Assembly (NCBI RefSeq): GCF_001429025.1
Contig: NZ_LMHT01000033.1
Span: forward strand, 15,626-79,625
Direction of reading: 5' to 3'
Source: Phenylobacterium sp. Root700
GTDB taxonomy: Bacteria; Pseudomonadota; Alphaproteobacteria; Caulobacterales; Caulobacteraceae
Length of the DNA stretch: 64,000 nucleotides
Made by a program: the position numbers and the translations under genes. Positions 1 through 64,000 of the stretch are shown here, one piece after another. Numbering within the stretch: position 1 is the first letter of the stretch; every line of letters starts with the position of its first letter. The notes below the pieces were generated by a model. The model searched no databases, was not told the DNA's origin, and was given only the letters and a program-made list of their open reading frames with translations.

Positions 1-104
1 AAAATGCCAAGCAGCTCAAAGGCTGCAGGGGCTGGCGGTACGGCGGGCTCGCAATCGGGTCAACATTTTCGTACAAGTGTGCGAAATGCGAACGAGAGAG
101 ACTC

Positions 105-863
105 ATGGAACGGCGAGACCAGGTTCAGTCCTTTGTCCGCGGCCTGCGTGTAATCCGTAGTTTCAGTGCGGACCGGCCGGTGATGGCTTTGTCGGAGGTC
201 GCTGAGGAGGTCGGGCTCACCCGCGCTGCGGCGCGCCGTCTGCTCCTAACGCTGGTCGATGAGGGGTTCGCCAGAATGGAGGGAAAGCGCTTTCGACTGA
301 CGCCCAGAATTCTCGACCTCGGGTATGCCTATCTCTCGAGCGTCGAAGCGCTCGATGAGGCCCAAACCGTTCTCGCCGAACTGGCGACCGAGATCGGCGA
401 GTCCTGCTCGATGAGCGTCTTGGAAGGGGACGAAGTTGTCTATGTGGCTCGGGTGACGGCGAGCCGCCTCATGACGCTGAGCCTTCGAGTCGGCAGCAGG
501 CTTCCGGCTTTTCACACATCGACGGGCCGCGTGATGCTCGCCTACTCATCGCCCGATAGGGTTGAAAAATTGATGAGTGGTCGGGAGTTCGCCGCGTACA
601 CACCTAAGACAGTTACGAGCGCTAGTGAAATCTGGGGCATCCTGCGTCGCGCACGCCAGCAGGGCTGGTGCCTCTGCGACGAAGAACTGGAAGTCGGGCT
701 CATTTCTCTAGCCGTTCCTGTTTATGATCGCGGGGGGTGCGTTACCGCCGCCCTGAATGTTTCCTCACACACAAGTCGAACGCCCGCATCGGATCTCCTT
801 CAGCGCGCGCTTCCTCGGTTGCAATCCGCCGCGGAGCAATTGGTCAGCCGAAGCCGAGCCTAG
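105..863 (+). CDS. IclR-family transcriptional regulator (PcaR/PobR-like)
   Basis: A 252-residue DNA-binding regulator. The N-terminal third (about residues 8-65) is an IclR winged helix-turn-helix with the string LSEVAEEVGLTRAAARR, typical of the PcaR/PobR/PcaU branch that controls aromatic-acid catabolism. The rest is the IclR effector-binding domain, with the typical segments HTSTGRVMLA and GLISLAVPV. Length is normal for the family. The ATG follows a purine-rich GAGAGA. No target operon of the beta-ketoadipate type lies in the window, so the target may be to the left or may be a downstream gene. The family call is firm; the effector is unknown. Confidence 0.88.
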   Translation: MERRDQVQSFVRGLRVIRSFSADRPVMALSEVAEEVGLTRAAARRLLLTLVDEGFARMEGKRFRLTPRILDLGYAYLSSVEALDEAQTVLAELATEIGESCSMSVLEGDEVVYVARVTASRLMTLSLRVGSRLPAFHTSTGRVMLAYSSPDRVEKLMSGREFAAYTPKTVTSASEIWGILRRARQQGWCLCDEELEVGLISLAVPVYDRGGCVTAALNVSSHTSRTPASDLLQRALPRLQSAAEQLVSRSRA

Positions 864-1317
864 CTATCCCCGAGACCTCGGAAGCATCAGCTCGACTAAC
901 CTCGGCTCGAAGGTGTCGGCCTCGTCCGCCGAGCGACCAGCTCTCCTTCGACTTAGCGCTAAATTGAGCGGCGGGCAGCCCATGCAGGCTGGCGACTAAA
1001 TGGCGCGCTACATGTCGGAGTTCACCGACCACATGCCAGTCTGGGATGTGACGACGCCAGACCTGATCACCGACCTGCGAGTGGCGGGAGGTGGCCGACG
1101 TCCAGTCCGCGACCGCTACAAGCTCAGCTTGAAGGACCACTTCGCCAAGAGCAATCCGGCCGCCGTCGCAACCTGGTCGAGATCTTGCCGGACGCCGCCG
1201 ATCGGGGCGCTGGCGCGCCGAGCCTTCCGGCCGGAATCTCGCGGAGTCTGGCGCGCGGGCGCCAACGAATCTCGCGGTCGATCCCGACGGGTTCGGCGGG
1301 CCACAAGGCTCCGCTTC
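864..1317. other. Intergenic stretch without a confident gene
   Basis: 454 bases between the IclR and AraC genes. The AraC frame stays open leftward to an ATG at 1000, and part of it (for example DHMPVWDVTTPDLITDLRV near 1030-1085) looks protein-like, but I recognise no domain there. It becomes arginine-rich and low in complexity before the AraC domain begins. It may be a decayed gene fragment or simply non-coding. Confidence 0.4.
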
Positions 1318-2397
1318 ATGCTGGATGCGAAGCTCGTAAACCACGCCAGCTCCGAGGGGATGGCGCACTGCGCCCTATTCATGGCATTTTGCGCCATGGT
1401 CCAGGATCTCGAACGGCTGCCGATGCCTCTGGGTTATTTCCGCCTGATCCTGCGCTGCTTCGGCGACACTGCGGAGCGCCGGGCCGCCATCCTGGCCGGC
1501 ACGGACGTCACCGAGGAAATGCTGCGGGATCCCTCCGCCGACATCAGTCTTTTCCAGCAGCTTCGGCAGGTGGAGAACGTCAGCGCCCTGTTCGGCGACG
1601 ATTGGGTGCTGCGTGCGCCCGAACTCTGGAACCCCTCTTCCCATGGCCCGCTAGGGGTCGCGGGGGTTGCGGCGCCGGATCTCGCTGCGACGATCGAGGT
1701 GATCACCCGGTACGGCTTTGTCCGGGCGCCATACTACAGGACCTCGCTGCGGCGTGGTCCGCAGTGGAGCCAAATGGACTACGAGCTGACGGTCGATCTC
1801 GACGAGCGCATTTCGCGCCCGATGATGGAGATGTGTTTCATCGGGTTTCGAGCGGGGATCGCGTCGGTCATGGCCGCGTCGCCTGCCGAAGCCCGCTTCT
1901 TCTTCGCTTGCGCCGAACCCCAACACGCGCCTCAGGTTCGGAGCGTACTGGGCGAGAACGTCGCCTACGGCGCCGTGCGCAACGCCATCCGTTTTCCCAC
2001 CGCCTGGCTTGCGTTGCAGTCCCCCTTGGCCGACGCCACCCTGTACGGCGTCGCGCTGCAGGAGTTGCAGGCCGCCAAGGCGCGGCTCTTCGCGCCCGAC
2101 GGTTTACGGGGCCGCGTCGAGCGACTGCTGAAATCTTTGCCCGCCGGCCGCCTGACCGCCGATGAAGTCGCGCGCCTGACCGGCGTCTCGCGACGAACCC
2201 TGGTCCGGCAACTCTCGGAGGCCGGGACCGGCTACCGCGACCTCGTGGACGCCGAACTGCGGGCGCGCGCCGGGCGGCTCCTGCAAGACGGCGGCCTGTC
2301 CCACGCGCAGATCGCCGAGGCGCTGGGCTACACTGATCCGTCCAGTTTCAGCCGGGCCCGCCGTCGGTGGTTTCGCGACTCGCCGGCTCCGAGTTGA
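1318..2397 (+). CDS. AraC-family transcriptional regulator (arabinose-binding-like N-terminus)
   Basis: A one-component regulator. From about residue 30 it matches the effector domain used by OruR/ArgR-type AraC proteins (ILAGTDVTEEMLRDPSADIS, later ITRYGFVRAPYYR). The last 100 residues hold the double helix-turn-helix, with ADEVARLTGVSRRTLVRQL and IAEALGYTDPSSFSRARRRW. I chose the ATG at 1318 because AAGG lies 8 bases upstream and because 359 residues fits the family; the frame is open to an ATG at 1000, which would add about 106 residues unlike any AraC protein. ATGs at 1360 and 1396 are also possible. The target is unknown; the convergent desaturase operon ends 175 bases away. Confidence 0.8.
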   Translation: MLDAKLVNHASSEGMAHCALFMAFCAMVQDLERLPMPLGYFRLILRCFGDTAERRAAILAGTDVTEEMLRDPSADISLFQQLRQVENVSALFGDDWVLRAPELWNPSSHGPLGVAGVAAPDLAATIEVITRYGFVRAPYYRTSLRRGPQWSQMDYELTVDLDERISRPMMEMCFIGFRAGIASVMAASPAEARFFFACAEPQHAPQVRSVLGENVAYGAVRNAIRFPTAWLALQSPLADATLYGVALQELQAAKARLFAPDGLRGRVERLLKSLPAGRLTADEVARLTGVSRRTLVRQLSEAGTGYRDLVDAELRARAGRLLQDGGLSHAQIAEALGYTDPSSFSRARRRWFRDSPAPS

Positions 2398-2572
2398 CGC
2401 AGAATTCGGCCTGACCGTGTTCTAAGTGAGCCACCGAGAGCCTAGGTCGACTCCCCGAGGGCATATGTGATCGCCTCGTCCGCAACACTGTTCGCCAAGT
2501 CGCTCATGGCCCCCGCCCCTGGTTGCCCAGCCCGCCCCTCGGCGATGACGGACGGCCGGGGCGATACGCTTT

Positions 2573-3520
2573 TCAGAAATTGCTCGCGCGGGGATCGACG
2601 ACGCTCTTCCGGTATGGACCGACGAGTAGGCCCTCGATGCGCGAGCCCTCGATCATGAGCACCGGGTGAAGCGCCTTGTATAGCTTCCTGTAGTTGTAGA
2701 ATGGGACGCTCGGCCAGAGGTGGTGCATGAGGTGCAGGTTCTGCTGAAGCAGAAGGAACGTTCCACCCCGCCAGAGGCTGATGCGAGTGTTCTTGTAGCG
2801 CTCGGTGCTATCGAACGGGTGGTGGGGCAGCCACGAGAAAAACGTCATCAGGATGAAGCCGGCGATCGCGCGGGGAATTAGGAACAGGAAGACCCACTGT
2901 TCGAAATAGCCGGTCGCCACCGCGAGCGCGAGAATGAGCAGGTGGGCAACGCCGACGGCGGAGGTCAGGAACATCTCTTGCGCGGTGACCATCGTGCGAA
3001 CACCGGCATAGCGCTTGGGGCTCAGCCAACGCAGCATGAACAGCGGAAGCAGATTCATCGGGATCCCGATCAGCCACTTGACGATCAGGCTGGCGAAGGA
3101 CCCCTTGACCCCGATGTCCGGATCCAACTCCGTATTCGTGTGCGAGTGGTGAAGCACGTGGCTGCGCTGCAGTATCGGCCATCCCGAACCCAGCCCAAGC
3201 GCGCCGATCCACCCAACGGTGGTGTTGACCCAGCCAAGTTGCGCGGGCCTGCTCACGACGTTTCCATGAATGGACTCGTGCACGAGCGAGTAGTGCGCGT
3301 ACATCACCAGCCCGAGAGCGGGCGTGCAGACCCAATAGGACACGCCGCCGCTGAGCCCGAGGTAGAGCAGTCCTATCAGGCTGACGGGCAAGACCAGGGC
3401 GAGCGCCAATGTCGGCCAGGCCACTCGAGGCGACAATGAAAGCGCAATGCGCTTTTCTTCAGCGTGCGAGAGGCCGATTGCGACTCGCGACGCCTTCGTA
3501 TCGGGAACGTCATACGCCAT
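2573..3520 (-). CDS. Membrane fatty acid desaturase family protein
   Basis: A 315-residue di-iron membrane enzyme of the fatty acid desaturase/hydroxylase superfamily. The three histidine clusters are visible: HESIH (81-85), HVLHHSH (121-127) and HLMHH (263-267), between hydrophobic helices. Such enzymes introduce a double bond or hydroxyl into an acyl chain or carotenoid at the membrane. I start at the ATG at 3520 because GGGAGAAG lies just upstream; an in-frame ATG at 3622 has no such site. It is the last gene of a leftward operon after a second desaturase (3665-4564) and a small membrane protein. The substrate is not predictable. Electron supply could come from the ferredoxin system elsewhere in the window, which is inference. 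Confidence 0.85.
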   Translation of the reverse strand: MAYDVPDTKASRVAIGLSHAEEKRIALSLSPRVAWPTLALALVLPVSLIGLLYLGLSGGVSYWVCTPALGLVMYAHYSLVHESIHGNVVSRPAQLGWVNTTVGWIGALGLGSGWPILQRSHVLHHSHTNTELDPDIGVKGSFASLIVKWLIGIPMNLLPLFMLRWLSPKRYAGVRTMVTAQEMFLTSAVGVAHLLILALAVATGYFEQWVFLFLIPRAIAGFILMTFFSWLPHHPFDSTERYKNTRISLWRGGTFLLLQQNLHLMHHLWPSVPFYNYRKLYKALHPVLMIEGSRIEGLLVGPYRKSVVDPRASNF

Positions 3521-3664
3521 GTGTCTTCTCCCTATGGCGAGAGCCGACGGGCTCGTGACCCGCCAGGTCTTGGCCGCGATCCTGCCGCGCGTCGAAGACG
3601 CGCTCACCAACTTCGGCCGCACCCTCGGCCCACGCCGCCCCGCCTTGCCCGCCCATCGGCGACA

Positions 3665-4564
3665 TCAGATGCCGTCCAGACGGCACCCACGCGCCACGAG
3701 AATGGGCCGAAGCGCGCGGAAGGCCGCCGGATGCCGCATAAGCGGCATGCGGGGATAGAGGTGGTGGATGACGTGGTACTGCATCCCCATCGTCAGGATG
3801 TTGCCAAGGCGGCTTCTGAACCCGCGGGTGTCGCGGTAGCGGCCCACGGCCAAGGCCGGATGGTGCGGCGCCCAGCTTAAGAAGAACCGGATGTATAGGC
3901 CGCCCACGATCCGAGGCAGCCACACGATCGCCGCCACCTCGAGCGCGTAGCCCGCCCAGGCGAACCCGAAGAGCAGGGCGTTGGTGACGAGTGCATACGC
4001 CAGAAGCGTCGCCCCGGCGCGACGGGCGTCCTCCGTTCCGAGGCGCTCCAACGCGTTGGCGTAGGCGATGTTCGTCTTCGGAACCGTCCGCAGCTGCATG
4101 CCGATGTCCTTGACGACCATGTGCCAGGCGCTGTCGGACCTGGTGTTGATGTCGGGGTCGAGCTCCAGGTCGTTGGCGTGCTTGTGATGCTCGTAGTGCG
4201 TGAGGCGGGCGGCCTGATAGGGCAGTCCCAAGGGAACAGGCGAGAGGTGGCCGACGACCTCGTTGAGCCAGAACAGCCGTTCGCCTTCGCGAGCGATGAT
4301 CCTGTGTTGGGCTTCGTGCGAGGGCAGGTAGCTCAGGATGACGTTCAGCGTCGCGATAGGCGCCGCCGCCCACAGCGGAAGGGCGCCCGACAGGGTCAAA
4401 GGCCAAAGCGACAGCCAAACCGCCAGGTTGGTGAACGCCCAGACGATGGAGCCCCACGGAAGGCCGCCCATGAACTGCTCGGCGATCGAACGCTCCAGGC
4501 GCAGCAACTGCTGGGATGAAAGTTCGCTGAGATCGTGCTCGTGGACCGTTGCGGAGACGCTCAT
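3665..4564 (-). CDS. Second membrane fatty acid desaturase family protein
   Basis: A 299-residue paralogue of the neighbouring desaturase with the same architecture: HEAQH (83-87), HYEHHKH (123-129) and a late HVIHHLYP box. The sequence is clearly diverged from 2573-3520, so this is not a recent duplication. The ATG at 4564 overlaps the stop of the upstream small membrane protein in an ATGA arrangement, which points to translational coupling. A 144-base gap precedes the third gene. The two desaturases may act on different positions or form a hetero-pair; the sequence cannot decide. Confidence 0.85.
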   Translation of the reverse strand: MSVSATVHEHDLSELSSQQLLRLERSIAEQFMGGLPWGSIVWAFTNLAVWLSLWPLTLSGALPLWAAAPIATLNVILSYLPSHEAQHRIIAREGERLFWLNEVVGHLSPVPLGLPYQAARLTHYEHHKHANDLELDPDINTRSDSAWHMVVKDIGMQLRTVPKTNIAYANALERLGTEDARRAGATLLAYALVTNALLFGFAWAGYALEVAAIVWLPRIVGGLYIRFFLSWAPHHPALAVGRYRDTRGFRSRLGNILTMGMQYHVIHHLYPRMPLMRHPAAFRALRPILVARGCRLDGI

Positions 4565-4818
4565 AGCCAGCGCCCCGTCAGGTTGGCGACCGCACCCCAT
4601 GATCCGCCGATCGCAAGGCCCGCGACCAGAGGCCATTCAGCCTGCGCCGCGCCTGGAAGCGCGCGCTCGAGCAGCTGCGTCATCAACGGCGCGATGAAGC
4701 CGATCCCGAAAATCAAGGGCATGCCTTGGAGCAGCAGCGTCAGCAGGCGGCCGATGAGGCTGACGGGGGCTGTCGGCGCACCGTCGCTCGACAAATGAGC
4801 GACGTCGTCGCGGGGCAT
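4561..4818 (-). CDS. Small membrane protein coupled to desaturase
   Basis: An 85-residue protein with two predicted membrane segments: about residues 20-45 (LIGRLLTLLLQGMPLIFGIG onward) and 62-83 (WPLVAGLAIGGSWGAVANLT). It is the first gene of the leftward operon, with GGGAGAG before its ATG, and its stop overlaps the desaturase start by four bases. I do not recognise a family. The strict coupling suggests a stoichiometric partner of the desaturases, for instance a stabilising or electron-delivery subunit, but no cofactor motif is present. Confidence 0.7.
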   Translation of the reverse strand: MPRDDVAHLSSDGAPTAPVSLIGRLLTLLLQGMPLIFGIGFIAPLMTQLLERALPGAAQAEWPLVAGLAIGGSWGAVANLTGRWL

Positions 4819-5165
4819 GAGGATCTCTCCCTGTCGTCGCCTATCTCAAGGCAGGCTTGGTAGTCGTTAGCTTACGCAGCCGAGGCGCCGAGGGAGAGGG
4901 CGTGGCGCGCCATTCTGATGACCGTTTGCGCCAAGGCCGGGCGGCCCACGGAATCTATCGTCGCCCCCGGGGCGCACGACGGAGATCGGCCGTTGAGCGT
5001 CGATGTGGCCTCGCTCTGTCCGGACGCCCTCCGCAGTCGGGACCTCGGACATCAAGGTTTTGAATTCGAACTGTCAGGCTCATAAGATCTATTCTGAAAA
5101 CTCCATTGTCGGCGGCGAAGGGATGGCGCCAATGACGCCGCGACCACGGCTCTCAGGATCCTCCC
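4819..5165. other. Divergent intergenic region
   Basis: 347 bases between the leftward desaturase operon and the rightward LLM monooxygenase, so it should hold both promoters. It contains a self-complementary TTTGAATTCGAA-like stretch near 5059. I find no copy of the 17-base operator described elsewhere in the window and no confident promoter hexamers. Confidence 0.4.
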
Positions 5166-6503
5166 ATGACCACACGCAAGCAGCTCAAGCTCGGCCATAT
5201 GATCGAAGGGGCCGGGCGCACCTGGACCGACTGGCGCCATCCCGACGCCCAGCCGGGCGCCAGCACCAATTTCGCCTACTACAAGGACGCCGCCTTGCTG
5301 GCCGAGCGGGGTAAGTTCGATTTTCTATTCATCGCCGACAGCCTGTCGATCAACGAAAAGTCCAGCCCGCACTATCTGAACCGCTTCGAGCCGATCACCA
5401 TCCTATCGGCCCTGGCGGCGGTGACCGAGCACGTGGGCCTCGTGGCCACTCTGAGCGTGACCTATTCGGAGCCGTTCAACGTCGCCCGGCAATTCGCTTC
5501 CCTCGACCACATCAGCGGCGGCCGCGCGGGCTGGAACGTGGTGACCTCATGGCTTGAAGGCTCCGCCGACAACTTCGGCAAGGAGGAGCATCCGGCCCAC
5601 GACGTGCGCTATCGCCTCGCCGCCGAATATCTCGATGTGGTCCAGGGTCTATGGGACAGCTGGGAGGACGACGCGCTCGTCCACGACAAGGCCAACGGCG
5701 TCTTCTTCGATCCCGAAAAGCTCAACACCCTGGGACACAAGGGCGACTTCCTGTCGGTGAAAGGGCCGTTGAACATCGCCCGCTCAGCTCAGGGCCAGCC
5801 GGTGATCTTCCAGGCCGGCGCCTCCGAGGACGGTCGCAATTTCGCGGCCAAGCGCGCCGACGCCATCTTTGTCGGCCATGGCGGCATCCAAGAGGCCCGG
5901 GACTATTATGCCGACGTCAAGGCGCGCGCCGCCGGCTTCGGCCGCGATCCCGCTAGTCTGTTCATCCTGCCGGCCGTGGCCCCGATCATCGGCAGCACCG
6001 AGGCGGAGGCCAACGCCCGCTGGGAGGAACGCGCCGACCTGGTCTCGATCGAGTCCGCCCTGGCCATGCTCGGTCGCAGTTTCAACGACCATGACTTCAC
6101 CGTCTACGAGCTGGACGCCCCGTTCCCGGACGTCTTCGCTCGCGGCTTCAACAGCTCTCAGTCGGCGACCCTGAAGATCGCCCAGGCGGTGCAGAAAGAA
6201 AACCTGACCCTTCGTCAGGTCGCTCAGCGGTTCGCGACGCCCAAGGGTGAATTGGTCGGAACCCCGGAGCAGATCGCCGACAAGTTCGAGGAATGGCTGG
6301 TGACCGAGGCGTCCGACGGCTTCGTGGTCGGGCAGCCCCTGCCCGGCCAGTTCAGGCTATTCGTCGAGGAGGTGACGCCGATCCTGCAGAAGCGGGGCAT
6401 CCTCCGCGAAACCTACGAGGGCTCGACCTTCCGCGACAGCCTGGGCCTCGAAGTCCCCGCCAACCGATTCACCGTCGCAAAAGACCAGCGCGCGGTCGCC
6501 TAG
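5166..6503 (+). CDS. LLM-class flavin-dependent monooxygenase (NtaA/SnaA/DszA type)
   Basis: A 445-residue flavin monooxygenase of the bacterial-luciferase superfamily, nitrilotriacetate monooxygenase component A group. Diagnostic strings are NFAYYKDAALLAERGKFDFL, LDHISGGRAGWNVVTSW, GQPVIFQAGASEDGRNFAAK and GTPEQIADKFEEW. These enzymes use reduced FMN from a separate reductase to oxidise compounds such as aminopolycarboxylates or sulfur heterocycles. No flavin reductase is adjacent. The ATG follows AGGATCCTCCC. A strong hairpin lies 10 bases after the stop. The substrate is open. Confidence 0.9.
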   Translation: MTTRKQLKLGHMIEGAGRTWTDWRHPDAQPGASTNFAYYKDAALLAERGKFDFLFIADSLSINEKSSPHYLNRFEPITILSALAAVTEHVGLVATLSVTYSEPFNVARQFASLDHISGGRAGWNVVTSWLEGSADNFGKEEHPAHDVRYRLAAEYLDVVQGLWDSWEDDALVHDKANGVFFDPEKLNTLGHKGDFLSVKGPLNIARSAQGQPVIFQAGASEDGRNFAAKRADAIFVGHGGIQEARDYYADVKARAAGFGRDPASLFILPAVAPIIGSTEAEANARWEERADLVSIESALAMLGRSFNDHDFTVYELDAPFPDVFARGFNSSQSATLKIAQAVQKENLTLRQVAQRFATPKGELVGTPEQIADKFEEWLVTEASDGFVVGQPLPGQFRLFVEEVTPILQKRGILRETYEGSTFRDSLGLEVPANRFTVAKDQRAVA

Positions 6504-6512
6504 GGGTTCCCC

Positions 6513-6535
6513 ATCCGCCGCTTTGCGGCGGATGG
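6513..6535. terminator. Hairpin after the LLM monooxygenase gene
   Basis: A perfect 10-base-pair stem, CATCCGCCGC / GCGGCGGATG, with a TTT loop. There is no U-run. It lies between convergent genes, so it could stop transcription from both sides. A second GC-rich self-complementary stretch (GCCCGGGC repeated) follows at about 6543-6563. Confidence 0.6.
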
Positions 6536-6659
6536 ACTAGGTCGCCCGGGCGGCGTGCCCGGGCGGCGTGAATGGGCGCCGCGGGCGGTGGTGATCAACC
6601 CGCGCGCGATGCGCCTGCCCGCCGCCTGTCTCGAAGCGGGCCGGGCGGCCCCGCGGCCG

Positions 6660-8120
6660 TCAGCCGCGCCGCTCATCGTGCGTCGCCACCTGCAACGAGT
6701 CAGCCGTCCAGCCTCCGCCCAGGGCGCGGAACACGGCCACGCTGGCGCGCGCGGTGTCGGCGCGAGCGACGATTGCGGCGTCCTGAACATCCAGCAGGCG
6801 GCGCTCGGCTTCCAACGCGTCTCGCAGGTCGAAGCCGCCGATGTCGTATCCCGCCCGCGCGACCCTGCTGGCCCGAGACAGAGCGGCTTCGCTCCGGCCG
6901 AGGTCCTCGGCCTGGCGCGCGCCGCGCGAGAGGCGCGAGAGGCCGTCCTCGACTTCGGCCACGGCCTGGAAAACGGTTCTGCGGTAGCCGGCGACCGCTT
7001 CGCGAGTGCGGCCGCGCGCCGCCTCGACCTGGCCGCGGGTCGCCCCAAAGTCGAACAACCGGCCAGACAATCCTGCGGTCCCAGCGGACTGGAGGGAGTC
7101 GTCGTCAAGGAGATCGGCAAGCACGGGCGACAACAGGCCGACCAAGCCGGCGATCGAGACCCGAGGATAATAGCCGGCGATGGCCTCCGCCACGCGCGCA
7201 TCCCCCGCCGCGACCCGGCGTTCGGCGGCGACGATGTCTGGTCGGCGGGCGAGAAGTTCCGCCGGTCCATCGCGGACATCGATCGTGAGGGCGGCCGGGA
7301 GCGCGCCCACTCCGACCTCGGCGGCGGCCCTCCCAGGCGCGCGTCCCGACAGCAGGTCTATGCGATCCAGAGTCTGATCGAGCGCCGCCTCGAGGGCGGG
7401 CGCACGGGCCTGGGCCGCGGCCAGGTCGGCCTCGGCGTTATCGAGTTCGAGGCGGGCGGCGGCGCCCTCCTGGAAACGCAGCGCCACCAGCGCACGCAAA
7501 CTTTCCACCGTGTCGATGCGCTCACGCGTGATCTGGAGCCGCGCCTGCAGCTCACGGGCGGCGATGTACGCGTTCGCGATCTCGGCCGCCACGCTCAGCC
7601 GCGCCCCCGCCAGGTCCGCCGCCGCCGCGACTTGATCGGCCCCAGCGGCGCGTTTCACGGCCGACAAGCGGCCGAACAGATCAAGCTCCCACGACATGGC
7701 CGCGCTGAGGCCGAAAAGTTCGCTTGTTCTGTCATAGGTCGGGGACGCGGACGCGATCCTGGCGACCGGATCCCCGAGGGATTGACGCTGGGTGGTCGCC
7801 GAGCCGCTGATTGTCCCCGACGGCAGCGCCAACGACGTCGCGACCCTGGAGGCGGCGGCGGCCTGCTGCAACCGCGCGCTGGCCGCTTCGATATCCAGAC
7901 TCCCGAGCAGAGCCTCGTCGATTAGACGATCAAGGACTGGGTCGTTGAAGGACTTCCACCACTCCATACGCACGATGGCGCTCGATGTGGGACCGGTTGG
8001 GAGCGACAGATTGCGGTACGACGAAGACGCCGCAGGCGCGGTTGGCCCAAGCGGCGGATGGCTCGCGCATCCGAACAGGGATAGGGAGCCCAGCAACACC
8101 AATGGCATGCGCAACATCAC
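6660..8120 (-). CDS. RND efflux outer-membrane factor lipoprotein (NodT/OprM type)
   Basis: A 486-residue outer-membrane channel. The signal peptide ends in a lipobox, LFGC, with Cys18 as the lipidated residue. The rest is the duplicated OEP helical domain of TolC-like factors (WWKSFNDPVLDRLIDEAL; DLFGRLSAVKRAAGADQ; RRPDIVAAERRVAAGDARVAEA). It is divergent from the TetR gene and forms the exit duct for the adaptor and pump at 8881-13043. Length and order fit NodT-type factors. The shared intergenic region holds a candidate TetR operator at 8149-8162. Confidence 0.93.
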   Translation of the reverse strand: MMLRMPLVLLGSLSLFGCASHPPLGPTAPAASSSYRNLSLPTGPTSSAIVRMEWWKSFNDPVLDRLIDEALLGSLDIEAASARLQQAAAASRVATSLALPSGTISGSATTQRQSLGDPVARIASASPTYDRTSELFGLSAAMSWELDLFGRLSAVKRAAGADQVAAAADLAGARLSVAAEIANAYIAARELQARLQITRERIDTVESLRALVALRFQEGAAARLELDNAEADLAAAQARAPALEAALDQTLDRIDLLSGRAPGRAAAEVGVGALPAALTIDVRDGPAELLARRPDIVAAERRVAAGDARVAEAIAGYYPRVSIAGLVGLLSPVLADLLDDDSLQSAGTAGLSGRLFDFGATRGQVEAARGRTREAVAGYRRTVFQAVAEVEDGLSRLSRGARQAEDLGRSEAALSRASRVARAGYDIGGFDLRDALEAERRLLDVQDAAIVARADTARASVAVFRALGGGWTADSLQVATHDERRG

Positions 8121-8148
8121 AGCCGATCTCCTTGCCTTACATAAACTG

Positions 8149-8162
8149 ATGAGTTAGATCAT
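8149..8162. promoter_or_regulatory. Candidate TetR operator (efflux locus, left)
   Basis: Inverted repeat ATGA-N6-TCAT just upstream of the TetR start at 8168 and in the divergent promoter region. A related repeat, ATGAT-N7-ATCAT, lies after the TetR gene. Both are followed by CATTTTTCAT-like sequence. Confidence 0.45.
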
Positions 8163-8167
8163 TTTTC

Positions 8168-8803
8168 ATGAAAAGCAAGACGTCAGTTCCAGGCGCCGCC
8201 GCTAAGCGCCCCGGCCGGCCCACAGTCGATCGCCGCGAGGAGATCCTCGAGGCCGCGCAGCGGCTTTACGAGTCGATCGGATTCGAGAAGACCACGATCG
8301 GGGACGTCGCCCGCGACCTCGGCATGTCGCCCGCCAACCTGTATCGAAGCTTCCCCAACCGTCAGGCGCTCGACGAGGCGATCGCGGGGCGAGCTTTGTC
8401 GACGATCGAAGACAAGGCCTGGGCGGCCGCAAGGGCGGAGCCGAATGCCGGCCTGGCGCTTGAAGCTCTGAGCCGCGCCGTGCTCGAGGAGACGCAACGT
8501 CTGCTTTTCAGCGATCAAAAGCTGCATCATCTCTGCGCCGTCGCCGCACGGGAAATGTGGCCAGTCGTGGCCGCCTACCTGGGAGGACTCCGTGGAGCCG
8601 TCCGTCACGTGATCATGGAGGGGCAGCGGTCCGGCGCCTTCAGAGCCGTCGATCCCGAGGAGATGTCCGACACCATCTGCTCCGCGCTGAACAAGGTCTG
8701 GCATCCTCACATGATCGAGACCTACGCCGGGGAGGATCTGATGCACACCAGCGATCGCATCTGTCAGCTGCTCGTAACCGGGCTGAATAATAAAATGATA
8801 TAG
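8168..8803 (+). CDS. TetR-family repressor of the efflux locus
   Basis: A 211-residue regulator with an N-terminal TetR helix-turn-helix (about residues 18-64: RREEILEAAQRLYESIGFEK, IGDVARDLGMSPANLYRSF). The C-terminal half matches the ligand domain often found beside RND pumps. It sits between the divergent outer-membrane factor and the adaptor/pump operon, so it very probably represses both; inverted repeats on both sides of the gene support this. The inducer is unknown. Confidence 0.88.
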   Translation: MKSKTSVPGAAAKRPGRPTVDRREEILEAAQRLYESIGFEKTTIGDVARDLGMSPANLYRSFPNRQALDEAIAGRALSTIEDKAWAAARAEPNAGLALEALSRAVLEETQRLLFSDQKLHHLCAVAAREMWPVVAAYLGGLRGAVRHVIMEGQRSGAFRAVDPEEMSDTICSALNKVWHPHMIETYAGEDLMHTSDRICQLLVTGLNNKMI

Positions 8804-8811
8804 TCCATCAT
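8795..8811. promoter_or_regulatory. Candidate TetR operator (efflux locus, right)
   Basis: Inverted repeat ATGAT-N7-ATCAT overlapping the end of the TetR gene, about 70 bases before the adaptor start. It pairs with the related repeat at 8149-8162. Confidence 0.45.
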
Positions 8812-8880
8812 TTTTCATCTATTATTCGAAACGGATCCGGCCTAGGGTTTTGCGGCAACTAAAGTCTCGCAGGACACTCC

Positions 8881-9942
8881 ATGCCGGTCCCCATCTCACG
8901 CCCCGCCGCCATCCTGGCCGCCTTTACGCTCGTCGCTTGCGCGCCAAAGGCCCCCGAGGCGCAGCCGCAACTGGTTCGCACTGCTCTGGTAGGAGAAGGA
9001 GCCGGGGGCGCCATTCGCTACACCGGCGTGGTCCGCTCACGCACCGAGAGCGATCTTGGTTTCCGGGTGGGCGGCAAGGTCGTCCAGCGTCTCGTGGATC
9101 CCGGTCAGCAGGTTCTGAGGGGGCAGCCGCTGTTGCGACTGGATCCCTCCGATCTCCAGCTCGCGGCCAACGCCTCTGGCGAACAGTTGCGGTCGGCGCA
9201 GGCTCAGGCGACGCAGGCTCGCGCGGAAGAGGCGCGCATGGCGCGTCTTCTGGAGGCCGGCGCCGCTTCCCGATCCGCCTATGATCTCGCATTGGCGACC
9301 GCCCTGTCCGCCGAAGCTGCGGTGTCAGCGGCTCGATCCAACGCCCGTCAAGCCGGTAACCAGGCCGACTACGGCACGCTTGTCGCCGATGCCGACGGGG
9401 TGGTGACCGAGGTGCTCGTTCAGCCCGGACAGGTCGTCGGCGCAGGGATGGTCGTCGCCCGCCTGGCGCGCGCCGGAAGCCGTGAGGCGGCCGTCGCCGT
9501 GCCCGAGACGCAGCTGGCGACGCTACCGCGGGCCGGTCGCGCCTTCCTCTACGCCTCCGACGCGCCGATCCAGGCGCAGCTTCGCGAAGTGGCCGGCGTC
9601 GCCGACCCCCTGACGCGCACTTTCGACGCCAGGTATGTCCTGAGCCGAACCGACCTGCCGCTCGGCGCTACGGTCACCGTTGAATTGCCCCGCTCCACGC
9701 CCCGTCAGCAGGAGGTGCCCCTTGGCGCCCTGCATGATCCGGGCGCCGGCCCGGGCGTCTGGGTGGTCCAGGCGAACCGCGTTCACTTCCGAAGGGTCGC
9801 CGTCGCCAGGTTAGGCGAAGAGACCGCTTCGATCGCCGCCGGCTCGCTGAACGCCGGCGACCGGATCGTGACCCTCGGCGCGCATCTGCTGCGCGAGGGC
9901 CAGGTGGTTCGTCCGGTCGACGCCGTGGCGGTGCGCCCATGA
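8881..9942 (+). CDS. RND efflux periplasmic adaptor lipoprotein (HlyD/AcrA family)
   Basis: A 353-residue membrane-fusion protein. Its signal peptide ends LVAC, making Cys20 the lipid anchor. The lipoyl halves (DLGFRVGGKVVQRLVDPGQQV and DGVVTEVLVQPGQVVGAG) flank an Ala/Gln-rich coiled-coil hairpin at about residues 85-160, followed by beta-barrel and membrane-proximal domains. It bridges the pump and the outer-membrane factor. The stop overlaps the pump start by four bases (ATGA), so the two are translationally coupled. Confidence 0.93.
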   Translation: MPVPISRPAAILAAFTLVACAPKAPEAQPQLVRTALVGEGAGGAIRYTGVVRSRTESDLGFRVGGKVVQRLVDPGQQVLRGQPLLRLDPSDLQLAANASGEQLRSAQAQATQARAEEARMARLLEAGAASRSAYDLALATALSAEAAVSAARSNARQAGNQADYGTLVADADGVVTEVLVQPGQVVGAGMVVARLARAGSREAAVAVPETQLATLPRAGRAFLYASDAPIQAQLREVAGVADPLTRTFDARYVLSRTDLPLGATVTVELPRSTPRQQEVPLGALHDPGAGPGVWVVQANRVHFRRVAVARLGEETASIAAGSLNAGDRIVTLGAHLLREGQVVRPVDAVAVRP

Positions 9943-12900
9943 AATTTCCCAACCTTTCTGCCCTGGCCGTCCGCAACCCGTCGGTCACTCTCTTCCTGAT
10001 CATCGCCATCCTCGCGGCCGGCGCCTTCGCCTTCTTGAAGCTCGGACGGGCGGAGGATCCGACCTTCACCATCAAGGTGATGACCGTCACGGCGGTTTGG
10101 CCCGGCGCGACGGCGCAGGAGATGCAGGATCAGGTCGCCGACCGTCTGGAAAAGCGACTCCAGGAGCTTCGCTACTACGATCGCACCGAGACCCAGGCGC
10201 GGCCTGGCGTTGTCTCCATGACCGTCTCCCTGAAGGATTCGACACCGCCCGGCGCGGTCCCCGAGGAGTTCTATCAGGCGCGTAAGAAGCTGGGCGACGA
10301 GGCGATCAATCTGCCCCAAGGCGTCATTGGGCCGATCATCAATGACGAGTTCTCGGACGTCTATTTCGGCCTGTTCGCTCTACAGGCGCGGGGCATGTCG
10401 CATCGCGACCTCGTTCAGGAGGCCGAAACGCTGCGCGAACGGCTGCTGAGCGTCGAGGGGGTCAAGAAGGTCAAGATCATCGGCGAACAGCCGCAACGCA
10501 TCTTCGTCGAGCTGTCCTACAAGCGCCTGGCGACGCTTGGCCTGACGTCCGACCAGCTGATCGCCGCCCTGTCCCAGCAGAACCTGCTGTCGGGCGATGC
10601 GGAGGTCCAGACCGGGGCCCAGTCGGTGAACATCCGCGTCGACGGCGCCTTCGACGGGGTCGAGACGGTGCGCGCAACGCCGATCTCTGCGGGCGGCCGA
10701 AGCTTCCGGCTCGGCGACATCGCCGAGGTCCGTCGAGGATACGAGGATCCCGCCACCTATCTGGTCCGTCACAACGGCGCGCCGGCCTTGGTGCTGGGCG
10801 TCGTCATGCGCGAACGCTGGAACGGCACCGTGCTTGGCGAAAGCCTGAAGGACGAGGTCGCCGAAATCCGCGAAAGCCTGCCGGTCGGTCTCACCCTGAC
10901 GCAGGTCGCCGACCAGTCGAAAAACATCGAAGAGGCCTATGGCGAATTCATGCTGAAATTCGTCGTGGCGCTGGCTGTCGTCATGGTGGTCAGTCTGATC
11001 GCGCTCGGCTTCCGCGTCGGCCTGGTGGTCGCCGCCGCCGTGCCGCTGACCCTCTCGGCGGTGTTCGTCATCATGCTGATGACCGGGCGGGACTTCGATC
11101 GCATCACCTTGGGAGCGTTGATCCTGTCGCTCGGGCTCCTGGTCGACGACGCCATCATCGCCATCGAGATGATGGTGGTGAAGATGCAGGAGGGCATTGA
11201 TCGCACCGCCGCCGCGACCTTCGCCTGGGGCGCCACGGCCGGCCCGATGCTGACCGGCACCCTGGTCACCGTCATCGGCTTCATCCCTGTCGGCTTCGCC
11301 CAATCCGTAGCCGGGGAATACGCCGGCAACATCTTCTGGATCGTAGCCTTCGCGCTGCTGGTGTCCTGGATCGTGGCCGTATTCTTCACACCGTACCTGG
11401 GGGTGAAACTCCTGCCCGCCATCAAGCCGGTGCCGGGCGGCCATGACGCCATCTATGCCACGGCAAGATACGCACGCCTGAGGTCTTGGATCGCTGGATC
11501 CGTGGCCCTGCGCGGCCCTGTCTCCATCGCGGTGCTCACGGCGCTGATGATCGCCGGCGCCCTGTTGGCCGTCGTGGTGCCCAAGCAGTTCTTCCCCATG
11601 TCGGATCGCCCCGAGGTGCTGGTCGAGGTCTCACTGCCCAAGGGCACGAGCATCACCGCCACCCAAGCCGTGGTCGAGCGGATCGAGGCCGACCTTCGCA
11701 AACTGCCTGAAGCACGGTCTATCGATTCCTACATCGGCGCCGGCGCGCCACGCTTCTTCATGTCCCTCAATCCGGAGCTGCCCGACCCCGCGTTCGCAAA
11801 GCTGATCGTGCTTACGGACGACCACAAGGCTCGCGACGCCTTGAGTCACGCCTTGGCGAAGCGGATCAACGCCGGCGCCTATCCCGAGGCCCGCGTGCGC
11901 GTGAACACCCTTCTGTTCGGTCCCCCCGTCCCCTATCCCGTCGCCTTCCGCGTATCGGGCCCCGATCCGGAGCGGCTGCGCATTCTAGCGGCGCAGGCGG
12001 CGGACATTGTCCGTGCTGACCCGCGAACGCGCGATGTGAACCTCGACTGGGGTGAGCGCGCGCCGGTCGTCCGGCTCGTATTCGACGAGGATCGCCTGCG
12101 CCAGATCGGCCTTAGCCCGGCCAGCGTCTCCCGCCAGGTCAGCGCCCTGATCTCCGGGGCCACCGTGTCGCAGATGCGGTCCGGCGATCGGACGGTGAAC
12201 GTTGTGGTGCGGGCCGCCGCGGACGAGCGCGCCGGGCTGGCGGGTCTCGAGAACATGACGATCACCACGGCCGACGGGCGCTCAGTGCCGCTCTCCGGCG
12301 TGGCGCGTCTGACCCCGCAGTTCGAAGACCCGATCCTCCTGCGGCGGGATCGTCAGCCGACCATCACCGTTCGCGCCGACATCGTTCCCGGGGTCCAGCC
12401 CCCCGTCGTCACGGCGGCGATCCTGAAACAAATGGGCGAGTTCACCGCCGCCTTGCCGCCAGGGTATAAAATGGCGACTGGCGGTTCGGTCGAGGAGTCC
12501 GCCAAGGCCAATGCGGCCCTGGCGCCGATCTTCCCCTTGATGATCGTGCTCATGCTGACCGTCATCATGGTTCAAACTCGGTCGTTCAAGATGACAGGGC
12601 TCGTGTTCGCCACGGCTCCACTCGGGCTCATCGGAGCCGTGCCGGCCCTGCTCATCACCGGCACGTCCTTCGGGTTCAACGCCATCTTGGGCCTGATTGG
12701 ACTGGCGGGCATCCTGATGCGCAACACGTTGATCCTGGTCGATCAGATCGAGGCCGAGCGCGCTCACGGGCTCAGCCAAACCGACGCCGTGATCGAAGCC
12801 ACGGTCCGGCGCGCCCGCCCCGTCCTGTTGACGGCCGTGGCCGCGGTCCTGGCCTTCCTGCCGCTGACCCTTTCGAGCTTCTGGGGGGCGCTGGCCGTCG

Positions 12901-13043
12901 TTCTGATCGGCGGGACCCTGGTCGGTACGGCGCTCACCCTGCTCTTCCTGCCAGCCCTCTACGCCCTCTGGTTCAGCGAGCGTCCTCGCAAGGCTCAGTC
13001 AAGACCCGAAACCCATGGCCCAGTTGATCTGAGACCTCTGTGA
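9939..13043 (+). CDS. RND multidrug efflux permease (AcrB/VexF type)
   Basis: A 1034-residue inner-membrane proton-driven pump. It shows the two-fold RND layout: TM1 near residues 12-33, a large periplasmic domain, TM2-6, then the repeat. TM4 carries LSLGLLVDDAIIAIEMMVV, whose paired Asp residues form the proton relay. It fits the hydrophobe/amphiphile HAE1 group rather than metal pumps. With the adaptor and outer-membrane factor it makes a complete tripartite system. Drugs, solvents or pathway intermediates are possible cargo; the catabolic setting makes solvent-like compounds attractive, but that is inference. Confidence 0.95.
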   Translation: MKFPNLSALAVRNPSVTLFLIIAILAAGAFAFLKLGRAEDPTFTIKVMTVTAVWPGATAQEMQDQVADRLEKRLQELRYYDRTETQARPGVVSMTVSLKDSTPPGAVPEEFYQARKKLGDEAINLPQGVIGPIINDEFSDVYFGLFALQARGMSHRDLVQEAETLRERLLSVEGVKKVKIIGEQPQRIFVELSYKRLATLGLTSDQLIAALSQQNLLSGDAEVQTGAQSVNIRVDGAFDGVETVRATPISAGGRSFRLGDIAEVRRGYEDPATYLVRHNGAPALVLGVVMRERWNGTVLGESLKDEVAEIRESLPVGLTLTQVADQSKNIEEAYGEFMLKFVVALAVVMVVSLIALGFRVGLVVAAAVPLTLSAVFVIMLMTGRDFDRITLGALILSLGLLVDDAIIAIEMMVVKMQEGIDRTAAATFAWGATAGPMLTGTLVTVIGFIPVGFAQSVAGEYAGNIFWIVAFALLVSWIVAVFFTPYLGVKLLPAIKPVPGGHDAIYATARYARLRSWIAGSVALRGPVSIAVLTALMIAGALLAVVVPKQFFPMSDRPEVLVEVSLPKGTSITATQAVVERIEADLRKLPEARSIDSYIGAGAPRFFMSLNPELPDPAFAKLIVLTDDHKARDALSHALAKRINAGAYPEARVRVNTLLFGPPVPYPVAFRVSGPDPERLRILAAQAADIVRADPRTRDVNLDWGERAPVVRLVFDEDRLRQIGLSPASVSRQVSALISGATVSQMRSGDRTVNVVVRAAADERAGLAGLENMTITTADGRSVPLSGVARLTPQFEDPILLRRDRQPTITVRADIVPGVQPPVVTAAILKQMGEFTAALPPGYKMATGGSVEESAKANAALAPIFPLMIVLMLTVIMVQTRSFKMTGLVFATAPLGLIGAVPALLITGTSFGFNAILGLIGLAGILMRNTLILVDQIEAERAHGLSQTDAVIEATVRRARPVLLTAVAAVLAFLPLTLSSFWGALAVVLIGGTLVGTALTLLFLPALYALWFSERPRKAQSRPETHGPVDLRPL

Positions 13044-13084
13044 GCGCCGGCGCGCCGGCTTCGACGTTTATGCGCTCTCCGAAC

Positions 13085-13109
13085 GGCGCCTCCCCCATGG
13101 GGAGGCGCC
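13085..13109 (+). terminator. Hairpin after the RND operon
   Basis: A perfect 11-base-pair stem, GGCGCCTCCCC / GGGGAGGCGCC, with a CAT loop, 42 bases after the pump stop. No U-run follows. Sequence to 13367 holds no gene I can support. Confidence 0.6.
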
Positions 13110-13367
13110 CCCATCTCTCGTGGGTTTCGTTTCACCACCCGTCAGGAATATCAGCGCCGCGCGCGCAAGCATGCGCCGGGGAATCGGCTACAGATCCGGC
13201 CACACCGCCGTCCAGGGCCGGGAGGGACTTTCGGAGCACGCACACCCCGTACGGCGGCCTACGGCGCCGATTTTCCACGGAGAGCCTATGACGGCTTGGT
13301 CGTCGGGGGGGCCGCGCGCAATCCCACGCCAAGCTCCGCCGCGCCGCAATCATTTTGGCTCTTGGTA

Positions 13368-13384
13368 AGGTCGAAAAAAGAACC
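13368..13384. promoter_or_regulatory. Weak copy of the 17-base operator before the aldehyde dehydrogenase
   Basis: AGGTCGAAAAAAGAACC, a pseudo-palindrome. Read on the minus strand it is close to the consensus AGTKCTWTTTTNNNACT, with changes at the outer positions. It is 97 bases before the aldehyde dehydrogenase start. Confidence 0.35.
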
Positions 13385-13480
13385 TAGTGTTCCGAAGCCT
13401 CACGAGACAAAGGTTGCATGCTGCGGTCGCAATGCGATGGCCATCACCTTCCGTATCGCCCCGACGAACCTGGAGCTTCC

Positions 13481-14923
13481 ATGCGCGACTACCTGACATT
13501 CTACATTGACGGTGCGTGGGTCGACCCCGCCGAGGGCCTGACGACGCTTGATGTCGAGAACCCCGCGACCGAACAGGTGGTCGGTAGGGTCGCCCTGGGC
13601 TCGGCCGCTGATGTCGATGCGGCCTGCAAGGCGGCCCGCAAGGCCTTTCCGGCCTGGTCGCAGACCAGCCGCGAGGAGCGCCTGGAGGTCTTGGGCCGCA
13701 TCCTCGCCGAGTACCAGAAGCGCTTCGGCGACCTGGCCACCGCGGTCACCGAGGAAATGGGCGCTCCGGCGAGCCTGGCGCAACGCGCCCAGGTGCCCGC
13801 CGGCATGGGCCACCTGGCCACCGCGATCGAAGTGCTGAAGACCTTCAAGTTCGAGGACGACCGCGGCCCGACGATGATCGTCAAGGAACCGATCGGCGTC
13901 TGCGGGCTCATCACCCCCTGGAACTGGCCGCTGAACCAGATCGTCTGCAAGGTGGCCCCGGCTATCGCCACGGGCTGCACCATGGTGCTGAAGCCCTCTG
14001 AGGTCGCGCCGTTCACCGGTCAGATCTTCGCCGAGATCATGCATGCGGCCGGCGTGCCGGCGGGTGTGTTCAACCTGGTGCATGGCGACGGCCTCGGCGT
14101 CGGCGTGCCGCTGTCCAGCCACCCGGAGGTGGACCTGATCTCGTTCACCGGCTCGACCCGCGCCGGCATCGAGGTGGCCAAGAACGCCGCCCCGACCGTC
14201 AAGCGCGTGGCCCAGGAGCTGGGCGGCAAGAGCCCGAACATCGTCTTCGACGACATCGCCTTCGCCGAGGGGATCGCTCGCGGTGTTCCGGCGATGATGA
14301 TCAACTCGGGCCAGACCTGCCATGCCCCCACGAGGATGCTGGTCCCCACCCGCCGGATGGACGAGGCGATCACCGTCGCCCGGGAAGCCGCCAACCAGGT
14401 CACCGTCGGCGACCCCAATGGCAACGCTCAGATGGGCCCGGTGGTCTCCAAAGTCCAATTCGACAAGATCCAAAAGCTGATCCAGGCCGGCATCGACGAG
14501 GGCGCGACCCTGGTCATCGGCGGGGTCGGCCGCCCGGAAGGCCTGGACCAGGGCTACTATGTGAAGCCCACCGTCTTCGCCAACGTCACCAACGACATGA
14601 CCATCGCCAAAGAAGAGATCTTTGGTCCCGTGCTCGTGGTCCTCGGCTACGACACGGTCGACCAGGCGGTCGAGATCGCCAACGACACCGAGTACGGCCT
14701 GGGCGCCTACATCCAGGCCGCCGACCTCGAAAAGGCCCGGCAGGTCGCGGCGAGACTTCGCTCGGGACAGGTCTTCATCAACGGCGCATCGAACGATTTC
14801 ATGGCCCCCTTTGGCGGCTACAAGATGAGCGGCAACGGGCGCGAATGGGGCGACCTCGCCTTCCACGAGTTCCTCGAGACCAAGGCCATCCTCGGCTACG
14901 CGCCCGCCCCAGCCGCTGAGTAG
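13481..14923 (+). CDS. NAD(P)-dependent aldehyde dehydrogenase
   Basis: A 480-residue ALDH-superfamily enzyme that oxidises an aldehyde to the acid. Visible catalytic elements are the oxyanion Asn149 in TPWNWP, general base Glu246 in QELGGKSP and nucleophile Cys280 in NSGQTC, plus the cofactor-loop string FTGSTRAG. The ATG at 13481 follows GGAGCTTCC; an in-frame ATG at 13418 would add 21 residues outside the fold. It is first of four rightward genes (ALDH, alcohol dehydrogenase, SDR, ferredoxin). In context it would finish alcohol-to-acid oxidation before CoA activation. Confidence 0.93.
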   Translation: MRDYLTFYIDGAWVDPAEGLTTLDVENPATEQVVGRVALGSAADVDAACKAARKAFPAWSQTSREERLEVLGRILAEYQKRFGDLATAVTEEMGAPASLAQRAQVPAGMGHLATAIEVLKTFKFEDDRGPTMIVKEPIGVCGLITPWNWPLNQIVCKVAPAIATGCTMVLKPSEVAPFTGQIFAEIMHAAGVPAGVFNLVHGDGLGVGVPLSSHPEVDLISFTGSTRAGIEVAKNAAPTVKRVAQELGGKSPNIVFDDIAFAEGIARGVPAMMINSGQTCHAPTRMLVPTRRMDEAITVAREAANQVTVGDPNGNAQMGPVVSKVQFDKIQKLIQAGIDEGATLVIGGVGRPEGLDQGYYVKPTVFANVTNDMTIAKEEIFGPVLVVLGYDTVDQAVEIANDTEYGLGAYIQAADLEKARQVAARLRSGQVFINGASNDFMAPFGGYKMSGNGREWGDLAFHEFLETKAILGYAPAPAAE

Positions 14924-15002
14924 GGCCTCCAGCGCGCGAACTTCCGCGGCGGCCGCGCCATCGGTTCGCCTCCCCCGCCGATCCTTTCCCCGGCGGGCGC
15001 CT

Positions 15003-15033
15003 CGGCCCGGCCGCACGCCTTGCGGTCGGGCCG
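15003..15033 (+). terminator. Hairpin after the aldehyde dehydrogenase gene
   Basis: GC-rich imperfect stem, CGGCCCGGCCGCA paired with TGCGGTCGGGCCG around a short loop, followed by CTTTCCC. It implies that the alcohol dehydrogenase has its own promoter. Confidence 0.5.
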
Positions 15034-15186
15034 CTTTCCCACGGGCCGTTGTCGAGCAAAGGGCAGGGATGCTCGGCGCTGGGCTCGACGGCGGCTCTGC
15101 ATTCATGGCGCGACCGCACATCGGCCCCGCCACCCCATCGCCGTTGAGGGATGTCCCTCTGCGCGCAAGACGTCAGGAGTCAAACG

Positions 15187-16260
15187 GTGAAGGCATATCA
15201 AGTGGTCGAATTCGGCGCCCCGATCCTCGCGAACGAGGTCGCGGATCCGTCGCCGAGCGCCAGCCAAGTCGTGGTCAAGGTCGCATCCTGCGGCCTCTGC
15301 CATTCCGACCTGCATTTCCATGAAGGCCACCTCAGCCTTGGCGGCGGGCAGAAGCTTCCCCTCCCGGCCATCGGGGCCCCGACACCGTTGACAATGGGCC
15401 ACGAAATCTTCGGCCATATCGCCGCCTATGGGCCGGACGCCGGTCTCTCGCAGGCCGACATCGGCCGCTCGGTGATCGTGTACCCTTGGATCGGTTGCGG
15501 CGGTTGCCAGGCCTGTCTCGACGGCCGAGACAACGAATGCGCGAAACCCCAGAACCTGGGTCTGCACCGATCCGGCGGTCACGCCGAAAAAGTGGTCGTG
15601 CGGGATCCGAAATTCCTTATCGACGCCAGCGGGATCGACCCTGACATGGCCGGCGTCTACGCGTGCTCCGGGCTCACCGCCTATTCGGCGCTGGCGAAGT
15701 TGCCGCGGAAATCCGGTTGGGTCGCGATCGTGGGCGTCGGCGGGGTTGGGCTGATGGCGCTCGCCCTGGCGAAGGCGATGGGCTTCGAAAAGGTGGTCGC
15801 GGTGGATGTGGATGATGCGAAACTTCGCCTCGCCACGGAAAGTTACGGCGCCGACCTGGCGATCAACAGCCGCTCGGAAGACGCGATCGAAGCCCTCAAG
15901 GCCAAGACCGGCGGCGTGAGCGGCGTGATTGATTTCGTGGGCGCGGACGCCACCGTCCAACTGGCGCTGGGATCGCTCATCAATGCTGGCGTCTATGTCG
16001 CCGTGGGCCTGTTCGGCGGCACGCTTCAAGTCCCGGTGGCGGCCTTGGCGTCGCGCCAGCTCACCCTGAGGGGTTCGTTCGTCGGCACGCCGGCGGAGTT
16101 GCGCGATCTGATCGACCTGGTGCGAAAGGGGGGCGTCAAGCCGATCCCGTTCCGCCGCGCTCCGATCAGCGAGATCAACGCCGACATGGCTGCGCTCAGC
16201 GCCGGCGAGATTCAGGGGCGGGTCGTCCACTTCCACGCAAACGGGACGCCGGCCGCCTAG
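15187..16260 (+). CDS. Zinc-dependent alcohol dehydrogenase (medium-chain)
   Basis: A 357-residue MDR-family enzyme. Catalytic zinc ligands are Cys38 (CGLCHSD) and His72 with Glu73 (GHE). Structural zinc is held by Cys104, 107, 110 and 118. The Rossmann motif is VGVGGVGLMALALAKAMG. I start at GTG 15187 because AGGAG is correctly spaced before it and the protein then begins KAYQVVEFG as the family does; an ATG at 15151 lacks these signs. It would oxidise a primary or secondary alcohol with NAD(P), a natural step after the P450. Confidence 0.92.
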   Translation: MKAYQVVEFGAPILANEVADPSPSASQVVVKVASCGLCHSDLHFHEGHLSLGGGQKLPLPAIGAPTPLTMGHEIFGHIAAYGPDAGLSQADIGRSVIVYPWIGCGGCQACLDGRDNECAKPQNLGLHRSGGHAEKVVVRDPKFLIDASGIDPDMAGVYACSGLTAYSALAKLPRKSGWVAIVGVGGVGLMALALAKAMGFEKVVAVDVDDAKLRLATESYGADLAINSRSEDAIEALKAKTGGVSGVIDFVGADATVQLALGSLINAGVYVAVGLFGGTLQVPVAALASRQLTLRGSFVGTPAELRDLIDLVRKGGVKPIPFRRAPISEINADMAALSAGEIQGRVVHFHANGTPAA

Positions 16261-16349
16261 CCCCGGGCGCTCGAACTACTCTTAGGCAATCGGGCGGACC
16301 GGCGCGCAGCGCGCGGCGGTCTGAGCCCTTCAATAGGAGTCCATTCAAC

Positions 16350-17141
16350 ATGGATGTTGCGGGCAAAATCGTGGTGGTGACGGGCGCCGCCGAAGGCATT
16401 GGCGCCGCGCTCTGCCGCCGCTTCGCTCAAGCAGGCGCCGCCAAGGTGGTGGCCGTCGATCGCAACGGCGAGGGTGCGAGGGCCGTGGCCGCCGAGCTTG
16501 GAGGCGATGCGGTCAGGCTTGACGTCACCAACGGCCCGGAACTCGAGGCCGCGGTCGCGGACATCGAGGCGCGCTACGGCCGTATCGACCTGTTCTGTTC
16601 CAATGCGGGCGTCGGCGGCGGCGACCCTGACAAGCAAAGCGCCGCCTCGTCTGCTGACGACGTCTGGGAGCGCGCGTGGAGGGTCAATGTCATGGCCCAT
16701 GTGCATGCCGCCCGAGCGGTGACGCCAGGCATGGCCGCCCGAGGGAGCGGCTATATCCTCAATACGGTTTCGGCCGCGGGCCTGCTTTCCCAGATCGGCG
16801 GCGCCGTCTATTCGACGACGAAGCACGCTGCGGTCGGGTTTGCGGAATCGCTCGCGATCACCCACGGCGATCAGGGGATAAGGGTCTCGATCCTTTGTCC
16901 TCAGGGCGTCGATACGGCGATGCTGCGCGAGGGCGACGCCTCATCCCAACCTCAAAACCTCGACGGCGTGCTCACCCCGGAGGACGTTGCGGAAAGCGTC
17001 ATCGAGGGCTTGGCGGCCGAAACCTTCTTGATCCTGCCGCACGCCGTCGTGGAGACCTATATGCGGCGAAAGGCGGGCGACTACGACCGTTGGCTGGGCG
17101 GCATGCGCAGGCTGCGCGGCAAGATGTTGAGGCCTCAATAG
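16350..17141 (+). CDS. SDR-family oxidoreductase (classical)
   Basis: A 263-residue short-chain dehydrogenase. It has the cofactor motif TGAAEGIG (11-18), NAG after strand 4 (CSNAGVGGG), the catalytic Ser in NTVSAAG and the YxxxK pair in VYSTTKHA. The ATG follows AGGAG. It lies between the zinc alcohol dehydrogenase and the ferredoxin on the same strand. It probably interconverts a hydroxyl and a ketone; the substrate is not evident. Confidence 0.9.
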   Translation: MDVAGKIVVVTGAAEGIGAALCRRFAQAGAAKVVAVDRNGEGARAVAAELGGDAVRLDVTNGPELEAAVADIEARYGRIDLFCSNAGVGGGDPDKQSAASSADDVWERAWRVNVMAHVHAARAVTPGMAARGSGYILNTVSAAGLLSQIGGAVYSTTKHAAVGFAESLAITHGDQGIRVSILCPQGVDTAMLREGDASSQPQNLDGVLTPEDVAESVIEGLAAETFLILPHAVVETYMRRKAGDYDRWLGGMRRLRGKMLRPQ

Positions 17142-17231
17142 GTTCGGCGACAATCGCTCCAGACAACAAGCAGCGTTGCAATACGAAACCCCAAATGAGG
17201 TCGCCTGTTCGCGGCCATCGACAAGGACGCC

Positions 17232-17552
17232 ATGACCAAGATCACCTACCTCGAGCACGACGGCGCCGCACATGTCGTGGATGTCGCGCCTGGCCTCTCC
17301 GTGATGGAAGGCGCGACGAAGAACAACATACCCGGCATCGACGCCGACTGCGGCGGGGCCTGCGCATGCGCGACGTGCCACGTCTTTGTCGACCCCGCCG
17401 ACCTCCATCGGACGGGCGGGCGCAGCGAGATGGAGCAATCGATGTTGGATTTCGCCGAAGGCGTTCAGGAGAACAGCCGACTGTCCTGTCAGATCAAGGT
17501 CAGCGACGCCCTGGAAGGTCTCACAGTGACCATGCCGGAGAACCAGCACTGA
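17232..17552 (+). CDS. [2Fe-2S] ferredoxin (adrenodoxin/putidaredoxin type)
   Basis: A 106-residue electron carrier. The cluster ligands are Cys40, Cys46 and Cys49 (C-x5-C-x2-C) and Cys86, the spacing of P450-type ferredoxins; Cys44 is an extra cysteine inside the loop. The ATG is preceded by AAGGA. The matching ferredoxin reductase is at 22283-23515 and the P450 at 53246-54532, so the three components of one class I P450 system are all in the window but far apart. It is not certain that they pair exclusively. Confidence 0.93.
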
Positions 17553-17569
17553 CCTGCGCCATCGTCGGG

Positions 17570-18376
17570 TCAGATGAAAATGGCCACCGACTGGCGCATC
17601 GCGATCACGGGTGCGCCCAGATCGTTCCACAAGGTCATGCTTTGCGTCGAGTATCCCTGCCGGACTGATTGAGCTGAGCATTCGGCCAACCACCAGCCCG
17701 AGGCGCTCGCGGGCGCGTCCGTCAGCATGTCCAAGGCCCAGGTCATGGTGCTGAACGGCGCCATGTGCGGGAACAGCACCGTAGCCGCCGCCGGCGGCGC
17801 GTCCGCCAACGCGACCAGGCCCGGCAGGCACGCATTGGCGGCGGCCTCCTTGTGCCGCAGCCACGTCTGCATCATCGGGTCCGAGTCCGGGGTGCGCGGG
17901 CGCGCGCCGCCGGCAAGCCTCATGTCGAAGTGATGCGAGGCGGCGGGTCGTCCAGGAGACGTGAAAAGCTCGGGACAGGCGTCCCAGGCCGCCACGTTGG
18001 GCGCCGCGACATCGAGATGGTCCAGGACGGAATTCCGACCTTCACCGAAGGCAAGCGCGCCCCGCGCGGCCAAACCCGCCGCTCCCGTCAGGTCAACGCC
18101 GACGAACACCGTGGATCGTCCGCGGCGCAGCACGCTCGGCTGGATCCTCAGCGCCCCGGTGGCCGGTCCGACCAGCGCGAACTGGGCCGAGCGGAGGGGC
18201 GGGAGATTCGCCGTGCTCCGCTGAGCGGCCTCCAAACAAATAGCCGCGGTCAGGCCCCCATAGGCCGTCCGTCCCTGAAGCCAATTGTCGGGCAACTCGA
18301 CCGAGAAGATATCGTTGGTCGCCGTCATTGCTGACAGAAGGGATGTGAAAGGAGTCATAGGTTGGACGCTCATCAC
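17570..18376 (-). CDS. Acyl-CoA thioesterase family protein (TesB-like double hotdog)
   Basis: A 268-residue protein of the thioesterase family used in CoA catabolic clusters. N-terminal hotdog: WLQGRTAYGGLTAAICLEAA. C-terminal hotdog: GWWLAECSAQSVRQGYSTQSMTLW. Such enzymes hydrolyse acyl-CoA to free acid and CoA, releasing trapped CoA from poor substrates. It is convergent with the ferredoxin and divergent from the TonB receptor. Alternative ATGs at the second codon and at MTPF are possible. Confidence 0.82.
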   Translation of the reverse strand: MMSVQPMTPFTSLLSAMTATNDIFSVELPDNWLQGRTAYGGLTAAICLEAAQRSTANLPPLRSAQFALVGPATGALRIQPSVLRRGRSTVFVGVDLTGAAGLAARGALAFGEGRNSVLDHLDVAAPNVAAWDACPELFTSPGRPAASHHFDMRLAGGARPRTPDSDPMMQTWLRHKEAAANACLPGLVALADAPPAAATVLFPHMAPFSTMTWALDMLTDAPASASGWWLAECSAQSVRQGYSTQSMTLWNDLGAPVIAMRQSVAIFI

Positions 18377-18609
18377 CGTCGACGGAAGGGGTGAAGTCCC
18401 CTTTCCTTGTGCGCCACCGTCGCGCCATCGAACGCGACGCGCTTGCGCCTTGGATTCGTTACCAGCAGCACCCCTAGATATCTACCAAAATTCCAAAATC
18501 CTATTGACTATCCACCTTCTTCGGAAGGGCATATTCGTCAATTTTGCCAATGATATAAGGCATACTTTGAAAGTAGAGGAGCTCATGCCTCGAAGGACAC
18601 GTAATACTA

Positions 18610-18626
18610 AGTTCTTTTTTTTAACT
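18610..18626. promoter_or_regulatory. 17-base operator copy before the first TonB receptor
   Basis: AGTTCTTTTTTTTAACT, with outer half-sites AGTT/AACT, 57 bases before the receptor start. It lies in the 306-base intergenic region 18377-18682, which holds no gene and is AT-rich from about 18480. Confidence 0.65.
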
Positions 18627-18682
18627 AGACTCACGCTGATTTTTCCCTCTCCCTCAGGGCAACAAAAAATGGGAGGGAAACC

Positions 18683-21076
18683 ATGTCGGATTCGAAGTGC
18701 TACGCATGCGCAGCCGCGCCTGCCGATTTGAGCTGGCGCCGCCTGCGCTGGGCCGCCCTAGCCGGCGTGTCCATGGCCGCCTTGATCGCGCCTTGCGCCA
18801 ATGCGGCGGACGCCACGGCCAGGCCCAGCAATGTGGTCGAGGAGCTCATCGTCACGGCGCAGAAACGTGAGGAGAGTATCAACAGCGTCCCGATGTCGAT
18901 CACCGCCGCATCCGGCGAGCAACTCGCCCGCCAAGGCATCAGCGAACCGCGCGACCTGGTGAAGCTCGTACCCGGCTTCACCTTCGCCCAGTCAAACACC
19001 TCTTCGCCGATCTACACGCTCAGAGGCATCGGCTTCGTCGATATCAGCGTCGGCGGACGACCGACGGTCAGCATCTATACCGATGAAGCCCCGATCCCGT
19101 TCGCCATCGAGACGCGGGGAACCAGCCTCGACGTGGAGCGCGTCGAGGTGCTGAAGGGGCCGCAGGGCACCTTGTTTGGGCAGAACGCCACGGGTGGTGC
19201 GATCAACTTCGTCGCGGCCAAGCCCACCGATTTCTTCAAGGCGGGCGCCGACGTCAGCTACGGCAGGTTCAACACCATTGAGGCCAGCGGCTTCGTCAGC
19301 GGCCCCATCACCGACACCCTGCTCGCCAGGGTCGCCGTTCAGCGCAAGTACAGCGACGATTGGCAAAAGAGCTACACGCGTAACGACGCCAACGGCCGTG
19401 AGGACTTCAGCAACGGCCGCGTGCTCCTGGACTGGACGCCTACGGACAATTTCCGGGCGCAACTGAACGTCAATGGCTGGATTGACCGGTCCGACACGCA
19501 GGCCACGCAGCTCATCGCCATCGAGCCGACGAACCCCGCCGTGGCGGCGGCGCTCCTTCCGCAACTCCTCGCCTACCCGCTGTCGCCCGAGACCCCGCGC
19601 GCGGCGGACTGGACTCCGAACCGGAGTCTCGCCCGCAAGAACAAGTTCTTCCAGACCAATCTGCGGCTCGACTACACGCTGCCGAACGAGATGACGCTCA
19701 CATCGCTCACCTCCTACAACCGTTTCACCATCCGCCAGCCCATGGATGTGGACGGAACGTCGCTGAGGAGCCTCGACCTGTTGACGATCGGCCATATCAA
19801 CGCGATCTCGGAAGAGCTGCGCCTGGCCGGCGACCTGTTCGGTCGAGGCCACTTCGTGGTCGGCGCCAGCTATGCGAACGACAAGGTGCTGCAGAGCGAC
19901 TTCGTCAACATGCATGAGACCTCGCTCGGAACCCAATTCGTCTTCTTCGGATTGCCCAGGTTCGAAACCTTGCGCTCACAGGATGACCAGCGCGCCGTAA
20001 CACGCGCCGTCTTCGCCAGCGTCGACTACGATCTGACCTCGACAGTGACGCTCAACGCCGGCGCCCGCTACACCAAGATGAAGGATGAGTTCAACGGCTG
20101 TTCCGGCGACACGGGCGACGGCGTTCTCGCATCCGTCTTCGGGCCCTTCTGGAACATCCTGCGCGCCGGCAAGGGGCTGCCGCCCAACAACCCCACGGTC
20201 CAGGTCGGCGGCTGCGCCACGGCGGACGAGAACTACGCGCCGGTGACGCCGCGGATCTTCAACACGCTGAAGGAGGACAATGTCTCCTGGCGCGCCGGCG
20301 CCGAATGGAAACCCATCGAACGCACGCTGATCTATGCAAACGTCAGCAAGGGCTACAAGGCGGGGGGCTTCCCGATTACCGGCGCCACCCAGGCCCTGCA
20401 ATTTCTGCCTGCGACACAGGAATCGGTCGTGGCCTACGAGGTGGGTTTCAAGGCGACGCTCCTGGAGCAAACGCTCCAGCTCAACGGCGCGACGTTCTAC
20501 TATGACTACCGGGACAAGCAGATTCTCGGGCGCTACGTGGACCCGGTCCTTGGCCCGCTGTTCCGCCTGGTCAACGTCCCGAAATCCGACGTCCGCGGGG
20601 CCGAGTTGCAGGCCATCTGGGCGCCGGTGCGCGGCCTGACGGTCCACACGGGGGTCTCTTACATCAACTCGCGCGTCCTGGGCGGGTACTCGAATTTCGA
20701 TGAACATGGACAACTCACGAGCTTCGACGATGAAGCCTTCCCCAATACGCCGAAGTGGCAGTTCGTCTCGGACGTGAACTACACCTGGAGCCTCACCGAC
20801 AAATTGGATGGCTTCGTCGGCGGCGGCGCCACCTACCAGAGCGCCTCAAACAGCCAGCTTGGCGAACTGCCCCTGCTTCGCACCAAGGCCTACACCCTGG
20901 TCGACCTGCGGGCGGGCGTTGAGACGACTGACGGCAGGTGGCGGGTCTCCGCCTGGGGCCGCAACATCTTCGACACCTACTATTGGTCGGCGGCCACCCA
21001 CACCAATGACACCACGGTGCGGTTCGCCGGCAAGCCGGCCACCTATGGCGTCGCCCTCACCTACCGGTTCGACTAG
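18683..21076 (+). CDS. TonB-dependent outer-membrane receptor
   Basis: A 797-residue receptor. After a signal peptide (about 1-41, ending CANA) comes the TonB-box region EELIVTAQKR, the plug domain (QGTLFGQNATGGAINF) and a 22-strand-type barrel ending in an aromatic residue pattern, LTYRFD. GGAGGG precedes the ATG. This is the receptor class that Caulobacterales and sphingomonads use to import large or hydrophobic nutrients with TonB energy. Placement beside CoA-catabolic genes and behind a copy of the shared operator suggests uptake of the pathway substrate. Confidence 0.94.
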   Translation: MSDSKCYACAAAPADLSWRRLRWAALAGVSMAALIAPCANAADATARPSNVVEELIVTAQKREESINSVPMSITAASGEQLARQGISEPRDLVKLVPGFTFAQSNTSSPIYTLRGIGFVDISVGGRPTVSIYTDEAPIPFAIETRGTSLDVERVEVLKGPQGTLFGQNATGGAINFVAAKPTDFFKAGADVSYGRFNTIEASGFVSGPITDTLLARVAVQRKYSDDWQKSYTRNDANGREDFSNGRVLLDWTPTDNFRAQLNVNGWIDRSDTQATQLIAIEPTNPAVAAALLPQLLAYPLSPETPRAADWTPNRSLARKNKFFQTNLRLDYTLPNEMTLTSLTSYNRFTIRQPMDVDGTSLRSLDLLTIGHINAISEELRLAGDLFGRGHFVVGASYANDKVLQSDFVNMHETSLGTQFVFFGLPRFETLRSQDDQRAVTRAVFASVDYDLTSTVTLNAGARYTKMKDEFNGCSGDTGDGVLASVFGPFWNILRAGKGLPPNNPTVQVGGCATADENYAPVTPRIFNTLKEDNVSWRAGAEWKPIERTLIYANVSKGYKAGGFPITGATQALQFLPATQESVVAYEVGFKATLLEQTLQLNGATFYYDYRDKQILGRYVDPVLGPLFRLVNVPKSDVRGAELQAIWAPVRGLTVHTGVSYINSRVLGGYSNFDEHGQLTSFDDEAFPNTPKWQFVSDVNYTWSLTDKLDGFVGGGATYQSASNSQLGELPLLRTKAYTLVDLRAGVETTDGRWRVSAWGRNIFDTYYWSAATHTNDTTVRFAGKPATYGVALTYRFD

Positions 21077-21120
21077 GGTCCATCCTCAATTGGACGGGCG
21101 TGATTGATGGGTTGCGAATT

Positions 21121-21144
21121 CAAGGCTCCTGGAAGGGAGCCTTG
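21121..21144 (+). terminator. Hairpin after the first TonB receptor
   Basis: A perfect 9-base-pair stem, CAAGGCTCC / GGAGCCTTG, with a 6-base loop, 45 bases after the receptor stop. Confidence 0.55.
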
Positions 21145-21432
21145 AGAGCCCCGCCGCCAGCCGGAACCGCTGAACGGGACGAAGATCGACGCCGACCTGG
21201 TCGGCCCTCTCACCTCGATCGCGCAGGTGTGCGACGGTCTCGACGCTGAAGCCCTCGCCCGGATCCTTGAGCGGACGCCGCAACCGCCTCCGGCCGCCTT
21301 GGCCCAGGCAGGTGCGCTCAACGCGCGTCGCCCCCAGGACCTCGATGGCGACATCAGGTGCCAAAACACCACTATAATTTGCCCAAGGCGCCGATTGGCG
21401 CTGAAAATGGCGAATAAATTCGGCTACAAGTA
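21145..21432. other. Intergenic stretch with an unrecognised open frame
   Basis: Between the TonB receptor hairpin and the operator before the TetR gene. One rightward frame reads without stops from about 21160 to 21433 (for example LNGTKIDADLVGPLTSIAQV), but it has no clear start or recognised domain. It may be a decayed gene. Confidence 0.3.
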
Positions 21433-21449
21433 AGTGCTAAACTGGCATC
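21433..21449. promoter_or_regulatory. 17-base operator copy before TetR gene
   Basis: AGTGCTAAACTGGCATC. The left half matches the consensus exactly; the right half has the GGCATC variant also seen at 33928. It is 140 bases before the TetR start. Confidence 0.45.
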
Positions 21450-21588
21450 AATATAAGAGATTGGAGGGGCGAAACGTGGGATCAATTGGTCACCCAACCA
21501 CGTTTTGGGCTCGCCGCCTCGCCGCCTCGGCGCCGCGCGTCGACGATCCCCTCGCGCGGCTTCCAAGGCACGTCTCCGGCGCCGCAGG

Positions 21589-22221
21589 ATGACCGTGTCT
21601 CGGGTATTGCGCTCAGCCCGTAAGCCGAAGGGACGCGGCGTCGAACGCCGCGAGGAAATTCTCGTCGCCACCTTCCGTCTGCTAGGCGAGTTCGGGACAG
21701 GCGCCGTATCGACGCGGATGATCGCGCAGGCGTCGGGGATCTCGCAACCCACGCTCTACGCCTACTTCTCGAGCAAGGAGGATATAGTTGCGGCTCTGCA
21801 CGCGCGGGCGCTCCGAGCCTTGAGCGACCAAATGCGCTTCACGTCGGAGCTCGCGCACCCCTCCCTTGCGGACCTTCAGCGGAGCCTTCGCGCCTTCGTC
21901 GATGTCGGACTTCAGAATCCCGACTTCTATCGACTGGCCTTCATGCCGGAGCTTCCGCATGGCCGCGAAGCCGCGGAGGATGGAACTTCGACGGACCTCG
22001 GCGACTGCTATTTACGATTGCTTGGCCTCGTGGAGACCCTGCACGGTCAAGGTCTACTCGTGCAGGCTGGCCCCACCTATGTTGCGCAAAGCTTGTTCGC
22101 CGGCGTTCACGGGCTCGTATCGCTGATGATAGCTCGGCCGGCCTTCGGCGCCGGCGATCGGGAACGTCTCATCGCCGCTCACCTCCGCATGCTCACGGCA
22201 GGCGTAGCCTACGCGCCTTGA
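21589..22221 (+). CDS. TetR-family transcriptional regulator
   Basis: A 210-residue regulator. The N-terminal helix-turn-helix is clear (ERREEILVATFRLLGEFGTG; RMIAQASGISQPTLYAYFSS), followed by a WHG-type C-terminal ligand domain. I chose the ATG at 21589; in-frame codons upstream to 21505 give an arginine-rich tail unlike the family. A copy of the 17-base operator lies upstream, so it is a candidate for the regulator that reads that site, as are the other TetR genes here. Confidence 0.85.
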   Translation: MTVSRVLRSARKPKGRGVERREEILVATFRLLGEFGTGAVSTRMIAQASGISQPTLYAYFSSKEDIVAALHARALRALSDQMRFTSELAHPSLADLQRSLRAFVDVGLQNPDFYRLAFMPELPHGREAAEDGTSTDLGDCYLRLLGLVETLHGQGLLVQAGPTYVAQSLFAGVHGLVSLMIARPAFGAGDRERLIAAHLRMLTAGVAYAP

Positions 22222-22235
22222 TGAGCTGCTCCGCA

Positions 22236-22276
22236 CGACTTGGGCTGTTGGTGAAGGTCCCAATAGGCCTCGGGGG
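22236..22276 (-). pseudogene. Remnant of a third SDR gene (3' end)
   Basis: Read on the minus strand this piece encodes PEAYWDLHQQPKS, the C-terminal signature of the Phe-type SDRs in this window (compare EAYWALHQQPTDAW in 23617-24375). At base level about 28 of 34 positions match 23671-23704. The rest of the gene is absent: the ferredoxin reductase stop at 22283 sits immediately beyond it. It records a duplication or recombination between SDR copies. Confidence 0.6.
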
Positions 22277-22282
22277 CCACAC

Positions 22283-23515
22283 CTAGACGCCGACCTCCTT
22301 CATTGAACACGCTGAATCAGCAAGCCTCGCCTTATCCACCCGCCGCCGTGAGAGGATGAGCTGTTTTCCCATCATGAACTCCGGGGGCGCATTGATCGCT
22401 TCAACCGACTGGATCTGGTCGCCCTTCAGGTGGAATACGGCGAAGCTCGCCGCGGATGGGTCGCCGCGCACGATGATCTCGTCAGCGTCGAAGGCGTAGC
22501 CGGCGATCTGGAGTTTCAAGTCGAACTGGTCGCTCCACTGCCACGGGCATTCGCCGTTCGGACGCGGGCGGCCGGTAATGGCGCAGGCGGCCTGCCTGGC
22601 CTGCTCCAGGGCGTTCGGCACGCTCTCCATGCGGAACATGCGCTCATAGATCGGCATGGGACGACGGGCGACATCGCCGATCGCGAAGATGCTGCGGTCC
22701 GTAACTGAGCGGGCGTCGAGATCGACCACCACCCCATCGGCGCACTCCAGCCCCGCAGCGTTGGCAAGCTTGTCATTAGGTGTGGCTCCCACGCCGATAA
22801 CGACGACGTCGCAGGCGATCAATCGCCCATCGGCGAGCTTCACGCCGGTCACCTGGCCGCCGCGGCCCTCAAGAGCCACGACTGAGCACCCGAGTTCGAA
22901 AGCGACCTGGTGCTTCTGATGATGCTCGGTGAAAAAGTCCGACAGGGTCTCACAGGCGACCCGGGCGAGGATGCGCGCCTCGCGTTCCACCACCACCACC
23001 TCGGCGCCCAGCGCCCGGCCGGATGCGGCGACCTCCAGCCCGATATAGCCGCCGCCGATGACGGCCACTTTCTTCCCCGGCCCTATCTGGGCCTTGAGCG
23101 CTTCGGCGTCGGCCGCCGTGCGCAGGGACAGGACACCCGAAAGGTCCCCGCCCTCGACTGGCAGGGTCAGCGCGCGGGCGCCTGTCGCCAGGATCAACAG
23201 ATCGTACGCGACGGTTTCCCCGTCGGACAGCCTCACGGCCTTGTCGTTGCGATCGAGGCTCACGGCTTCAACGCCTGGACGGAAATCGATCCCATTGTCG
23301 GCGTAGAAGGCGAGCGGCTTCAGCGCCAGGGAGTCGGCGTCGGCCTCGCCCTTCAGCCAGGCCTTGCTGAGCGGCGGGCGCTGGTAGGGCGGGATCGCCT
23401 CGTCGCCAATCAGGGTGATCGACCCCTTGTGGCCGTATTGCCGAAGCAAGGCCGCCACTGCGCCACCGGCGTGGCCCGCCCCGATGATCGAGACACGCTG
23501 CAGGGCGTTGTTCAC
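22283..23515 (-). CDS. NAD(P)H-dependent ferredoxin reductase (FAD)
   Basis: A 410-residue flavoprotein of the putidaredoxin reductase/BphA4 group. It has the FAD motif IGAGHAGGAVAALLRQYG near the start, the NAD motif VIGGGYIGLEVAASGRALGA near residue 155, and the second FAD contact FAIGDVARRP near 285. It carries electrons from NADH to a [2Fe-2S] ferredoxin such as 17232-17552 and so to the P450. It follows the SDR at 23617 by about 100 bases on the same strand, so both may depend on the operator at 24462. Confidence 0.93.
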   Translation of the reverse strand: MNNALQRVSIIGAGHAGGAVAALLRQYGHKGSITLIGDEAIPPYQRPPLSKAWLKGEADADSLALKPLAFYADNGIDFRPGVEAVSLDRNDKAVRLSDGETVAYDLLILATGARALTLPVEGGDLSGVLSLRTAADAEALKAQIGPGKKVAVIGGGYIGLEVAASGRALGAEVVVVEREARILARVACETLSDFFTEHHQKHQVAFELGCSVVALEGRGGQVTGVKLADGRLIACDVVVIGVGATPNDKLANAAGLECADGVVVDLDARSVTDRSIFAIGDVARRPMPIYERMFRMESVPNALEQARQAACAITGRPRPNGECPWQWSDQFDLKLQIAGYAFDADEIIVRGDPSAASFAVFHLKGDQIQSVEAINAPPEFMMGKQLILSRRRVDKARLADSACSMKEVGV

Positions 23516-23616
23516 TGGGCGCCTCCTGATCCTGGGCCAGTCTTCATTTCGCTCGGCGCGCCGCTATTGAGCGGCCGGCGCCACCCGCGGTGCGAGCGGA
23601 GGCTGGCGGCGCCCGC

Positions 23617-24375
23617 TCACCAACGCTCGCCAGCGGGCCGGATCTCGTGCTCGAAGGTCCAGGCGTCCGTCGGCTGCTGGTGAAGCGCCCAATAGGCCTC
23701 GGCCACCGCCGCCGGACGCATCAGGACACGATCGGGCACGGGACCGTCGCCGGCGGCCTGACGCATGCGCTCGCGGACCCAGGCGGTGTCCACCCCTGAA
23801 TCGATCACCAGGTGGGCGACGTGGATACCCTGCGGGCCAAGCTCTCGCGCGGCCGACTGAGCCACGGCCCGGAGCCCGAACTTGGCGCTCGCGAAAGCCG
23901 CGTACCCGACGCCGCCCCGCAAGCCGGCTGTCGCCCCGGTGAAGAAGATCGAACCCGCGCCCCGCGGGAGCATGTGCTTGGCCGCTTCCCGGCCGCTCAG
24001 GAAGCCGGCGAAGCAAGCCATCTCCCACACCTTCCGGAAGACGCGCGAGGTGGTCTCCACGAGCGGAAAGTTGACGTTCGCCCCGATATTGAAGATCGAC
24101 GCCTCGATGGGCGCCGTGCGTTCGGCCTCCTCGTAGAAGGCGATCATCTGGTCCTCGTCACGCGCATCGAGCCCCCTGGCCACGACGCGGCCGCCGGCGG
24201 CCTCGATCTCGGCCTTCAGCGGATCGAGTTTCTCCGCCTGGCGGCGACCGACAAAGACCGTGTAGCCCTCCGCCGCGAATCTCTTGGCGATCTCTCCGCC
24301 GATGAAGTCTCCCGCCCCGACAACCACCGCCGTGGCGTTGCGGGAAGGCCTCTCTGAACTGGATGAGCCGGACAT
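23617..24375 (-). CDS. Atypical SDR (SDR_c10-like, catalytic Tyr replaced by Phe)
   Basis: A 252-residue SDR-fold protein. The glycine motif is altered (VGAGDFIGGEIA), NNAG is replaced by NIGAN, and the YxxxK motif reads FASAK, with Phe161 where the catalytic Tyr should be and Lys165 kept. This matches the SDR_c10 subgroup, described as having Phe for Tyr. A close paralogue is at 56309-57052 and a remnant at 22236. Hydride transfer by the usual mechanism is therefore doubtful. It precedes the ferredoxin reductase. Confidence 0.88.
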   Translation of the reverse strand: MSGSSSSERPSRNATAVVVGAGDFIGGEIAKRFAAEGYTVFVGRRQAEKLDPLKAEIEAAGGRVVARGLDARDEDQMIAFYEEAERTAPIEASIFNIGANVNFPLVETTSRVFRKVWEMACFAGFLSGREAAKHMLPRGAGSIFFTGATAGLRGGVGYAAFASAKFGLRAVAQSAARELGPQGIHVAHLVIDSGVDTAWVRERMRQAAGDGPVPDRVLMRPAAVAEAYWALHQQPTDAWTFEHEIRPAGERW

Positions 24376-24461
24376 TTTTCGATCCTGTTGCTGGCGCGCT
24401 GGGCGGACGATCGCCCAGCTGGCGCGACGCCCCCTGGGAGCGACGACGAGACATCTATGTG

Positions 24462-24478
24462 AGTTCTTTTTTAAAACT
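24462..24478. promoter_or_regulatory. 17-base operator copy before the SDR/ferredoxin reductase unit
   Basis: AGTTCTTTTTTAAAACT, one of the more symmetric copies (AGTT...AACT), 87 bases upstream of the leftward SDR start. Confidence 0.65.
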
Positions 24479-24670
24479 CGTCAAGCGTTCTTGCCGCTTC
24501 CCGGGTATGCCGAATTGCGTCGAAAGACCGGCCGCGGCGAGGCGCGAAGGGGCCAGGCTGATCCGCCGGTCGCTAGCGACGGCCTTCACTGGGACGCTGC
24601 CGGGGCCTGCACGCCCATTGCGGCTTGAACTGTACGCTGGCGCGGAGGCGCGCTGCGGAGCGCGGCCCGG

Positions 24671-25354
24671 TCAATGCACGGAGGAGGCGCGATGGGGCGT
24701 CGCGGCGCCGACGGTATCGACCTCGGCGGTCACTATTTCCCTCAGAACCGGCGCCACCGCAGCTGACAGCAAAGGTCCGATCGCTCCCGGACAGTCTAGG
24801 CGACGGCACAGACAGATCACGCCATTGGCTACGGCCCAAAGCGCCCTCGCGCCGGTTTCGATGCGCGCGCAATCATCGGGAGACCGCCCGATGAAACCGA
24901 CGAGCGCAATTTCAAGTTCGCGGAGGCAGGCCGCGTCGAGTTCGCGGCCCAGCGTCCAGATCTTCCCCGAGCCCTGCGCGCCCGTTCCGGCAAGAAGGAG
25001 CTCATAGACGTCAAGGTTCTGGAGCGCCCACGCCGTGGTGGTCTCGAGGATCGCGAATGCGTGGCCCATCGGGCCCGACGCCTCATGCTCAAGCGCGCCC
25101 AACCTCGCCTTCAGGGCGGTCACCTTCAGCTCACAGGCGGCCAGGACGAGGCCTTCCTTTCCGTCAAAGTATATGTAGAGGGCGGCCGCCGACACCCCCG
25201 CTTCCGCACCGATGCTTCGCACCGTCGCAGCTTCGAAGCCGACCTGCTCGAACACCTGCAGAGCGGCGCGGAGGACCCCCGCCCTTCCGACGGGCGGTTC
25301 GCTTGATCGGGGGCGTCCACGAGGAGGGCCTGGGCGTCGCAAGGCAGGGTTCAA
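24671..25354 (-). CDS. TetR-family transcriptional regulator
   Basis: A 227-residue regulator with a TetR helix-turn-helix at about residues 27-70 (VLRAALQVFEQVGFEAATVR; GVSAAALYIYFDGKEGLVL). Its start overlaps the stop of the upstream acyl-CoA dehydrogenase by four bases, so it is the third gene of a leftward operon with the two acyl-CoA dehydrogenases. A co-transcribed TetR commonly controls its own operon in response to a CoA thioester; that link is inference. Confidence 0.87.
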   Translation of the reverse strand: MNPALRRPGPPRGRPRSSEPPVGRAGVLRAALQVFEQVGFEAATVRSIGAEAGVSAAALYIYFDGKEGLVLAACELKVTALKARLGALEHEASGPMGHAFAILETTTAWALQNLDVYELLLAGTGAQGSGKIWTLGRELDAACLRELEIALVGFIGRSPDDCARIETGARALWAVANGVICLCRRLDCPGAIGPLLSAAVAPVLREIVTAEVDTVGAATPHRASSVH

Positions 25355-26484
25355 GCGGCTCGACCGAGCGCGATATAGCGCTCCAGATGGTGGTCCACGT
25401 CGCCCAGCAGGTGATCCAGCATGATCAGCCGTTTCACGTAGTGCGAAAGAGGCAGCTCCCAGGTCATCCCGATGCCGCCGTGCAGCTGGACGGCTTCCTC
25501 AGCCACGAGAGCGGCCACGCGCCCAAGGGTGTATTTCGCCGCCGAGAGGGCCCGCTCGCGGGAGACGCGCGGCCCGCCGAAGGCGGCCACGGCGTTGGTC
25601 AGGGCCGATCGCGCCTGCTCGATCTCGATCAACACGGTGGCCATCCGGTGCTGCAGCGCTTGGAAGCTGCCGATCGGCTGCCCGAACTGCTTGCGGGTGC
25701 GCAGGTATTCGGCGGTCATGTCCTTGACGACATCCAGGGCGCCGACGCCGTCGGCGCACAGGGCGACAACGCCCGCCCCCGTGGCCTTCTCGATCACCTC
25801 GAAGGCCCCGCCCGCCACACCCAGCAGCCGATCTGCGCCGACCTCCACCTGGTCCAGCAAGACCTCGGCGCTGCGCGCGCCGTCGACGCCCACATAGCCC
25901 CGGATCGAGAGCCCGGGCGCCCCGGCCGGCACGAGAAAGAGGGACACGCCCTGTTCGTCGTCGGGCGCGCCGGACGTGCGAGCGGAAACGATGAACTGGT
26001 CGGCGGCGTCGCCATAGGACACCACCGCCTTCGCGCCGGAGAGACGCCAGCCTCCGGCGCCCGCCGCGGCCGTCGTCTCGACCCGGCCAAGCTCATAGCG
26101 GCTTCCGGGTTCCTGGTGCGCGAAGGCGATGACGGCGTCACCGGCGATGATCGCCTGCAGCAGCGCCTCCGCCTGCTCACCCCCGACGCTCGCCAGGCAG
26201 CTCCCCGACAACAGGCTCGCCAAAAACGGCCCCGCGACCGCGCCGCTTCCCAGCGCCTCGAAGACTGCGGCGATGTCGTCGGGTCCGCCGCCATAGCCGC
26301 CGAGTTCCGGATCGAACAGCGCGCCCAGCGCGCCGAGCTCGGCCAACTGCCGCCAGGCCTGGGTGCTGTAGCCGGGCGCGGCGCCGGAAAGTCTCGTGCG
26401 CGCCTCGAGCGGATAGCGCTCGGCGACGAAACGACGGAGCGTGTCGGCCAGCATTCGCTGGTCGTCTGTAGGGTTGAAGTCCAT
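25351..26484 (-). CDS. Acyl-CoA dehydrogenase, second subunit type
   Basis: A 377-residue flavoprotein of the acyl-CoA dehydrogenase fold. The C-terminal segment VQLHGGIGMTWELPLSHYVKR is typical of the family. It lies 14 bases after a 398-residue acyl-CoA dehydrogenase on the same strand. Adjacent, unequal pairs like this form alpha2-beta2 heterotetramers in actinobacterial steroid degradation (ChsE1-ChsE2 and FadE pairs), so a heteromer acting on a bulky acyl-CoA is plausible. Its stop overlaps the TetR start. Confidence 0.9.
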   Translation of the reverse strand: MDFNPTDDQRMLADTLRRFVAERYPLEARTRLSGAAPGYSTQAWRQLAELGALGALFDPELGGYGGGPDDIAAVFEALGSGAVAGPFLASLLSGSCLASVGGEQAEALLQAIIAGDAVIAFAHQEPGSRYELGRVETTAAAGAGGWRLSGAKAVVSYGDAADQFIVSARTSGAPDDEQGVSLFLVPAGAPGLSIRGYVGVDGARSAEVLLDQVEVGADRLLGVAGGAFEVIEKATGAGVVALCADGVGALDVVKDMTAEYLRTRKQFGQPIGSFQALQHRMATVLIEIEQARSALTNAVAAFGGPRVSRERALSAAKYTLGRVAALVAEEAVQLHGGIGMTWELPLSHYVKRLIMLDHLLGDVDHHLERYIALGRAA

Positions 26485-26498
26485 GGCTGGTGTTCCGC

Positions 26499-27695
26499 TC
26501 AGAGCTTGAGGATGGCCTTGGTGATGATGTTGCGCTGCACCTCGTTCGAACCGCCGTAGATCGTGAGCTTGCGGCTGTTGAGGTAGGCCGGCGTCACCCC
26601 AGGGGCGTAATCAGGTCCCACGGGCTCGGCGTTGGAGCCGGGCGCAAGACTCTCGGGCTGGTACGGAAGCGCATAGGGTCCGAGCGCGCGTCGCGTGAGG
26701 CTCCGGATTTCTTGGTGAACCTCCGTGCCCTTCACCTTGAGCATCGAACTTTCAGCGCCGGGCGCGCCACCTGCCGCGGCGGCGGCGACCACGCGCAAGG
26801 TGGTGGTCTTGAGGTTCTCCAGCTCGATCTCGGCCCGCGCGATGCGCGCGGCGAAGAAGGGATCTTCGGCCAAGGGTCGCCCCCCCTTGGTCTCGGTTCT
26901 CGCGACGTCCTTGAGCAGACCGAGCGCGGCCACCGAGGCGCCCACCATGGCCATGCTGGTGCGCTCATAGGTCAGCAGATACTTGGCGTAGGTCCAGCCC
27001 TGGTTCTCCTCGCCGATCAGATTGGCCACAGGGGCGCGGGCGTCGGTGAAGAAGACCTCATTGACCTCGTGGTCGCCGTCCAGGGTGATGATCGGCCGAA
27101 CCTCGACACCCGGTTGATCCATGTCGACCAGAACGAAGGAAATTCCCTCCTGCCGCTTGCCGGTGTTGGCCGTGCGCACCAGGCAGAAGATCATGTTCGC
27201 GTGTTGGCCGAGGCTGGTCCACGTCTTCTGTCCATTGATCACGTACTCGTCGCCGTCGCGAACAGCCGTGGTCTTGACGGCCGCAAGGTCAGATCCGGCG
27301 CCGGGCTCGGAGTACCCCTGGCACCACCAGTCGTCGCCGTTCAGCATTCGCGGCAGCCAATAGGCCTTCTGCGCCTCCGTCCCGAACTTGATGAGCACCG
27401 GCGCCAGCATATTCAGCCCGAACGCAACGGTCGGCGGCGCGTGGGCCAGCGACTTCTCGTAGTCCCAGATGTACCGCTGGGTGACTGACCAGCCTTGGCC
27501 GCCATGTTCCTTCGGCCAGTGGGGCGCGAGCCAGCCGCGGGCGCTGAGGGCGGCTTGCCAGGCCTCGGTCTCGCCTTTGCTGAGATGCTTGCCCAGCCTC
27601 ACCCTTTGGGCGAGGTCCGGAGGCAGCGTTTCCGCGAGGAATTTTCGCACCTCCTGACGGAGGGCCTCGTCTTCGGCGCTAAAGGTGAGATCCAT
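26499..27695 (-). CDS. Acyl-CoA dehydrogenase, first subunit type
   Basis: A 398-residue acyl-CoA dehydrogenase that introduces an alpha,beta double bond using FAD. Recognisable strings are GAGSDLAAVKTTA, GQKTWTSLGQHANM and YGGSNEVQRNIITKAIL at the C-terminus. It opens the leftward operon; a copy of the 17-base operator lies 54 bases upstream. It probably forms a hetero-oligomer with the next gene. The pair is expected to act on a large or branched acyl-CoA. Confidence 0.92.
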   Translation of the reverse strand: MDLTFSAEDEALRQEVRKFLAETLPPDLAQRVRLGKHLSKGETEAWQAALSARGWLAPHWPKEHGGQGWSVTQRYIWDYEKSLAHAPPTVAFGLNMLAPVLIKFGTEAQKAYWLPRMLNGDDWWCQGYSEPGAGSDLAAVKTTAVRDGDEYVINGQKTWTSLGQHANMIFCLVRTANTGKRQEGISFVLVDMDQPGVEVRPIITLDGDHEVNEVFFTDARAPVANLIGEENQGWTYAKYLLTYERTSMAMVGASVAALGLLKDVARTETKGGRPLAEDPFFAARIARAEIELENLKTTTLRVVAAAAAGGAPGAESSMLKVKGTEVHQEIRSLTRRALGPYALPYQPESLAPGSNAEPVGPDYAPGVTPAYLNSRKLTIYGGSNEVQRNIITKAILKL

Positions 27696-27748
27696 TTCCT
27701 CATCCCGATCGGCGCAGACCCGGCAAAATTCGGGACCGCTGCGTTATA

Positions 27749-27765
27749 AGTGCTATTTTCTTACC
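27749..27765. promoter_or_regulatory. 17-base operator copy between acyl-CoA dehydrogenase operon and TetR gene
   Basis: AGTGCTATTTTCTTACC, matching the consensus except for the last base. It is 54 bases before the leftward dehydrogenase and 150 bases before the rightward TetR, so it could serve both. Confidence 0.6.
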
Positions 27766-27915
27766 TTACTTACATGGATTTGCCGAACCTTCAACAGACC
27801 CGTGAGCCGTATTTTTTCGACACATTCGACGCATCCCGCAGCGCCGACCACCTTGAAAGATTGCAAGTCAGTTCCTTTTTATGATTATGCGCTATCGATC
27901 GGGCCGGATGGAACC

Positions 27916-28512
27916 ATGCGATGCAGCCCTGGACAGAAGGAGACCACGCGGACGCGGCTCCTGCGCGAGACGGCGGAGTCCATTAGCGCCCGTGGCGTGG
28001 CCGCCGCCCTCGGCGGCGTGAGCGCCGCGGCTGGCGTCACGCATGGCGGCTTCTATGCGCATTTCCGGTCTCGAGACGATTTGGTCGCCGCCGGTGCTCG
28101 CGAGATGTTCTCGCCGAGGGACGCGGCCATGCTCCCGGCGACCTCGGATGGGCGGCGGAACTTGGCCGTCTACGTGGACTTCGACCTCAGCAGAGACCGC
28201 CGGACCGCAACTTGCCCGGTCCCGTTGCTCGCCGGCGAGGCCGAGCGGTTCGCCGACGCAGCGCGCTCAAACTTCGCCCAGGGCGTCGCCCGGCTCACGA
28301 CGGCGATCCGCCCACAGCTCGCTCATGCTAGGCGCAGCGCTCCTGATGAGGAGGCCCATTCGGTCCTGGCTGAACTGGTGGGCGCGCTGGCGCGGGCCGA
28401 GCCCGATCCGGGACTGTCCGGTGCAAGCCTGGAACATTCCCGACTGGCCACTCGGCGCGGGCTGGACCTGGACCAAGCCGCCGCCGCCGACGACGAAGGG
28501 CCTTCGGGTTAG
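27916..28512 (+). CDS. TetR-family transcriptional regulator
   Basis: A 198-residue regulator. The helix-turn-helix is clear (RTRLLRETAESISARGVAAA; VTHGGFYAHFRSRDDLV), the type with HGGFYAHF that is common in proteobacteria. The ATG at 27916 gives the right length; the frame is open upstream to 27685 through sequence that is not protein-like. It is divergent from the acyl-CoA dehydrogenase operon and followed 4 bases later by an unrecognised gene, so the two probably form one unit. Confidence 0.85.
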   Translation: MRCSPGQKETTRTRLLRETAESISARGVAAALGGVSAAAGVTHGGFYAHFRSRDDLVAAGAREMFSPRDAAMLPATSDGRRNLAVYVDFDLSRDRRTATCPVPLLAGEAERFADAARSNFAQGVARLTTAIRPQLAHARRSAPDEEAHSVLAELVGALARAEPDPGLSGASLEHSRLATRRGLDLDQAAAADDEGPSG

Positions 28513-28516
28513 GGCC

Positions 28517-29758
28517 TTGAGGGAGGCGCAGGCGCAAGAAGAGCTCACCGCCATCGTCGCGCAACTGGCCGGCGACCTAGCTGCGGTGATCGCGCTCGAA
28601 AGCGACCCGGCGCTGCAGACCTGGCTAAGGTCCCAATTGGGCGCGCGCGATCTCGAGCCCGTCCACGTCCGGGTCGGGGCATCTGAGATCTGGGCCCTTC
28701 TGGACGCCCGCGGGGCAATTCTGGTCCGCCAAGCGCCGCCGTTCGGGGCTCGGTTCGACCTGTTCACGGAAGTCCGGCGAGACCCCGCGCTCCTGTCTCG
28801 GCTTCACGCCAGCATCCGCCAGACCGGCGCGAAGGTGCGGGCCGAAGCGCTGCTGGCCTTCGTGTTCGACAGCGCGAAGGATCCCTCCCGCCGGTCGATG
28901 AGCGAACTCCTGCGCCGGGCGCCGCTGCTGGAACAAACCGCATACCGCTTCGTGGCGGGCAGCATCACTAGCCTCCAAACAATGCGCAGAGACATCTACG
29001 CCTCAACCGAATCCTCGGGGCCGAGGTGGCGTCGAAGGTTACAGGCCTACTGGCGGCTGGCGCTGGCAAGCAGCCATCTCAATCTTGTGGCGACCTCCAA
29101 GGCGTCTCGCGGCTGGCTCGTCGACATGTCGAATAGCTTCGAATGGATCGAATGGACCCCGAGCCTGTGCCTCGTGCAGGAGCGATCCCTCTGGTTCGGC
29201 GCCGTGGCGGCGCGCAGCGTGACCGCGTTCGGTGACGCAGTGGTCGAAAAGTACCTCCGCGCCCTGGCCCTCGCGGACCAGCCGATGCGCGCGTTCGACG
29301 CTACGTTCGCCCTTTTGGCCATCGCTTTGGACGCCCCACGGGTTGCGCCCGCATTGCGCCAAGCGCTCGCCGGACAGGCGCAAGTCTTCCGACGCCAAGG
29401 CGGGCCGTACGGGCCGCTGCAGGCGAACATGCTGGAAAACGCCCTCACCTGCTTGGCGGACCCGGAAGCGGCGGATCGAGCCTTCCTCAAGGCCGTGGGC
29501 ACGCTGGGGCAAGCGCTTGAGCAAGGCCGAGGCCTGCTCGGCCGCGCGGCCATCCGCCTGGACCTGACGACGCCGATCGATGCGGACGGCTATCTTGGAT
29601 TCCTGAGCTTGCCGCGCCTCCTGCGAACGCCCCTCCTCGACCTCTATCCCGGGGAACCTGTTCACCTCTCCGCGTCAGGCCTGCCCCCGTCAGAGATCGC
29701 CGCGCACCTGGCCCAGGCTTTCAGCGGCGCGTCTCGCAACCCGCTCAAGGTCCACTGA
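28517..29758 (+). CDS. Uncharacterised 413-residue protein
   Basis: I do not recognise this protein. The reading frame is strongly coding in character up to its stop at 29758. No ATG is well placed; a TTG at 28517, four bases after the TetR stop, is the best start, but the true start could lie inside the TetR gene. It is rich in Ala, Leu and Arg with no signal peptide or membrane helix, and looks mainly helical. Segments such as SNSFEWIEWTPSLCLVQERS and ADGYLGFLSLPRLL may mark a folded domain. Co-transcription with a TetR gene suggests a regulatory or substrate-linked role. Confidence 0.6.
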   Translation: MREAQAQEELTAIVAQLAGDLAAVIALESDPALQTWLRSQLGARDLEPVHVRVGASEIWALLDARGAILVRQAPPFGARFDLFTEVRRDPALLSRLHASIRQTGAKVRAEALLAFVFDSAKDPSRRSMSELLRRAPLLEQTAYRFVAGSITSLQTMRRDIYASTESSGPRWRRRLQAYWRLALASSHLNLVATSKASRGWLVDMSNSFEWIEWTPSLCLVQERSLWFGAVAARSVTAFGDAVVEKYLRALALADQPMRAFDATFALLAIALDAPRVAPALRQALAGQAQVFRRQGGPYGPLQANMLENALTCLADPEAADRAFLKAVGTLGQALEQGRGLLGRAAIRLDLTTPIDADGYLGFLSLPRLLRTPLLDLYPGEPVHLSASGLPPSEIAAHLAQAFSGASRNPLKVH

Positions 29759-29888
29759 CGGGCGAGCGACGGCCCCGAACGTTCCAATCCTACAACCGCG
29801 TCCTGGGCCGACCTCCGCCGATCACGACAGTGATACGGAAAGCCAGCGCACATCCAAAACGCCCTTGAACATCTGACGAACCTCTGTC

Positions 29889-29905
29889 AGTGCTATTTTC
29901 CTACT
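29889..29905 (+). promoter_or_regulatory. 17-base operator copy before the first GST-kappa-like gene
   Basis: AGTGCTATTTTCCTACT, matching the consensus throughout, 50 bases before the start at 29955. Confidence 0.7.
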
Positions 29906-29954
29906 ATATGATCTGCCGCCTTCCGCAGCTGCACATTTCGACAATGGGAATGAG

Positions 29955-30572
29955 ATGAAGGTCAAATTCTTCTTCGATTTCGGTAGCCCGAACGCCTACA
30001 TGTGCCACCGCGTGATCCCCCAGATCGAGGACGCGACCGGCGTCCCTTTCGAGTACGTGCCGATCCTGCTGGGAGGCGTCTTCAAGCTCACCGGCAACCA
30101 GTCGCCCGCGACCGCCTTCGCCCATATCAAGAACAAGCCCGAATACGAACGGCTCGAGACCGACAGGTTCCTGCGGAGACACAAGCTCTCCGACTTCCGG
30201 TTCAATCCGCATTTCCCGGTGAACACGCTCCAGCTGATGCGGGGCGCGGTGGCGGCTCAGGAGGCCGGCGTGTTCGAGGCCTTCGTAAAGCAGGTCTATG
30301 ACGACATGTGGCTTCGCGGGCGAAGGATGGACGATCCGGAGGTCTATGCGGCCTCGCTCGTGGAGGCCGGCCTGCCGAAAGACGATATCCTGCGCCTGGC
30401 GCAAACTGACCCCGTGAAGTCGAGGCTCCTAGCCAACACTGAAGGCGCGGTGGACGCGGGAGTGTTTGGGAGCCCTTCGTTCCTCGTGGGCAAGGAGCTG
30501 TTCTTCGGCAAGGACCGGCTCCGGGACGTCGAGGAAGAGATCACCGCCGCCGCAGCGACGCAGCCAGCCTAA
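29955..30572 (+). CDS. 2-hydroxychromene-2-carboxylate isomerase / GST-kappa-like DsbA-fold protein
   Basis: A 205-residue thioredoxin-fold protein with a helical insert. FFFDFGSPNAY at the start carries Ser11 at the glutathione-activating position of GST-kappa and NahD; GSPSFLVGKELFFGKDRL is the cis-Pro segment near the end. NahD isomerises 2-hydroxychromene-2-carboxylate with glutathione, but no naphthalene genes are present, so the substrate is probably different. It is close in sequence to 57126-57755, and a third such domain is fused to a regulator at 47796. It leads an operon with two small genes. Confidence 0.9.
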   Translation: MKVKFFFDFGSPNAYMCHRVIPQIEDATGVPFEYVPILLGGVFKLTGNQSPATAFAHIKNKPEYERLETDRFLRRHKLSDFRFNPHFPVNTLQLMRGAVAAQEAGVFEAFVKQVYDDMWLRGRRMDDPEVYAASLVEAGLPKDDILRLAQTDPVKSRLLANTEGAVDAGVFGSPSFLVGKELFFGKDRLRDVEEEITAAAATQPA

Positions 30573-30590
30573 GACCTGTAAGGCGTAGCC

Positions 30591-30827
30591 ATGTTGGACA
30601 GCCCCGACCGATACCGACGAGACGCCGAGCTCGTAGAGCAAATAGCGAGGCAGATCTCCCTCCAGCCCGATAGGCTAGAGCTACTAGCGCAAGCGAAGTC
30701 TTTGCGTCGGCGCGCAGATGAAATCGAGGCCCGCCCGACCTTCTGGACCAACGCCCGGCAGACGCTTTGTCCGCGCCGGCTTAGCCGTCGAACGCTCCCG
30801 CGCCGCCCATGGCGGCTCTGGAACTAA
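30591..30827 (+). CDS. Small hypothetical protein
   Basis: A 78-residue reading frame, charged and helical at its start (RRDAELVEQIARQISLQPDR), becoming arginine-rich and low in complexity near its end. It lies 18 bases after the GST-kappa-like gene with AAGG before the ATG. The first 45 residues look like a real short helical protein; the tail is less convincing. Function unknown. Confidence 0.45.
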   Translation: MLDSPDRYRRDAELVEQIARQISLQPDRLELLAQAKSLRRRADEIEARPTFWTNARQTLCPRRLSRRTLPRRPWRLWN

Positions 30828-30864
30828 GCGACGAGCTTCACTTCACAATGGGGAAAGATCCGCG

Positions 30865-31161
30865 ATGAAATACTATCTTTGCAAATACATTCCACCCCGC
30901 GCTGATTTCTTGCCGACGATGAGCAGCGACGAACGCACTTGGATGCAGCAGCACGGCGCCTACATGGACGACCTGCTCGAGAAGGGGGTGATCGTCGCCC
31001 ACGGGCCCGTGATGGATCCGGCGGGCGGCTACGGGGTGTCGCTCTATCAGATCGCCGATGACGGCGACATCGCGGCCTACACGTCGCAGGACCCGATTGT
31101 GAAGAACGGCGCAGGCCACTACGAGCACTATCCGATGCTGCAGCTGCATTCACGCGGGTGA
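30865..31161 (+). CDS. YciI-family protein
   Basis: A 98-residue YCII-related domain protein (ferredoxin-like dimeric fold). The segment KYIPPRADFLPTMSSDER, followed by HGAYMDDLLEKG and GPVMDP, is typical. The ATG is preceded by GGGGAAAG. Family members are small putative enzymes in degradation clusters, in some cases acting in dehalogenation or lactone chemistry. It is the last gene of the operon begun at 29955; a strong hairpin follows. Confidence 0.8.
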   Translation: MKYYLCKYIPPRADFLPTMSSDERTWMQQHGAYMDDLLEKGVIVAHGPVMDPAGGYGVSLYQIADDGDIAAYTSQDPIVKNGAGHYEHYPMLQLHSRG

Positions 31162-31180
31162 GGCCGACGGCCGGCAGGCA

Positions 31181-31209
31181 AGGCCGCTGGCGTGCTACGC
31201 CAGCGGCCT
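31181..31209 (+). terminator. Hairpin after the YciI gene
   Basis: A perfect 13-base-pair stem, AGGCCGCTGGCGT / ACGCCAGCGGCCT, with a GCT loop, 20 bases after the stop. The remaining sequence to 31480 holds nothing I can identify. Confidence 0.65.
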
Positions 31210-31480
31210 GATCGCAAGCGCCTCCAGGCGATAGTCGATGACCGCGACAGCACGCGCAAGTTGTCTGGTGCGCCCGGATCGTTCGCCCGAAGACAGACGG
31301 TCCGCACACGGTCGCGATCGTGCGCGCCGCCTGGGTCGCAACGCCAGGGATGTTCAGCGCCCAGGACGTAGACGGCTTATCGCGTGAGGGGCGTCGATCT
31401 CCTAGTCCGCAAAGGGACGACGATCGTCGCCCCATTCTAGACCCTCGACAGAGTCCGCCGTCCGGAGATGACGAACGAGC

Positions 31481-31885
31481 CTAGCGGGGCGTCGTGATCG
31501 GATCCGCGTGCCGATGCACAAGAGTCCAGGCCTCGCCCTCCAACCGATAGACGCTGGTGACCCGCAGGGCCACCGGCGACGCTGCGTCCGCGTTCCCAGG
31601 TCTTTCGCCGTGTTCGACTTCGACCACGACGGCAAGATTGTCGGCCAGGTATGTCGCGATGTGATCGGCGTCCGCCGCCGCGCCGCCGCCCATACGGGCG
31701 GCCGCACTGGCCAAGGTCGCCTCCACCTTCTCGCGGCCTCGTGCGAACGGGCCGAACGGATTGCCCCAGGTCACATCGTCGCGATCGGAGAGCAGCGCCA
31801 CGTAGCCGCTGCAGTCCCCCTTCAACATCGCGTCGAGCGCATCGTGGTTCAGCGCGATGGCCTGTTCAAGTGTCCTTGCGGTCAT
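31481..31885 (-). CDS. SnoaL/NTF2-like protein (YybH type)
   Basis: A 134-residue cone-shaped NTF2-fold protein. Typical strings are GDCSGYVALLSDRDDVTWGNP, FGPFARGREKVEATL and RVTSVYRLEGEAWTLVHRHAD. These proteins bind small hydrophobic molecules and act as hydratases, isomerases or helpers. It follows the acyl-CoA synthetase by about 90 bases on the same strand, so it probably shares that promoter. The role is unknown. Confidence 0.8.
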   Translation of the reverse strand: MTARTLEQAIALNHDALDAMLKGDCSGYVALLSDRDDVTWGNPFGPFARGREKVEATLASAAARMGGGAAADADHIATYLADNLAVVVEVEHGERPGNADAASPVALRVTSVYRLEGEAWTLVHRHADPITTPR

Positions 31886-31977
31886 GTCGTCCTCTCCGAG
31901 CTGGATCGTATGAGCGCCGGACGCTTGGACCCCATGCCCTCATCATCTAGGCGTCGCCAGGCGTCAGCTTCTCGAAA

Positions 31978-33801
31978 CTAAAGGACGACGACGCGGTCGG
32001 ATGGTTTTTGGGCGTAGAGGTCCTCGACCAGCTCGGGCTGACTGGCCAGCACGGCGCGCGGGTTCACATTGCCCTTGTCGGTGACTTCTCCGGCGCCCAG
32101 GGAAGGCGGTTTCGTGAGGACGGCGAAGGCTCTGACGCGGCGGGTCGCCCCGGCGTTGGCGGCGTTGTAGGCGCGCAGATCGTCGGCGATGCGCGTGCGG
32201 AGCGCCGCTTCGGCATTCTCCCCGTCCAGGCCTTCGAGCGCCAAGTCCGCCCGGAGCGTCGGCGCCGCCCAGACCAGCAGTCGAACATCATCCCGATCCT
32301 GGCCGGCGACGACCGCCTCGGCGATGGACGGCGCCCCTGCGATCACCGTTGATCGAAGTTCGCCGGTGATGACCCAAGATCCGTTCGTCAGCTTGAAATT
32401 CTCGCTCAGGCGACCGGCGAACCGCAGGCCCGCCCGCGGATCGAGCGGGTCGACGAAGGTGACCGCATCACCCACCTTGTAGAAGCCCTCTTCGTCAAAG
32501 GCTGCTTCATTGAGATCCGGCCGGCCGAGATATCCCGGCATGACATTTGGGCCGCGCGCGCGGATCTCGTAACGATCTCCCGCGGGAACCAGCTTCACCT
32601 CCACGCCCGGATGCGGCAGGCCAATCTCGCCCCGCCCCTCACAGGCCCAGTAGGTGCTGCAGATGCCGGGCGCGGTCTCCGTCGTGCCGTAGCCCGAGGT
32701 GACCGCAATGGGGCCGCCCCGCGTCGCGTGTGACTGCGCCTGAAGGCGCTCCCAGGTATCGCGCGGAAGCGCGGCGCCCGCGTAGAGCACCCTGCCGATG
32801 CGCCTGAAGAAGCTCGTCCGCAGCTCCTCGTCCTGGTCCATCGCCTCGACGAGCATCTGGATGCCGGCCGGAACGTTCTGGACGAAGGTGACGGATATCT
32901 CCCTCAGGTTGCGGATGGTCCGGCCGATGAGCTCTGGCGTTGGGCGCCCATCGTCGATGTAAAGCGTGCCGCCGCTGCGCAGGATTCCATGGAGCGTATT
33001 GTTTCCGCCCATGGTGTGGTGCCACGGCATCCAATCGACCACCACGGGTGTATCCTGCTCCCGAAGGAGCAGGCTCGCGCTGTGGATGGCGTTGCAGAGC
33101 ATGCGCTGCGTCTGAGGCACGCCCTTCGGCGTCCCGGTGGACCCCGAGGTGAACAGGATCTTGGCCACATTGTCTGGGCCGATGTCGCACAGACGAGCGT
33201 CCACCTCGGCCGTGGCGGCATTCATCTCAAGAGATGCGAAGCTGCTGGCCGTGGCGTCCAGCTCCACGCTCACCCATTCCGCGTTCGCCAGGCCGGGAAT
33301 TGTCCGGACCCGATCCAGGCCTCGCGTTGACTGCACGAACACCATCGCCGGCTTGAGGATGTCCGCGATTTCGGCAAGACGTCCCAGACCCTCGGGATGC
33401 AGACTATAGGCCGGGGAGATGGGCGCCACGGGCACACCGGCCGTCATGGCGGCGAAGGTGATCAGCGCATGCTCGATGGAATTGCCCGTAAGGACCGCAA
33501 TCGGCTGGTCCTGCGTCAGGCGCCGCGCCAGCAACGACTGGGCGATGGCGCGCACGCGCCGCCAGGCGTCGGCGTAGGTGAGGCGCCGCCACTCGCCGGA
33601 CGCATCGCGTTCGGCCAGGTAGGTCCGGTCGGGCGCCTTGTCCGCCCATTCGGATAGGTAATCGCACAGGTGCCTCCGGCACTCCGTCAGCGCGATCGGC
33701 GAGCGCAGGATAAGGCAGCCGTCCTCGCGGTAGCTGATGTCCACGGCTCTGGGCGCGAACCCGCTGTCCACATCCAGGGTCGTGTTCAAGGTCTCACTCA
33801 T
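31978..33801 (-). CDS. Acyl-CoA synthetase (feruloyl-CoA synthetase-like AMP-binding enzyme)
   Basis: A 607-residue ANL-superfamily ligase that activates a carboxylic acid through an acyl-adenylate to the CoA thioester. The phosphate loop is ILFTSGSTGTPKGVP, the adenine segment GYGTTETAPG, and the late GEVTDKGNVN motif carries the catalytic Lys. Overall sequence style resembles feruloyl-CoA synthetases. A copy of the operator lies 127 bases upstream. It would feed acids produced by the alcohol and aldehyde dehydrogenases into CoA-linked degradation. Confidence 0.93.
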   Translation of the reverse strand: MSETLNTTLDVDSGFAPRAVDISYREDGCLILRSPIALTECRRHLCDYLSEWADKAPDRTYLAERDASGEWRRLTYADAWRRVRAIAQSLLARRLTQDQPIAVLTGNSIEHALITFAAMTAGVPVAPISPAYSLHPEGLGRLAEIADILKPAMVFVQSTRGLDRVRTIPGLANAEWVSVELDATASSFASLEMNAATAEVDARLCDIGPDNVAKILFTSGSTGTPKGVPQTQRMLCNAIHSASLLLREQDTPVVVDWMPWHHTMGGNNTLHGILRSGGTLYIDDGRPTPELIGRTIRNLREISVTFVQNVPAGIQMLVEAMDQDEELRTSFFRRIGRVLYAGAALPRDTWERLQAQSHATRGGPIAVTSGYGTTETAPGICSTYWACEGRGEIGLPHPGVEVKLVPAGDRYEIRARGPNVMPGYLGRPDLNEAAFDEEGFYKVGDAVTFVDPLDPRAGLRFAGRLSENFKLTNGSWVITGELRSTVIAGAPSIAEAVVAGQDRDDVRLLVWAAPTLRADLALEGLDGENAEAALRTRIADDLRAYNAANAGATRRVRAFAVLTKPPSLGAGEVTDKGNVNPRAVLASQPELVEDLYAQKPSDRVVVL

Positions 33802-33927
33802 GGCTTCCTCACCTTCGCCCTATGGCCTGCGGCGGCGAAGCTGGGCGCGCTGTCCGAGAAGGCGCGTCGACAGGTCTCGCAATCCGCTTCGGGTTCTCTG
33901 GTGACCCGCTGCCGACGCTCTCTAGTG

Positions 33928-33944
33928 CGTTCTTTTTTGGCATC
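33928..33944 (-). promoter_or_regulatory. 17-base operator copy before the acyl-CoA synthetase
   Basis: CGTTCTTTTTTGGCATC on the plus strand. The core GTTCTTTTTT matches; the outer bases differ from AGT/ACT. It is 127 bases upstream of the synthetase start. Confidence 0.5.
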
Positions 33945-34198
33945 CGTCAAGACAACGATGTGACGCCGCGCTCGCCCCGGGGATATGAGCCGCGCGCGGC
34001 TCATAGCTCGGCGTCGGACGCGCCCAGCGGCGCTTCGCGTTCTAGTTTGTTACTGTAAACCGGAGCTCGGGCCGCCATCGCCAAGACCGCGCCCAGCGCC
34101 GCCGTAGACGGCCGTCCGGCCTGAGCCGACACTACGGATCGAGCGTTCCACAGAAGACAATGCACCGACGAGCGCCGGTCTGGCGCGGGATCGCAGCG

Positions 34199-34230
34199 AA
34201 CCGGGCCGCGATCCGTAGAAGGGCCCGGTT
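34199..34230 (-). terminator. Hairpin after the HxlR gene
   Basis: A 9-base-pair stem, AACCGGGCC / GGCCCGGTT, with a 14-base loop, immediately downstream of the leftward HxlR stop at 34235. No U-run. The 33802-34198 stretch otherwise holds only the operator at 33928 and an inverted repeat GTTT-N8-AAAC near 34040. Confidence 0.4.
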
Positions 34231-34234
34231 GGGA

Positions 34235-34813
34235 TCAAGCGACGGACGCCGCCTTGCTCCTGATCTTCGCCTTGGGCCGGGCTTCCCCAACTTTCGACGC
34301 CTTCTCCTTCGCCGCCCCGCGACGGAGGCTTGCCGCGAGTTCAATCGGCATGTGCTGGGGGTGACGAGCGCCAGGACCCGGCGCGGTGCGGACCTCACGC
34401 GGATCCAGCGGCTCCTGGCACTCCGAGCAGACCATCACCGGATCAAACTGATGATTGCATTTGGCGTGGTGGTGGAGAAGCGGTCGGCCCTTCTTGCCGG
34501 CCATATGGATGTCGCCCCAATGGACGATCGACATGATCACGGGATAGAGATCCATCCCCTTGGGCGTGAGGCGATACTCATAGCGCGTCGGGTTGGTCTG
34601 ATAGGCCACCTTCGTCAGCACGAAGGCGTCCACAAGCTTATTCAGGCGGTCGGCCAGGATGGGGCGGCCGATGCCAAGCCGCTCCTGAAAATCGTCAAAC
34701 CGCCGGACCCTCAGGAAGCAGTCACGCAAGATCATCAGCGTCCAGCGGTCGCCGATCACCGACAACGTGCGGGCCACAGAACATGCTTGATCCTCAAGCT
34801 CGCTCCACTGCAC
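34235..34813 (-). CDS. HxlR-family transcriptional regulator with Cys/His C-terminal extension
   Basis: A 192-residue regulator. The HxlR winged helix covers about residues 8-105 (RTLSVIGDRWTLMILRDCF; RRFDDFQERLGIGRPILADRL; YRLTPKGMDLYPV). After it comes a stretch with HHHAKC and VCSECQ, spaced like a small zinc-binding site, then a basic Lys/Arg-rich tail. I chose the GTG at 34813 because TGGAG lies 7 bases upstream; no ATG fits. The target may be the divergent iron-type alcohol dehydrogenase unit. Confidence 0.83.
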   Translation of the reverse strand: MQWSELEDQACSVARTLSVIGDRWTLMILRDCFLRVRRFDDFQERLGIGRPILADRLNKLVDAFVLTKVAYQTNPTRYEYRLTPKGMDLYPVIMSIVHWGDIHMAGKKGRPLLHHHAKCNHQFDPVMVCSECQEPLDPREVRTAPGPGARHPQHMPIELAASLRRGAAKEKASKVGEARPKAKIRSKAASVA

Positions 34814-35307
34814 GGCCAATCTCCATTTCAATATGACAGAACCCGGCCAATACGCCGGGGGCAAATGCCGAATATGAACCCATATAGCATGCTTGCGGCG
34901 ATCTTCCACCCTCGGTGGCGGGGGTGGAACGCCGATCCCCATCAGTGCAGGAGCCACGCTCGCGGTTCGATATCGCGGGTGTGGTCACCGCTCTTCCACG
35001 CTCGAGTGGGTTTCGGATGTGATTCCCGATGGACTGGTCGCGGCCCCGACTCCACCCCGGCGTTTGGGGGCTGCGGCCCGATGTAGAGGTCAGGGCCGAC
35101 ATCGCTACCAGCCCTGCCCCTACCGCCGCGGGGCGGTCGTTCAACATAACGTCTCGATGCATCTGGACAAGGTTCTGCTTTATCACCGCCCATAAGGCAT
35201 TGGCTGACTCGCACGCGCATCTGCGGGCCGGTCGCGAGCCTCACCCGAAGGCCTTCGGCAAGCAGGTAACCACACTTGCGGAAGGACGAACGCCATTCGC
35301 GAGTATA
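34814..35307. other. Intergenic stretch without a recognised gene
   Basis: About 500 bases between the HxlR regulator and the operator at 35308. Several frames are open for short distances, but none has a plausible start, ribosome site and protein-like composition. It may be decayed sequence. It carries part of the divergent promoter region. Confidence 0.4.
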
Positions 35308-35324
35308 CGTTCTTTTTTCCTACT
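35308..35324 (+). promoter_or_regulatory. 17-base operator copy before the iron-type alcohol dehydrogenase
   Basis: CGTTCTTTTTTCCTACT. It matches the consensus except for the first base and is 82 bases before the start at 35406. Confidence 0.65.
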
Positions 35325-35405
35325 ATCTAATCAACTGCTGTGGGACTACCGTAGCCAAAGCCTGACATGCACGCAGCGTGTCGGGAAATGTAGGGAGGAG
35401 CGAAA

Positions 35406-36605
35406 ATGCGGCTCGCGGGCGTTCAGAACTTTCCGCCAATGGACCGGGTGCTGTTCGGACAGCCGGCGGCCGACATGGTCCTGGCCGAGGCCCAGCGACT
35501 TGGCGCCAACCGCGTCTACCTCGTGGTGAGCCACACGCTCAACACGACGACCAACGAGATCGAGATGATCCGGACGAAGTTGGGCGACCGTTACGCCGGA
35601 ACCTTCGATCGCGTGCCACAGCATACGACCCGCGCGAACGCCGTCGAGATCGCCAAGGCGGCTACGGCGGCGGGGGCCGACCTGCTGGCGGCCGTGGGCG
35701 GCGGCTCCGTGGTCGACGTGGTCAAGATCGTCACCATGTGCATGGAGCATGAGATCTTCGACGAGGACGGCCTCGACGGCTACGAACTGACGGCAGGCGC
35801 GCCAGGCGCCCCGACCATGTTGAAGCAGTTCCGCACGCCGCGGGTGCGCTCGATCGTCGTCCCCACGACCCTGAGCGGCGGCGAGTACAACGCCGGCGCC
35901 CTGGTGACCGACACCCGGCGGGACTGGAAACAGGTCTTCCACCACCCCCTGATGATGCCGCACTCGATCATCCTGGACCCGCAGATCACCCTCCACACGC
36001 CCGAGACCCTTTGGCTGGGATCGGGCACGCGGTCGATGGATCACGGGATCGAGGCCCTGTGCGCCAAGCTCGGCACCCCGCTGGTGGACGCCGTCGTCAC
36101 CGAGGGCATCGGCCTGCTGGCTGAAGGCCTGCGTCGCTGCAAGTCCGACCCGACGGACCTGGAGGCGCGCCGCCTGGCGCAATACGGCTCCTGGCTCTCG
36201 GCCTTCGGCCTTCAGACCCGCGTCCCCATGGGCGCGAGCCACGCGATCGGCCACGTCCTGGGCGGCACGTTCGGCGTGCCGCACTACCTGATCACCCCCG
36301 TCCTGATGCCGCACGTCCTGCGGTACAATCGGCCCGCCACCGAGGACGCACAGCGGCGTATCGCGGCGGCCCTGGGCGCCGCCGGCCGCAGCGCCGCCGA
36401 CGCTTTCGAGCAATTCATCCAGGAGTTGGGCCTGCCAGGACGGCTAAGCGACGTGGGCATCGAGCCCAGCGACTATCAGCGGATCGGAGAGATCGCCGTG
36501 AAGTCGGTCTTCGCACCCGCCAACCCGCGTCCGCTGAACCAGCCGGCCGACATCGTCGCCCTGCTTGAGACCTTGAAGGATCAGACGGCCGCCCAGCGCG
36601 CCTGA
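35406..36605 (+). CDS. Iron-containing alcohol dehydrogenase / maleylacetate reductase family
   Basis: A 399-residue group III dehydrogenase. The nucleotide segment is AVGGGSVVDVVKIV. Metal-region strings are RSMDHGIEALCAK and MGASHAIGHVLGGTFGVPH, carrying the conserved His residues. The family includes maleylacetate reductases and iron-type alcohol dehydrogenases; this protein is closer in style to the former, but no chlorocatechol or resorcinol genes accompany it. GGAGGAG precedes the ATG. It forms a unit with the MFS carrier and lies behind an operator copy. Confidence 0.88.
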   Translation: MRLAGVQNFPPMDRVLFGQPAADMVLAEAQRLGANRVYLVVSHTLNTTTNEIEMIRTKLGDRYAGTFDRVPQHTTRANAVEIAKAATAAGADLLAAVGGGSVVDVVKIVTMCMEHEIFDEDGLDGYELTAGAPGAPTMLKQFRTPRVRSIVVPTTLSGGEYNAGALVTDTRRDWKQVFHHPLMMPHSIILDPQITLHTPETLWLGSGTRSMDHGIEALCAKLGTPLVDAVVTEGIGLLAEGLRRCKSDPTDLEARRLAQYGSWLSAFGLQTRVPMGASHAIGHVLGGTFGVPHYLITPVLMPHVLRYNRPATEDAQRRIAAALGAAGRSAADAFEQFIQELGLPGRLSDVGIEPSDYQRIGEIAVKSVFAPANPRPLNQPADIVALLETLKDQTAAQRA

Positions 36606-36745
36606 CGGTTTCGACCCGCTAACGACACAGGCCGCACAGGCCACACGGCGCCCACGCGGCGGCGCAAGCCGCCTGCGAGGCCCCTTGCGCGCCCATGACC
36701 CGATCTCCCCCACGCCCTGTAGCCGTCAACCCGTCAGGACACTGC

Positions 36746-38122
36746 ATGAACGCGCCGCTGATTCAAAACGCCGAACCTGCGCTCGCCCAGGCCACCGTCG
36801 GCGCCCCGTATTCGCCCGGCTATACGCGCTATGCGATGTGGCTGCTGCTCGGGATCTACATCGCGAACTTCCTGGACCGCCAGATCATCACGATCCTGGC
36901 CGAGCCCATCAAGCAGGAGCTCGGGCTCGCCGATTGGCACCTGGGCCTGCTCAGCGGCCTAGCCTTCGCGATGTTCTACACCATCTTGGGCATTCCGATC
37001 GCCCGGATCGCAGAGCGGCGGAATCGCCCGGTGATCATCGCCGCCTCCGTGGCGGTCTGGAGCGCGTTCACGGCCCTAGGCGGCTTGGCCCAGAACTTTA
37101 CTCAGCTCGTCCTGTTTCGCGTCGGCGTGGGCGTCGGCGAAGCAGGCTGCACGCCGCCTGCCCATTCGCTGATCGCTGACTATGTGCCGAGGGAGAAGCG
37201 CGCGTCGGCCCTGGCGTTCTACGCTATGGGAACGCCGATCGGCACCCTGCTCGGCCTCGCCCTGGGGGGCCTGGTGGCGGACGCCTACGGTTGGCGCGTC
37301 GCCTTCCTGATCGCCGGCGCGCCCGGACTGGTCTTCGCGGTCCTGGCCTTCACGACCCTTCGAGAGCCGCGCCGACAGATGGCGAAGCATGCAGCCCATC
37401 TCGCAGCGAACGCGGCGACTTTCGGCGAGACCATGGCCTATCTCGCGCGGCGGCGGACATTCTGGCTGGTGTCGGTGGGAGGCGCCATCAAGGCCTTCAT
37501 CGCCTTTGGCGCCGGACCGTTCACGGCCTCGTTCTTCTTGCGGAACCACTCGGTCGAGGTCGCCGCGCTCGCGGCCCAGGCCAGCGAGTTCGCGGGTTTC
37601 CAGATGAAGTCGATTGGGTTCCTCGGCCTGGCGCTCGGTCTGGTCAGCGGCCTGAGCGGCGCCCTGGGCGCATTGTGCGGCGGCTGGCTCTCCGATCGGC
37701 TGGGCGCTCGCGATCTGCGGGCCTGGATGCTGGCCCCCGCCGGCGCGAGCCTGCTCTCCATCCCTGTCTTCATCCTCGCCGTCACCACGCCTCAGGCGAG
37801 CGTCGCTCTGTGTCTCATGGCGCTGAACGGCTTCATGGGCACCCTGTGGTTCGGTCCGGTCTACGGCACAGCCCAGTCGGTCGTGCCGCCCCACATGCGC
37901 GCGACGGCGGCAGCGGTGTTGCTGTTCATCGTCAACCTGCTCGGATTCGGGCTTGGGCCGATCACGGTGGGCGCCATGTCGGACATCTTCAACTATGGCT
38001 TCGGCCTGGGGCCTGCCGAAGGGGTCCGTTGGGCGCTTGTGGTGGGAAGCCTCTTTGGTGTCGGGGCCTTCGGCTGCTTCTGGGCGGCTCGCAAGACCAT
38101 CCGGGAAGAGACCCTGAACTGA
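36746..38122 (+). CDS. MFS transporter (spinster-like)
   Basis: A 458-residue, twelve-helix major facilitator. The first helix and loop read LLLGIYIANFLDRQIITILAEP, typical of the spinster-like group abundant in Caulobacterales and sphingomonads, and the conserved loop IARIAERRNRPVI follows helix 2. I start at ATG 36746 (AGGA upstream), not at 36695. It lies 140 bases after the iron-type dehydrogenase. It probably moves the substrate or an intermediate across the inner membrane, complementing the TonB receptor that follows. Confidence 0.9.
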   Translation: MNAPLIQNAEPALAQATVGAPYSPGYTRYAMWLLLGIYIANFLDRQIITILAEPIKQELGLADWHLGLLSGLAFAMFYTILGIPIARIAERRNRPVIIAASVAVWSAFTALGGLAQNFTQLVLFRVGVGVGEAGCTPPAHSLIADYVPREKRASALAFYAMGTPIGTLLGLALGGLVADAYGWRVAFLIAGAPGLVFAVLAFTTLREPRRQMAKHAAHLAANAATFGETMAYLARRRTFWLVSVGGAIKAFIAFGAGPFTASFFLRNHSVEVAALAAQASEFAGFQMKSIGFLGLALGLVSGLSGALGALCGGWLSDRLGARDLRAWMLAPAGASLLSIPVFILAVTTPQASVALCLMALNGFMGTLWFGPVYGTAQSVVPPHMRATAAAVLLFIVNLLGFGLGPITVGAMSDIFNYGFGLGPAEGVRWALVVGSLFGVGAFGCFWAARKTIREETLN

Positions 38123-38142
38123 CGATGACTTAAGTCAAATAC

Positions 38143-38159
38143 AGTTCAATTTCAGCACT
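38143..38159 (+). promoter_or_regulatory. 17-base operator copy (distal) before the second TonB receptor
   Basis: AGTTCAATTTCAGCACT, with AGTTC and GCACT ends as in the 57854 copy. It is one of two copies upstream of the receptor, 253 bases from the start. Confidence 0.55.
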
Positions 38160-38319
38160 TATAGTTGAAATTTCGATGTCTGTCGCACATGGCGAGGCTG
38201 CAACCAGCCAAGCCGACGGCTGGGATACTAGCATTATTTTTATTGCATATTTTGTGACCAAAATGGCCTTTCGCCCGCCCGGGCCCCGAGCGAATGGATC
38301 GCCACACTCAAGTTTACTA

Positions 38320-38336
38320 AGTTCTTTTTTAGCATT
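38320..38336 (+). promoter_or_regulatory. 17-base operator copy (proximal) before the second TonB receptor
   Basis: AGTTCTTTTTTAGCATT, 76 bases before the receptor start and 160 bases from the distal copy. The surrounding sequence is AT-rich. Confidence 0.65.
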
Positions 38337-38411
38337 TTAAATATTGCCATGCCTGACGCATTCGGACATGGAGGGCCATAGCTGCCGCTAGCGCAGCGGG
38401 GAGGTCTCAGA

Positions 38412-41399
38412 ATGAAAAAACTATCGCTCTGCGCGAGCACGGCTGTGCTTGCGCTTTCCGTCGGCGTCACGGCGTCGAACCCCGCATGGGCCCAATCCGA
38501 GGCGCCCGGCCCCGCGGCGACGGCCGTCGAGGAAATCATCGTCACCGGCTCCTTTGTTCGTGGAGCCGCGGAACAGACGGCGCTTCCCGTCCAGGTTCTC
38601 GGTCAGCAAGAAATCGCCAACCAGGGCACGCCCTCCACGGTCGAACTCATCAAGTCCATTCCAGCGACGGCGGGGGTATTCGGCGAGGCCAACACCTATG
38701 GCGCGGGCCGCGTGGAGGGGCAGTCGAACGTCAACCTGCGGGGCCTGGGTCCCGCGCGCACCCTTGTGCTCCTGAACGGGCGCCGTCTCCCCGATTCCAG
38801 CGGCAGCACGGTCGCGGGAAGCTATATCGACGTGAACATGATCTCCCCCGCAGCCATCGGTCGGGTTGAGGTCCTCAAGGATGGCGCGGCGGCCACCTAC
38901 GGCTCGGATGCGATTGGCGGCGTAGTGAACTTCATCACGCGCACGAACATGCGGGGGCTGGAGATCGGCGCCGATTACTCCAACATCAAGGGCTCAGATG
39001 GGGACTGGACCGCGCGCGCCATCTACGGCGCGGGCGGTGAGGCCTGGGACGGGTTCGCCGCGGTGAGCTATCAGCACCGCTCCCAGCTGCGCTCCACCGA
39101 CCGAGCGTTCGCCACGCCGCCCTTCTCCGGGCAGGCGCAAGCCAAGGCGGCCTACCTCTACAATCCCCAGGGGGGATGGTCGACGGCCGCCAATCCCGGC
39201 ACCTACATCGGCGGCACGGCGTTGAACGCGAACTTCCTCGACCCCGGCTGCGTCCCCCTCGGCGGCGAGCTGCAAATCAGCGCCACCCAGTGCCTGCTCC
39301 GCTTCGCCGACTACGCCAATCTCGTGGAAGAGCAGAACCTCTACCAGGGCTACGCGGAGTTCAACTACGACTTCAACGCCGATACGCGGCTGCACGTGGA
39401 AGGACTCTATGGCGCGACGGAGGTGTTCCATATCGCCCAGTCACCCTCATACGGGCCGAACCAGTTCCCGACCGGCCTGGTTTCGCCCGTGCCGAACCAG
39501 TACTTCATCCCGGCCTCCAATCCGGGCCTGAGAACGTTGCTGGCCCTCAACCCGAGCGTGGCCGCCGCCAACCCCATCGCCGCGACCACCGGTGTTATCG
39601 CCCACCCGTTCTTCGCCCGGCCGTTCGGCGTGGGCGGCAATCCGCTCTACGGCTTCGCCCAGGAGAACCGCCGCTACGCCAAGGAATATCGCCTGGCCGC
39701 CAGCCTCACGGGCAGGTTCGACCGGTTCGGCGGGATCGGGTGGGACGTCGGAGCGACCTACGGCCACTCGTCGTATGACTCGATCAACCCCGACTTCCTG
39801 GTCGATCGGGTGGAGCTCGGCTATCGCGGCCTGGCCAGCCGGGCCGGGGCGGCGCCCTGCGACATCACCCAGGGCACGCCTGGCGTCGGCGACTGCCATT
39901 ACCTCAATCCCTTCTCCACGGGCGTCGCGGCGAACGCCATCACCGGCCAGGTGAACCCGCAGTTCGCCGCCGCCGCGGCGCTGGACCCGCGGGTCGTCAA
40001 CGACCCGCAGGTCGTGCAGTGGCTGTATGGCGAGGACTCACAGCGGACCAAGACCTCGAACGATCTGCTGGTGCTCGATTTCGTCCTGAACGGGGAACTC
40101 CCCCTCGAACTGTGGGGCGGCCAGGTCGGCTGGGCCGGGGGCTACCAGTACCGGGAAGCCACCTACAAGACTCGCGGGCTGGGCTTCTCGAACAACGACC
40201 AGTTCCCTTGCATCGACAGCGTCATCAACGGGTCCACGGCCTGTGCGGCGCGCAACGGGCCGTACAGCTTCTACGGCAACTACCCCACCTTCGACCTGAC
40301 CCAGAAAACGCATGCGGTGTTCGCGGAACTGCAAGTCCCCGTAACCGACGACATCCAGGTGCAGCTCGCGATCCGTCACGAGGACAGCTCCGGCGGCAAG
40401 ACGACCAACCCCAAGATCGCGGTGCGCTGGCAGGCGGCGCCCTGGCTCGCCTTGCGGGGCTCCGCCGGCAGCACCTTCCGCGCCGCGCCCGAAGTCAATC
40501 TGTCGCCGACGCAACTCAACACCTCGAACATCTTCGTCCCGCAAGTGGGCTCCTACCGTGCGGTCGAAGTCTTTGGAAACCCGGACCTGGAACCCGAGAC
40601 CGCCAACACCTATAGCGCCGGCCTCATCGTGAACGCGGGACCGTTCTCGGCGACCCTGGACTACTGGCGGTTCGATTTCTCCGATCCGATCACCATCGTG
40701 ACCGGGACCCAGATCCTTGATGCGATCTTCCCGACCGGGCAGCCCAACCGCTGCGCGGCCCCGGCCTATGCCGGCCTGGTGAGCCGCGTGACCTTCTCAG
40801 GTGCGTGCGCGCCGGCGGCGATCCTCCGGGTCCGGTCCGGCGTAATGAACGGATCTCCAATCAAGACCGACGGCATCGACCTGGGCGTGGACTACAGGCT
40901 GACGGACGGTCCGTTCGGCGGGCGGGTCAATCTTGGCCTCGATGGAAGCTACACCCTGAACTACGAAGTTTCCGCCCTGGAGATGGATGGCGTCGCGGTG
41001 GCGCCAGCGTACGAGGCGGCAGGCAAGCTCAACTATCGCCTGCCCTCCAACTCGCTGCCCCGTCTCAAGGGCTCGGCCTTCGCCGAGTGGGGCCGTGACG
41101 GGCACAATCTGCGCCTCACGCTGCGCTATATCGGACCCATGGACGATCAGCGGGCTGCGATCTTCACTTCCCCGAACAACGGCCAGGGCGCGACCACTCG
41201 TGGTCAGCGGATCAAGAGCCTCGTCACGGCCGACATCGTCTACCGGCTGGACCTGCCTCCGGATACGACGGCGACCCTGGCGGTGATCAACGTGACCGAC
41301 GAGGATCCGCCGTTCGCGCGGCTGGATTTCTCCTACGACCCCTCCACGGCCAACCCGCTCGGCCGGGTCATCAAGCTCGGGGTGACCAAGCGCTTTTAG
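38412..41399 (+). CDS. TonB-dependent outer-membrane receptor (large)
   Basis: A 995-residue receptor of the large Caulobacterales/sphingomonad type. A signal peptide ends near residue 28 (NPAWA), followed by the TonB-box region EEIIVTGS, a plug domain (NLRGLGPARTLVLLNGRRLP; DGAAATYGSDAIGGVVNF) and a long barrel with a GRVIKLGVTKRF terminus. It is a different subfamily from the first receptor. GGGAGG precedes the ATG and two operator copies lie upstream, so it probably belongs to the same catabolic response. Confidence 0.95.
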   Translation: MKKLSLCASTAVLALSVGVTASNPAWAQSEAPGPAATAVEEIIVTGSFVRGAAEQTALPVQVLGQQEIANQGTPSTVELIKSIPATAGVFGEANTYGAGRVEGQSNVNLRGLGPARTLVLLNGRRLPDSSGSTVAGSYIDVNMISPAAIGRVEVLKDGAAATYGSDAIGGVVNFITRTNMRGLEIGADYSNIKGSDGDWTARAIYGAGGEAWDGFAAVSYQHRSQLRSTDRAFATPPFSGQAQAKAAYLYNPQGGWSTAANPGTYIGGTALNANFLDPGCVPLGGELQISATQCLLRFADYANLVEEQNLYQGYAEFNYDFNADTRLHVEGLYGATEVFHIAQSPSYGPNQFPTGLVSPVPNQYFIPASNPGLRTLLALNPSVAAANPIAATTGVIAHPFFARPFGVGGNPLYGFAQENRRYAKEYRLAASLTGRFDRFGGIGWDVGATYGHSSYDSINPDFLVDRVELGYRGLASRAGAAPCDITQGTPGVGDCHYLNPFSTGVAANAITGQVNPQFAAAAALDPRVVNDPQVVQWLYGEDSQRTKTSNDLLVLDFVLNGELPLELWGGQVGWAGGYQYREATYKTRGLGFSNNDQFPCIDSVINGSTACAARNGPYSFYGNYPTFDLTQKTHAVFAELQVPVTDDIQVQLAIRHEDSSGGKTTNPKIAVRWQAAPWLALRGSAGSTFRAAPEVNLSPTQLNTSNIFVPQVGSYRAVEVFGNPDLEPETANTYSAGLIVNAGPFSATLDYWRFDFSDPITIVTGTQILDAIFPTGQPNRCAAPAYAGLVSRVTFSGACAPAAILRVRSGVMNGSPIKTDGIDLGVDYRLTDGPFGGRVNLGLDGSYTLNYEVSALEMDGVAVAPAYEAAGKLNYRLPSNSLPRLKGSAFAEWGRDGHNLRLTLRYIGPMDDQRAAIFTSPNNGQGATTRGQRIKSLVTADIVYRLDLPPDTTATLAVINVTDEDPPFARLDFSYDPSTANPLGRVIKLGVTKRF

Positions 41400-41416
41400 C
41401 GACGGCTCAGCCGACA

Positions 41417-41443
41417 GGTGACGCGGGAGCCCCCCGCGTCACC
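41417..41443 (+). terminator. Hairpin after the second TonB receptor
   Basis: A perfect 11-base-pair stem, GGTGACGCGGG / CCCGCGTCACC, with an AGCCC loop, 18 bases after the receptor stop. Confidence 0.65.
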
Positions 41444-41560
41444 GACTACCTGCCAGGCCGATCTGGCCGCGAAGCGCTCAGCACGCACGACCAGCCAACA
41501 GGGCGGTCGTGCGCGTCGCGTTGTGGACACAGCAACATCGGGGACCTCGCCGCCGCAAAT

Positions 41561-41598
41561 GAAGAGGCCCGCCGCCCCAGGGGCGGCGGGCCTCTTCT
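41561..41598. terminator. Strong bidirectional hairpin between convergent genes
   Basis: Arms GAAGAGGCCCGCCGCCCC and its exact complement around one base, 16 bases beyond the leftward nitronate monooxygenase stop. Its location between convergent genes fits a two-way terminator. Confidence 0.7.
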
Positions 41599-41613
41599 CT
41601 GAGATCAAGCCTC

Positions 41614-42633
41614 TCAGGCCAGCGCGGCTTGGCGCGGCTTGGCCAGGGCTTCGATCCTGCCGTCCAGCGCTCCAGCAAGGCGACCGCGGATGATCGCATC
41701 GGCCTCGGCCATGATCCGGTCGATGAGCGCCTGGACGGTGGGGATGTCGTTGATCAGACCCGCGACCATGCCGCAGGACCAGGCTCCAGCGTCCATCTCG
41801 CCGCGCTGCATGACCGCCGGATAGACTCCCGCCACTTCAGGAGCGATGTCCGCGAACGTAATGGCCGCCCCCAGGGCGCGCTCCTTCTCGAGCAATCTTG
41901 TGACGCCGGCGTTCTTCAGCACCCGCTCGGTGTTGCGCAACGGACGCATGACGATGCGCGTATCGAGCTCCGAGGCCGCCAGGATAGCGTCCTTGACGTT
42001 CTGATGGACTGGCGCGTCCCTGGTGGCCAGGAACCTCGTGCCCATGTTCATGCCGTCGGCTCCGAGAGCCAGGGCGGCGACCAGCGAGCGACCGTCGGCC
42101 ATGCCGCCAGACGCCACGAACGGGACCTTCAGTTCCTCGGCGGCGCGCGGCAACAGGATGAAGTTGGGGACGTCATCCTCACCCGGGTGGCCGCCGCACT
42201 CAAAGCCGTCGACGCTCACCGCGTCGCAGCCGATCGCCTCGGCCTTCAGCGCGTGGCGCACCGAGGTGCATTTGTGGATCACCTTGATCCCGGCGTCCTT
42301 GAGGGCCGGCAGCCACTGTTGGGGATTGTTGCCGGCCGTCTCCACCGCTTTGACGCCGCTCTCGATGATCACCCTGACGAACCCTGGATAGTCGGGGGGC
42401 GTCACCGAAGGCAGGAAGGTCAGGTTCACGCCGAACGGTTTGTCGGTCATCTCCCGGCAGCGGCGGATTTCCTTGTCGAGATTCTCGGGTGTGCCCTGGG
42501 TGAGGCCGGTGATCAGGCCCAAGCCGCCGGCGTTGGACACCGCGGCCGCCATCTCGGCGAACCCGACCATGTGCATGCCGCCCTGTATGATTGGATGCTC
42601 AATGCCGAAGAGGTCGGTGATCCGGGTTCTCAT
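41614..42633 (-). CDS. Nitronate monooxygenase / 2-nitropropane dioxygenase family
   Basis: A 339-residue FMN TIM-barrel enzyme. Markers are HPIIQGGMHMVGFAEMAAAV, GFECGGHPGEDDV and the phosphate site FVASGGMADGRSLVAALALG with GADGMNMGTRF. True nitronate monooxygenases oxidise alkyl nitronates, but many homologues in CoA clusters have unknown roles. I start at ATG 42633 with AAGGAA upstream. It is divergent from the ketosynthase-like gene and an operator copy lies 74 bases upstream. Confidence 0.9.
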   Translation of the reverse strand: MRTRITDLFGIEHPIIQGGMHMVGFAEMAAAVSNAGGLGLITGLTQGTPENLDKEIRRCREMTDKPFGVNLTFLPSVTPPDYPGFVRVIIESGVKAVETAGNNPQQWLPALKDAGIKVIHKCTSVRHALKAEAIGCDAVSVDGFECGGHPGEDDVPNFILLPRAAEELKVPFVASGGMADGRSLVAALALGADGMNMGTRFLATRDAPVHQNVKDAILAASELDTRIVMRPLRNTERVLKNAGVTRLLEKERALGAAITFADIAPEVAGVYPAVMQRGEMDAGAWSCGMVAGLINDIPTVQALIDRIMAEADAIIRGRLAGALDGRIEALAKPRQAALA

Positions 42634-42706
42634 GGTCGCTTCCTTTCGTGTCGCTCGGCCTTGGCCTGGCGAGGGTCGCAATCCACCATTGGCTACGACC
42701 TGAGTG

Positions 42707-42723
42707 AATGCTATTTCTGAACG
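42707..42723 (-). promoter_or_regulatory. 17-base operator copy between nitronate monooxygenase and ketosynthase-like genes
   Basis: On the minus strand CGTTCAGAAATAGCATT, resembling the copies at 33928 and 38320. It is 74 bases from the leftward start and 185 bases from the rightward start at 42908. Confidence 0.5.
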
Positions 42724-42907
42724 CACTTGCAGAAAGGATCAAGGCCCCAGCTCGAAAGCGGCACGCTTCGAGCTAAAGCGCCCGCTCCGCGTCCGGGCCG
42801 GGGGACCACTAATCCGCGTGATTGATACTCAATCGAACTGAAGCCAAAGAACTCCGCCCAGGCTCATGGGCGAGATCCCACCCATATGTCCGCCGAGAGT
42901 CGTCTTT

Positions 42908-44182
42908 ATGCGTAGAGTTGTTGTCACCGGCCTGGGCGTGGTCTCGCCACTTGGCTGCGGAACCGAGCTGGCGTGGTCCCGGCTGCTCGCAGGCCGGTCG
43001 GGAGTTCGTCGCATAGCGCCGCGGCCTGGGTGGCCGGCAAGCGTCCGCTCGCCCCTCGTGGCGGGGACAGTCCTCGGGCTCGACGACGATGCGCAGGGCG
43101 GCTTCGATCCGGAGGCCGCCGCCAGTGCGCGCGACCGCCGCAAGATGGACCGCTTCGTCCAGTTCGCGCTCGTCGCGGCCGACGAAGCCATTCGCGCGGC
43201 CGGCGTCCTGGATCGAAGTCAAACCGATCGTGCTCGCATCGCGACGGTTGTCGGCTCCAGCCTTGGCGGGTTGGAATCCATCGTCAACGCGGTTCGCCCC
43301 AACGAGGATCAGGAACCTCCACGGCTGTCGCCCTTCGCCTTGCCGACCTTCCTGGGAAGCATGGGGGCCAGCTGGATTTCGATCCGGCACGGCTTTAAGG
43401 GCCCTATTGGCGCGCCGGAGGGCTCGTTCGCGGCTGGCCTGCAGGCCCTTGGCGATGGCGCGCGCTTGATCCGCGCCAACGAAGCCGACGTCGCCATCTG
43501 CGGCGCCTCGGAAGCCTGCCTCCATCCATTGGTGTTCGGCGCGTTCGGCGCCGCCCGCGCCCTGGCGACCGGCTGCGAACTCCGCCCCGAAGCAGCGTCG
43601 CGTCCCTTCGACGCCAGCCGGGCGGGGTTCGTCCTCGCCGAGGGGGCGGCCATACTGGTGCTCGAGGCCCTGGACCATGCCGAGGCCAGGGGCGCGCGAC
43701 CTCTGGCGGAACTCGTCGGCTACGGGAGCAGCGCAGACGCCCATCACATCACCGCAGCGCCTGCGGATGGGGAAGGCGCCCGGCGCGCCATGGGCCTCGC
43801 CCTGGCGCAAGCGGGCGTGACGTCGGCCGAGGTCGGCTATCTCAACGCCCATGCGACCTCGACGCCGATGGGCGACGCCTGTGAGCTCAACGCCATTCAA
43901 GCGGTGTTTGGGGACGCCCGTGTCGCCGTCGGAGCCACGAAGTCGGCGACCGGCCACCTCCTGGGCGCGGCAGGCGCGCTGGAAGCGGCTTTCACCGTGC
44001 TGAGCCTCAGAGACCAGCACCTGCCGCCCACCCTGAACCTGGTTGAGCCGGATGCCGCAGCGGCAGGGATGGACCTGGTGCAGGCCGCCCGCCCGGCCGA
44101 CGGGCTGACCCATGCCATGACCAATAGTTTCGGGTTCGGCGGCATCAACGCCAGCGCCATCTTCCGCCGCTACTCGCAATGA
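42908..44182 (+). CDS. Ketosynthase (FabF-fold) homologue lacking the catalytic cysteine
   Basis: A 424-residue condensing-enzyme fold. The start RRVVVTGLGVVSPLG and the two active-site His segments are kept: NAHATSTP (His315) and KSATGHLLGAAGA (Lys345, His350). The nucleophile segment, normally TACATSAH, reads GSFAAGLQ, placing Phe174 where Cys should be. The pattern resembles chain-length factors (KS-beta), which replace Cys with Gln. No acyl carrier protein or partner ketosynthase lies nearby. It may decarboxylate or bind acyl groups rather than condense them. ATG 42908 gives the family N-terminus. Confidence 0.85.
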   Translation: MRRVVVTGLGVVSPLGCGTELAWSRLLAGRSGVRRIAPRPGWPASVRSPLVAGTVLGLDDDAQGGFDPEAAASARDRRKMDRFVQFALVAADEAIRAAGVLDRSQTDRARIATVVGSSLGGLESIVNAVRPNEDQEPPRLSPFALPTFLGSMGASWISIRHGFKGPIGAPEGSFAAGLQALGDGARLIRANEADVAICGASEACLHPLVFGAFGAARALATGCELRPEAASRPFDASRAGFVLAEGAAILVLEALDHAEARGARPLAELVGYGSSADAHHITAAPADGEGARRAMGLALAQAGVTSAEVGYLNAHATSTPMGDACELNAIQAVFGDARVAVGATKSATGHLLGAAGALEAAFTVLSLRDQHLPPTLNLVEPDAAAAGMDLVQAARPADGLTHAMTNSFGFGGINASAIFRRYSQ

Positions 44183-44274
44183 CTGCGTTCTGGCGACGAA
44201 CCCTAAAGCGCGATCGGCCCGGCTCCGAGGAGCTCCACCACCCAATGCTACGGCAGAAAATCTGATTGCCAGTC

Positions 44275-44291
44275 AGTTTTTTTTCGACACT
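44275..44291 (+). promoter_or_regulatory. 17-base operator copy before the tautomerase/SDR unit
   Basis: AGTTTTTTTTCGACACT, with consensus AGT and ACT ends, 112 bases before the tautomerase start. Confidence 0.6.
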
Positions 44292-44402
44292 TGAATATGG
44301 ATTGACCTTGACTGGAAGCGCGCTGGGCGGCTTCCCTAGGGGTGCCGGTCCTCCTATGCGAGGAGCCGAAATCCGGCGCCTTTGAGAGAACGGATACGAA
44401 CC

Positions 44403-44831
44403 ATGCCCCTTTGGAAGGTCTATCATCCGGTCGGAGCCTACACCCGTGAGGACAAACAGGCGTTCTCGGCGCAGGTGAGTGATCTCTACGGGCGGATCAT
44501 GCCGAGATTCTATGTCGGGGTGGTCTTCCAGGAGGTCGACGAGGACTCGTTCTTCATCGGCGGCGAGGCCCGATCCAACTTCGTCAGAATCTGGATCGAC
44601 CATATCGCCCGGGCTTTCCCATCACCCGAGGCGGCGATCAGCTTTGTCGACAGGGCCAACGAAGTCATCGCGCCCTGGGTGAAGGACCGCGGCTGGGACT
44701 GGGAATTCCACATAGACGAAACGCCCTTCGAAGCCTGGTCGATACAGGGCCACTTCCCGCCCAGACAAGGCACCGAAGACGAGCGGCGCTGGATGGAAGA
44801 GAACCGCGCCTCCCCGCGCACGCACGCCTGA
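44403..44831 (+). CDS. Tautomerase-superfamily protein (cis-CaaD-like)
   Basis: A 142-residue protein of the Tautomerase_3 group. It begins MPLWKVYHPVGAY, so after Met removal Pro1 is the catalytic base of the superfamily. The double beta-alpha-beta layout and segments such as RFYVGVVFQEVDEDSFFIGG fit cis-3-chloroacrylic acid dehalogenase and its fungal and bacterial relatives. Dehalogenation is only one possible activity; hydration or tautomerisation of an enol or unsaturated acid is equally likely. The start was chosen at the Pro-bearing ATG. It is followed 36 bases later by an SDR. Confidence 0.85.
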   Translation: MPLWKVYHPVGAYTREDKQAFSAQVSDLYGRIMPRFYVGVVFQEVDEDSFFIGGEARSNFVRIWIDHIARAFPSPEAAISFVDRANEVIAPWVKDRGWDWEFHIDETPFEAWSIQGHFPPRQGTEDERRWMEENRASPRTHA

Positions 44832-44867
44832 TCCCACAACCTCCCGCTTCGACAGGGACCGACCATC

Positions 44868-45728
44868 ATGAGCATCGCTGAACCTGGGGACTTGACCGTC
44901 ATCACCGGAGCTTCCTCCGGTATTGGCGCGGTCTACGCCGACCGGCTCGCCGCCGAGGGCCGCGCGCTTCTCCTCGTCGCCCGCCGACCGGACCGCCTGG
45001 AACAGGTCGCGACCGAGGTGTCCTACCGCCATGGGGTGTCCGTGGAGACCATGGTCGTCGATCTCGAGCAGCCGCAGGATCTGGCCCGCCTGGAAGCGCG
45101 CCTTGAGCGTGAGCGCGTCGCGATGCTGGTCAACAACGCCGGCGGAGGATCGCTCGGCCCCACGGCGCGAAGCACGGCCGACCGGCTCGAGCGGCTGATC
45201 CGGCTGAATATCGTGGCCCTCACCCGGCTCTCGGTCGCCGCCCTATCCGGCTTCCGCGAGCGAAGCGGCGGCACCCTCGTCAACCTGGGGTCTATTGTCG
45301 CCCACGCACCGTCAGCGGGCGCCGCCGTCTACACCGGCACCAAAGGATACGTGGCGAACTTCACGCGCTCACTGCAGCTGGAATACGCCGACAGCGCGAT
45401 CCGGATCCAACTCGTGATGCCAGGCCCGATCCGCACGGAGTTCTTCTCATCGCAGGGCATGAGCGACTCCGTCTTCCCGGACTCCAGCTTCCTGACTGCC
45501 GAACAGCTGGTCGACGCCGCCCTCGCGGGGCTGGCCGCTGGAGAGGCGGTCACCAGCCCCTCCATGCCAGCTCCTGAAATCTGGGACGCGCTGGAGACCG
45601 CACGCCAGCAGTACCTGTCCTCGACATTCTCAGGCCAGGTGGCTCCGCGCTATCGAAGCGCCGCTCCGGCGGCCCCGGCTCAGCGGCGGCCTTCAATCCT
45701 CCGGATACTCGATGATCTCAGTTCCTGA
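44868..45728 (+). CDS. SDR-family oxidoreductase (classical, DltE/YqjQ-like)
   Basis: A 286-residue SDR with a complete active site: TGASSGIG cofactor loop, NNAGGGS, the Ser in NLGSIVAH, and the Tyr and Lys in VYTGTKGY. The C-terminal 40 residues (AAPAAPAQRRPS) are a low-complexity extension. It follows the tautomerase gene and probably shares the promoter at the 44275 operator copy. A dehydrogenase or ketoreductase role in the same pathway is likely. Confidence 0.88.
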   Translation: MSIAEPGDLTVITGASSGIGAVYADRLAAEGRALLLVARRPDRLEQVATEVSYRHGVSVETMVVDLEQPQDLARLEARLERERVAMLVNNAGGGSLGPTARSTADRLERLIRLNIVALTRLSVAALSGFRERSGGTLVNLGSIVAHAPSAGAAVYTGTKGYVANFTRSLQLEYADSAIRIQLVMPGPIRTEFFSSQGMSDSVFPDSSFLTAEQLVDAALAGLAAGEAVTSPSMPAPEIWDALETARQQYLSSTFSGQVAPRYRSAAPAAPAQRRPSILRILDDLSS

Positions 45729-45803
45729 ACGGCTCGACGCGGACCTCGCGCTGGCCGGCTAGGGCGAAGGCCAAGTTTCCGGCGATCAGTCCACGACGAC
45801 GGC

Positions 45804-46262
45804 TCAGGCGATGCTCGGCAGCGGGGCCTCGATGACCCGCGTCATCAAAACCCGCAGATCGGCCGCCTCGCGCGCGCCGAAAGCCGACTCGAAGCCGTCC
45901 TGCGCCCGCCGCCACGCCGGATAGGCCGCCAGCAGCACCTCGTGGCCGCGATCGGTGAGCGTGACTTCGCGCACCCGGCGATCCGCCGCGCTCACCTTGA
46001 TCTCGACCAAGCCATCGCGTTCCAAGGGGCGGAGATTGTGACCGACGGTCGCTCGATCCATAGTCATGGCGTTCGCCAGCTGGGCCATGGTCATAGGCCC
46101 CTCCGACCTCAGGAATCCCAGCAGAACGTATTGGGTTGATCTGAGCCCGGTGTCGGCGAGGCAAAGATCGTAGTAGCGCGAGATGCGACGCGCCGCCCGC
46201 CTCAGCTGACTGCATGTGCAGTGCCTCGGCAAATTCGCGCTTTCGAAGTCGCTCAGCGTCAC
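45804..46262 (-). CDS. MarR-family transcriptional regulator
   Basis: A 152-residue winged-helix regulator. Its core reads RSTQYVLLGFLRSEGPMTMAQLANAMTMDRATVG, followed by the wing VSAADRRVREVTLTDRG. I chose the GTG at 46262 because GGAGG lies 9 bases upstream; the frame is open to 46364, but that part is not family-like. It is divergent from the NmrA-like gene, and a palindrome at 46363-46380 in the shared region is a good operator candidate. Confidence 0.87.
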   Translation of the reverse strand: MTLSDFESANLPRHCTCSQLRRAARRISRYYDLCLADTGLRSTQYVLLGFLRSEGPMTMAQLANAMTMDRATVGHNLRPLERDGLVEIKVSAADRRVREVTLTDRGHEVLLAAYPAWRRAQDGFESAFGAREAADLRVLMTRVIEAPLPSIA

Positions 46263-46362
46263 GTTCGGAATCCTCCAGTCTCTGGTCACGTGTGGTTCCC
46301 TACATCCCCAACACCGAAAGCTCCGAATGGGGATTTCGGCACCATATCGGTGTTGTTTCGGC

Positions 46363-46380
46363 ACTTACTCAATGATAAGT
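46363..46380. promoter_or_regulatory. Candidate MarR operator
   Basis: Inverted repeat ACTTA-N8-TAAGT in the divergent region between the MarR gene and the NmrA-like gene. It differs from the 17-base operator, whose half-sites have the opposite polarity. Confidence 0.5.
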
Positions 46381-46471
46381 CTCATATGCCCCTTTTAAAA
46401 AAGGGCAAGCCGCCCCGCCGCCGCAGACCGCCGATCCCACACTTTGAGTTCACCATTGAAAGAGGCAGACC

Positions 46472-47503
46472 ATGAGTGACGCTCCCATTCTCGTAACCAG
46501 CGCCGGCGGCCAGACCGGCTCCATCGGCCGAAGCATCGTGCGCGGACTCCGCGCGCGCGGACTGGCCGTCCGCGCCTTCGTTCGCACCGACGACAGCCGC
46601 GCCCAGGATCTCCGGGAGATGGGCGCCGAGGTGTTCGTCGGGGATCTGTTGAACCCGCGCGACGTGACCCTCGCCGTCCGCGGGGTGAAGCGCATCTATT
46701 TCAGCATGAGCCTCAACCCCTACTATGCCGACGCGACCATCCTGATGGCGGCTGCTGCGGAGCGCGAGGGCGGCTGCGAGATCTTCGTCAACATGTCGGA
46801 CTTCGAGCAGGACTATATGACGCTCGAGAACATGTCGCGGCCGGACGCCGAACGCATCGCGATCCTCGGCGCCGATGTCCAGTGGTCCCCCCAGCAGTTC
46901 GTGCACTGGGCCGCGGAGCGCGCCCTGGACTGGTCCGGCCTTCCGGTCTCTCACATCCAGGCCGCCATGTTCGTCGAGAATCCGATCACCCTGTGGATGC
47001 CGGCGGCGACCATCAAGGACGATGACACCATCCGGCTACCGTTCGGCGACGCCAAGACCGCGCCGGTGGCCACGGTTGACGTCGCCGAGATCTGTATCGC
47101 CATCCTCGCCGAGCCCAAGGGCCATGAGGGCACGGCCTACAAGCTCACCGGCCCCGCCCGGAAGGACTGGCACGAATTCGCCGAGGACTTCTCGGCGGCC
47201 CTGGGCCGCAAGATCACCTATGCGCCTTCCACGATCGAGGAGTTCCGCGCGCTCCTCCACAAAGTCATGCCGCAGATTCCAGATCATCCTGCACGCCATC
47301 TTGAAAACCTGGCCCTGCAGAACGGCGGCGATAGGTATATCGCCGAAGTCACGAGCGATGTTGAACGCCTGCTCGGGCGACCGGCGACGTCCATGAAAGC
47401 GGTGATCGAGGCGGAGGCTTGGCGCTTCGAGAAGAACGCGCCCGACCAGCTGCAGCACCGCGACCTGAAGGACTTCGACCGCCGACGGGCCGTCGCGACC
47501 TGA
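46472..47503 (+). CDS. NmrA/TMR-like NAD(P)-binding oxidoreductase
   Basis: A 343-residue atypical SDR. The dinucleotide motif is TSAGGQTGSIGRSIVRGLRA, and the body (GVKRIYFSMSLNPYY; HIQAAMFVENPI; TAYKLTGP) fits the NmrA-like family, whose members act as NAD(P)H quinone or azo reductases or redox sensors. AGAGG precedes the ATG. It is divergent from the MarR regulator and is its likely target. A perfect 36-base palindrome follows the gene. Confidence 0.83.
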   Translation: MSDAPILVTSAGGQTGSIGRSIVRGLRARGLAVRAFVRTDDSRAQDLREMGAEVFVGDLLNPRDVTLAVRGVKRIYFSMSLNPYYADATILMAAAAEREGGCEIFVNMSDFEQDYMTLENMSRPDAERIAILGADVQWSPQQFVHWAAERALDWSGLPVSHIQAAMFVENPITLWMPAATIKDDDTIRLPFGDAKTAPVATVDVAEICIAILAEPKGHEGTAYKLTGPARKDWHEFAEDFSAALGRKITYAPSTIEEFRALLHKVMPQIPDHPARHLENLALQNGGDRYIAEVTSDVERLLGRPATSMKAVIEAEAWRFEKNAPDQLQHRDLKDFDRRRAVAT

Positions 47504-47558
47504 TCATAGTCTCCCCGCCAGCGGCCGGTCCTGTTGGAACGGGCCGAACGGCTGAACT

Positions 47559-47594
47559 CCCATCCCATACCGGCATATGCCGGTATGGGATGGG
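47559..47594. terminator. Perfect 36-base palindrome after the NmrA-like gene
   Basis: Two 18-base arms meet at CATATG without any loop base: the left arm is CCCATCCCATACCGGCAT and the right arm is its exact complement. It lies 56 bases after a stop and 71 bases before the next start. It can fold as a terminator hairpin but has no U-run; a protein-binding site is the alternative. Confidence 0.55.
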
Positions 47595-47664
47595 GCTTTG
47601 TCGCGGGGCTCTGGCCACGCGCTCCGCCTGCCCTCGGCGGCGCTCTGGGTGACAGGAGTCAAAC

Positions 47665-47799
47665 ATGGCCGAACTGAAAGATCACCCGATCGTTGAACGC
47701 ATCCGGCTGAAGGCGGCGGGCCCGCCGCCGCTCAGCATCGAAGCCCTCAAAGCGCTGACCCTGGAGCACGGCGCCAAGCCATGGAGTCGCGCGCCATGA
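47665..47799 (+). CDS. 44-residue protein coupled to the HxlR fusion
   Basis: A short frame with a good AGGAG site before its ATG. Its stop overlaps the start of the next gene in ATGA. The product is amphipathic (HPIVERIRLKAAGPPPLSIE, then LKALTLEHGAK). It may be a small partner, a leader that sets translation of the fusion, or the truncated N-terminus of a larger protein. No family recognised. Confidence 0.55.
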   Translation: MAELKDHPIVERIRLKAAGPPPLSIEALKALTLEHGAKPWSRAP

Positions 47800-48884
47800 C
47801 CTCGAAACCCTTGACCGAGATGCGTCGCTCGATCGCCGGAGCGCTGGAAGTGGTCGGCGACAGGTGGACCCTCCTGCTTGTCCACGACATGGCGCTCGGC
47901 GTTCGCCGCTTTGACGACCTGCGCGCCAACATGCGCATTCCGCGGAGCACCTTGGCCGCGCGCCTGAAGAACCTTGAGACCCGGGGACTGCTCGAGCGGG
48001 TGCGCTATCAGACGCGGCCGCCTCGCGACGAGTATCGGCTGACGGAGATGGGGCGCGACGTCTGGATGGTCACCGCCGCCCTGCGCGAGTGGGGCGACCG
48101 ATGGAACATCTCCGGCGATGGCGCGACTGTCGTGGAGCTGGTGGATCGCGACACCGGCCAAGAGATCCGTCTGGGTCTCGTAGATCCCAAGACCGGTCAC
48201 TCAACGCCGCCGGATCGTGTTGCTCACCGCCCCGGGGCCGGCGCCGACGACGCCGTCCGCGCCCTGCTCCAAACCTTGGACAAAGGGAGCCGACGCGTGG
48301 CTGAACGCCTGGAGTTCTATTTCGATTTCCAAAGCCCCTACAGCTACCTGGCGCATAGCCAGCTTGAGGGCCTCGGGACGCCAGTTCAGCTCGTGCCGAT
48401 TTCGGTCGGTCCGTTGATGAAGCTGGTCAACAACACGCCGACCACGATGACCTGCTCAGCCAAGTTCGCCTATGCGAGCACGGATTTGGGGCGCTGGGCG
48501 GCGCGCTATGGGGTTCGGGTGATCCCCCCTGACCGAGACCTGCTGGACGGCGACCTCTTGCTTCGCCTGGTGACGGCGACCACCGATGAGGCGTTCCGCG
48601 CCAAGGCCACCGATGCGATCTTCAAGGCTGTTTGGGGCGGGCAGGGCGACGCTTCGCCTAAAGGCCTTGAGCAACTGCTGGCGGCCCGCGGGCTGCCGGC
48701 GGCCGAGCTGATCGCGGCGGCGAACCAGGAGGCGACCGTGGCGGCGTTGTCAGCGGCGACCGAAACGGCTGCACGCCGCGGCGTCTTCGGCGCCCCCACA
48801 TTCTTCGTGGGGAACGAGATGTTCTTCGGCAACGACCGGCTGGATTTCGTCCGCGAATGCTTAGCCCTCCATGAGGGCGTCTGA
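47796..48884 (+). CDS. HxlR regulator fused to a GST-kappa/HCCA-isomerase-like domain
   Basis: A 362-residue two-domain protein. Residues 5-105 are a full HxlR winged helix (ALEVVGDRWTLLLVHDMALG; RRFDDLRANMRIPRSTLAAR; DEYRLTEMGRDVW). After a linker of about 60 residues, residues 170-360 form a DsbA-fold GST-kappa/NahD-like domain with FYFDFQSPYSYLAH (Ser180) and GAPTFFVGNEMFFGNDRL. The frame is continuous. An in-frame GTG at 48297 with GGGAG upstream lies exactly before the second domain, so the isomerase part might also be made alone. The enzyme-like domain could be the sensor for a pathway compound. Confidence 0.88.
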   Translation: MTSKPLTEMRRSIAGALEVVGDRWTLLLVHDMALGVRRFDDLRANMRIPRSTLAARLKNLETRGLLERVRYQTRPPRDEYRLTEMGRDVWMVTAALREWGDRWNISGDGATVVELVDRDTGQEIRLGLVDPKTGHSTPPDRVAHRPGAGADDAVRALLQTLDKGSRRVAERLEFYFDFQSPYSYLAHSQLEGLGTPVQLVPISVGPLMKLVNNTPTTMTCSAKFAYASTDLGRWAARYGVRVIPPDRDLLDGDLLLRLVTATTDEAFRAKATDAIFKAVWGGQGDASPKGLEQLLAARGLPAAELIAAANQEATVAALSAATETAARRGVFGAPTFFVGNEMFFGNDRLDFVRECLALHEGV

Positions 48885-49032
48885 TGGCTTCGCGAGGGTG
48901 CGGAACGCGAAGATCGTCAGAGGCCGGCAAGACCTGTCGCCTTGAGCCGCTGGGGCCCAAGCGCCAGGAGAGGACGGGCAAGACCTGATGACAATCGACG
49001 CGGCGCAAAGAGAAAGTGAGCGAGGTCTGCCG

Positions 49033-49971
49033 ATGAAGATCCTGGTCGTGGGCGCGGGCGCGACGGGAGGCTTCTTCGGCGGCCGACTGCTCGAGGCCGG
49101 CGCGGAGGTGACGTTCCTGGTCCGCGCCGGGCGGGCCGCGCAGCTTGCCGCGCAAGGCCTACGCCTCGTCACCCCCAAGGGCGAAATCCGGCTTACGCCG
49201 CGCACCGTGACGGCCGAGAGCCTTACGGAGGTCTACGACCTCATCATCATTGCGGTTAAGGCCTACGGCCTCATCAGTGCGATGCGAGACTTCGCCCCGG
49301 CGGTCGGTCCCAATACGGTGATCTTGCCGCTTCTCAACGGCCTGGGGCACGTCGAGGTCTTGCAGAGCCGATTTGGGGAGACAAAGGTGTTCGGCGGTGT
49401 CTGCGCCATCGTGGCGTTCCTGGCTCCCGACGGAGCCGTGGTGCAAGGCGCCGACTTCGCGACCCTCACCCACGGCGAGTTGGACGGTCGCGTTACCCCT
49501 CGCGCGGAGGCTGTCCAGGCGGCGCTCGCCAATCCCGGCTTCAGCGCAAGCCTTTCCTCGCACATCCGCCAGGACCTCTGGAACAAGTGGGTCATGCTCG
49601 CCAGTCTCGCCGCGACCACATGCCTGATGCGCGCGCCGATCGGCGAGATCGAGGCCGCTCCGGGAGGAGACGTGTTTCTTCTGGGAACTCTCAGCGAAGC
49701 GGCGGCCGTCGCCGCGTCGTCCGGTCACCCCTGTAGCGACGAGTGGTTGCAGCGGGTCCGCACCATCCTGACCACGAAAGGCTCGCCCATGACCGCATCC
49801 ATGTATCGGGACATGCAGAGCGACGCTCCCGTTGAGGTGGAAGCGATCCTCGGAGATCTGGTCCGCCGGGCCGAGGCCCTCGGCGTGCCCACGCCCCGGC
49901 TCGCGGCGGCGCGCACGGCGCTCGAGGTCTACAGCGCCCGGCGAAAGGCCCCGATGGAGGGCGCCGCTTAG
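49033..49971 (+). CDS. Ketopantoate reductase family protein (2-dehydropantoate 2-reductase-like)
   Basis: A 312-residue oxidoreductase. The N-terminal Rossmann motif is VVGAGATGGFFGGRLLEAG, the middle IIAVKAYG is the usual family string, and the C-terminal helical domain includes LWNKWVMLASLAATT, carrying the expected Lys. True PanE makes pantoate, but paralogues in catabolic clusters reduce other 2-oxo acids. Context favours a paralogue. ATG 49033 is chosen for the family N-terminus; an ATG at 48988 is in frame. Confidence 0.86.
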   Translation: MKILVVGAGATGGFFGGRLLEAGAEVTFLVRAGRAAQLAAQGLRLVTPKGEIRLTPRTVTAESLTEVYDLIIIAVKAYGLISAMRDFAPAVGPNTVILPLLNGLGHVEVLQSRFGETKVFGGVCAIVAFLAPDGAVVQGADFATLTHGELDGRVTPRAEAVQAALANPGFSASLSSHIRQDLWNKWVMLASLAATTCLMRAPIGEIEAAPGGDVFLLGTLSEAAAVAASSGHPCSDEWLQRVRTILTTKGSPMTASMYRDMQSDAPVEVEAILGDLVRRAEALGVPTPRLAAARTALEVYSARRKAPMEGAA

Positions 49972-50106
49972 AACCCAGGCCGCTGCACGGCGCGCCAACC
50001 CTCCCATCGACACAGCCGAAACCCGCTCCTGATCAGCCGAACCACAGACCTGGCGACGACGGTTCGGCCCGCCGAGCCCTTTGCAAGACCCCGATCCGCA
50101 TTGACG

Positions 50107-50123
50107 GGTTCTCAATATGAACT
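50107..50123 (+). promoter_or_regulatory. 17-base operator copy before the epoxide-hydrolase-like gene
   Basis: GGTTCTCAATATGAACT. The half-sites GTTC/GAAC are perfect. It is 102 bases before the start at 50225. Confidence 0.5.
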
Positions 50124-50224
50124 AACTGAAACTTGTACGGGATCGAGGCGGGGTGCGGCCCATGCCTTCCGTCCATCCCGGAATTGTGTCGAGGAAACGA
50201 TCCTTGGCGAGAAAGGGACGCCCT

Positions 50225-51130
50225 ATGCCGCTGATGAATTCAGGTCTCTGGAACGACGAAGGCGTGAGCCGGCGGACCGTGGCGGCCAACGGCCTCCAGA
50301 TCCCCATTCTCGAGGCTGGGGATGGCCCGCTCGTCCTTTGCCTGCACGGCTTTCCCGACCACGCCCGCAGCTGGACCCCCATTCTCCGCCGCCTAGCGTG
50401 GGAGGGATACTGGGCGGTGGCGCCTGCGATGCGCGGGTATTGGCCCGGCGGCGCGGCGCCTGACGGCCAATATGGCGGCTCGGCGCTCGGGACGGATGTG
50501 CTGGCGCTGATCGCCGCGCTTGGGCGCGAGACGGCCGATCTGGTGGGCCACGACATCGGCGCCCGGGCGGCCTACGCCGCGGCCGGCCTCGAGCCCGACC
50601 GCATTCGCAAACTGGTGGGGATGTCGGTTCCTTATGGCCAGCAGCTCCTGACGGCCTTCGCCGCGGACGGAGATCAGCAGCGTCGCAGTTGGTACATGTT
50701 CTTCTTCCAAACGCGCCTCGCCGAGGTCAGCGTGCCGCTCAATGACTTCGCGTTCATCGACCGGCTTTGGCGCGAGTGGTCGCCGAGCTATGCTTTGCCC
50801 AACGCTGAGCGCGCCTTGTTGAAGGAGAGCCTCGCCCAGCCTGGCGTGCTGTCCCAAACGTTCGGCTTCTATCGCCAATTGTTCGGCGCGCCGCCGGAAG
50901 ATGCAGCCCTCCAGGCCCTGGAGGCGCGGGCGAGCGGGCCTATCAACGTGCCTTCCCTTTACCTGCACGGCGCCGAAGACGGTTGCATGGCGGCCTATCT
51001 CAGCGAGGGCATGGAGGCTCTGTTCCCGAAGGGCCTCGAAAAGGAGATCATTCCGGGCGTTGGCCACTTCCTGCATCTTGAACAGCCGGACACGATCGCG
51101 ACGCGCATCCTCAAGTTCCTCGGGCCCTGA
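50225..51130 (+). CDS. Alpha/beta hydrolase (epoxide-hydrolase-like)
   Basis: A 301-residue alpha/beta hydrolase. HGFPDH (41-46) forms the oxyanion region. The nucleophile elbow is GHDIGA with Asp110, the residue used by epoxide hydrolases and haloalkane dehalogenases rather than Ser. The late GVGHFLHLEQP holds the catalytic His. The ATG at 50225 has AAAGGGA upstream; the frame is open to 50153. It would open an epoxide, or hydrolyse a carbon-halogen bond, in the degraded compound. Confidence 0.86.
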   Translation: MPLMNSGLWNDEGVSRRTVAANGLQIPILEAGDGPLVLCLHGFPDHARSWTPILRRLAWEGYWAVAPAMRGYWPGGAAPDGQYGGSALGTDVLALIAALGRETADLVGHDIGARAAYAAAGLEPDRIRKLVGMSVPYGQQLLTAFAADGDQQRRSWYMFFFQTRLAEVSVPLNDFAFIDRLWREWSPSYALPNAERALLKESLAQPGVLSQTFGFYRQLFGAPPEDAALQALEARASGPINVPSLYLHGAEDGCMAAYLSEGMEALFPKGLEKEIIPGVGHFLHLEQPDTIATRILKFLGP

Positions 51131-51198
51131 CGACGGCTGGGCGTCGGATCCCAAGGGGCCTCCCTGCGGCTGGCTGTCGCTCGCCCGGCTTTGGGGGC

Positions 51199-51864
51199 TC
51201 AGGCCTCGACTAGGCCGCCCGCCAGTCCCCGGACGATGACACTGAGAACGGCGGCCGGTCGCCTATCCGCATCCACGGCGGGGCGAATCTTGCCCGCCAT
51301 TTCAAGCGCAAGGCGGCCATGCAGCGTCGCCCAAAAGCAATCGCCGACAAGTGCGGCGTCCCGAGCCGATGAACGTGACTTGAGCATGCGCTCCCCACCC
51401 GACGCCAGGGCCGACCGCACACGGGCCTGGGCGATGACCAGTTCAGGATCCGTCAGATCGGCAGCTTGCCAGGCCTCGAACATCACCCGGTAGACGGCGG
51501 CGTGTTCGGAGGCGAAGGTGACATAGGCTTCGCCGAGCCGCGTACTCGGCTCGATGGTTCCGCCGGCGTCGTTCGCGGCTTCGAGGACCTTGGCGAGCCG
51601 CTCGAATCCCCGCACGCGCACCGCGTTCATCATGGCCTCCTTGCTCTCGAAATAGCGATAGGGGGTCATAGGACTGACCTCCAGCTTGGCCGCCACCGCA
51701 CGCATGCTGACGGCGCCTGGACCGCCGCCAGCCAGCAAGCACTCCGCGGCGTGACAGAGGCGGTCCCTCACACGAGCGAGCACCGCGTCATTCAGGGCCT
51801 TGGGCACTTCATCGCCTTTCCCGGGGGCTTGCAGCCAAGCCTCAAGCCGAGCTCGGACCCGCAC
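51199..51864 (-). CDS. TetR-family regulator with WHG C-terminal domain
   Basis: A 221-residue regulator. The helix-turn-helix reads RAVAAKLEVSPMTPYRYFES, and FERLAKVLEAANDAGG begins the TetR_C_13/WHG domain. I chose the GTG at 51864 because the frame beyond it, to 51993, is not family-like and contains an operator copy just upstream. If that site is bound by this protein, the 16-base spacing would give tight autoregulation. It is divergent from the enoyl-CoA hydratase gene. Confidence 0.84.
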   Translation of the reverse strand: MRVRARLEAWLQAPGKGDEVPKALNDAVLARVRDRLCHAAECLLAGGGPGAVSMRAVAAKLEVSPMTPYRYFESKEAMMNAVRVRGFERLAKVLEAANDAGGTIEPSTRLGEAYVTFASEHAAVYRVMFEAWQAADLTDPELVIAQARVRSALASGGERMLKSRSSARDAALVGDCFWATLHGRLALEMAGKIRPAVDADRRPAAVLSVIVRGLAGGLVEA

Positions 51865-51879
51865 CAGATCAATCAAGTT

Positions 51880-51896
51880 AGTTTTATTTTGACATC
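51880..51896 (-). promoter_or_regulatory. 17-base operator copy before the TetR gene
   Basis: AGTTTTATTTTGACATC on the plus strand, 16 bases from the TetR start. The right end is the ATC variant, also seen at 21433 and 33928. Confidence 0.5.
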
Positions 51897-52042
51897 CATT
51901 GGCGAGACGATCAACCTGCGGAGATTGGACCCTCCCAGGCACGACGGGTTTGTCACCTGGGCGATGTGGCGGATCGATCGGCTTCATCTCCAAGCCACAA
52001 GCGACGCCCGAACCTGGGATCGATCCACAAGGGTTCCATTAT

Positions 52043-52059
52043 GATACTGAAAAATGACT
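52043..52059 (+). promoter_or_regulatory. Weak 17-base operator copy before the enoyl-CoA hydratase gene
   Basis: GATACTGAAAAATGACT. Its complement, AGTCATTTTTCAGTATC, matches the ends and the T-rich core loosely. It is 18 bases before the start. Confidence 0.35.
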
Positions 52060-52076
52060 GATAGAAAGGGACCGCT

Positions 52077-52850
52077 GTGACCGATCATATCCTCAGCGAC
52101 ATCACCGACGGCGTGCTGGGTCTGACCTTCGACCGGGCCGAGAAAAAGAACGCGATCACCGACGGGATGTACGAGGCGCTGGCCGAGCACCTTGAGCGGG
52201 CCCAGGGCGATCCGGACGTTCGCGTGGTGCTCATCAGGTCTCGCGGCGACGCCTTCACGGCGGGCAACGACATGGCGTCGTTCGCGCGCCAGTCTGCGGG
52301 CCCAGTTGAGGCGTCGGGGCCTTCGAACGCGACGCGCTTCATTCGCACGATCGCCGGGTTCGAGAAGCCGATTGTCGCCGGCGTCCGCGGGCGGGCCGTG
52401 GGCATAGGCCTGACGATGCTGCTGCACTGTGACCTGGTGATCATCGCGCGCGACGCCAAACTCAGCGCGCCGTTCGTCAACCTGGCCCTGGTTCCGGAAG
52501 CCGCATCGAGCCGACTGCTTGTGGCGCGCATCGGCCATGTGCGCGCCTTCTCCATGTTCGCCGGCGGTGAAGTGGTGGACGGCGATACCGCGGCCCAATG
52601 GGGCCTGGCCAATCGCGCGATCGCCAGCGAGGAGGTTGACGCCGAGTCGTTGGCGGCCGCGCGATTGCTCGCGACGCGGCCGCGTCAGTCGCTCATGGCC
52701 ACCAAGCGGTTGATGCGTGACCATACCGCGATTTCTGAGCAGATCGCGCTGGAGATGAGCGAGTTCTCCACGCGGCTCGCCTCTCCTGAGGCGCGGGAGG
52801 CGTTCCAGGCCTTCGCTGAGCGCCGCCCGCCGGACTTCGCTAAGGTTTGA
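52077..52850 (+). CDS. Enoyl-CoA hydratase/isomerase family protein
   Basis: A 257-residue crotonase. The oxyanion strands are FTAGNDMASF and GRAVGIGLTMLLHCDLV. The segment SAPFVNLALVPEAAS has Phe in place of the first catalytic Glu of hydratases and keeps the second (PEA), the pattern of delta3-delta2 enoyl-CoA isomerases and PaaG-like enzymes. It may therefore move a double bond rather than hydrate it. It is divergent from a TetR gene. Confidence 0.9.
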   Translation: MTDHILSDITDGVLGLTFDRAEKKNAITDGMYEALAEHLERAQGDPDVRVVLIRSRGDAFTAGNDMASFARQSAGPVEASGPSNATRFIRTIAGFEKPIVAGVRGRAVGIGLTMLLHCDLVIIARDAKLSAPFVNLALVPEAASSRLLVARIGHVRAFSMFAGGEVVDGDTAAQWGLANRAIASEEVDAESLAAARLLATRPRQSLMATKRLMRDHTAISEQIALEMSEFSTRLASPEAREAFQAFAERRPPDFAKV

Positions 52851-53245
52851 GCGCCCGCCGCGGCCATTGCTCAAGCGCTTCGTGACCAGGCGCCGTCATC
52901 GCGCCCAGCGCCAGACTGCACAGGTCGAAGGCGCTTGAGACAGGCTCAGCCCCAGGTGCGGCCCGGCCGGTCCGTAACGGAATCCGGGCCTCGGCCATTC
53001 TCGGGATAGCGGTTGTGGATGGGGACGGCGCCCTACCCCATTTTTGAAAACAGCCGAACGCACTATCCCTCACGCCAATCGCCAGCACGGCATCCTTGGC
53101 GACCCGGGCGTGGGGGTTCAACGATACGGACTGCGGCCACCTGTCGATCAGGAGACAGGCGGCCGCCACAAGACCGCGACAAAGCCAACCGTGAGGTACG
53201 CCTGCGGGACCCTGCGGCGGCCGCGGCGTGACCGACCAGTCCTGC
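52851..53245. other. Intergenic stretch between convergent genes
   Basis: 395 bases between the enoyl-CoA hydratase and the P450 stop. A minus-strand frame (52840-53169) is open, but it overlaps the hydratase end, has no ribosome site and shows no recognised domain. Nothing else is identifiable. Confidence 0.4.
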
Positions 53246-54532
53246 TCAGGTCCGATAGGGAATGATGACCGGAAGGCTTTCGAAGCCGTGCACGAAGGAT
53301 GAGAAATTCAGCTCCGGTTCGGCGACAACCTTGATCTCCGGGAAGCGTTTGAGAATTTGCTCCCAGATGATCGTGAGCTGCATTTCGGCGACCCGATTGC
53401 CCACGCAACGGTGGATGCCAAAGCCGAAGGACATGTGCTGACGAGGCCGCTCGCGGTCGATGATGAATTCGTTCGGCCGGTCGATCATCTCTTCGTCGCG
53501 ATTGCCCGAGATGTACCACATGGCGACCCTGTCGCCCTTCTTGATGGTCTTGCCGCCGACTTCAACATCTCGCGTCGCTGTCCGCGCCATATGGGCCAGC
53601 GGCGCCTGCCAGCGGATCGTTTCGGACACCATCGACAGGACGAGATCCGGATTGGCGCGCAGCTTGGCGTATTGGTCCGGGTTCCTGTTGAGTTCGAGGA
53701 CGCTGGAGGTAATCGTGTTTCGCGTCGTGTCGTTGCCCCCGACAATGAGCAGGATGACATTGCCCTGATAGGCTTCAACGGACATGTTTCGGGTGGCGGG
53801 ATTGTGCGCCAACATCGAGATCAGGTCATTGCGCGGCTCGTCATTGCGGCGCTGGTTCCAGAGCTCTTGGAAGGCGTCGAAACACTCAAACGTCTCCCTA
53901 CCCTTCTGCTCCCAGCTTTCAACAGGTCCGTAGCCGGGCAGGCTTGTCAGAATGTCGGACCAATGGGTGAGCTTGCGGCGCTGTTCGAACGGGAAGTCGA
54001 ACAGGGTGGCCAAGGTCATGGCCGTCAGCTCCTTGGACACGAGGTCCACCCAGTCGAACTCCGTGCCGATCGGCAGGGAGTCGAGGATTTGGCCGGCGCG
54101 CTCGCGCACTTGGCCGGCCATCGTTTGCAGGTTGGCGGGCGCCATGGTGGGCGTCACGGCTTTCCGCGCCGGGCCGTGATCGGGCTCGTCCATCGTAATG
54201 AAGCCGATATCGCCCTTGGGGCGCTTGCCCATCACCCTCGTGCGCTCCTCGATATCGGCGAGGGGCGTGATGATGATGCCCTCCGCGGAGGAGAACGCCT
54301 CGTGATTGGTGTCAACCGCCAGGATGTCGTTCCACTTGGTGATCGACCAGTAGGGCCCAAACTCGCTTTCGCGCGTGAAATGGACCGGATCTTCGCGGCG
54401 CAACCGTTCGAACACGGACCAGTGGGTGCCGTTTCTGAAGCGATCCATCTGCGCGGGATTCAGGTTCTCGAGCGGCGTGGCGGCGATCTCAGCGGCGGCG
54501 TCGGCCGCCTGCACTTTCAAGGCGATGTTCAT
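53246..54532 (-). CDS. Cytochrome P450, CYP153-like
   Basis: A 428-residue soluble P450. The oxygen-binding helix has GGNDTTRN, the ExxR helix is SETIRWQAP, and the heme loop FGFGIHRCVGNR supplies the Cys ligand. The C-terminal half is very close in style to CYP153 alkane terminal hydroxylases (ISGNRDEE, RPRQHMSFGFG). Such enzymes need a [2Fe-2S] ferredoxin and its reductase, present at 17232 and 22283. GGGAGG precedes the ATG at 54532. Likely reaction: hydroxylation of a saturated carbon. The exact subfamily and substrate need alignment. Confidence 0.93.
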   Translation of the reverse strand: MNIALKVQAADAAAEIAATPLENLNPAQMDRFRNGTHWSVFERLRREDPVHFTRESEFGPYWSITKWNDILAVDTNHEAFSSAEGIIITPLADIEERTRVMGKRPKGDIGFITMDEPDHGPARKAVTPTMAPANLQTMAGQVRERAGQILDSLPIGTEFDWVDLVSKELTAMTLATLFDFPFEQRRKLTHWSDILTSLPGYGPVESWEQKGRETFECFDAFQELWNQRRNDEPRNDLISMLAHNPATRNMSVEAYQGNVILLIVGGNDTTRNTITSSVLELNRNPDQYAKLRANPDLVLSMVSETIRWQAPLAHMARTATRDVEVGGKTIKKGDRVAMWYISGNRDEEMIDRPNEFIIDRERPRQHMSFGFGIHRCVGNRVAEMQLTIIWEQILKRFPEIKVVAEPELNFSSFVHGFESLPVIIPYRT

Positions 54533-54657
54533 CGTTACCTCCCAATTCGAGCGCGCTTTAGCGTCAAGAGCGACCAAATGGCGGGGCCGCTCATTGCGTG
54601 ACTTTTAGTGTCTGTCGCTCATGTTGCCTGCACCACCTCGAGAGTCAATCAACACAT

Positions 54658-54674
54658 AGTGCTATTATCGTACT
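54658..54674 (-). promoter_or_regulatory. 17-base operator copy before the P450 gene
   Basis: AGTGCTATTATCGTACT, a good match with AGT and ACT ends, 126 bases upstream of the leftward P450 start. It lies in a noticeably AT-rich patch at about 54650-54790. Confidence 0.65.
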
Positions 54675-54764
54675 CTTGTGATTTTGCAGACACGAGATCG
54701 ACCTCGTCGCATGGCTTTATATATTTGACTTATCATCATATTTTTGGATTCAAAGAGCTCAAAA

Positions 54765-55025
54765 CTATCCCTGAATTAACACTGACAGAACCCATTCTGC
54801 GGGCGAGTCACAGCGTGCGCGGGGCATTTCAGCGCTCAAATTAGGTCCAACATCGGGGATCATTACAGTCGGACGATCGGCAGCGTCAGCGCCGATGGCG
54901 GCCAGCAGCCGCCAGCCCCCCGCGTCGTCATCCGCCCAGGCTGCGCGTTTCAAGACTTCGACGACGTCTCCCGGCGCGCGCATCGGCCTTGGAACGCCGG
55001 TGCTGACAATGCTCAGGGCGATCAT
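54765..55025 (-). CDS. Possible short gene downstream of the thiolase
   Basis: An 86-residue frame starting 33 bases after the thiolase stop on the same strand (MIALSIVSTGVPRPMRAPGD). Its first 65 residues look protein-like and its end runs into AT-rich promoter sequence. It may be the truncated start of a lost gene. No domain recognised. Confidence 0.3.
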   Translation of the reverse strand: MIALSIVSTGVPRPMRAPGDVVEVLKRAAWADDDAGGWRLLAAIGADAADRPTVMIPDVGPNLSAEMPRARCDSPAEWVLSVLIQG

Positions 55026-55057
55026 CTGGGCGAAGCTGAGCGTTTACGCTCAGCCGC

Positions 55058-56260
55058 TCAGAAGATTTCGAACAGTCCGGCCGCGCCCATGCCGCCGCCG
55101 ACACACATGGTGACGACACCATACTTGGCGCCACGCCGCTTGCCTTCGATCAGCACGTGCCCCGTCGCCCGGGCTCCGGTCATGCCATAGGGGTGGCCGA
55201 TTGAGATTGCGCCGCCCGAGACGTTCAGCCGGTCGTTGGGAATGCCCAGCTTATCGCGGCAGTAGAGCACCTGACTCGCGAAGGCCTCGTTCAACTCCCA
55301 GATGCCGATGTCGTCGACAGTCAGGCCGTGCTGCTTGAGCAGCTTGGGAACGGCGAACACGGGACCTATGCCCATCTCCTCGGGCGCGCAGCCTGCGACA
55401 GCCATGCCGCGATATGCGCCCAGAGGCGTCAGACCCCGGCGCTCGGCAGCCTTGGCCTCCATCAGCACCGAGGCCGATGCGCCATCCGACAGCTGGCTGG
55501 CGTTGCCGGCCGTGACGTACTTGCCTTCTTTGACGAAGCCGCCGCCCTTCCACACCGGTTGCAACTTCTGCAGGTCGGCCAGGGTGGTCTGGGGCCTATT
55601 ACCCTCGTCGGCCGACAGGGTCACCTCCCGCTCGCTCTGGGCGCCGGTGGCCTTATCGACGACGATCATGATCGTCGTGAGGGGCACGATCTCAGCGTCG
55701 AACCGGCCATCGGCCTGGGCCTGCCCGGTGCGCTGCTGGGACTGCAGGGCATAGTCGTCCTGGGACTCGCGGCTGATCCCGTAGCGTTCGGCCACCAGTT
55801 CCGCGGTCTCGATCATCGGCGCATAGACGCCTGGATGGCTGGCCAGCAGAGCCGGGTCGGCGGCGCGGAACATGTTCATGTGCTCGTTCTGCACCAGGGA
55901 CAGCGAGTCGACGCCTCCACCGACTGTGATGCTCATGCCGTCGACGATGATCTGCTTGGCCGCCGTAGCGATGGCCATCAGGCCCGACGAGCACTGACGA
56001 TCCATCGACTGCCCCGACACCGTCACCGGCAGACCAGCCCGCAAGGCCGACTGGCGGCCGATGTTGAAACCGGTCGAGCCTTGCTGCAGTGAGGCGCCCA
56101 TCACCACATCGTCGATCTCTTCGCCCTCCACGCCGGACCTCTGGACCGCGTGGCCGATCGCGTGACCGCCCAGCGCCTGGGCCTGGGTGTTGTTGAAGGC
56201 GCCGCGATAGGCCCTTCCGATAGGGGTGCGGGCGGTGGACACGATGACGGCTTCGCGCAT
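55058..56260 (-). CDS. Acetyl-CoA acetyltransferase / 3-ketoacyl-CoA thiolase
   Basis: A 400-residue thiolase. Cys90 in MDRQCSSG is the acyl-accepting nucleophile. The C-terminal active-site pieces are [17 protein letters not shown] and [10 protein letters not shown], with the second Cys. It cleaves a 3-ketoacyl-CoA with CoA, the end step of a beta-oxidation turn. It is the third gene of a leftward operon after the GST-kappa-like protein and the Phe-type SDR, all behind the operator at 57854. Confidence 0.94.
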
Positions 56261-56308
56261 GAAGGCTCCGGAAAAAAGGGCTATGACAGGGGTTGGCGCG
56301 AGCGGCGG

Positions 56309-57052
56309 CTAGAACGGCTCGCTCCAGGGCCTCAGATCGAGTTCGTGCGTCCAGGCCGAGCGCTTCTGGTGGTGCAGGGCGAGGTAGGTTTCGGCGATGT
56401 CATCGGTCTTCAGCACCCGGTCTTCCGCCAGACGCTGCTCCAGGTCCGGGATGTTCTGCCGGGAGAACACCCCGTCGATCGAGCCGTCACAGATGATGTG
56501 CGCGACATGAACACCCTTGGGGCCGAGTTCGCGCGCCATGCTCTGGGCGGTTATCCGAAGGCCGGCCTTGGCCGCAGCGAAAGCGGCGAAGCCCTCACGA
56601 CCGCGGATGCTGGCCGTGGCGCCGGTGAAGAAGATGCTGCCGCGACCGCGTGGGACCATCACCTTGGCGGCTTCGCGCCCAGCCAGGAAGCCCGCGAAAC
56701 AGGCCATCTCCCAGACCTTGTGGAAGACCCGCGCCGTGGTCTCCTCGATGCTGAACCGCACGTTTGCGCCGATATTGAACACGACCACCTCGATCGGGCC
56801 GATATCACGCTCGATCTCGGCGAAGAGCGCGATGGTCTCCTCCTCAGAGCGCGCGTCGACCCCCTTGGCGTGGACAACCCCGCCCCGCGCCCGAATTTCC
56901 TGGGCGGTCACCTCGAGTTGGTCGAGATTGCGGGCCCGACGGGTGATCACGGTCTCGAAGCCATCGAGCGCAAATGCCCTGGCGATCGCGCTCCCGACGC
57001 CGTCGCCGGCCCCGATCACGAGACAGACGCCCTTAGATTCCTTGTCCGGCAT
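56309..57052 (-). CDS. Atypical SDR (SDR_c10-like, catalytic Tyr replaced by Phe), second copy
   Basis: A 247-residue paralogue of 23617-24375. It shares the altered cofactor motif (IGAGDGVGSAIA), NIGANV for NNAG, the long identical stretch KVWEMACFAGFL, and FAAAK with Phe158 where Tyr should be and Lys162 kept. It sits directly between a GST-kappa-like gene and a thiolase in one operon. The conserved pairing with GST-kappa-like proteins suggests a shared, undescribed step. Confidence 0.88.
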   Translation of the reverse strand: MPDKESKGVCLVIGAGDGVGSAIARAFALDGFETVITRRARNLDQLEVTAQEIRARGGVVHAKGVDARSEEETIALFAEIERDIGPIEVVVFNIGANVRFSIEETTARVFHKVWEMACFAGFLAGREAAKVMVPRGRGSIFFTGATASIRGREGFAAFAAAKAGLRITAQSMARELGPKGVHVAHIICDGSIDGVFSRQNIPDLEQRLAEDRVLKTDDIAETYLALHHQKRSAWTHELDLRPWSEPF

Positions 57053-57125
57053 GTCTTTTCAGATCCTGAGTTGAAGATTGTGGAGCAAAGCCGCTGAGGT
57101 TTCGGCCGACAGGAGGCAAGGTCGC

Positions 57126-57755
57126 TCAGGCCCGTTCGCGGACGCGTTGCTGACGAACAATCTCTTCCTCGACGTCGCGCAAGCGGTCCTTGCCGAAGAA
57201 CAGTTCCGCCCCGTTCACAAGGAAAGTCGGGCTGCCGAACGCGCCCTTGGCCACGGCCGCCTCGGTGTTGCCGATCAGCCTGCTCTTGACCTCGTCGGTC
57301 TGCATGAGCCGCAGCAACTCCTCGACCGGCAGGCCGGCCTCAGACCAGGCCGCGCGAAGGACCTCCGGGTCGTCCATCTTTCGGCCGCGCTCCCACATGT
57401 CTGCGTAAACGCTGTCGACATAGCTTTCGAACACCCCGGCCACCTGAGCGGCGATCGCGCCGCGCATGAGCTGCAGGGTGTTGACCGGGAAATGCGGATT
57501 GGAGCGGAATTGCGCGATGCCGTGCCGCTCCACAAACCGCCGCATCTCGAGGCCGTCGTAGGCCACCTTGTTCTTGATGCCGGCGAAGGCGGTGGCCGGC
57601 GACTGATTACCTGTCGCCTTAAAAATCCCACCCAAGAGCACGGGCACATACTCGAAGGTCGCGCCGGTCCGCGCCTCGATCTGCGGGATCACCCTGTGGC
57701 TAAGGTAGGCATTGGGGCTGCCGAAATCGAAATAGAATTCCACCGTCGTCATCAT
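57126..57755 (-). CDS. 2-hydroxychromene-2-carboxylate isomerase / GST-kappa-like protein, second copy
   Basis: A 209-residue DsbA-fold protein highly similar to 29955-30572: FYFDFGSPNAYLSHRVIPQI with Ser13, NPHFPVNTLQLMRGA, and GSPTFLVNGAELFFGKDRL. It is the first gene of the leftward operon with the Phe-type SDR and the thiolase. The start at 57755 has AAGGG upstream; the next codon is also ATG. A near-perfect operator palindrome lies 99 bases upstream. Glutathione-dependent isomerisation is the family precedent. Confidence 0.9.
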   Translation of the reverse strand: MMTTVEFYFDFGSPNAYLSHRVIPQIEARTGATFEYVPVLLGGIFKATGNQSPATAFAGIKNKVAYDGLEMRRFVERHGIAQFRSNPHFPVNTLQLMRGAIAAQVAGVFESYVDSVYADMWERGRKMDDPEVLRAAWSEAGLPVEELLRLMQTDEVKSRLIGNTEAAVAKGAFGSPTFLVNGAELFFGKDRLRDVEEEIVRQQRVRERA

Positions 57756-57853
57756 GTTCGCCCTTCTATCGCCGCGATCCGGAGATGATCGCGGTCTTGT
57801 CCCGGCCGCGCCGAACACCGGGTGTGATTACGCAGCGACGGCGCCAAAAGTCC

Positions 57854-57870
57854 AGTTCTAAAATAGCACT
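57854..57870 (-). promoter_or_regulatory. 17-base operator copy, the most symmetric one
   Basis: AGTTCTAAAATAGCACT; on the minus strand AGTGCTATTTTAGAACT. The half-sites AGTKCTA and TAGMACT are complementary apart from one position, which shows that the motif is an inverted repeat. It is 99 bases before the GST-kappa-like start. Confidence 0.7.
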
Positions 57871-58097
57871 TATTAGTTCAACGGGGAATGGCAAGCCCTG
57901 TTGAGCGAGCGATAAGCGCGCCGACAACTCGAACCATCAGGCTCAACCCACCCGATCGTGGCGCGTTGGGCGGTCACTCCCTCGCCGAAGGGCCACGAGC
58001 GAAGATCCGCCCCGTCAGGCGTCGCCTCGGGATGAGGAGCGGACCTTGAACCCGTGCTTGCTCAAGCTCATCTAGGCCACGGCGTGTAGGAGTGAAC

Positions 58098-58844
58098 ATG
58101 AAGATCGGCATTATCGGCACCGGCAACATCGGCGGCACGCTCGCCCGTAAGCTCAGTGCGGCGGGACACGAGGTGCGGGTTGCAAACTCCAAGGGCCCAA
58201 AAGGTGTTCGGGCCTTCGCAAAAGAGATCGGTGCGGCCCCGGTAGATGCTCGCGGGGCCTTGGAAGGCGCCGACGTCGTCATCCTGTCGATCCCGTTCCC
58301 GGCCGTCGCCAAGCTCCCAAAGGACCTGTTTGACGGTCTGCCTGAGAGCGTTCCGGTCGTCGATACCGGCAATTACTATCCCGGCCTTCGCGACCCGCAG
58401 ATTCCTGAGATTGACGCCGGCCAAATTGAAAGCCTGTGGGTGGCTGAGCAGATCGGGCGTCCGATCATCAAGGCGTTCAACAATATCCTTGCTTATTCGC
58501 TGGCCGAGCTTGGGCGGCCGCGTGGGACCGCGGGCCGTTTGGCTGTGGCGGTGGCCGGAGACGACGCCAGTGCTAAGTCCCTTGTCAGCGGCTTGGTGGA
58601 TGAGATCGGGTTCGATCCCGTCGACGCCGGGGAGATCGCGGAATCATGGCGCCAACAACCATCAACGCCCGCCTACTGCTGTGATTACGACGCTGACGAG
58701 ACGCGCCGGGCGTTGGCTGCGGCCAAGCCCGGCGTTGCAGCCCAAAAGCGTGACATGATGATGGTGACATATTCGAACCTGGGACCAAACCCTACCCACG
58801 GCGATGTCGTCGCATCGAACCGCGCGACGAACGCGGTGGATTAG
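58098..58844 (+). CDS. NADPH-dependent F420 reductase-like NAD(P)-binding protein
   Basis: A 248-residue protein with an N-terminal Rossmann fold (MKIGIIGTGNIGGTLARKLS; HEVRVANSKGP) of the Fno/F420-dependent NADP reductase-like family, widespread in bacteria without F420. GGAG lies before the ATG at 58098; a GTG at 58092 is the alternative. It is divergent from the GST-kappa/SDR/thiolase operon and ends in a strong hairpin. The role is unknown, probably reduction of an NADP-linked metabolite. Confidence 0.82.
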   Translation: MKIGIIGTGNIGGTLARKLSAAGHEVRVANSKGPKGVRAFAKEIGAAPVDARGALEGADVVILSIPFPAVAKLPKDLFDGLPESVPVVDTGNYYPGLRDPQIPEIDAGQIESLWVAEQIGRPIIKAFNNILAYSLAELGRPRGTAGRLAVAVAGDDASAKSLVSGLVDEIGFDPVDAGEIAESWRQQPSTPAYCCDYDADETRRALAAAKPGVAAQKRDMMMVTYSNLGPNPTHGDVVASNRATNAVD

Positions 58845-58855
58845 ACAACCCCTAC

Positions 58856-58881
58856 GCGCGTCGGCACCGTAACCGACGCGC
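58856..58881 (+). terminator. Hairpin after the F420 reductase-like gene
   Basis: A perfect 9-base-pair stem, GCGCGTCGG / CCGACGCGC, with an 8-base loop, 12 bases after the stop. ATTTTT follows about 10 bases later. The rest of 58882-59133 holds nothing identifiable. Confidence 0.6.
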
Positions 58882-59133
58882 CAGAGGACCATTTTTCACC
58901 GCCCGTCCCCTACTGTTCTCCAACGTCCATGTTGGCGTGAAAGCACTTCATCCAAGGTTCCCACAGACACTTCCTGTGCGCCCGCACGAGGCCATTCATA
59001 GCTTCCGCGCCAAGCCGTTCACGGGCGCGTCGACCAACCGCTCGCCCGTGCTGACCGTCGGCGCTGCTGCGACGCCGATCGCGCGCGGGTGCGCGACCCG
59101 CAGCAGCCCGCCCATCCGCAGATCGCCTCGACC

Positions 59134-60528
59134 CTAAATCGCGCTAACGACGCCAGGCAGCCCCAACAGGCCTTGCCGCGGTCCAGTTGCATAGGGCTCG
59201 AACTCGGCGACCTGCTCCTCCCCCCGCACGATATGTCCAAGCAGAGTTTGCCAAGCTTCCAAGGCTGCTCGCTTCGCCCGCGCATAAGAGTTGGCGTCGT
59301 AATGTAGGCTGGTCACCGCCGCCCCGCCGCCAGTGTCGAAAGCATGCCCCAAGACCTTGCTCCGGATGAGCGGCGAGATCTCCAGCCGTTCGCTGGTCAT
59401 GGCCGTCGCGCCGCTTCGCCTAAGGTCGTGCGGCGTGGCGTTCGTTATGCCGATGTTCTGGTTCAGAAGCCGCATGCCGTGGGAGACGCTATCGGCGCGC
59501 ATCGGTATCGACGGGTTGCGAGGGTTCGGGAATACGCAGTCGCTCTGGACGCCTTGGGTGTAGCTCGCCGCCTGACGGATCAGGCTGATGGCCCAACTGG
59601 ACAGCGGAACCAGATGAAGCCTCCCCCCCTTCATCCGCTCCGGCGGGATGAGCCAGACCCCCTGGGAAAGATCGAGCTCCGACCAGCGCATACCTACGAT
59701 CTCGCCCTTGCGCTGTAGGAGGAGGCTGCAGAGCTTCAGGACGATGGCCATTTGCGGCCCCATGAAGATGCGCTCTCCGGTCTTCGAGGCGAGCAATTCC
59801 TCCCGCTGCAGCGCTTCAAGCGCCGCCCAGAAGACGCGCCACTCGTCATCCTTGAGGGTCCGCAGCCGCGGCTTGATGGGCGCGATCCGACCGAAGCCCA
59901 TGCCCGGATTGTAGAGGATGATGTCGGGCTCGATCTCCTCGGCGATGGCGAAGGAGTAGGTCGCGCGGATCATCTGGTGCGCCTTGTTCGTCTGCGCGCC
60001 GATCCCGCTCATGAACATCTCCCGCAGCCGGGACTTCACCACGGCCCGGGTGATCTCCTTGGGCGGGAGCTTGCCCAGGTGAGGCTTGACATGCAGCCGA
60101 TAGACATTGCGCTCGTCATCCAGGCTGCGCTTGCGCTTCACCTTCCCCTTGGGCGTCCAGATACCTTTCTCGCAGGCGTCAAAGTAGGCCTGGGCGAGAT
60201 CGTCGAACGTCCCGATCGCCCGATCGCGCTCGCGCGATTTTGCGATCCGCTTTTCCGCAGCCGGATCGATACCGTCGTCGACAAGGGTCCGCAGTCTCCG
60301 GGCGCGCGTTCGCGCTTCAGCCAGCCCTAGGCTCGCCGAAAAGACGCCCATCGTGATACGGCATGGCTTGGACGCCAGGTTGCGGTAGCGAAAGGTCCAG
60401 ACCTTCCGTCCTCGGGGTGAAACCCCCAGTGAGAGGCCTTTGACCTCGTCGTCATAGTAGTCGACCTGCCGACCGTCGGCCGGTCCGGCGCTCTCGCAGA
60501 ATCGCGTGGTGAGCGTGAGATGGGGCAC
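59134..60528 (-). CDS. Tyrosine recombinase (P4-type integrase)
   Basis: A 464-residue integrase. The N-terminal part (VDYYDDEVKGLSLGVSPRGR; ARTRARRLRTLVDDGIDPAA) is the DUF4102 arm-binding domain of phage P4-type integrases. A core-binding domain follows, then the catalytic domain with LLLQRKGEIVGMRW (Arg), HDLRRSG (His, Arg), GHAF and a Tyr near SLHYDANSY. It begins 172 bases left of a tRNA 3' fragment, as expected for an element integrated at a tRNA gene. All catalytic residues appear intact, so the element may be mobile. No excisionase was seen. Confidence 0.93.
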   Translation of the reverse strand: MPHLTLTTRFCESAGPADGRQVDYYDDEVKGLSLGVSPRGRKVWTFRYRNLASKPCRITMGVFSASLGLAEARTRARRLRTLVDDGIDPAAEKRIAKSRERDRAIGTFDDLAQAYFDACEKGIWTPKGKVKRKRSLDDERNVYRLHVKPHLGKLPPKEITRAVVKSRLREMFMSGIGAQTNKAHQMIRATYSFAIAEEIEPDIILYNPGMGFGRIAPIKPRLRTLKDDEWRVFWAALEALQREELLASKTGERIFMGPQMAIVLKLCSLLLQRKGEIVGMRWSELDLSQGVWLIPPERMKGGRLHLVPLSSWAISLIRQAASYTQGVQSDCVFPNPRNPSIPMRADSVSHGMRLLNQNIGITNATPHDLRRSGATAMTSERLEISPLIRSKVLGHAFDTGGGAAVTSLHYDANSYARAKRAALEAWQTLLGHIVRGEEQVAEFEPYATGPRQGLLGLPGVVSAI

Positions 60529-60700
60529 CGCAAATCATCCTTCCAAAACGGTCGCGCCAGGTTCCAAATAGGTCCCCTTGCGACGGTGCTAGGTGAGGTT
60601 GACTGCAGCCCTGTGAAAAGGCAAGTCATTGGTTTTATTCACTTTTGTAACCGCCTGAACAGACCCGAAAAGGCCTGAAACAACACTTAAGCGATTCCTA

Positions 60701-60739
60701 AAGCGAAGGTCGGGGGTTCGAGTCCCTCCCGGGCCGCCA
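60701..60739 (+). other. Attachment-site scar: 3' end of a tRNA gene
   Basis: The sequence holds the 3' anticodon stem (GCGAAGG), a T-arm with GGGGG-TTCGAGT-CCCTC, acceptor strand CCGGGCC and a CCA end. The 5' partner GGCCCGG is missing upstream, so this is not an intact tRNA. It is the classic duplicate left by integration into a tRNA 3' end. The short variable loop means a class I tRNA; the anticodon cannot be read because upstream bases are foreign. Confidence 0.85.
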
Positions 60740-61338
60740 GAACGTCAAAGTTTGATATCGCCCCACATTGGAACTGTCCTGTTTCCACATTAAGGCTGAC
60801 AGATATATCGAAACTGCGGCGGGCCCATGTGAGGGCGTTTTTTCCCGGATCGGCCCTGGTCACGTCGTCTCTCCGCTCTGCATTCCAGGCAGGACACGGA
60901 TGGAAACTGGAAATGACTGGATTGGGCTCGAAGCTGAAGCCGGCCACGTCCACTTTCGGCGATGAAGCCAGCGGCTCCTCGATGACAGGCTAAGGCTCAA
61001 AGCCGAAGCTCAGAATGGGCGCTTCGCTGCGGCGAGGCTAGCTCACAAGCTTGGCTCGTCGCAAACCTAGCGCAGAAGCTCCGTGTCCTGGTTCGACATT
61101 GAGTTTCCCTCACCCCTGATCCGCTGGATTAGAACTCACAACTTGTGATCCAACATCAGCAACGTAGACGCCGTCGCGGTTCTGCTAATGCAGCGGCCAG
61201 CGGCCGAAACGATCTGACTGAGGGGGGCAATGCAGCTCGCTCGATGCTTAGGGCACAGGAAGTTTGGTTGTCGCCCCTTTACACGGCTATGATCCCCCGG
61301 TGAGGGCAGACCGCCCACAGAACTCTTGGGGGATTAAA
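60740..61338. other. Intergenic region right of the attachment scar
   Basis: About 600 bases without a supported gene. A minus-strand frame ending near 60687 reads REGLEPPT, an artefact of antisense tRNA. A likely promoter for the cassette to the right lies at 61264-61293. Confidence 0.45.
61264..61293 (+). promoter_or_regulatory. Candidate promoter of the HNH cassette
   Basis: TTGGTT, an 18-base spacer and TATGAT resemble a vegetative promoter. The start codon is 45 bases further and is preceded by GGGGG. Confidence 0.35.
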
Positions 61339-62097
61339 GTGAGTTGGTGCGACAAGTTGGCATCCACACCAACCGTTGGCTTCAGGTTGGAACCTCATAT
61401 TGCTTCCGGTGATGCGATTGTGGACTCACTATCCCCAATCCTCGGCAGAATGGTGGACGGAGAGAAACTTCTCTTTGAAATTGAGAAGCACGAGACCCTC
61501 GGAATATCCCTAATTACCCACAACGGGTTTCGGTACGCCGTGGATCAAGGACATATTCATATCGCCTTCAACCATCGCTTGAGAGCAGTCCCCGTAAGCG
61601 GGGGTCTCCCAACCCTTGAAATGCTCTCTCAGGCGCAGCCGTACTCCAAACTTCTACCCGAAACCTTTGAACGATTGATCGAGGCGACATCACTTCTCCC
61701 AAATATTCGCAACCGAACACTGAACCGAGTTGGCGCGGTATCATCCACGCTGGTAACTGAGGAGGATCTTCCTCCCGGAATTCAGCAGGCGATTAAGTAC
61801 CTCGGACGGCCGTGGGGAAACGCGCCAGAGCACTTCACCTTTAGTGGCAACTACGTCCTGGATGACCAGGAAGAGTGGACCGACAAGTGCTCGCATACGA
61901 TCAGCAGGAACGGCGACAATGAAGGATTGCTGCAGATAACCTTCGATTGGGGCAGGCACTTCAAAAAGCCCCGCCAAGCCTCACTTGCACATTTGAAGCA
62001 CGCCTGTGCAGAAGCTGAGAAAAAATCGCTCTCATATCTAGAAGAAATTGCCGAAGGCATTAGGTTCGATGAAAACCTCAACAGCTCTTCAGTTTGA
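61339..62097 (+). CDS. Uncharacterised protein, first gene of HNH cassette
   Basis: A 252-residue soluble protein from a GTG preceded by GGGGG; the frame is open leftward to 61264. I do not recognise it with confidence. The order of segments (PHIASGDAIVDSLSP; NRTLNRVGAVSSTLV; a late helical tail with EIAEGIRF) is loosely like the TIGR04255 group of sporadically distributed proteins. Base composition is visibly lower in GC than the catabolic region. Its end overlaps the next gene by 29 bases, so the genes are co-translated. Confidence 0.65.
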   Translation: MSWCDKLASTPTVGFRLEPHIASGDAIVDSLSPILGRMVDGEKLLFEIEKHETLGISLITHNGFRYAVDQGHIHIAFNHRLRAVPVSGGLPTLEMLSQAQPYSKLLPETFERLIEATSLLPNIRNRTLNRVGAVSSTLVTEEDLPPGIQQAIKYLGRPWGNAPEHFTFSGNYVLDDQEEWTDKCSHTISRNGDNEGLLQITFDWGRHFKKPRQASLAHLKHACAEAEKKSLSYLEEIAEGIRFDENLNSSSV

Positions 62098-62500
62098 CGC
62101 CTCCGAGTTAGCGGGCGAACTGTCCGTCAGAAGCAACGCAATTGCCCACTCTGGGACGGGTGGGCTGCAATCCAATACAATCAAGCTTCCGACGTTTGGA
62201 GGATACGTATACGCCGCGACCGCTCGCAAGGCGGGAAGGGTAAACGCGCGCGCCATCAGCGATGCGGAACAAGATGCACTGCTGACCGAAAGGCAAACTC
62301 TACTCGACGCCGTCTTTGACGGCACCGCGACCCGAAAGGAGGAGCGGCGTCTGGAGTATATTAGATGGTCCCTGGACCGGATCGAGGACGCCAAGCACGG
62401 TGAGCATTTGGATCGCCTCGAAGAGGTGGTCGTCCGCTATGAGCATTTCTTGAAGGATCTCCAAGCGCTTCGAGAGCAGCTAGAGGGTGGGAGCAAATAG
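62069..62500 (+). CDS. Uncharacterised 143-residue protein, second gene of HNH cassette
   Basis: A small soluble protein. The first third is polar (SELAGELSVRSNAIAHSG), and the last 80 residues are strongly helical and charged, with coiled-coil character (DAEQDALLTERQTLLDAVFD; DRLEEVVVRYEHFLKDLQAL). It overlaps the gene before it by 29 bases and ends 3 bases before the HNH gene. That tight packing points to a complex with one or both neighbours. No known domain. Confidence 0.65.
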   Translation: MKTSTALQFDASELAGELSVRSNAIAHSGTGGLQSNTIKLPTFGGYVYAATARKAGRVNARAISDAEQDALLTERQTLLDAVFDGTATRKEERRLEYIRWSLDRIEDAKHGEHLDRLEEVVVRYEHFLKDLQALREQLEGGSK

Positions 62501-62503
62501 CGG

Positions 62504-63277
62504 ATGGAAGCGAAAGACGACAACTCCTCCGTAGTAAAATCAATGCACGGACCTCTAGTTAAGAGATCCGAGGTAACGGCAGGACTTGCATATTCGGATT
62601 ACCGAAACGAACTTCGCTATGACTTCTACTACTCTTGCGCGTACTGCACGATTACGGAATACGAGGCGGCGGGAATTCGCTTCACGATTGATCACTACGT
62701 ACCCCAAGGCAATACCGAGATAGACGTTCACGCGTACGAAAACCTGATGTACGCGTGTGATGAGTGCAATCTGCGGAAGGGCAACCGCCACCCTCCAGCC
62801 TCCGCTCAGGAGGCCGGATTTAGGTTCTTTCGACCGGACAAAGATGCGCTTCTGGAGCACTTCAGTGCTTCGGGCGTACGAGTGAACCATGTAACGAACA
62901 CGGGCTACTATACTATACAATCTCTGGACCTGAATCGACAGAGTCTTCGCAGGCTCCGAGAGTACAGAGAACGCCTTGCGGAAACACATGAGTACGTAGT
63001 TGCAGGAATTCACGCGCTTCGACACGTTCGCATCGACCGATTCCCGAAACACGTGCGGACACAAGTGCTCAACGCAATAAAGAGCGCACAGGAAGCCGCA
63101 AACGAACGGGAAGAAGAAATTGAAACTACTTTGCGCGATTTTGCCAGATCGCCGCTGCTAGACAGAGATCCGGACGCTGAGACGCGAGCCAAAGAGCGCA
63201 CTCGTGAACTAGACCAGATGAAAGCTCTACACCCCGGCGCTTGGCGCACACCGCGAAAAGCCGCGAACTCAGCCTAA
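62504..63277 (+). CDS. HNH endonuclease-like protein
   Basis: A 257-residue protein. Residues 45-90 hold a Cys4-type HNH motif: CAYC, then FTIDHYVPQ with the catalytic His, then YENLMYACDECNLRKGNR with the second CxxC and the terminal Asn/Arg. The C-terminal 100 residues are helical and charged. It is related in layout to HNH proteins encoded with ATPases or DNA-binding partners in defence loci. It is the last gene of a three-gene, lower-GC operon. Confidence 0.85.
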   Translation: MEAKDDNSSVVKSMHGPLVKRSEVTAGLAYSDYRNELRYDFYYSCAYCTITEYEAAGIRFTIDHYVPQGNTEIDVHAYENLMYACDECNLRKGNRHPPASAQEAGFRFFRPDKDALLEHFSASGVRVNHVTNTGYYTIQSLDLNRQSLRRLREYRERLAETHEYVVAGIHALRHVRIDRFPKHVRTQVLNAIKSAQEAANEREEEIETTLRDFARSPLLDRDPDAETRAKERTRELDQMKALHPGAWRTPRKAANSA

Positions 63278-63754
63278 TTTGTCGATGGTTGATAACGGCG
63301 CGATAGGTGACCTGGGAGTGGCCATGAATGCCCCGGCTCGCCACTGCTGGAACAACCCCACGCTAGGGGCGAAGAAGACCAGCCGGGTGAGCCCCGAACG
63401 GAACTGAAGTCCGACGGCACAGCCCCTCGCTATAGACACCGCGCGCCGTTCGCTCGACGCTCCGCGAATGGCAAAGCTGTCAGTTGCCCCGCTGTCCTGG
63501 GTTCATCCGGATCGTCGTCGCCTCTATCGAGCCCTCGCCGTCCTGGCGTCCGCGCGCCTATCGACTGCCCGAGCCGTGGTGGCAAAGCACGCGCTGCTGG
63601 GAGCTTAGTGGGACGACCTTTCAGGACATGATGGCCGACGTCGGAAGGTGGGGGCAGGGCCCCGCTTACGGTTCTTCGGCATCCTCAATCAGCTGCTGAA
63701 TCACAAGCTTCGCCGCTCGCTCGGCTGAACGCGATAGGGTCGCTGCGGCTGAAA
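63278..63754. other. Intergenic stretch before the HicA gene
   Basis: About 480 bases. Short frames exist (for example one starting at 63484 with low-complexity content), but none is convincing. Nothing else recognised. Confidence 0.4.
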
Positions 63755-63800
63755 TGTGATATCACAATATGCTTGCAATGCACCTGTACGTCGCTACATT
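63755..63800 (+). promoter_or_regulatory. HicA promoter with operator palindrome
   Basis: TGTGATATCACA is a perfect 12-base palindrome at 63755-63766. It is followed by TTGCAA (63773), 16 bases and TACATT (63795), which resemble -35 and -10 elements. Antitoxin-type autorepression would fit. Confidence 0.5.
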
Positions 63801-63806
63801 GCTATC

Positions 63807-64000
63807 ATGAACAGCAAGCAGAAGAAGACGCTCAAGGCGGTGTTTACGGACCCGGTGTCCGGCACCATCGCCCGGGCCGATATCGAGAGCTTGCTGACTG
63901 GCGCAGGCGCCCAAACCATCGAAGGCGCGGGCTCTCGCGTCCGGTTCGAGTTCAAGGGCGTCATCGCCAGCTTTCACCGCCCGCACCCCGCCAAAGAGGC
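63807..64000 (+). CDS. HicA-family toxin (partial, cut by the window end)
   Basis: The first 64 residues of a HicA/YcfA-type protein: a start of the type MNSKQKKTLKAVFTDPVSG, then IARADIESLLTGAGAQ, GSRVRFEFKG and FHRPHP with the catalytic His. HicA is a double-stranded-RNA-binding-fold mRNA interferase; its antitoxin HicB is normally the next gene and would lie beyond 64000. Palindrome and promoter are just upstream. Confidence 0.85.
   Translation, partial: MNSKQKKTLKAVFTDPVSGTIARADIESLLTGAGAQTIEGAGSRVRFEFKGVIASFHRPHPAKE

Follow-up and report, generated by a model that had tools for sequence, protein, structure and literature searches.

A lineage-specific in-frame fusion of an HxlR-type regulator and a GST-kappa-like enzyme in Phenylobacterium sp. 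Root700, probably derived from a translationally coupled gene pair

The fused frame and its surroundings

We analysed a 64,000-nucleotide stretch (hereafter, the window) of Phenylobacterium sp. Root700, whose genome is available as a 4.58-Mb draft in 35 contigs estimated to be 99.94% complete. On the forward strand, an open frame runs from position 47796 (or 47781) to a stop codon at 48882–48884 and encodes a 362-aa product when counted from the ATG at 47796, which is the HxlR start by homology to relatives (Table 1). Residues 19–103 match the HxlR domain (Pfam PF01638, E = 2.1e-23; 82.4 bits against a Pfam cut-off of 20.8), and residues 172–356 match the DSBA domain (PF01323, E = 2.3e-34). 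A previous sequence-only reading of this DNA had described one continuous frame joining a winged helix to a DsbA-fold domain, which the open frame and both Pfam matches bear out. It was also right that DSBA-type proteins are encoded twice as free genes nearby (29955–30572 on the forward strand and 57126–57818 on the reverse strand). Its statement that no characterised regulator of this shape was known agrees with our literature search, in which no relevant paper was found on an HxlR/DSBA fusion or on HxlR combined with an HCCA isomerase.

Table 1. Features of the fused frame and its upstream region (positions are those of the window)
Feature	Position	Strand	Remarks
Perfect 36-bp palindrome	47559..47594		CCCATCCCATACCGGCATATGCCGGTATGGGATGGG; 18-bp arms, no mismatch; separates the NmrA-like gene from the stub
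44-codon ORF, apparent N-terminal stub of a 4Fe-4S/SCP2-domain gene	47665..47799	+	TGA overlaps the HxlR ATG (ATGA)
HxlR/DUF24 winged-helix half with a tail of ~55 residues typical of the subfamily	47796..48296	+	Fusion residues 1–167
Arg11 codon	47826..47828	+	Replaces the HxlR/DUF24 sensor Cys (Cys in 45/46 aligned relatives)
Shine-Dalgarno sequence of the former enzyme gene	48282..48289	+	AAAGGGAG; holds the extra base (AAA versus AA in L029)
GST-kappa/HCCA-isomerase-like half (DSBA fold)	48297..48884	+	Fusion residues 168–362; PF01323
GTGG, former ATGA/GTGA start-stop overlap	48297..48300	+	Start kept as GTG, stop lost
Catalytic Ser	48333..48335	+	Residue 13 (enzyme half) or 180 (fusion); invariant in 56 homologues; aligned with 2IMD

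The fusion is preceded by a 44-residue ORF that had no Pfam or NCBIfam match. In a second genome of the genus (L043), the gene at 159–1487, directly 5' of an HxlR homologue, codes for a protein of 442 aa that carries 4Fe-4S and SCP2 domains, and residues 4–37 of the ORF align with residues 3–39 of this protein (LKDHPIVERIR...PLSIEALKALTLEHGA versus LEDHPTVRRAR...PLSAEWLKALARKHGA). The alignment scored 78, compared to a maximum of 46 in 2000 shuffles, with one relative compared; alignments with the more distant Fe-S/SCP2 members from Nostoc and Priestia were insignificant. Because its score exceeded every shuffle, we read the ORF as the 5' end of an Fe-S/SCP2 gene left after a deletion reaching to the HxlR start. 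Within the genus, the Fe-S/SCP2 protein was found in a single genome, and none of the genomes sampled from the order had it; the ORF itself had no match in plasmids and gave only noise elsewhere in its own genome. By sequence, it therefore looks like a truncated remnant, which may still serve translational coupling. The earlier reading had proposed a 44-residue gene coupled to the regulator by ATGA: the overlap is real, and what overlaps is a stub resembling an Fe-S/SCP2 N-terminus and not an independent gene. Copies of the 442-aa protein, ~52% identical, are carried on Nostoc and Priestia plasmids.

Several other features of the window and genome were recorded in passing. At 53246–54577 on the reverse strand lies a cytochrome P450 gene that matches the solanimycin P450 SolI model with 629.8 bits, below the cut-off of 850, and is neighboured by thiolase, enoyl-CoA hydratase and SDR genes. 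A weak match to an integrase-domain model at 59134–60528 (reverse strand) is a possible mobile-element edge. Elsewhere in the genome, paired HxlR domains occur in the same frame at C4:61391-62254, C4:67448-68230 and C35:434168-435136 as apparent tandem HxlR-HxlR arrangements; their open frames span 316 to 451 aa, one with a TGA inside the match.

Two-gene relatives and the junction

Using six peptide patterns, a scan of 84,980 species genomes yielded three further relatives matching both halves of the fusion: a Phenylobacterium MAG (L029; 75% in the best segment), a Caulobacteraceae MAG (L030; 62%) and a Brucella sp. (L033; 58%). The Root700 genome also contains a paralogous pair on contig C31 that is two genes (HxlR 57% and DSBA 47% identical). 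Adding the pairs recovered in searches of the genus, order and class gave 12 distinct relatives of the pair; every one, including the two closest and the own-genome paralogue, is two-gene, and none is fused. Their junctions comprise eight ATGA overlaps, one GTGA overlap, one 1-base overlap and two short gaps (for example, gcATGAgc in L029, ccGTGAgc in L030 and gacTGATGtct in L033), and in most cases a short-chain dehydrogenase (SDR) gene follows directly 3' of the pair. Phylogenies of both halves placed the window beside L029, with L030 next, which indicates that the two halves share one history and were inherited as a pair; support for the grouping with L029 was moderate (94/73 and 87/89 in the trees of the two halves).

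Searches for a second fused copy were negative at every level sampled, namely genus (101 genomes), order (398), class (385) and phylum (398); these samples overlap and comprise ~1,200 different genomes. The 741 matching plasmid records held none either, and no other lineage with this architecture was found in these samples or records. The fusion is thus seen in one genome. Two further candidates were discarded. L009/L027 had been flagged as fused by a script, but the junction there is an ATGA at which the HxlR frame stops, and these are therefore two genes. In L062, which matches at 40% across the two domains, the genes are set apart by a TAG and a short gap.

Comparison of the junctions points to how the two frames came to be joined. 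Between the conserved ADDxVRALL codons and the enzyme's start codon, the window has 54 bases versus 53 in both L029 and L030. The junction reads GACAAAGGGAGCCGACGC GTGG in the window and AACAAGGGAGCTGGCGC ATGA in the two-gene counterpart, with the extra base falling in AAAGGG where L029 has AAGGG. One additional base brings the ancestral HxlR frame into phase with the enzyme, and it is apparently what caused the joining. The position of the old start signal is unchanged: the internal GTG at 48297 stands 7 nt after AAAGGGAG, and the L030 enzyme also starts with a GTG at the equal position. The sequence-only reading had noted an internal GTG with its own ribosome site ahead of the second domain, and we can now recognise it as the old start of the enzyme gene. 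Since this ribosome site and GTG are retained and L030 has a GTG there too, the enzyme half is likely still to be translated on its own from 48297.

A false A in AAAGGG could in principle have joined two separate genes by sequencing or assembly error, and the facts that the frames are joined by a single base within a short run of A and G, that every relative is two-gene and that the fusion occurs in a single genome are all what such an error would produce. We nonetheless regard an error as improbable. When the extra base was removed in silico, the HxlR frame continued out of phase for 39 codons within the enzyme gene, ending at residue 206. The old stop is also gone (TGA to TGG), a change that an indel error leaves unexplained; deleting the base therefore restores no gene pair, which speaks against a sequencing error. 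Runs of three bases are not error-prone on common sequencing platforms, and the near-complete assembly in few contigs also argues against this explanation.

Our preferred reading, which we hold to be probable, is of a lineage-specific event in which a translationally coupled pair was fused in frame, the enzyme being kept and the regulator either re-purposed or decaying. In the sequence of events that we propose, one base would have been inserted just 5' of the enzyme's ribosome site, bringing the two genes into a common frame; the old TGA would thereby have ceased to be read and would have drifted to TGG; and the enzyme would now be produced in two forms, within the fusion and free from the GTG at 48297.

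Fates of the two halves and of their upstream control

The enzyme half shows the hallmarks of the GST-kappa/HCCA isomerase family, namely a DSBA fold with Ser in place of CxxC, and retains Ser13, Gly165, Pro167, Gly178 and Arg181. None of the columns invariant across 56 homologues has changed, the cis-Pro loop, the NDR motif and Ser13 among them, and the half departs at only 1 of 41 near-invariant columns. We take Ser13 to be equivalent to Ser11 of NahD, the catalytic residue of HCCA isomerase. Loss of the Ser and of binding-site residues across homologues had been raised by the earlier reading as a point that would count against it; in the enzyme half, these residues are kept. A profile search matched the HCCA isomerase structures PDB 2IMD/2IMF (E = 9.6e-43). 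Modelled alone from the GTG, the half forms a self-contained fold (pLDDT 95) with TM scores of 0.86 to HCCA isomerase 2IMD and 0.84 to GST kappa. Its terminal branch is 0.29 in the window versus 0.14 in L029, and dN/dS relative to L029 is ~0.22. The enzyme half is still under strong constraint and, by homology, is probably active as a glutathione-dependent enzyme.

The regulator half is 60% identical to the HxlR proteins of L029 and L030, and its fold was modelled with high confidence, matching PA1607, PA1374, HypR, YodB and HxlR. Of 50 columns without variation in 20 other members, 9 differ in the window, compared to 0–5 for any other member. In addition to the Arg at position 11, Arg30 (Arg in 45 of 46 relatives) is replaced by His, and the conserved Ser45, Thr46 and Lys85 are lost; Ser45 and Thr46 adjoin the modelled recognition helix, so that the recognition-helix region is altered. 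The terminal branch of this half is ~three times longer in the window (0.60) than in L029 (0.18). Its 501 bases contain no stop or frameshift, codon-position GC is coding-like and dN/dS relative to L029 is ~0.39; an open frame of this length with dN/dS below 1 makes it likely that some function is kept. Judged by its substitution pattern, the regulator half is relaxed or redirected, but not free of selection, and not a pseudogene.

In B. subtilis, Cys11 of HxlR senses formaldehyde (PMC7835342), and the N-terminal Cys of HxlR, YodB, HypR and CatR senses formaldehyde, quinones or oxidants (PMC7835342, PMC6943732, PMC10458429). With Arg11 in place of this Cys, the window encodes an HxlR-fold protein but no Cys-based HxlR sensor, and we infer from this substitution and from the missing subfamily operator that it no longer acts as an electrophile-sensing auto-regulator, as its relatives appear to do. 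The half would then be in decay, or it would serve as a carrier of the enzyme through re-targeted DNA binding or dimerisation.

Control of the locus also appears to differ from that of the relatives. In most of them, an inverted repeat, ACTCT-N7-AGAGT, lies 33–44 bases 5' of the HxlR start, and it is exact at nine loci and has one or two mismatches at six more. Carriers include L002, L003, L004 (own genome), L029, L030, L035, L040, L042 and L044, among others; at L043 the repeat stands before the Fe-S gene instead of HxlR, and L009, L010 and L033 are without it. The longer form ACTCT-N7-AGAGTTA has three occurrences across the 4.58 Mb of the genome, one in front of each of the three HxlR paralogues; a reversed control sequence had no match there. 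Based on its placement, we consider this repeat operator-like, a predicted operator marking the HxlR subfamily with the extended tail. It was not found in the 64-kb window, allowing up to 1 mismatch. We rejected a degenerate copy just 5' of the stub (2 mismatches, spacer of 8), which is at about chance expectation in 400 bases. With the operator gone, the sensor Cys gone and a different gene order downstream, control in the window would have been broken or rewired.

Given family knowledge, operator position and gene content, HxlR, enzyme and SDR in the relatives probably form a self-regulated, Cys-based electrophile-response module. The three-gene arrangement was seen at L004:1495-3268, L029:4001-5780 and L033:4001-5780, and at L042, L044 and L045. 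At L003, on the same contig as the window and ~5 kb outside it, HxlR is joined by ATGA straight to an SDR gene, without the enzyme.

The HxlR half might, alternatively, be a decaying passenger whose frame survives by chance, leaving only the enzyme translated from the GTG at 48297 to matter. Its faster evolution, the loss of its most conserved residues and of the operator, the stub of another broken gene adjoining it and the ability of the enzyme half to fold by itself are all consistent with this account. Set against them are the uninterrupted 501 bases, a dN/dS near 0.39, the coding-like codon-position GC and a confidently modelled HxlR fold, and on balance we think that pure decay is rather unlikely, though it deserves consideration.

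The perfect palindrome upstream bears on a further possibility. Even when 3 mismatches are allowed, its 26-bp core is single-copy in the genome. The palindrome lies 70 bp before the stub and right behind an NmrA-like gene that was present in no other genome of the genus at E ≤ 1e-60. The hairpin predicted for it is strong (z = -4.15) and lacks a proper T run. Given this position and this structure, the palindrome could be a terminator of the upstream gene or a new operator, the latter being less likely. An operator here would suit a true sensor-regulator, in which the GST-kappa half took over from the Cys and gates HxlR DNA binding in response to glutathione or a pathway compound. The frame has stayed open through the loss of both the sensor Cys and the old operator, the recognition-helix region has changed, the enzyme half retains its family-invariant residues and a perfect, genomically unique palindrome stands upstream, as that account would lead one to expect. 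However, no second example was found, the palindrome is terminator-like in its placement after the NmrA-like gene, and its distance is unlike that of the subfamily operators, which stand ~33–44 bp before the gene. The enzyme half may sense a pathway compound, but we consider the full sensor-regulator scheme very unlikely. If true, it would represent a natural swap of a cysteine switch for a glutathione-binding enzyme domain, following a one-base insertion.

The combination of an intact-looking enzyme half with a regulator that has lost its sensor Cys leads us back to the fusion of a coupled pair: an ordinary pair of genes has been rearranged locally, and no new regulator class has arisen. That the ORF represents an established sensor-regulator architecture was not borne out, since it is a singleton that a change of one base made out of a two-gene operon.

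Comparison with known systems

As a case of bacterial protein fusion, the locus is clear, with unfused relatives, the extra base, a leftover start and ribosome site, and a readable fate for each half. It also points to a conserved module of HxlR, GST-kappa-like enzyme and SDR with an operator, in which the regulator's target and signal are testable in the relatives and for which the Cys-less fusion offers a natural comparison.

The nearest counterparts are the two-gene HxlR and DSBA operons (most with SDR) of Caulobacterales and Brucella (L004, L029, L030 and L033, among others), which are alike in domains, gene order, ribosome site and phylogeny. These operons have an ATGA/GTGA overlap, the sensor Cys and, in most, ACTCT-N7-AGAGT, whereas the window is fused and has no sensor Cys, no operator and no such SDR gene downstream. 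With HxlR, YodB, HypR and CatR of B. subtilis, the regulator half has the winged-helix fold and the family model in common, but these proteins sense via an N-terminal Cys where the window has Arg. The enzyme half shares its fold, catalytic Ser, and FGxP and NDR motifs with HCCA isomerase NahD (2IMD/2IME/2IMF) and GST kappa (1YZX, 3RPN); it is only 29% identical to the former and 24% to the latter and, unlike either, is fused to a winged helix. For the joining itself, the closest parallel is EcoKI, in which removal of the frame break at the hsdM/hsdS overlap gave a working fusion (PMC3510504). In both cases, a single long protein results once the frame break between overlapping genes is lost; the HsdM-HsdS fusion, however, was engineered in the laboratory, and both of its partners are subunits of one enzyme.
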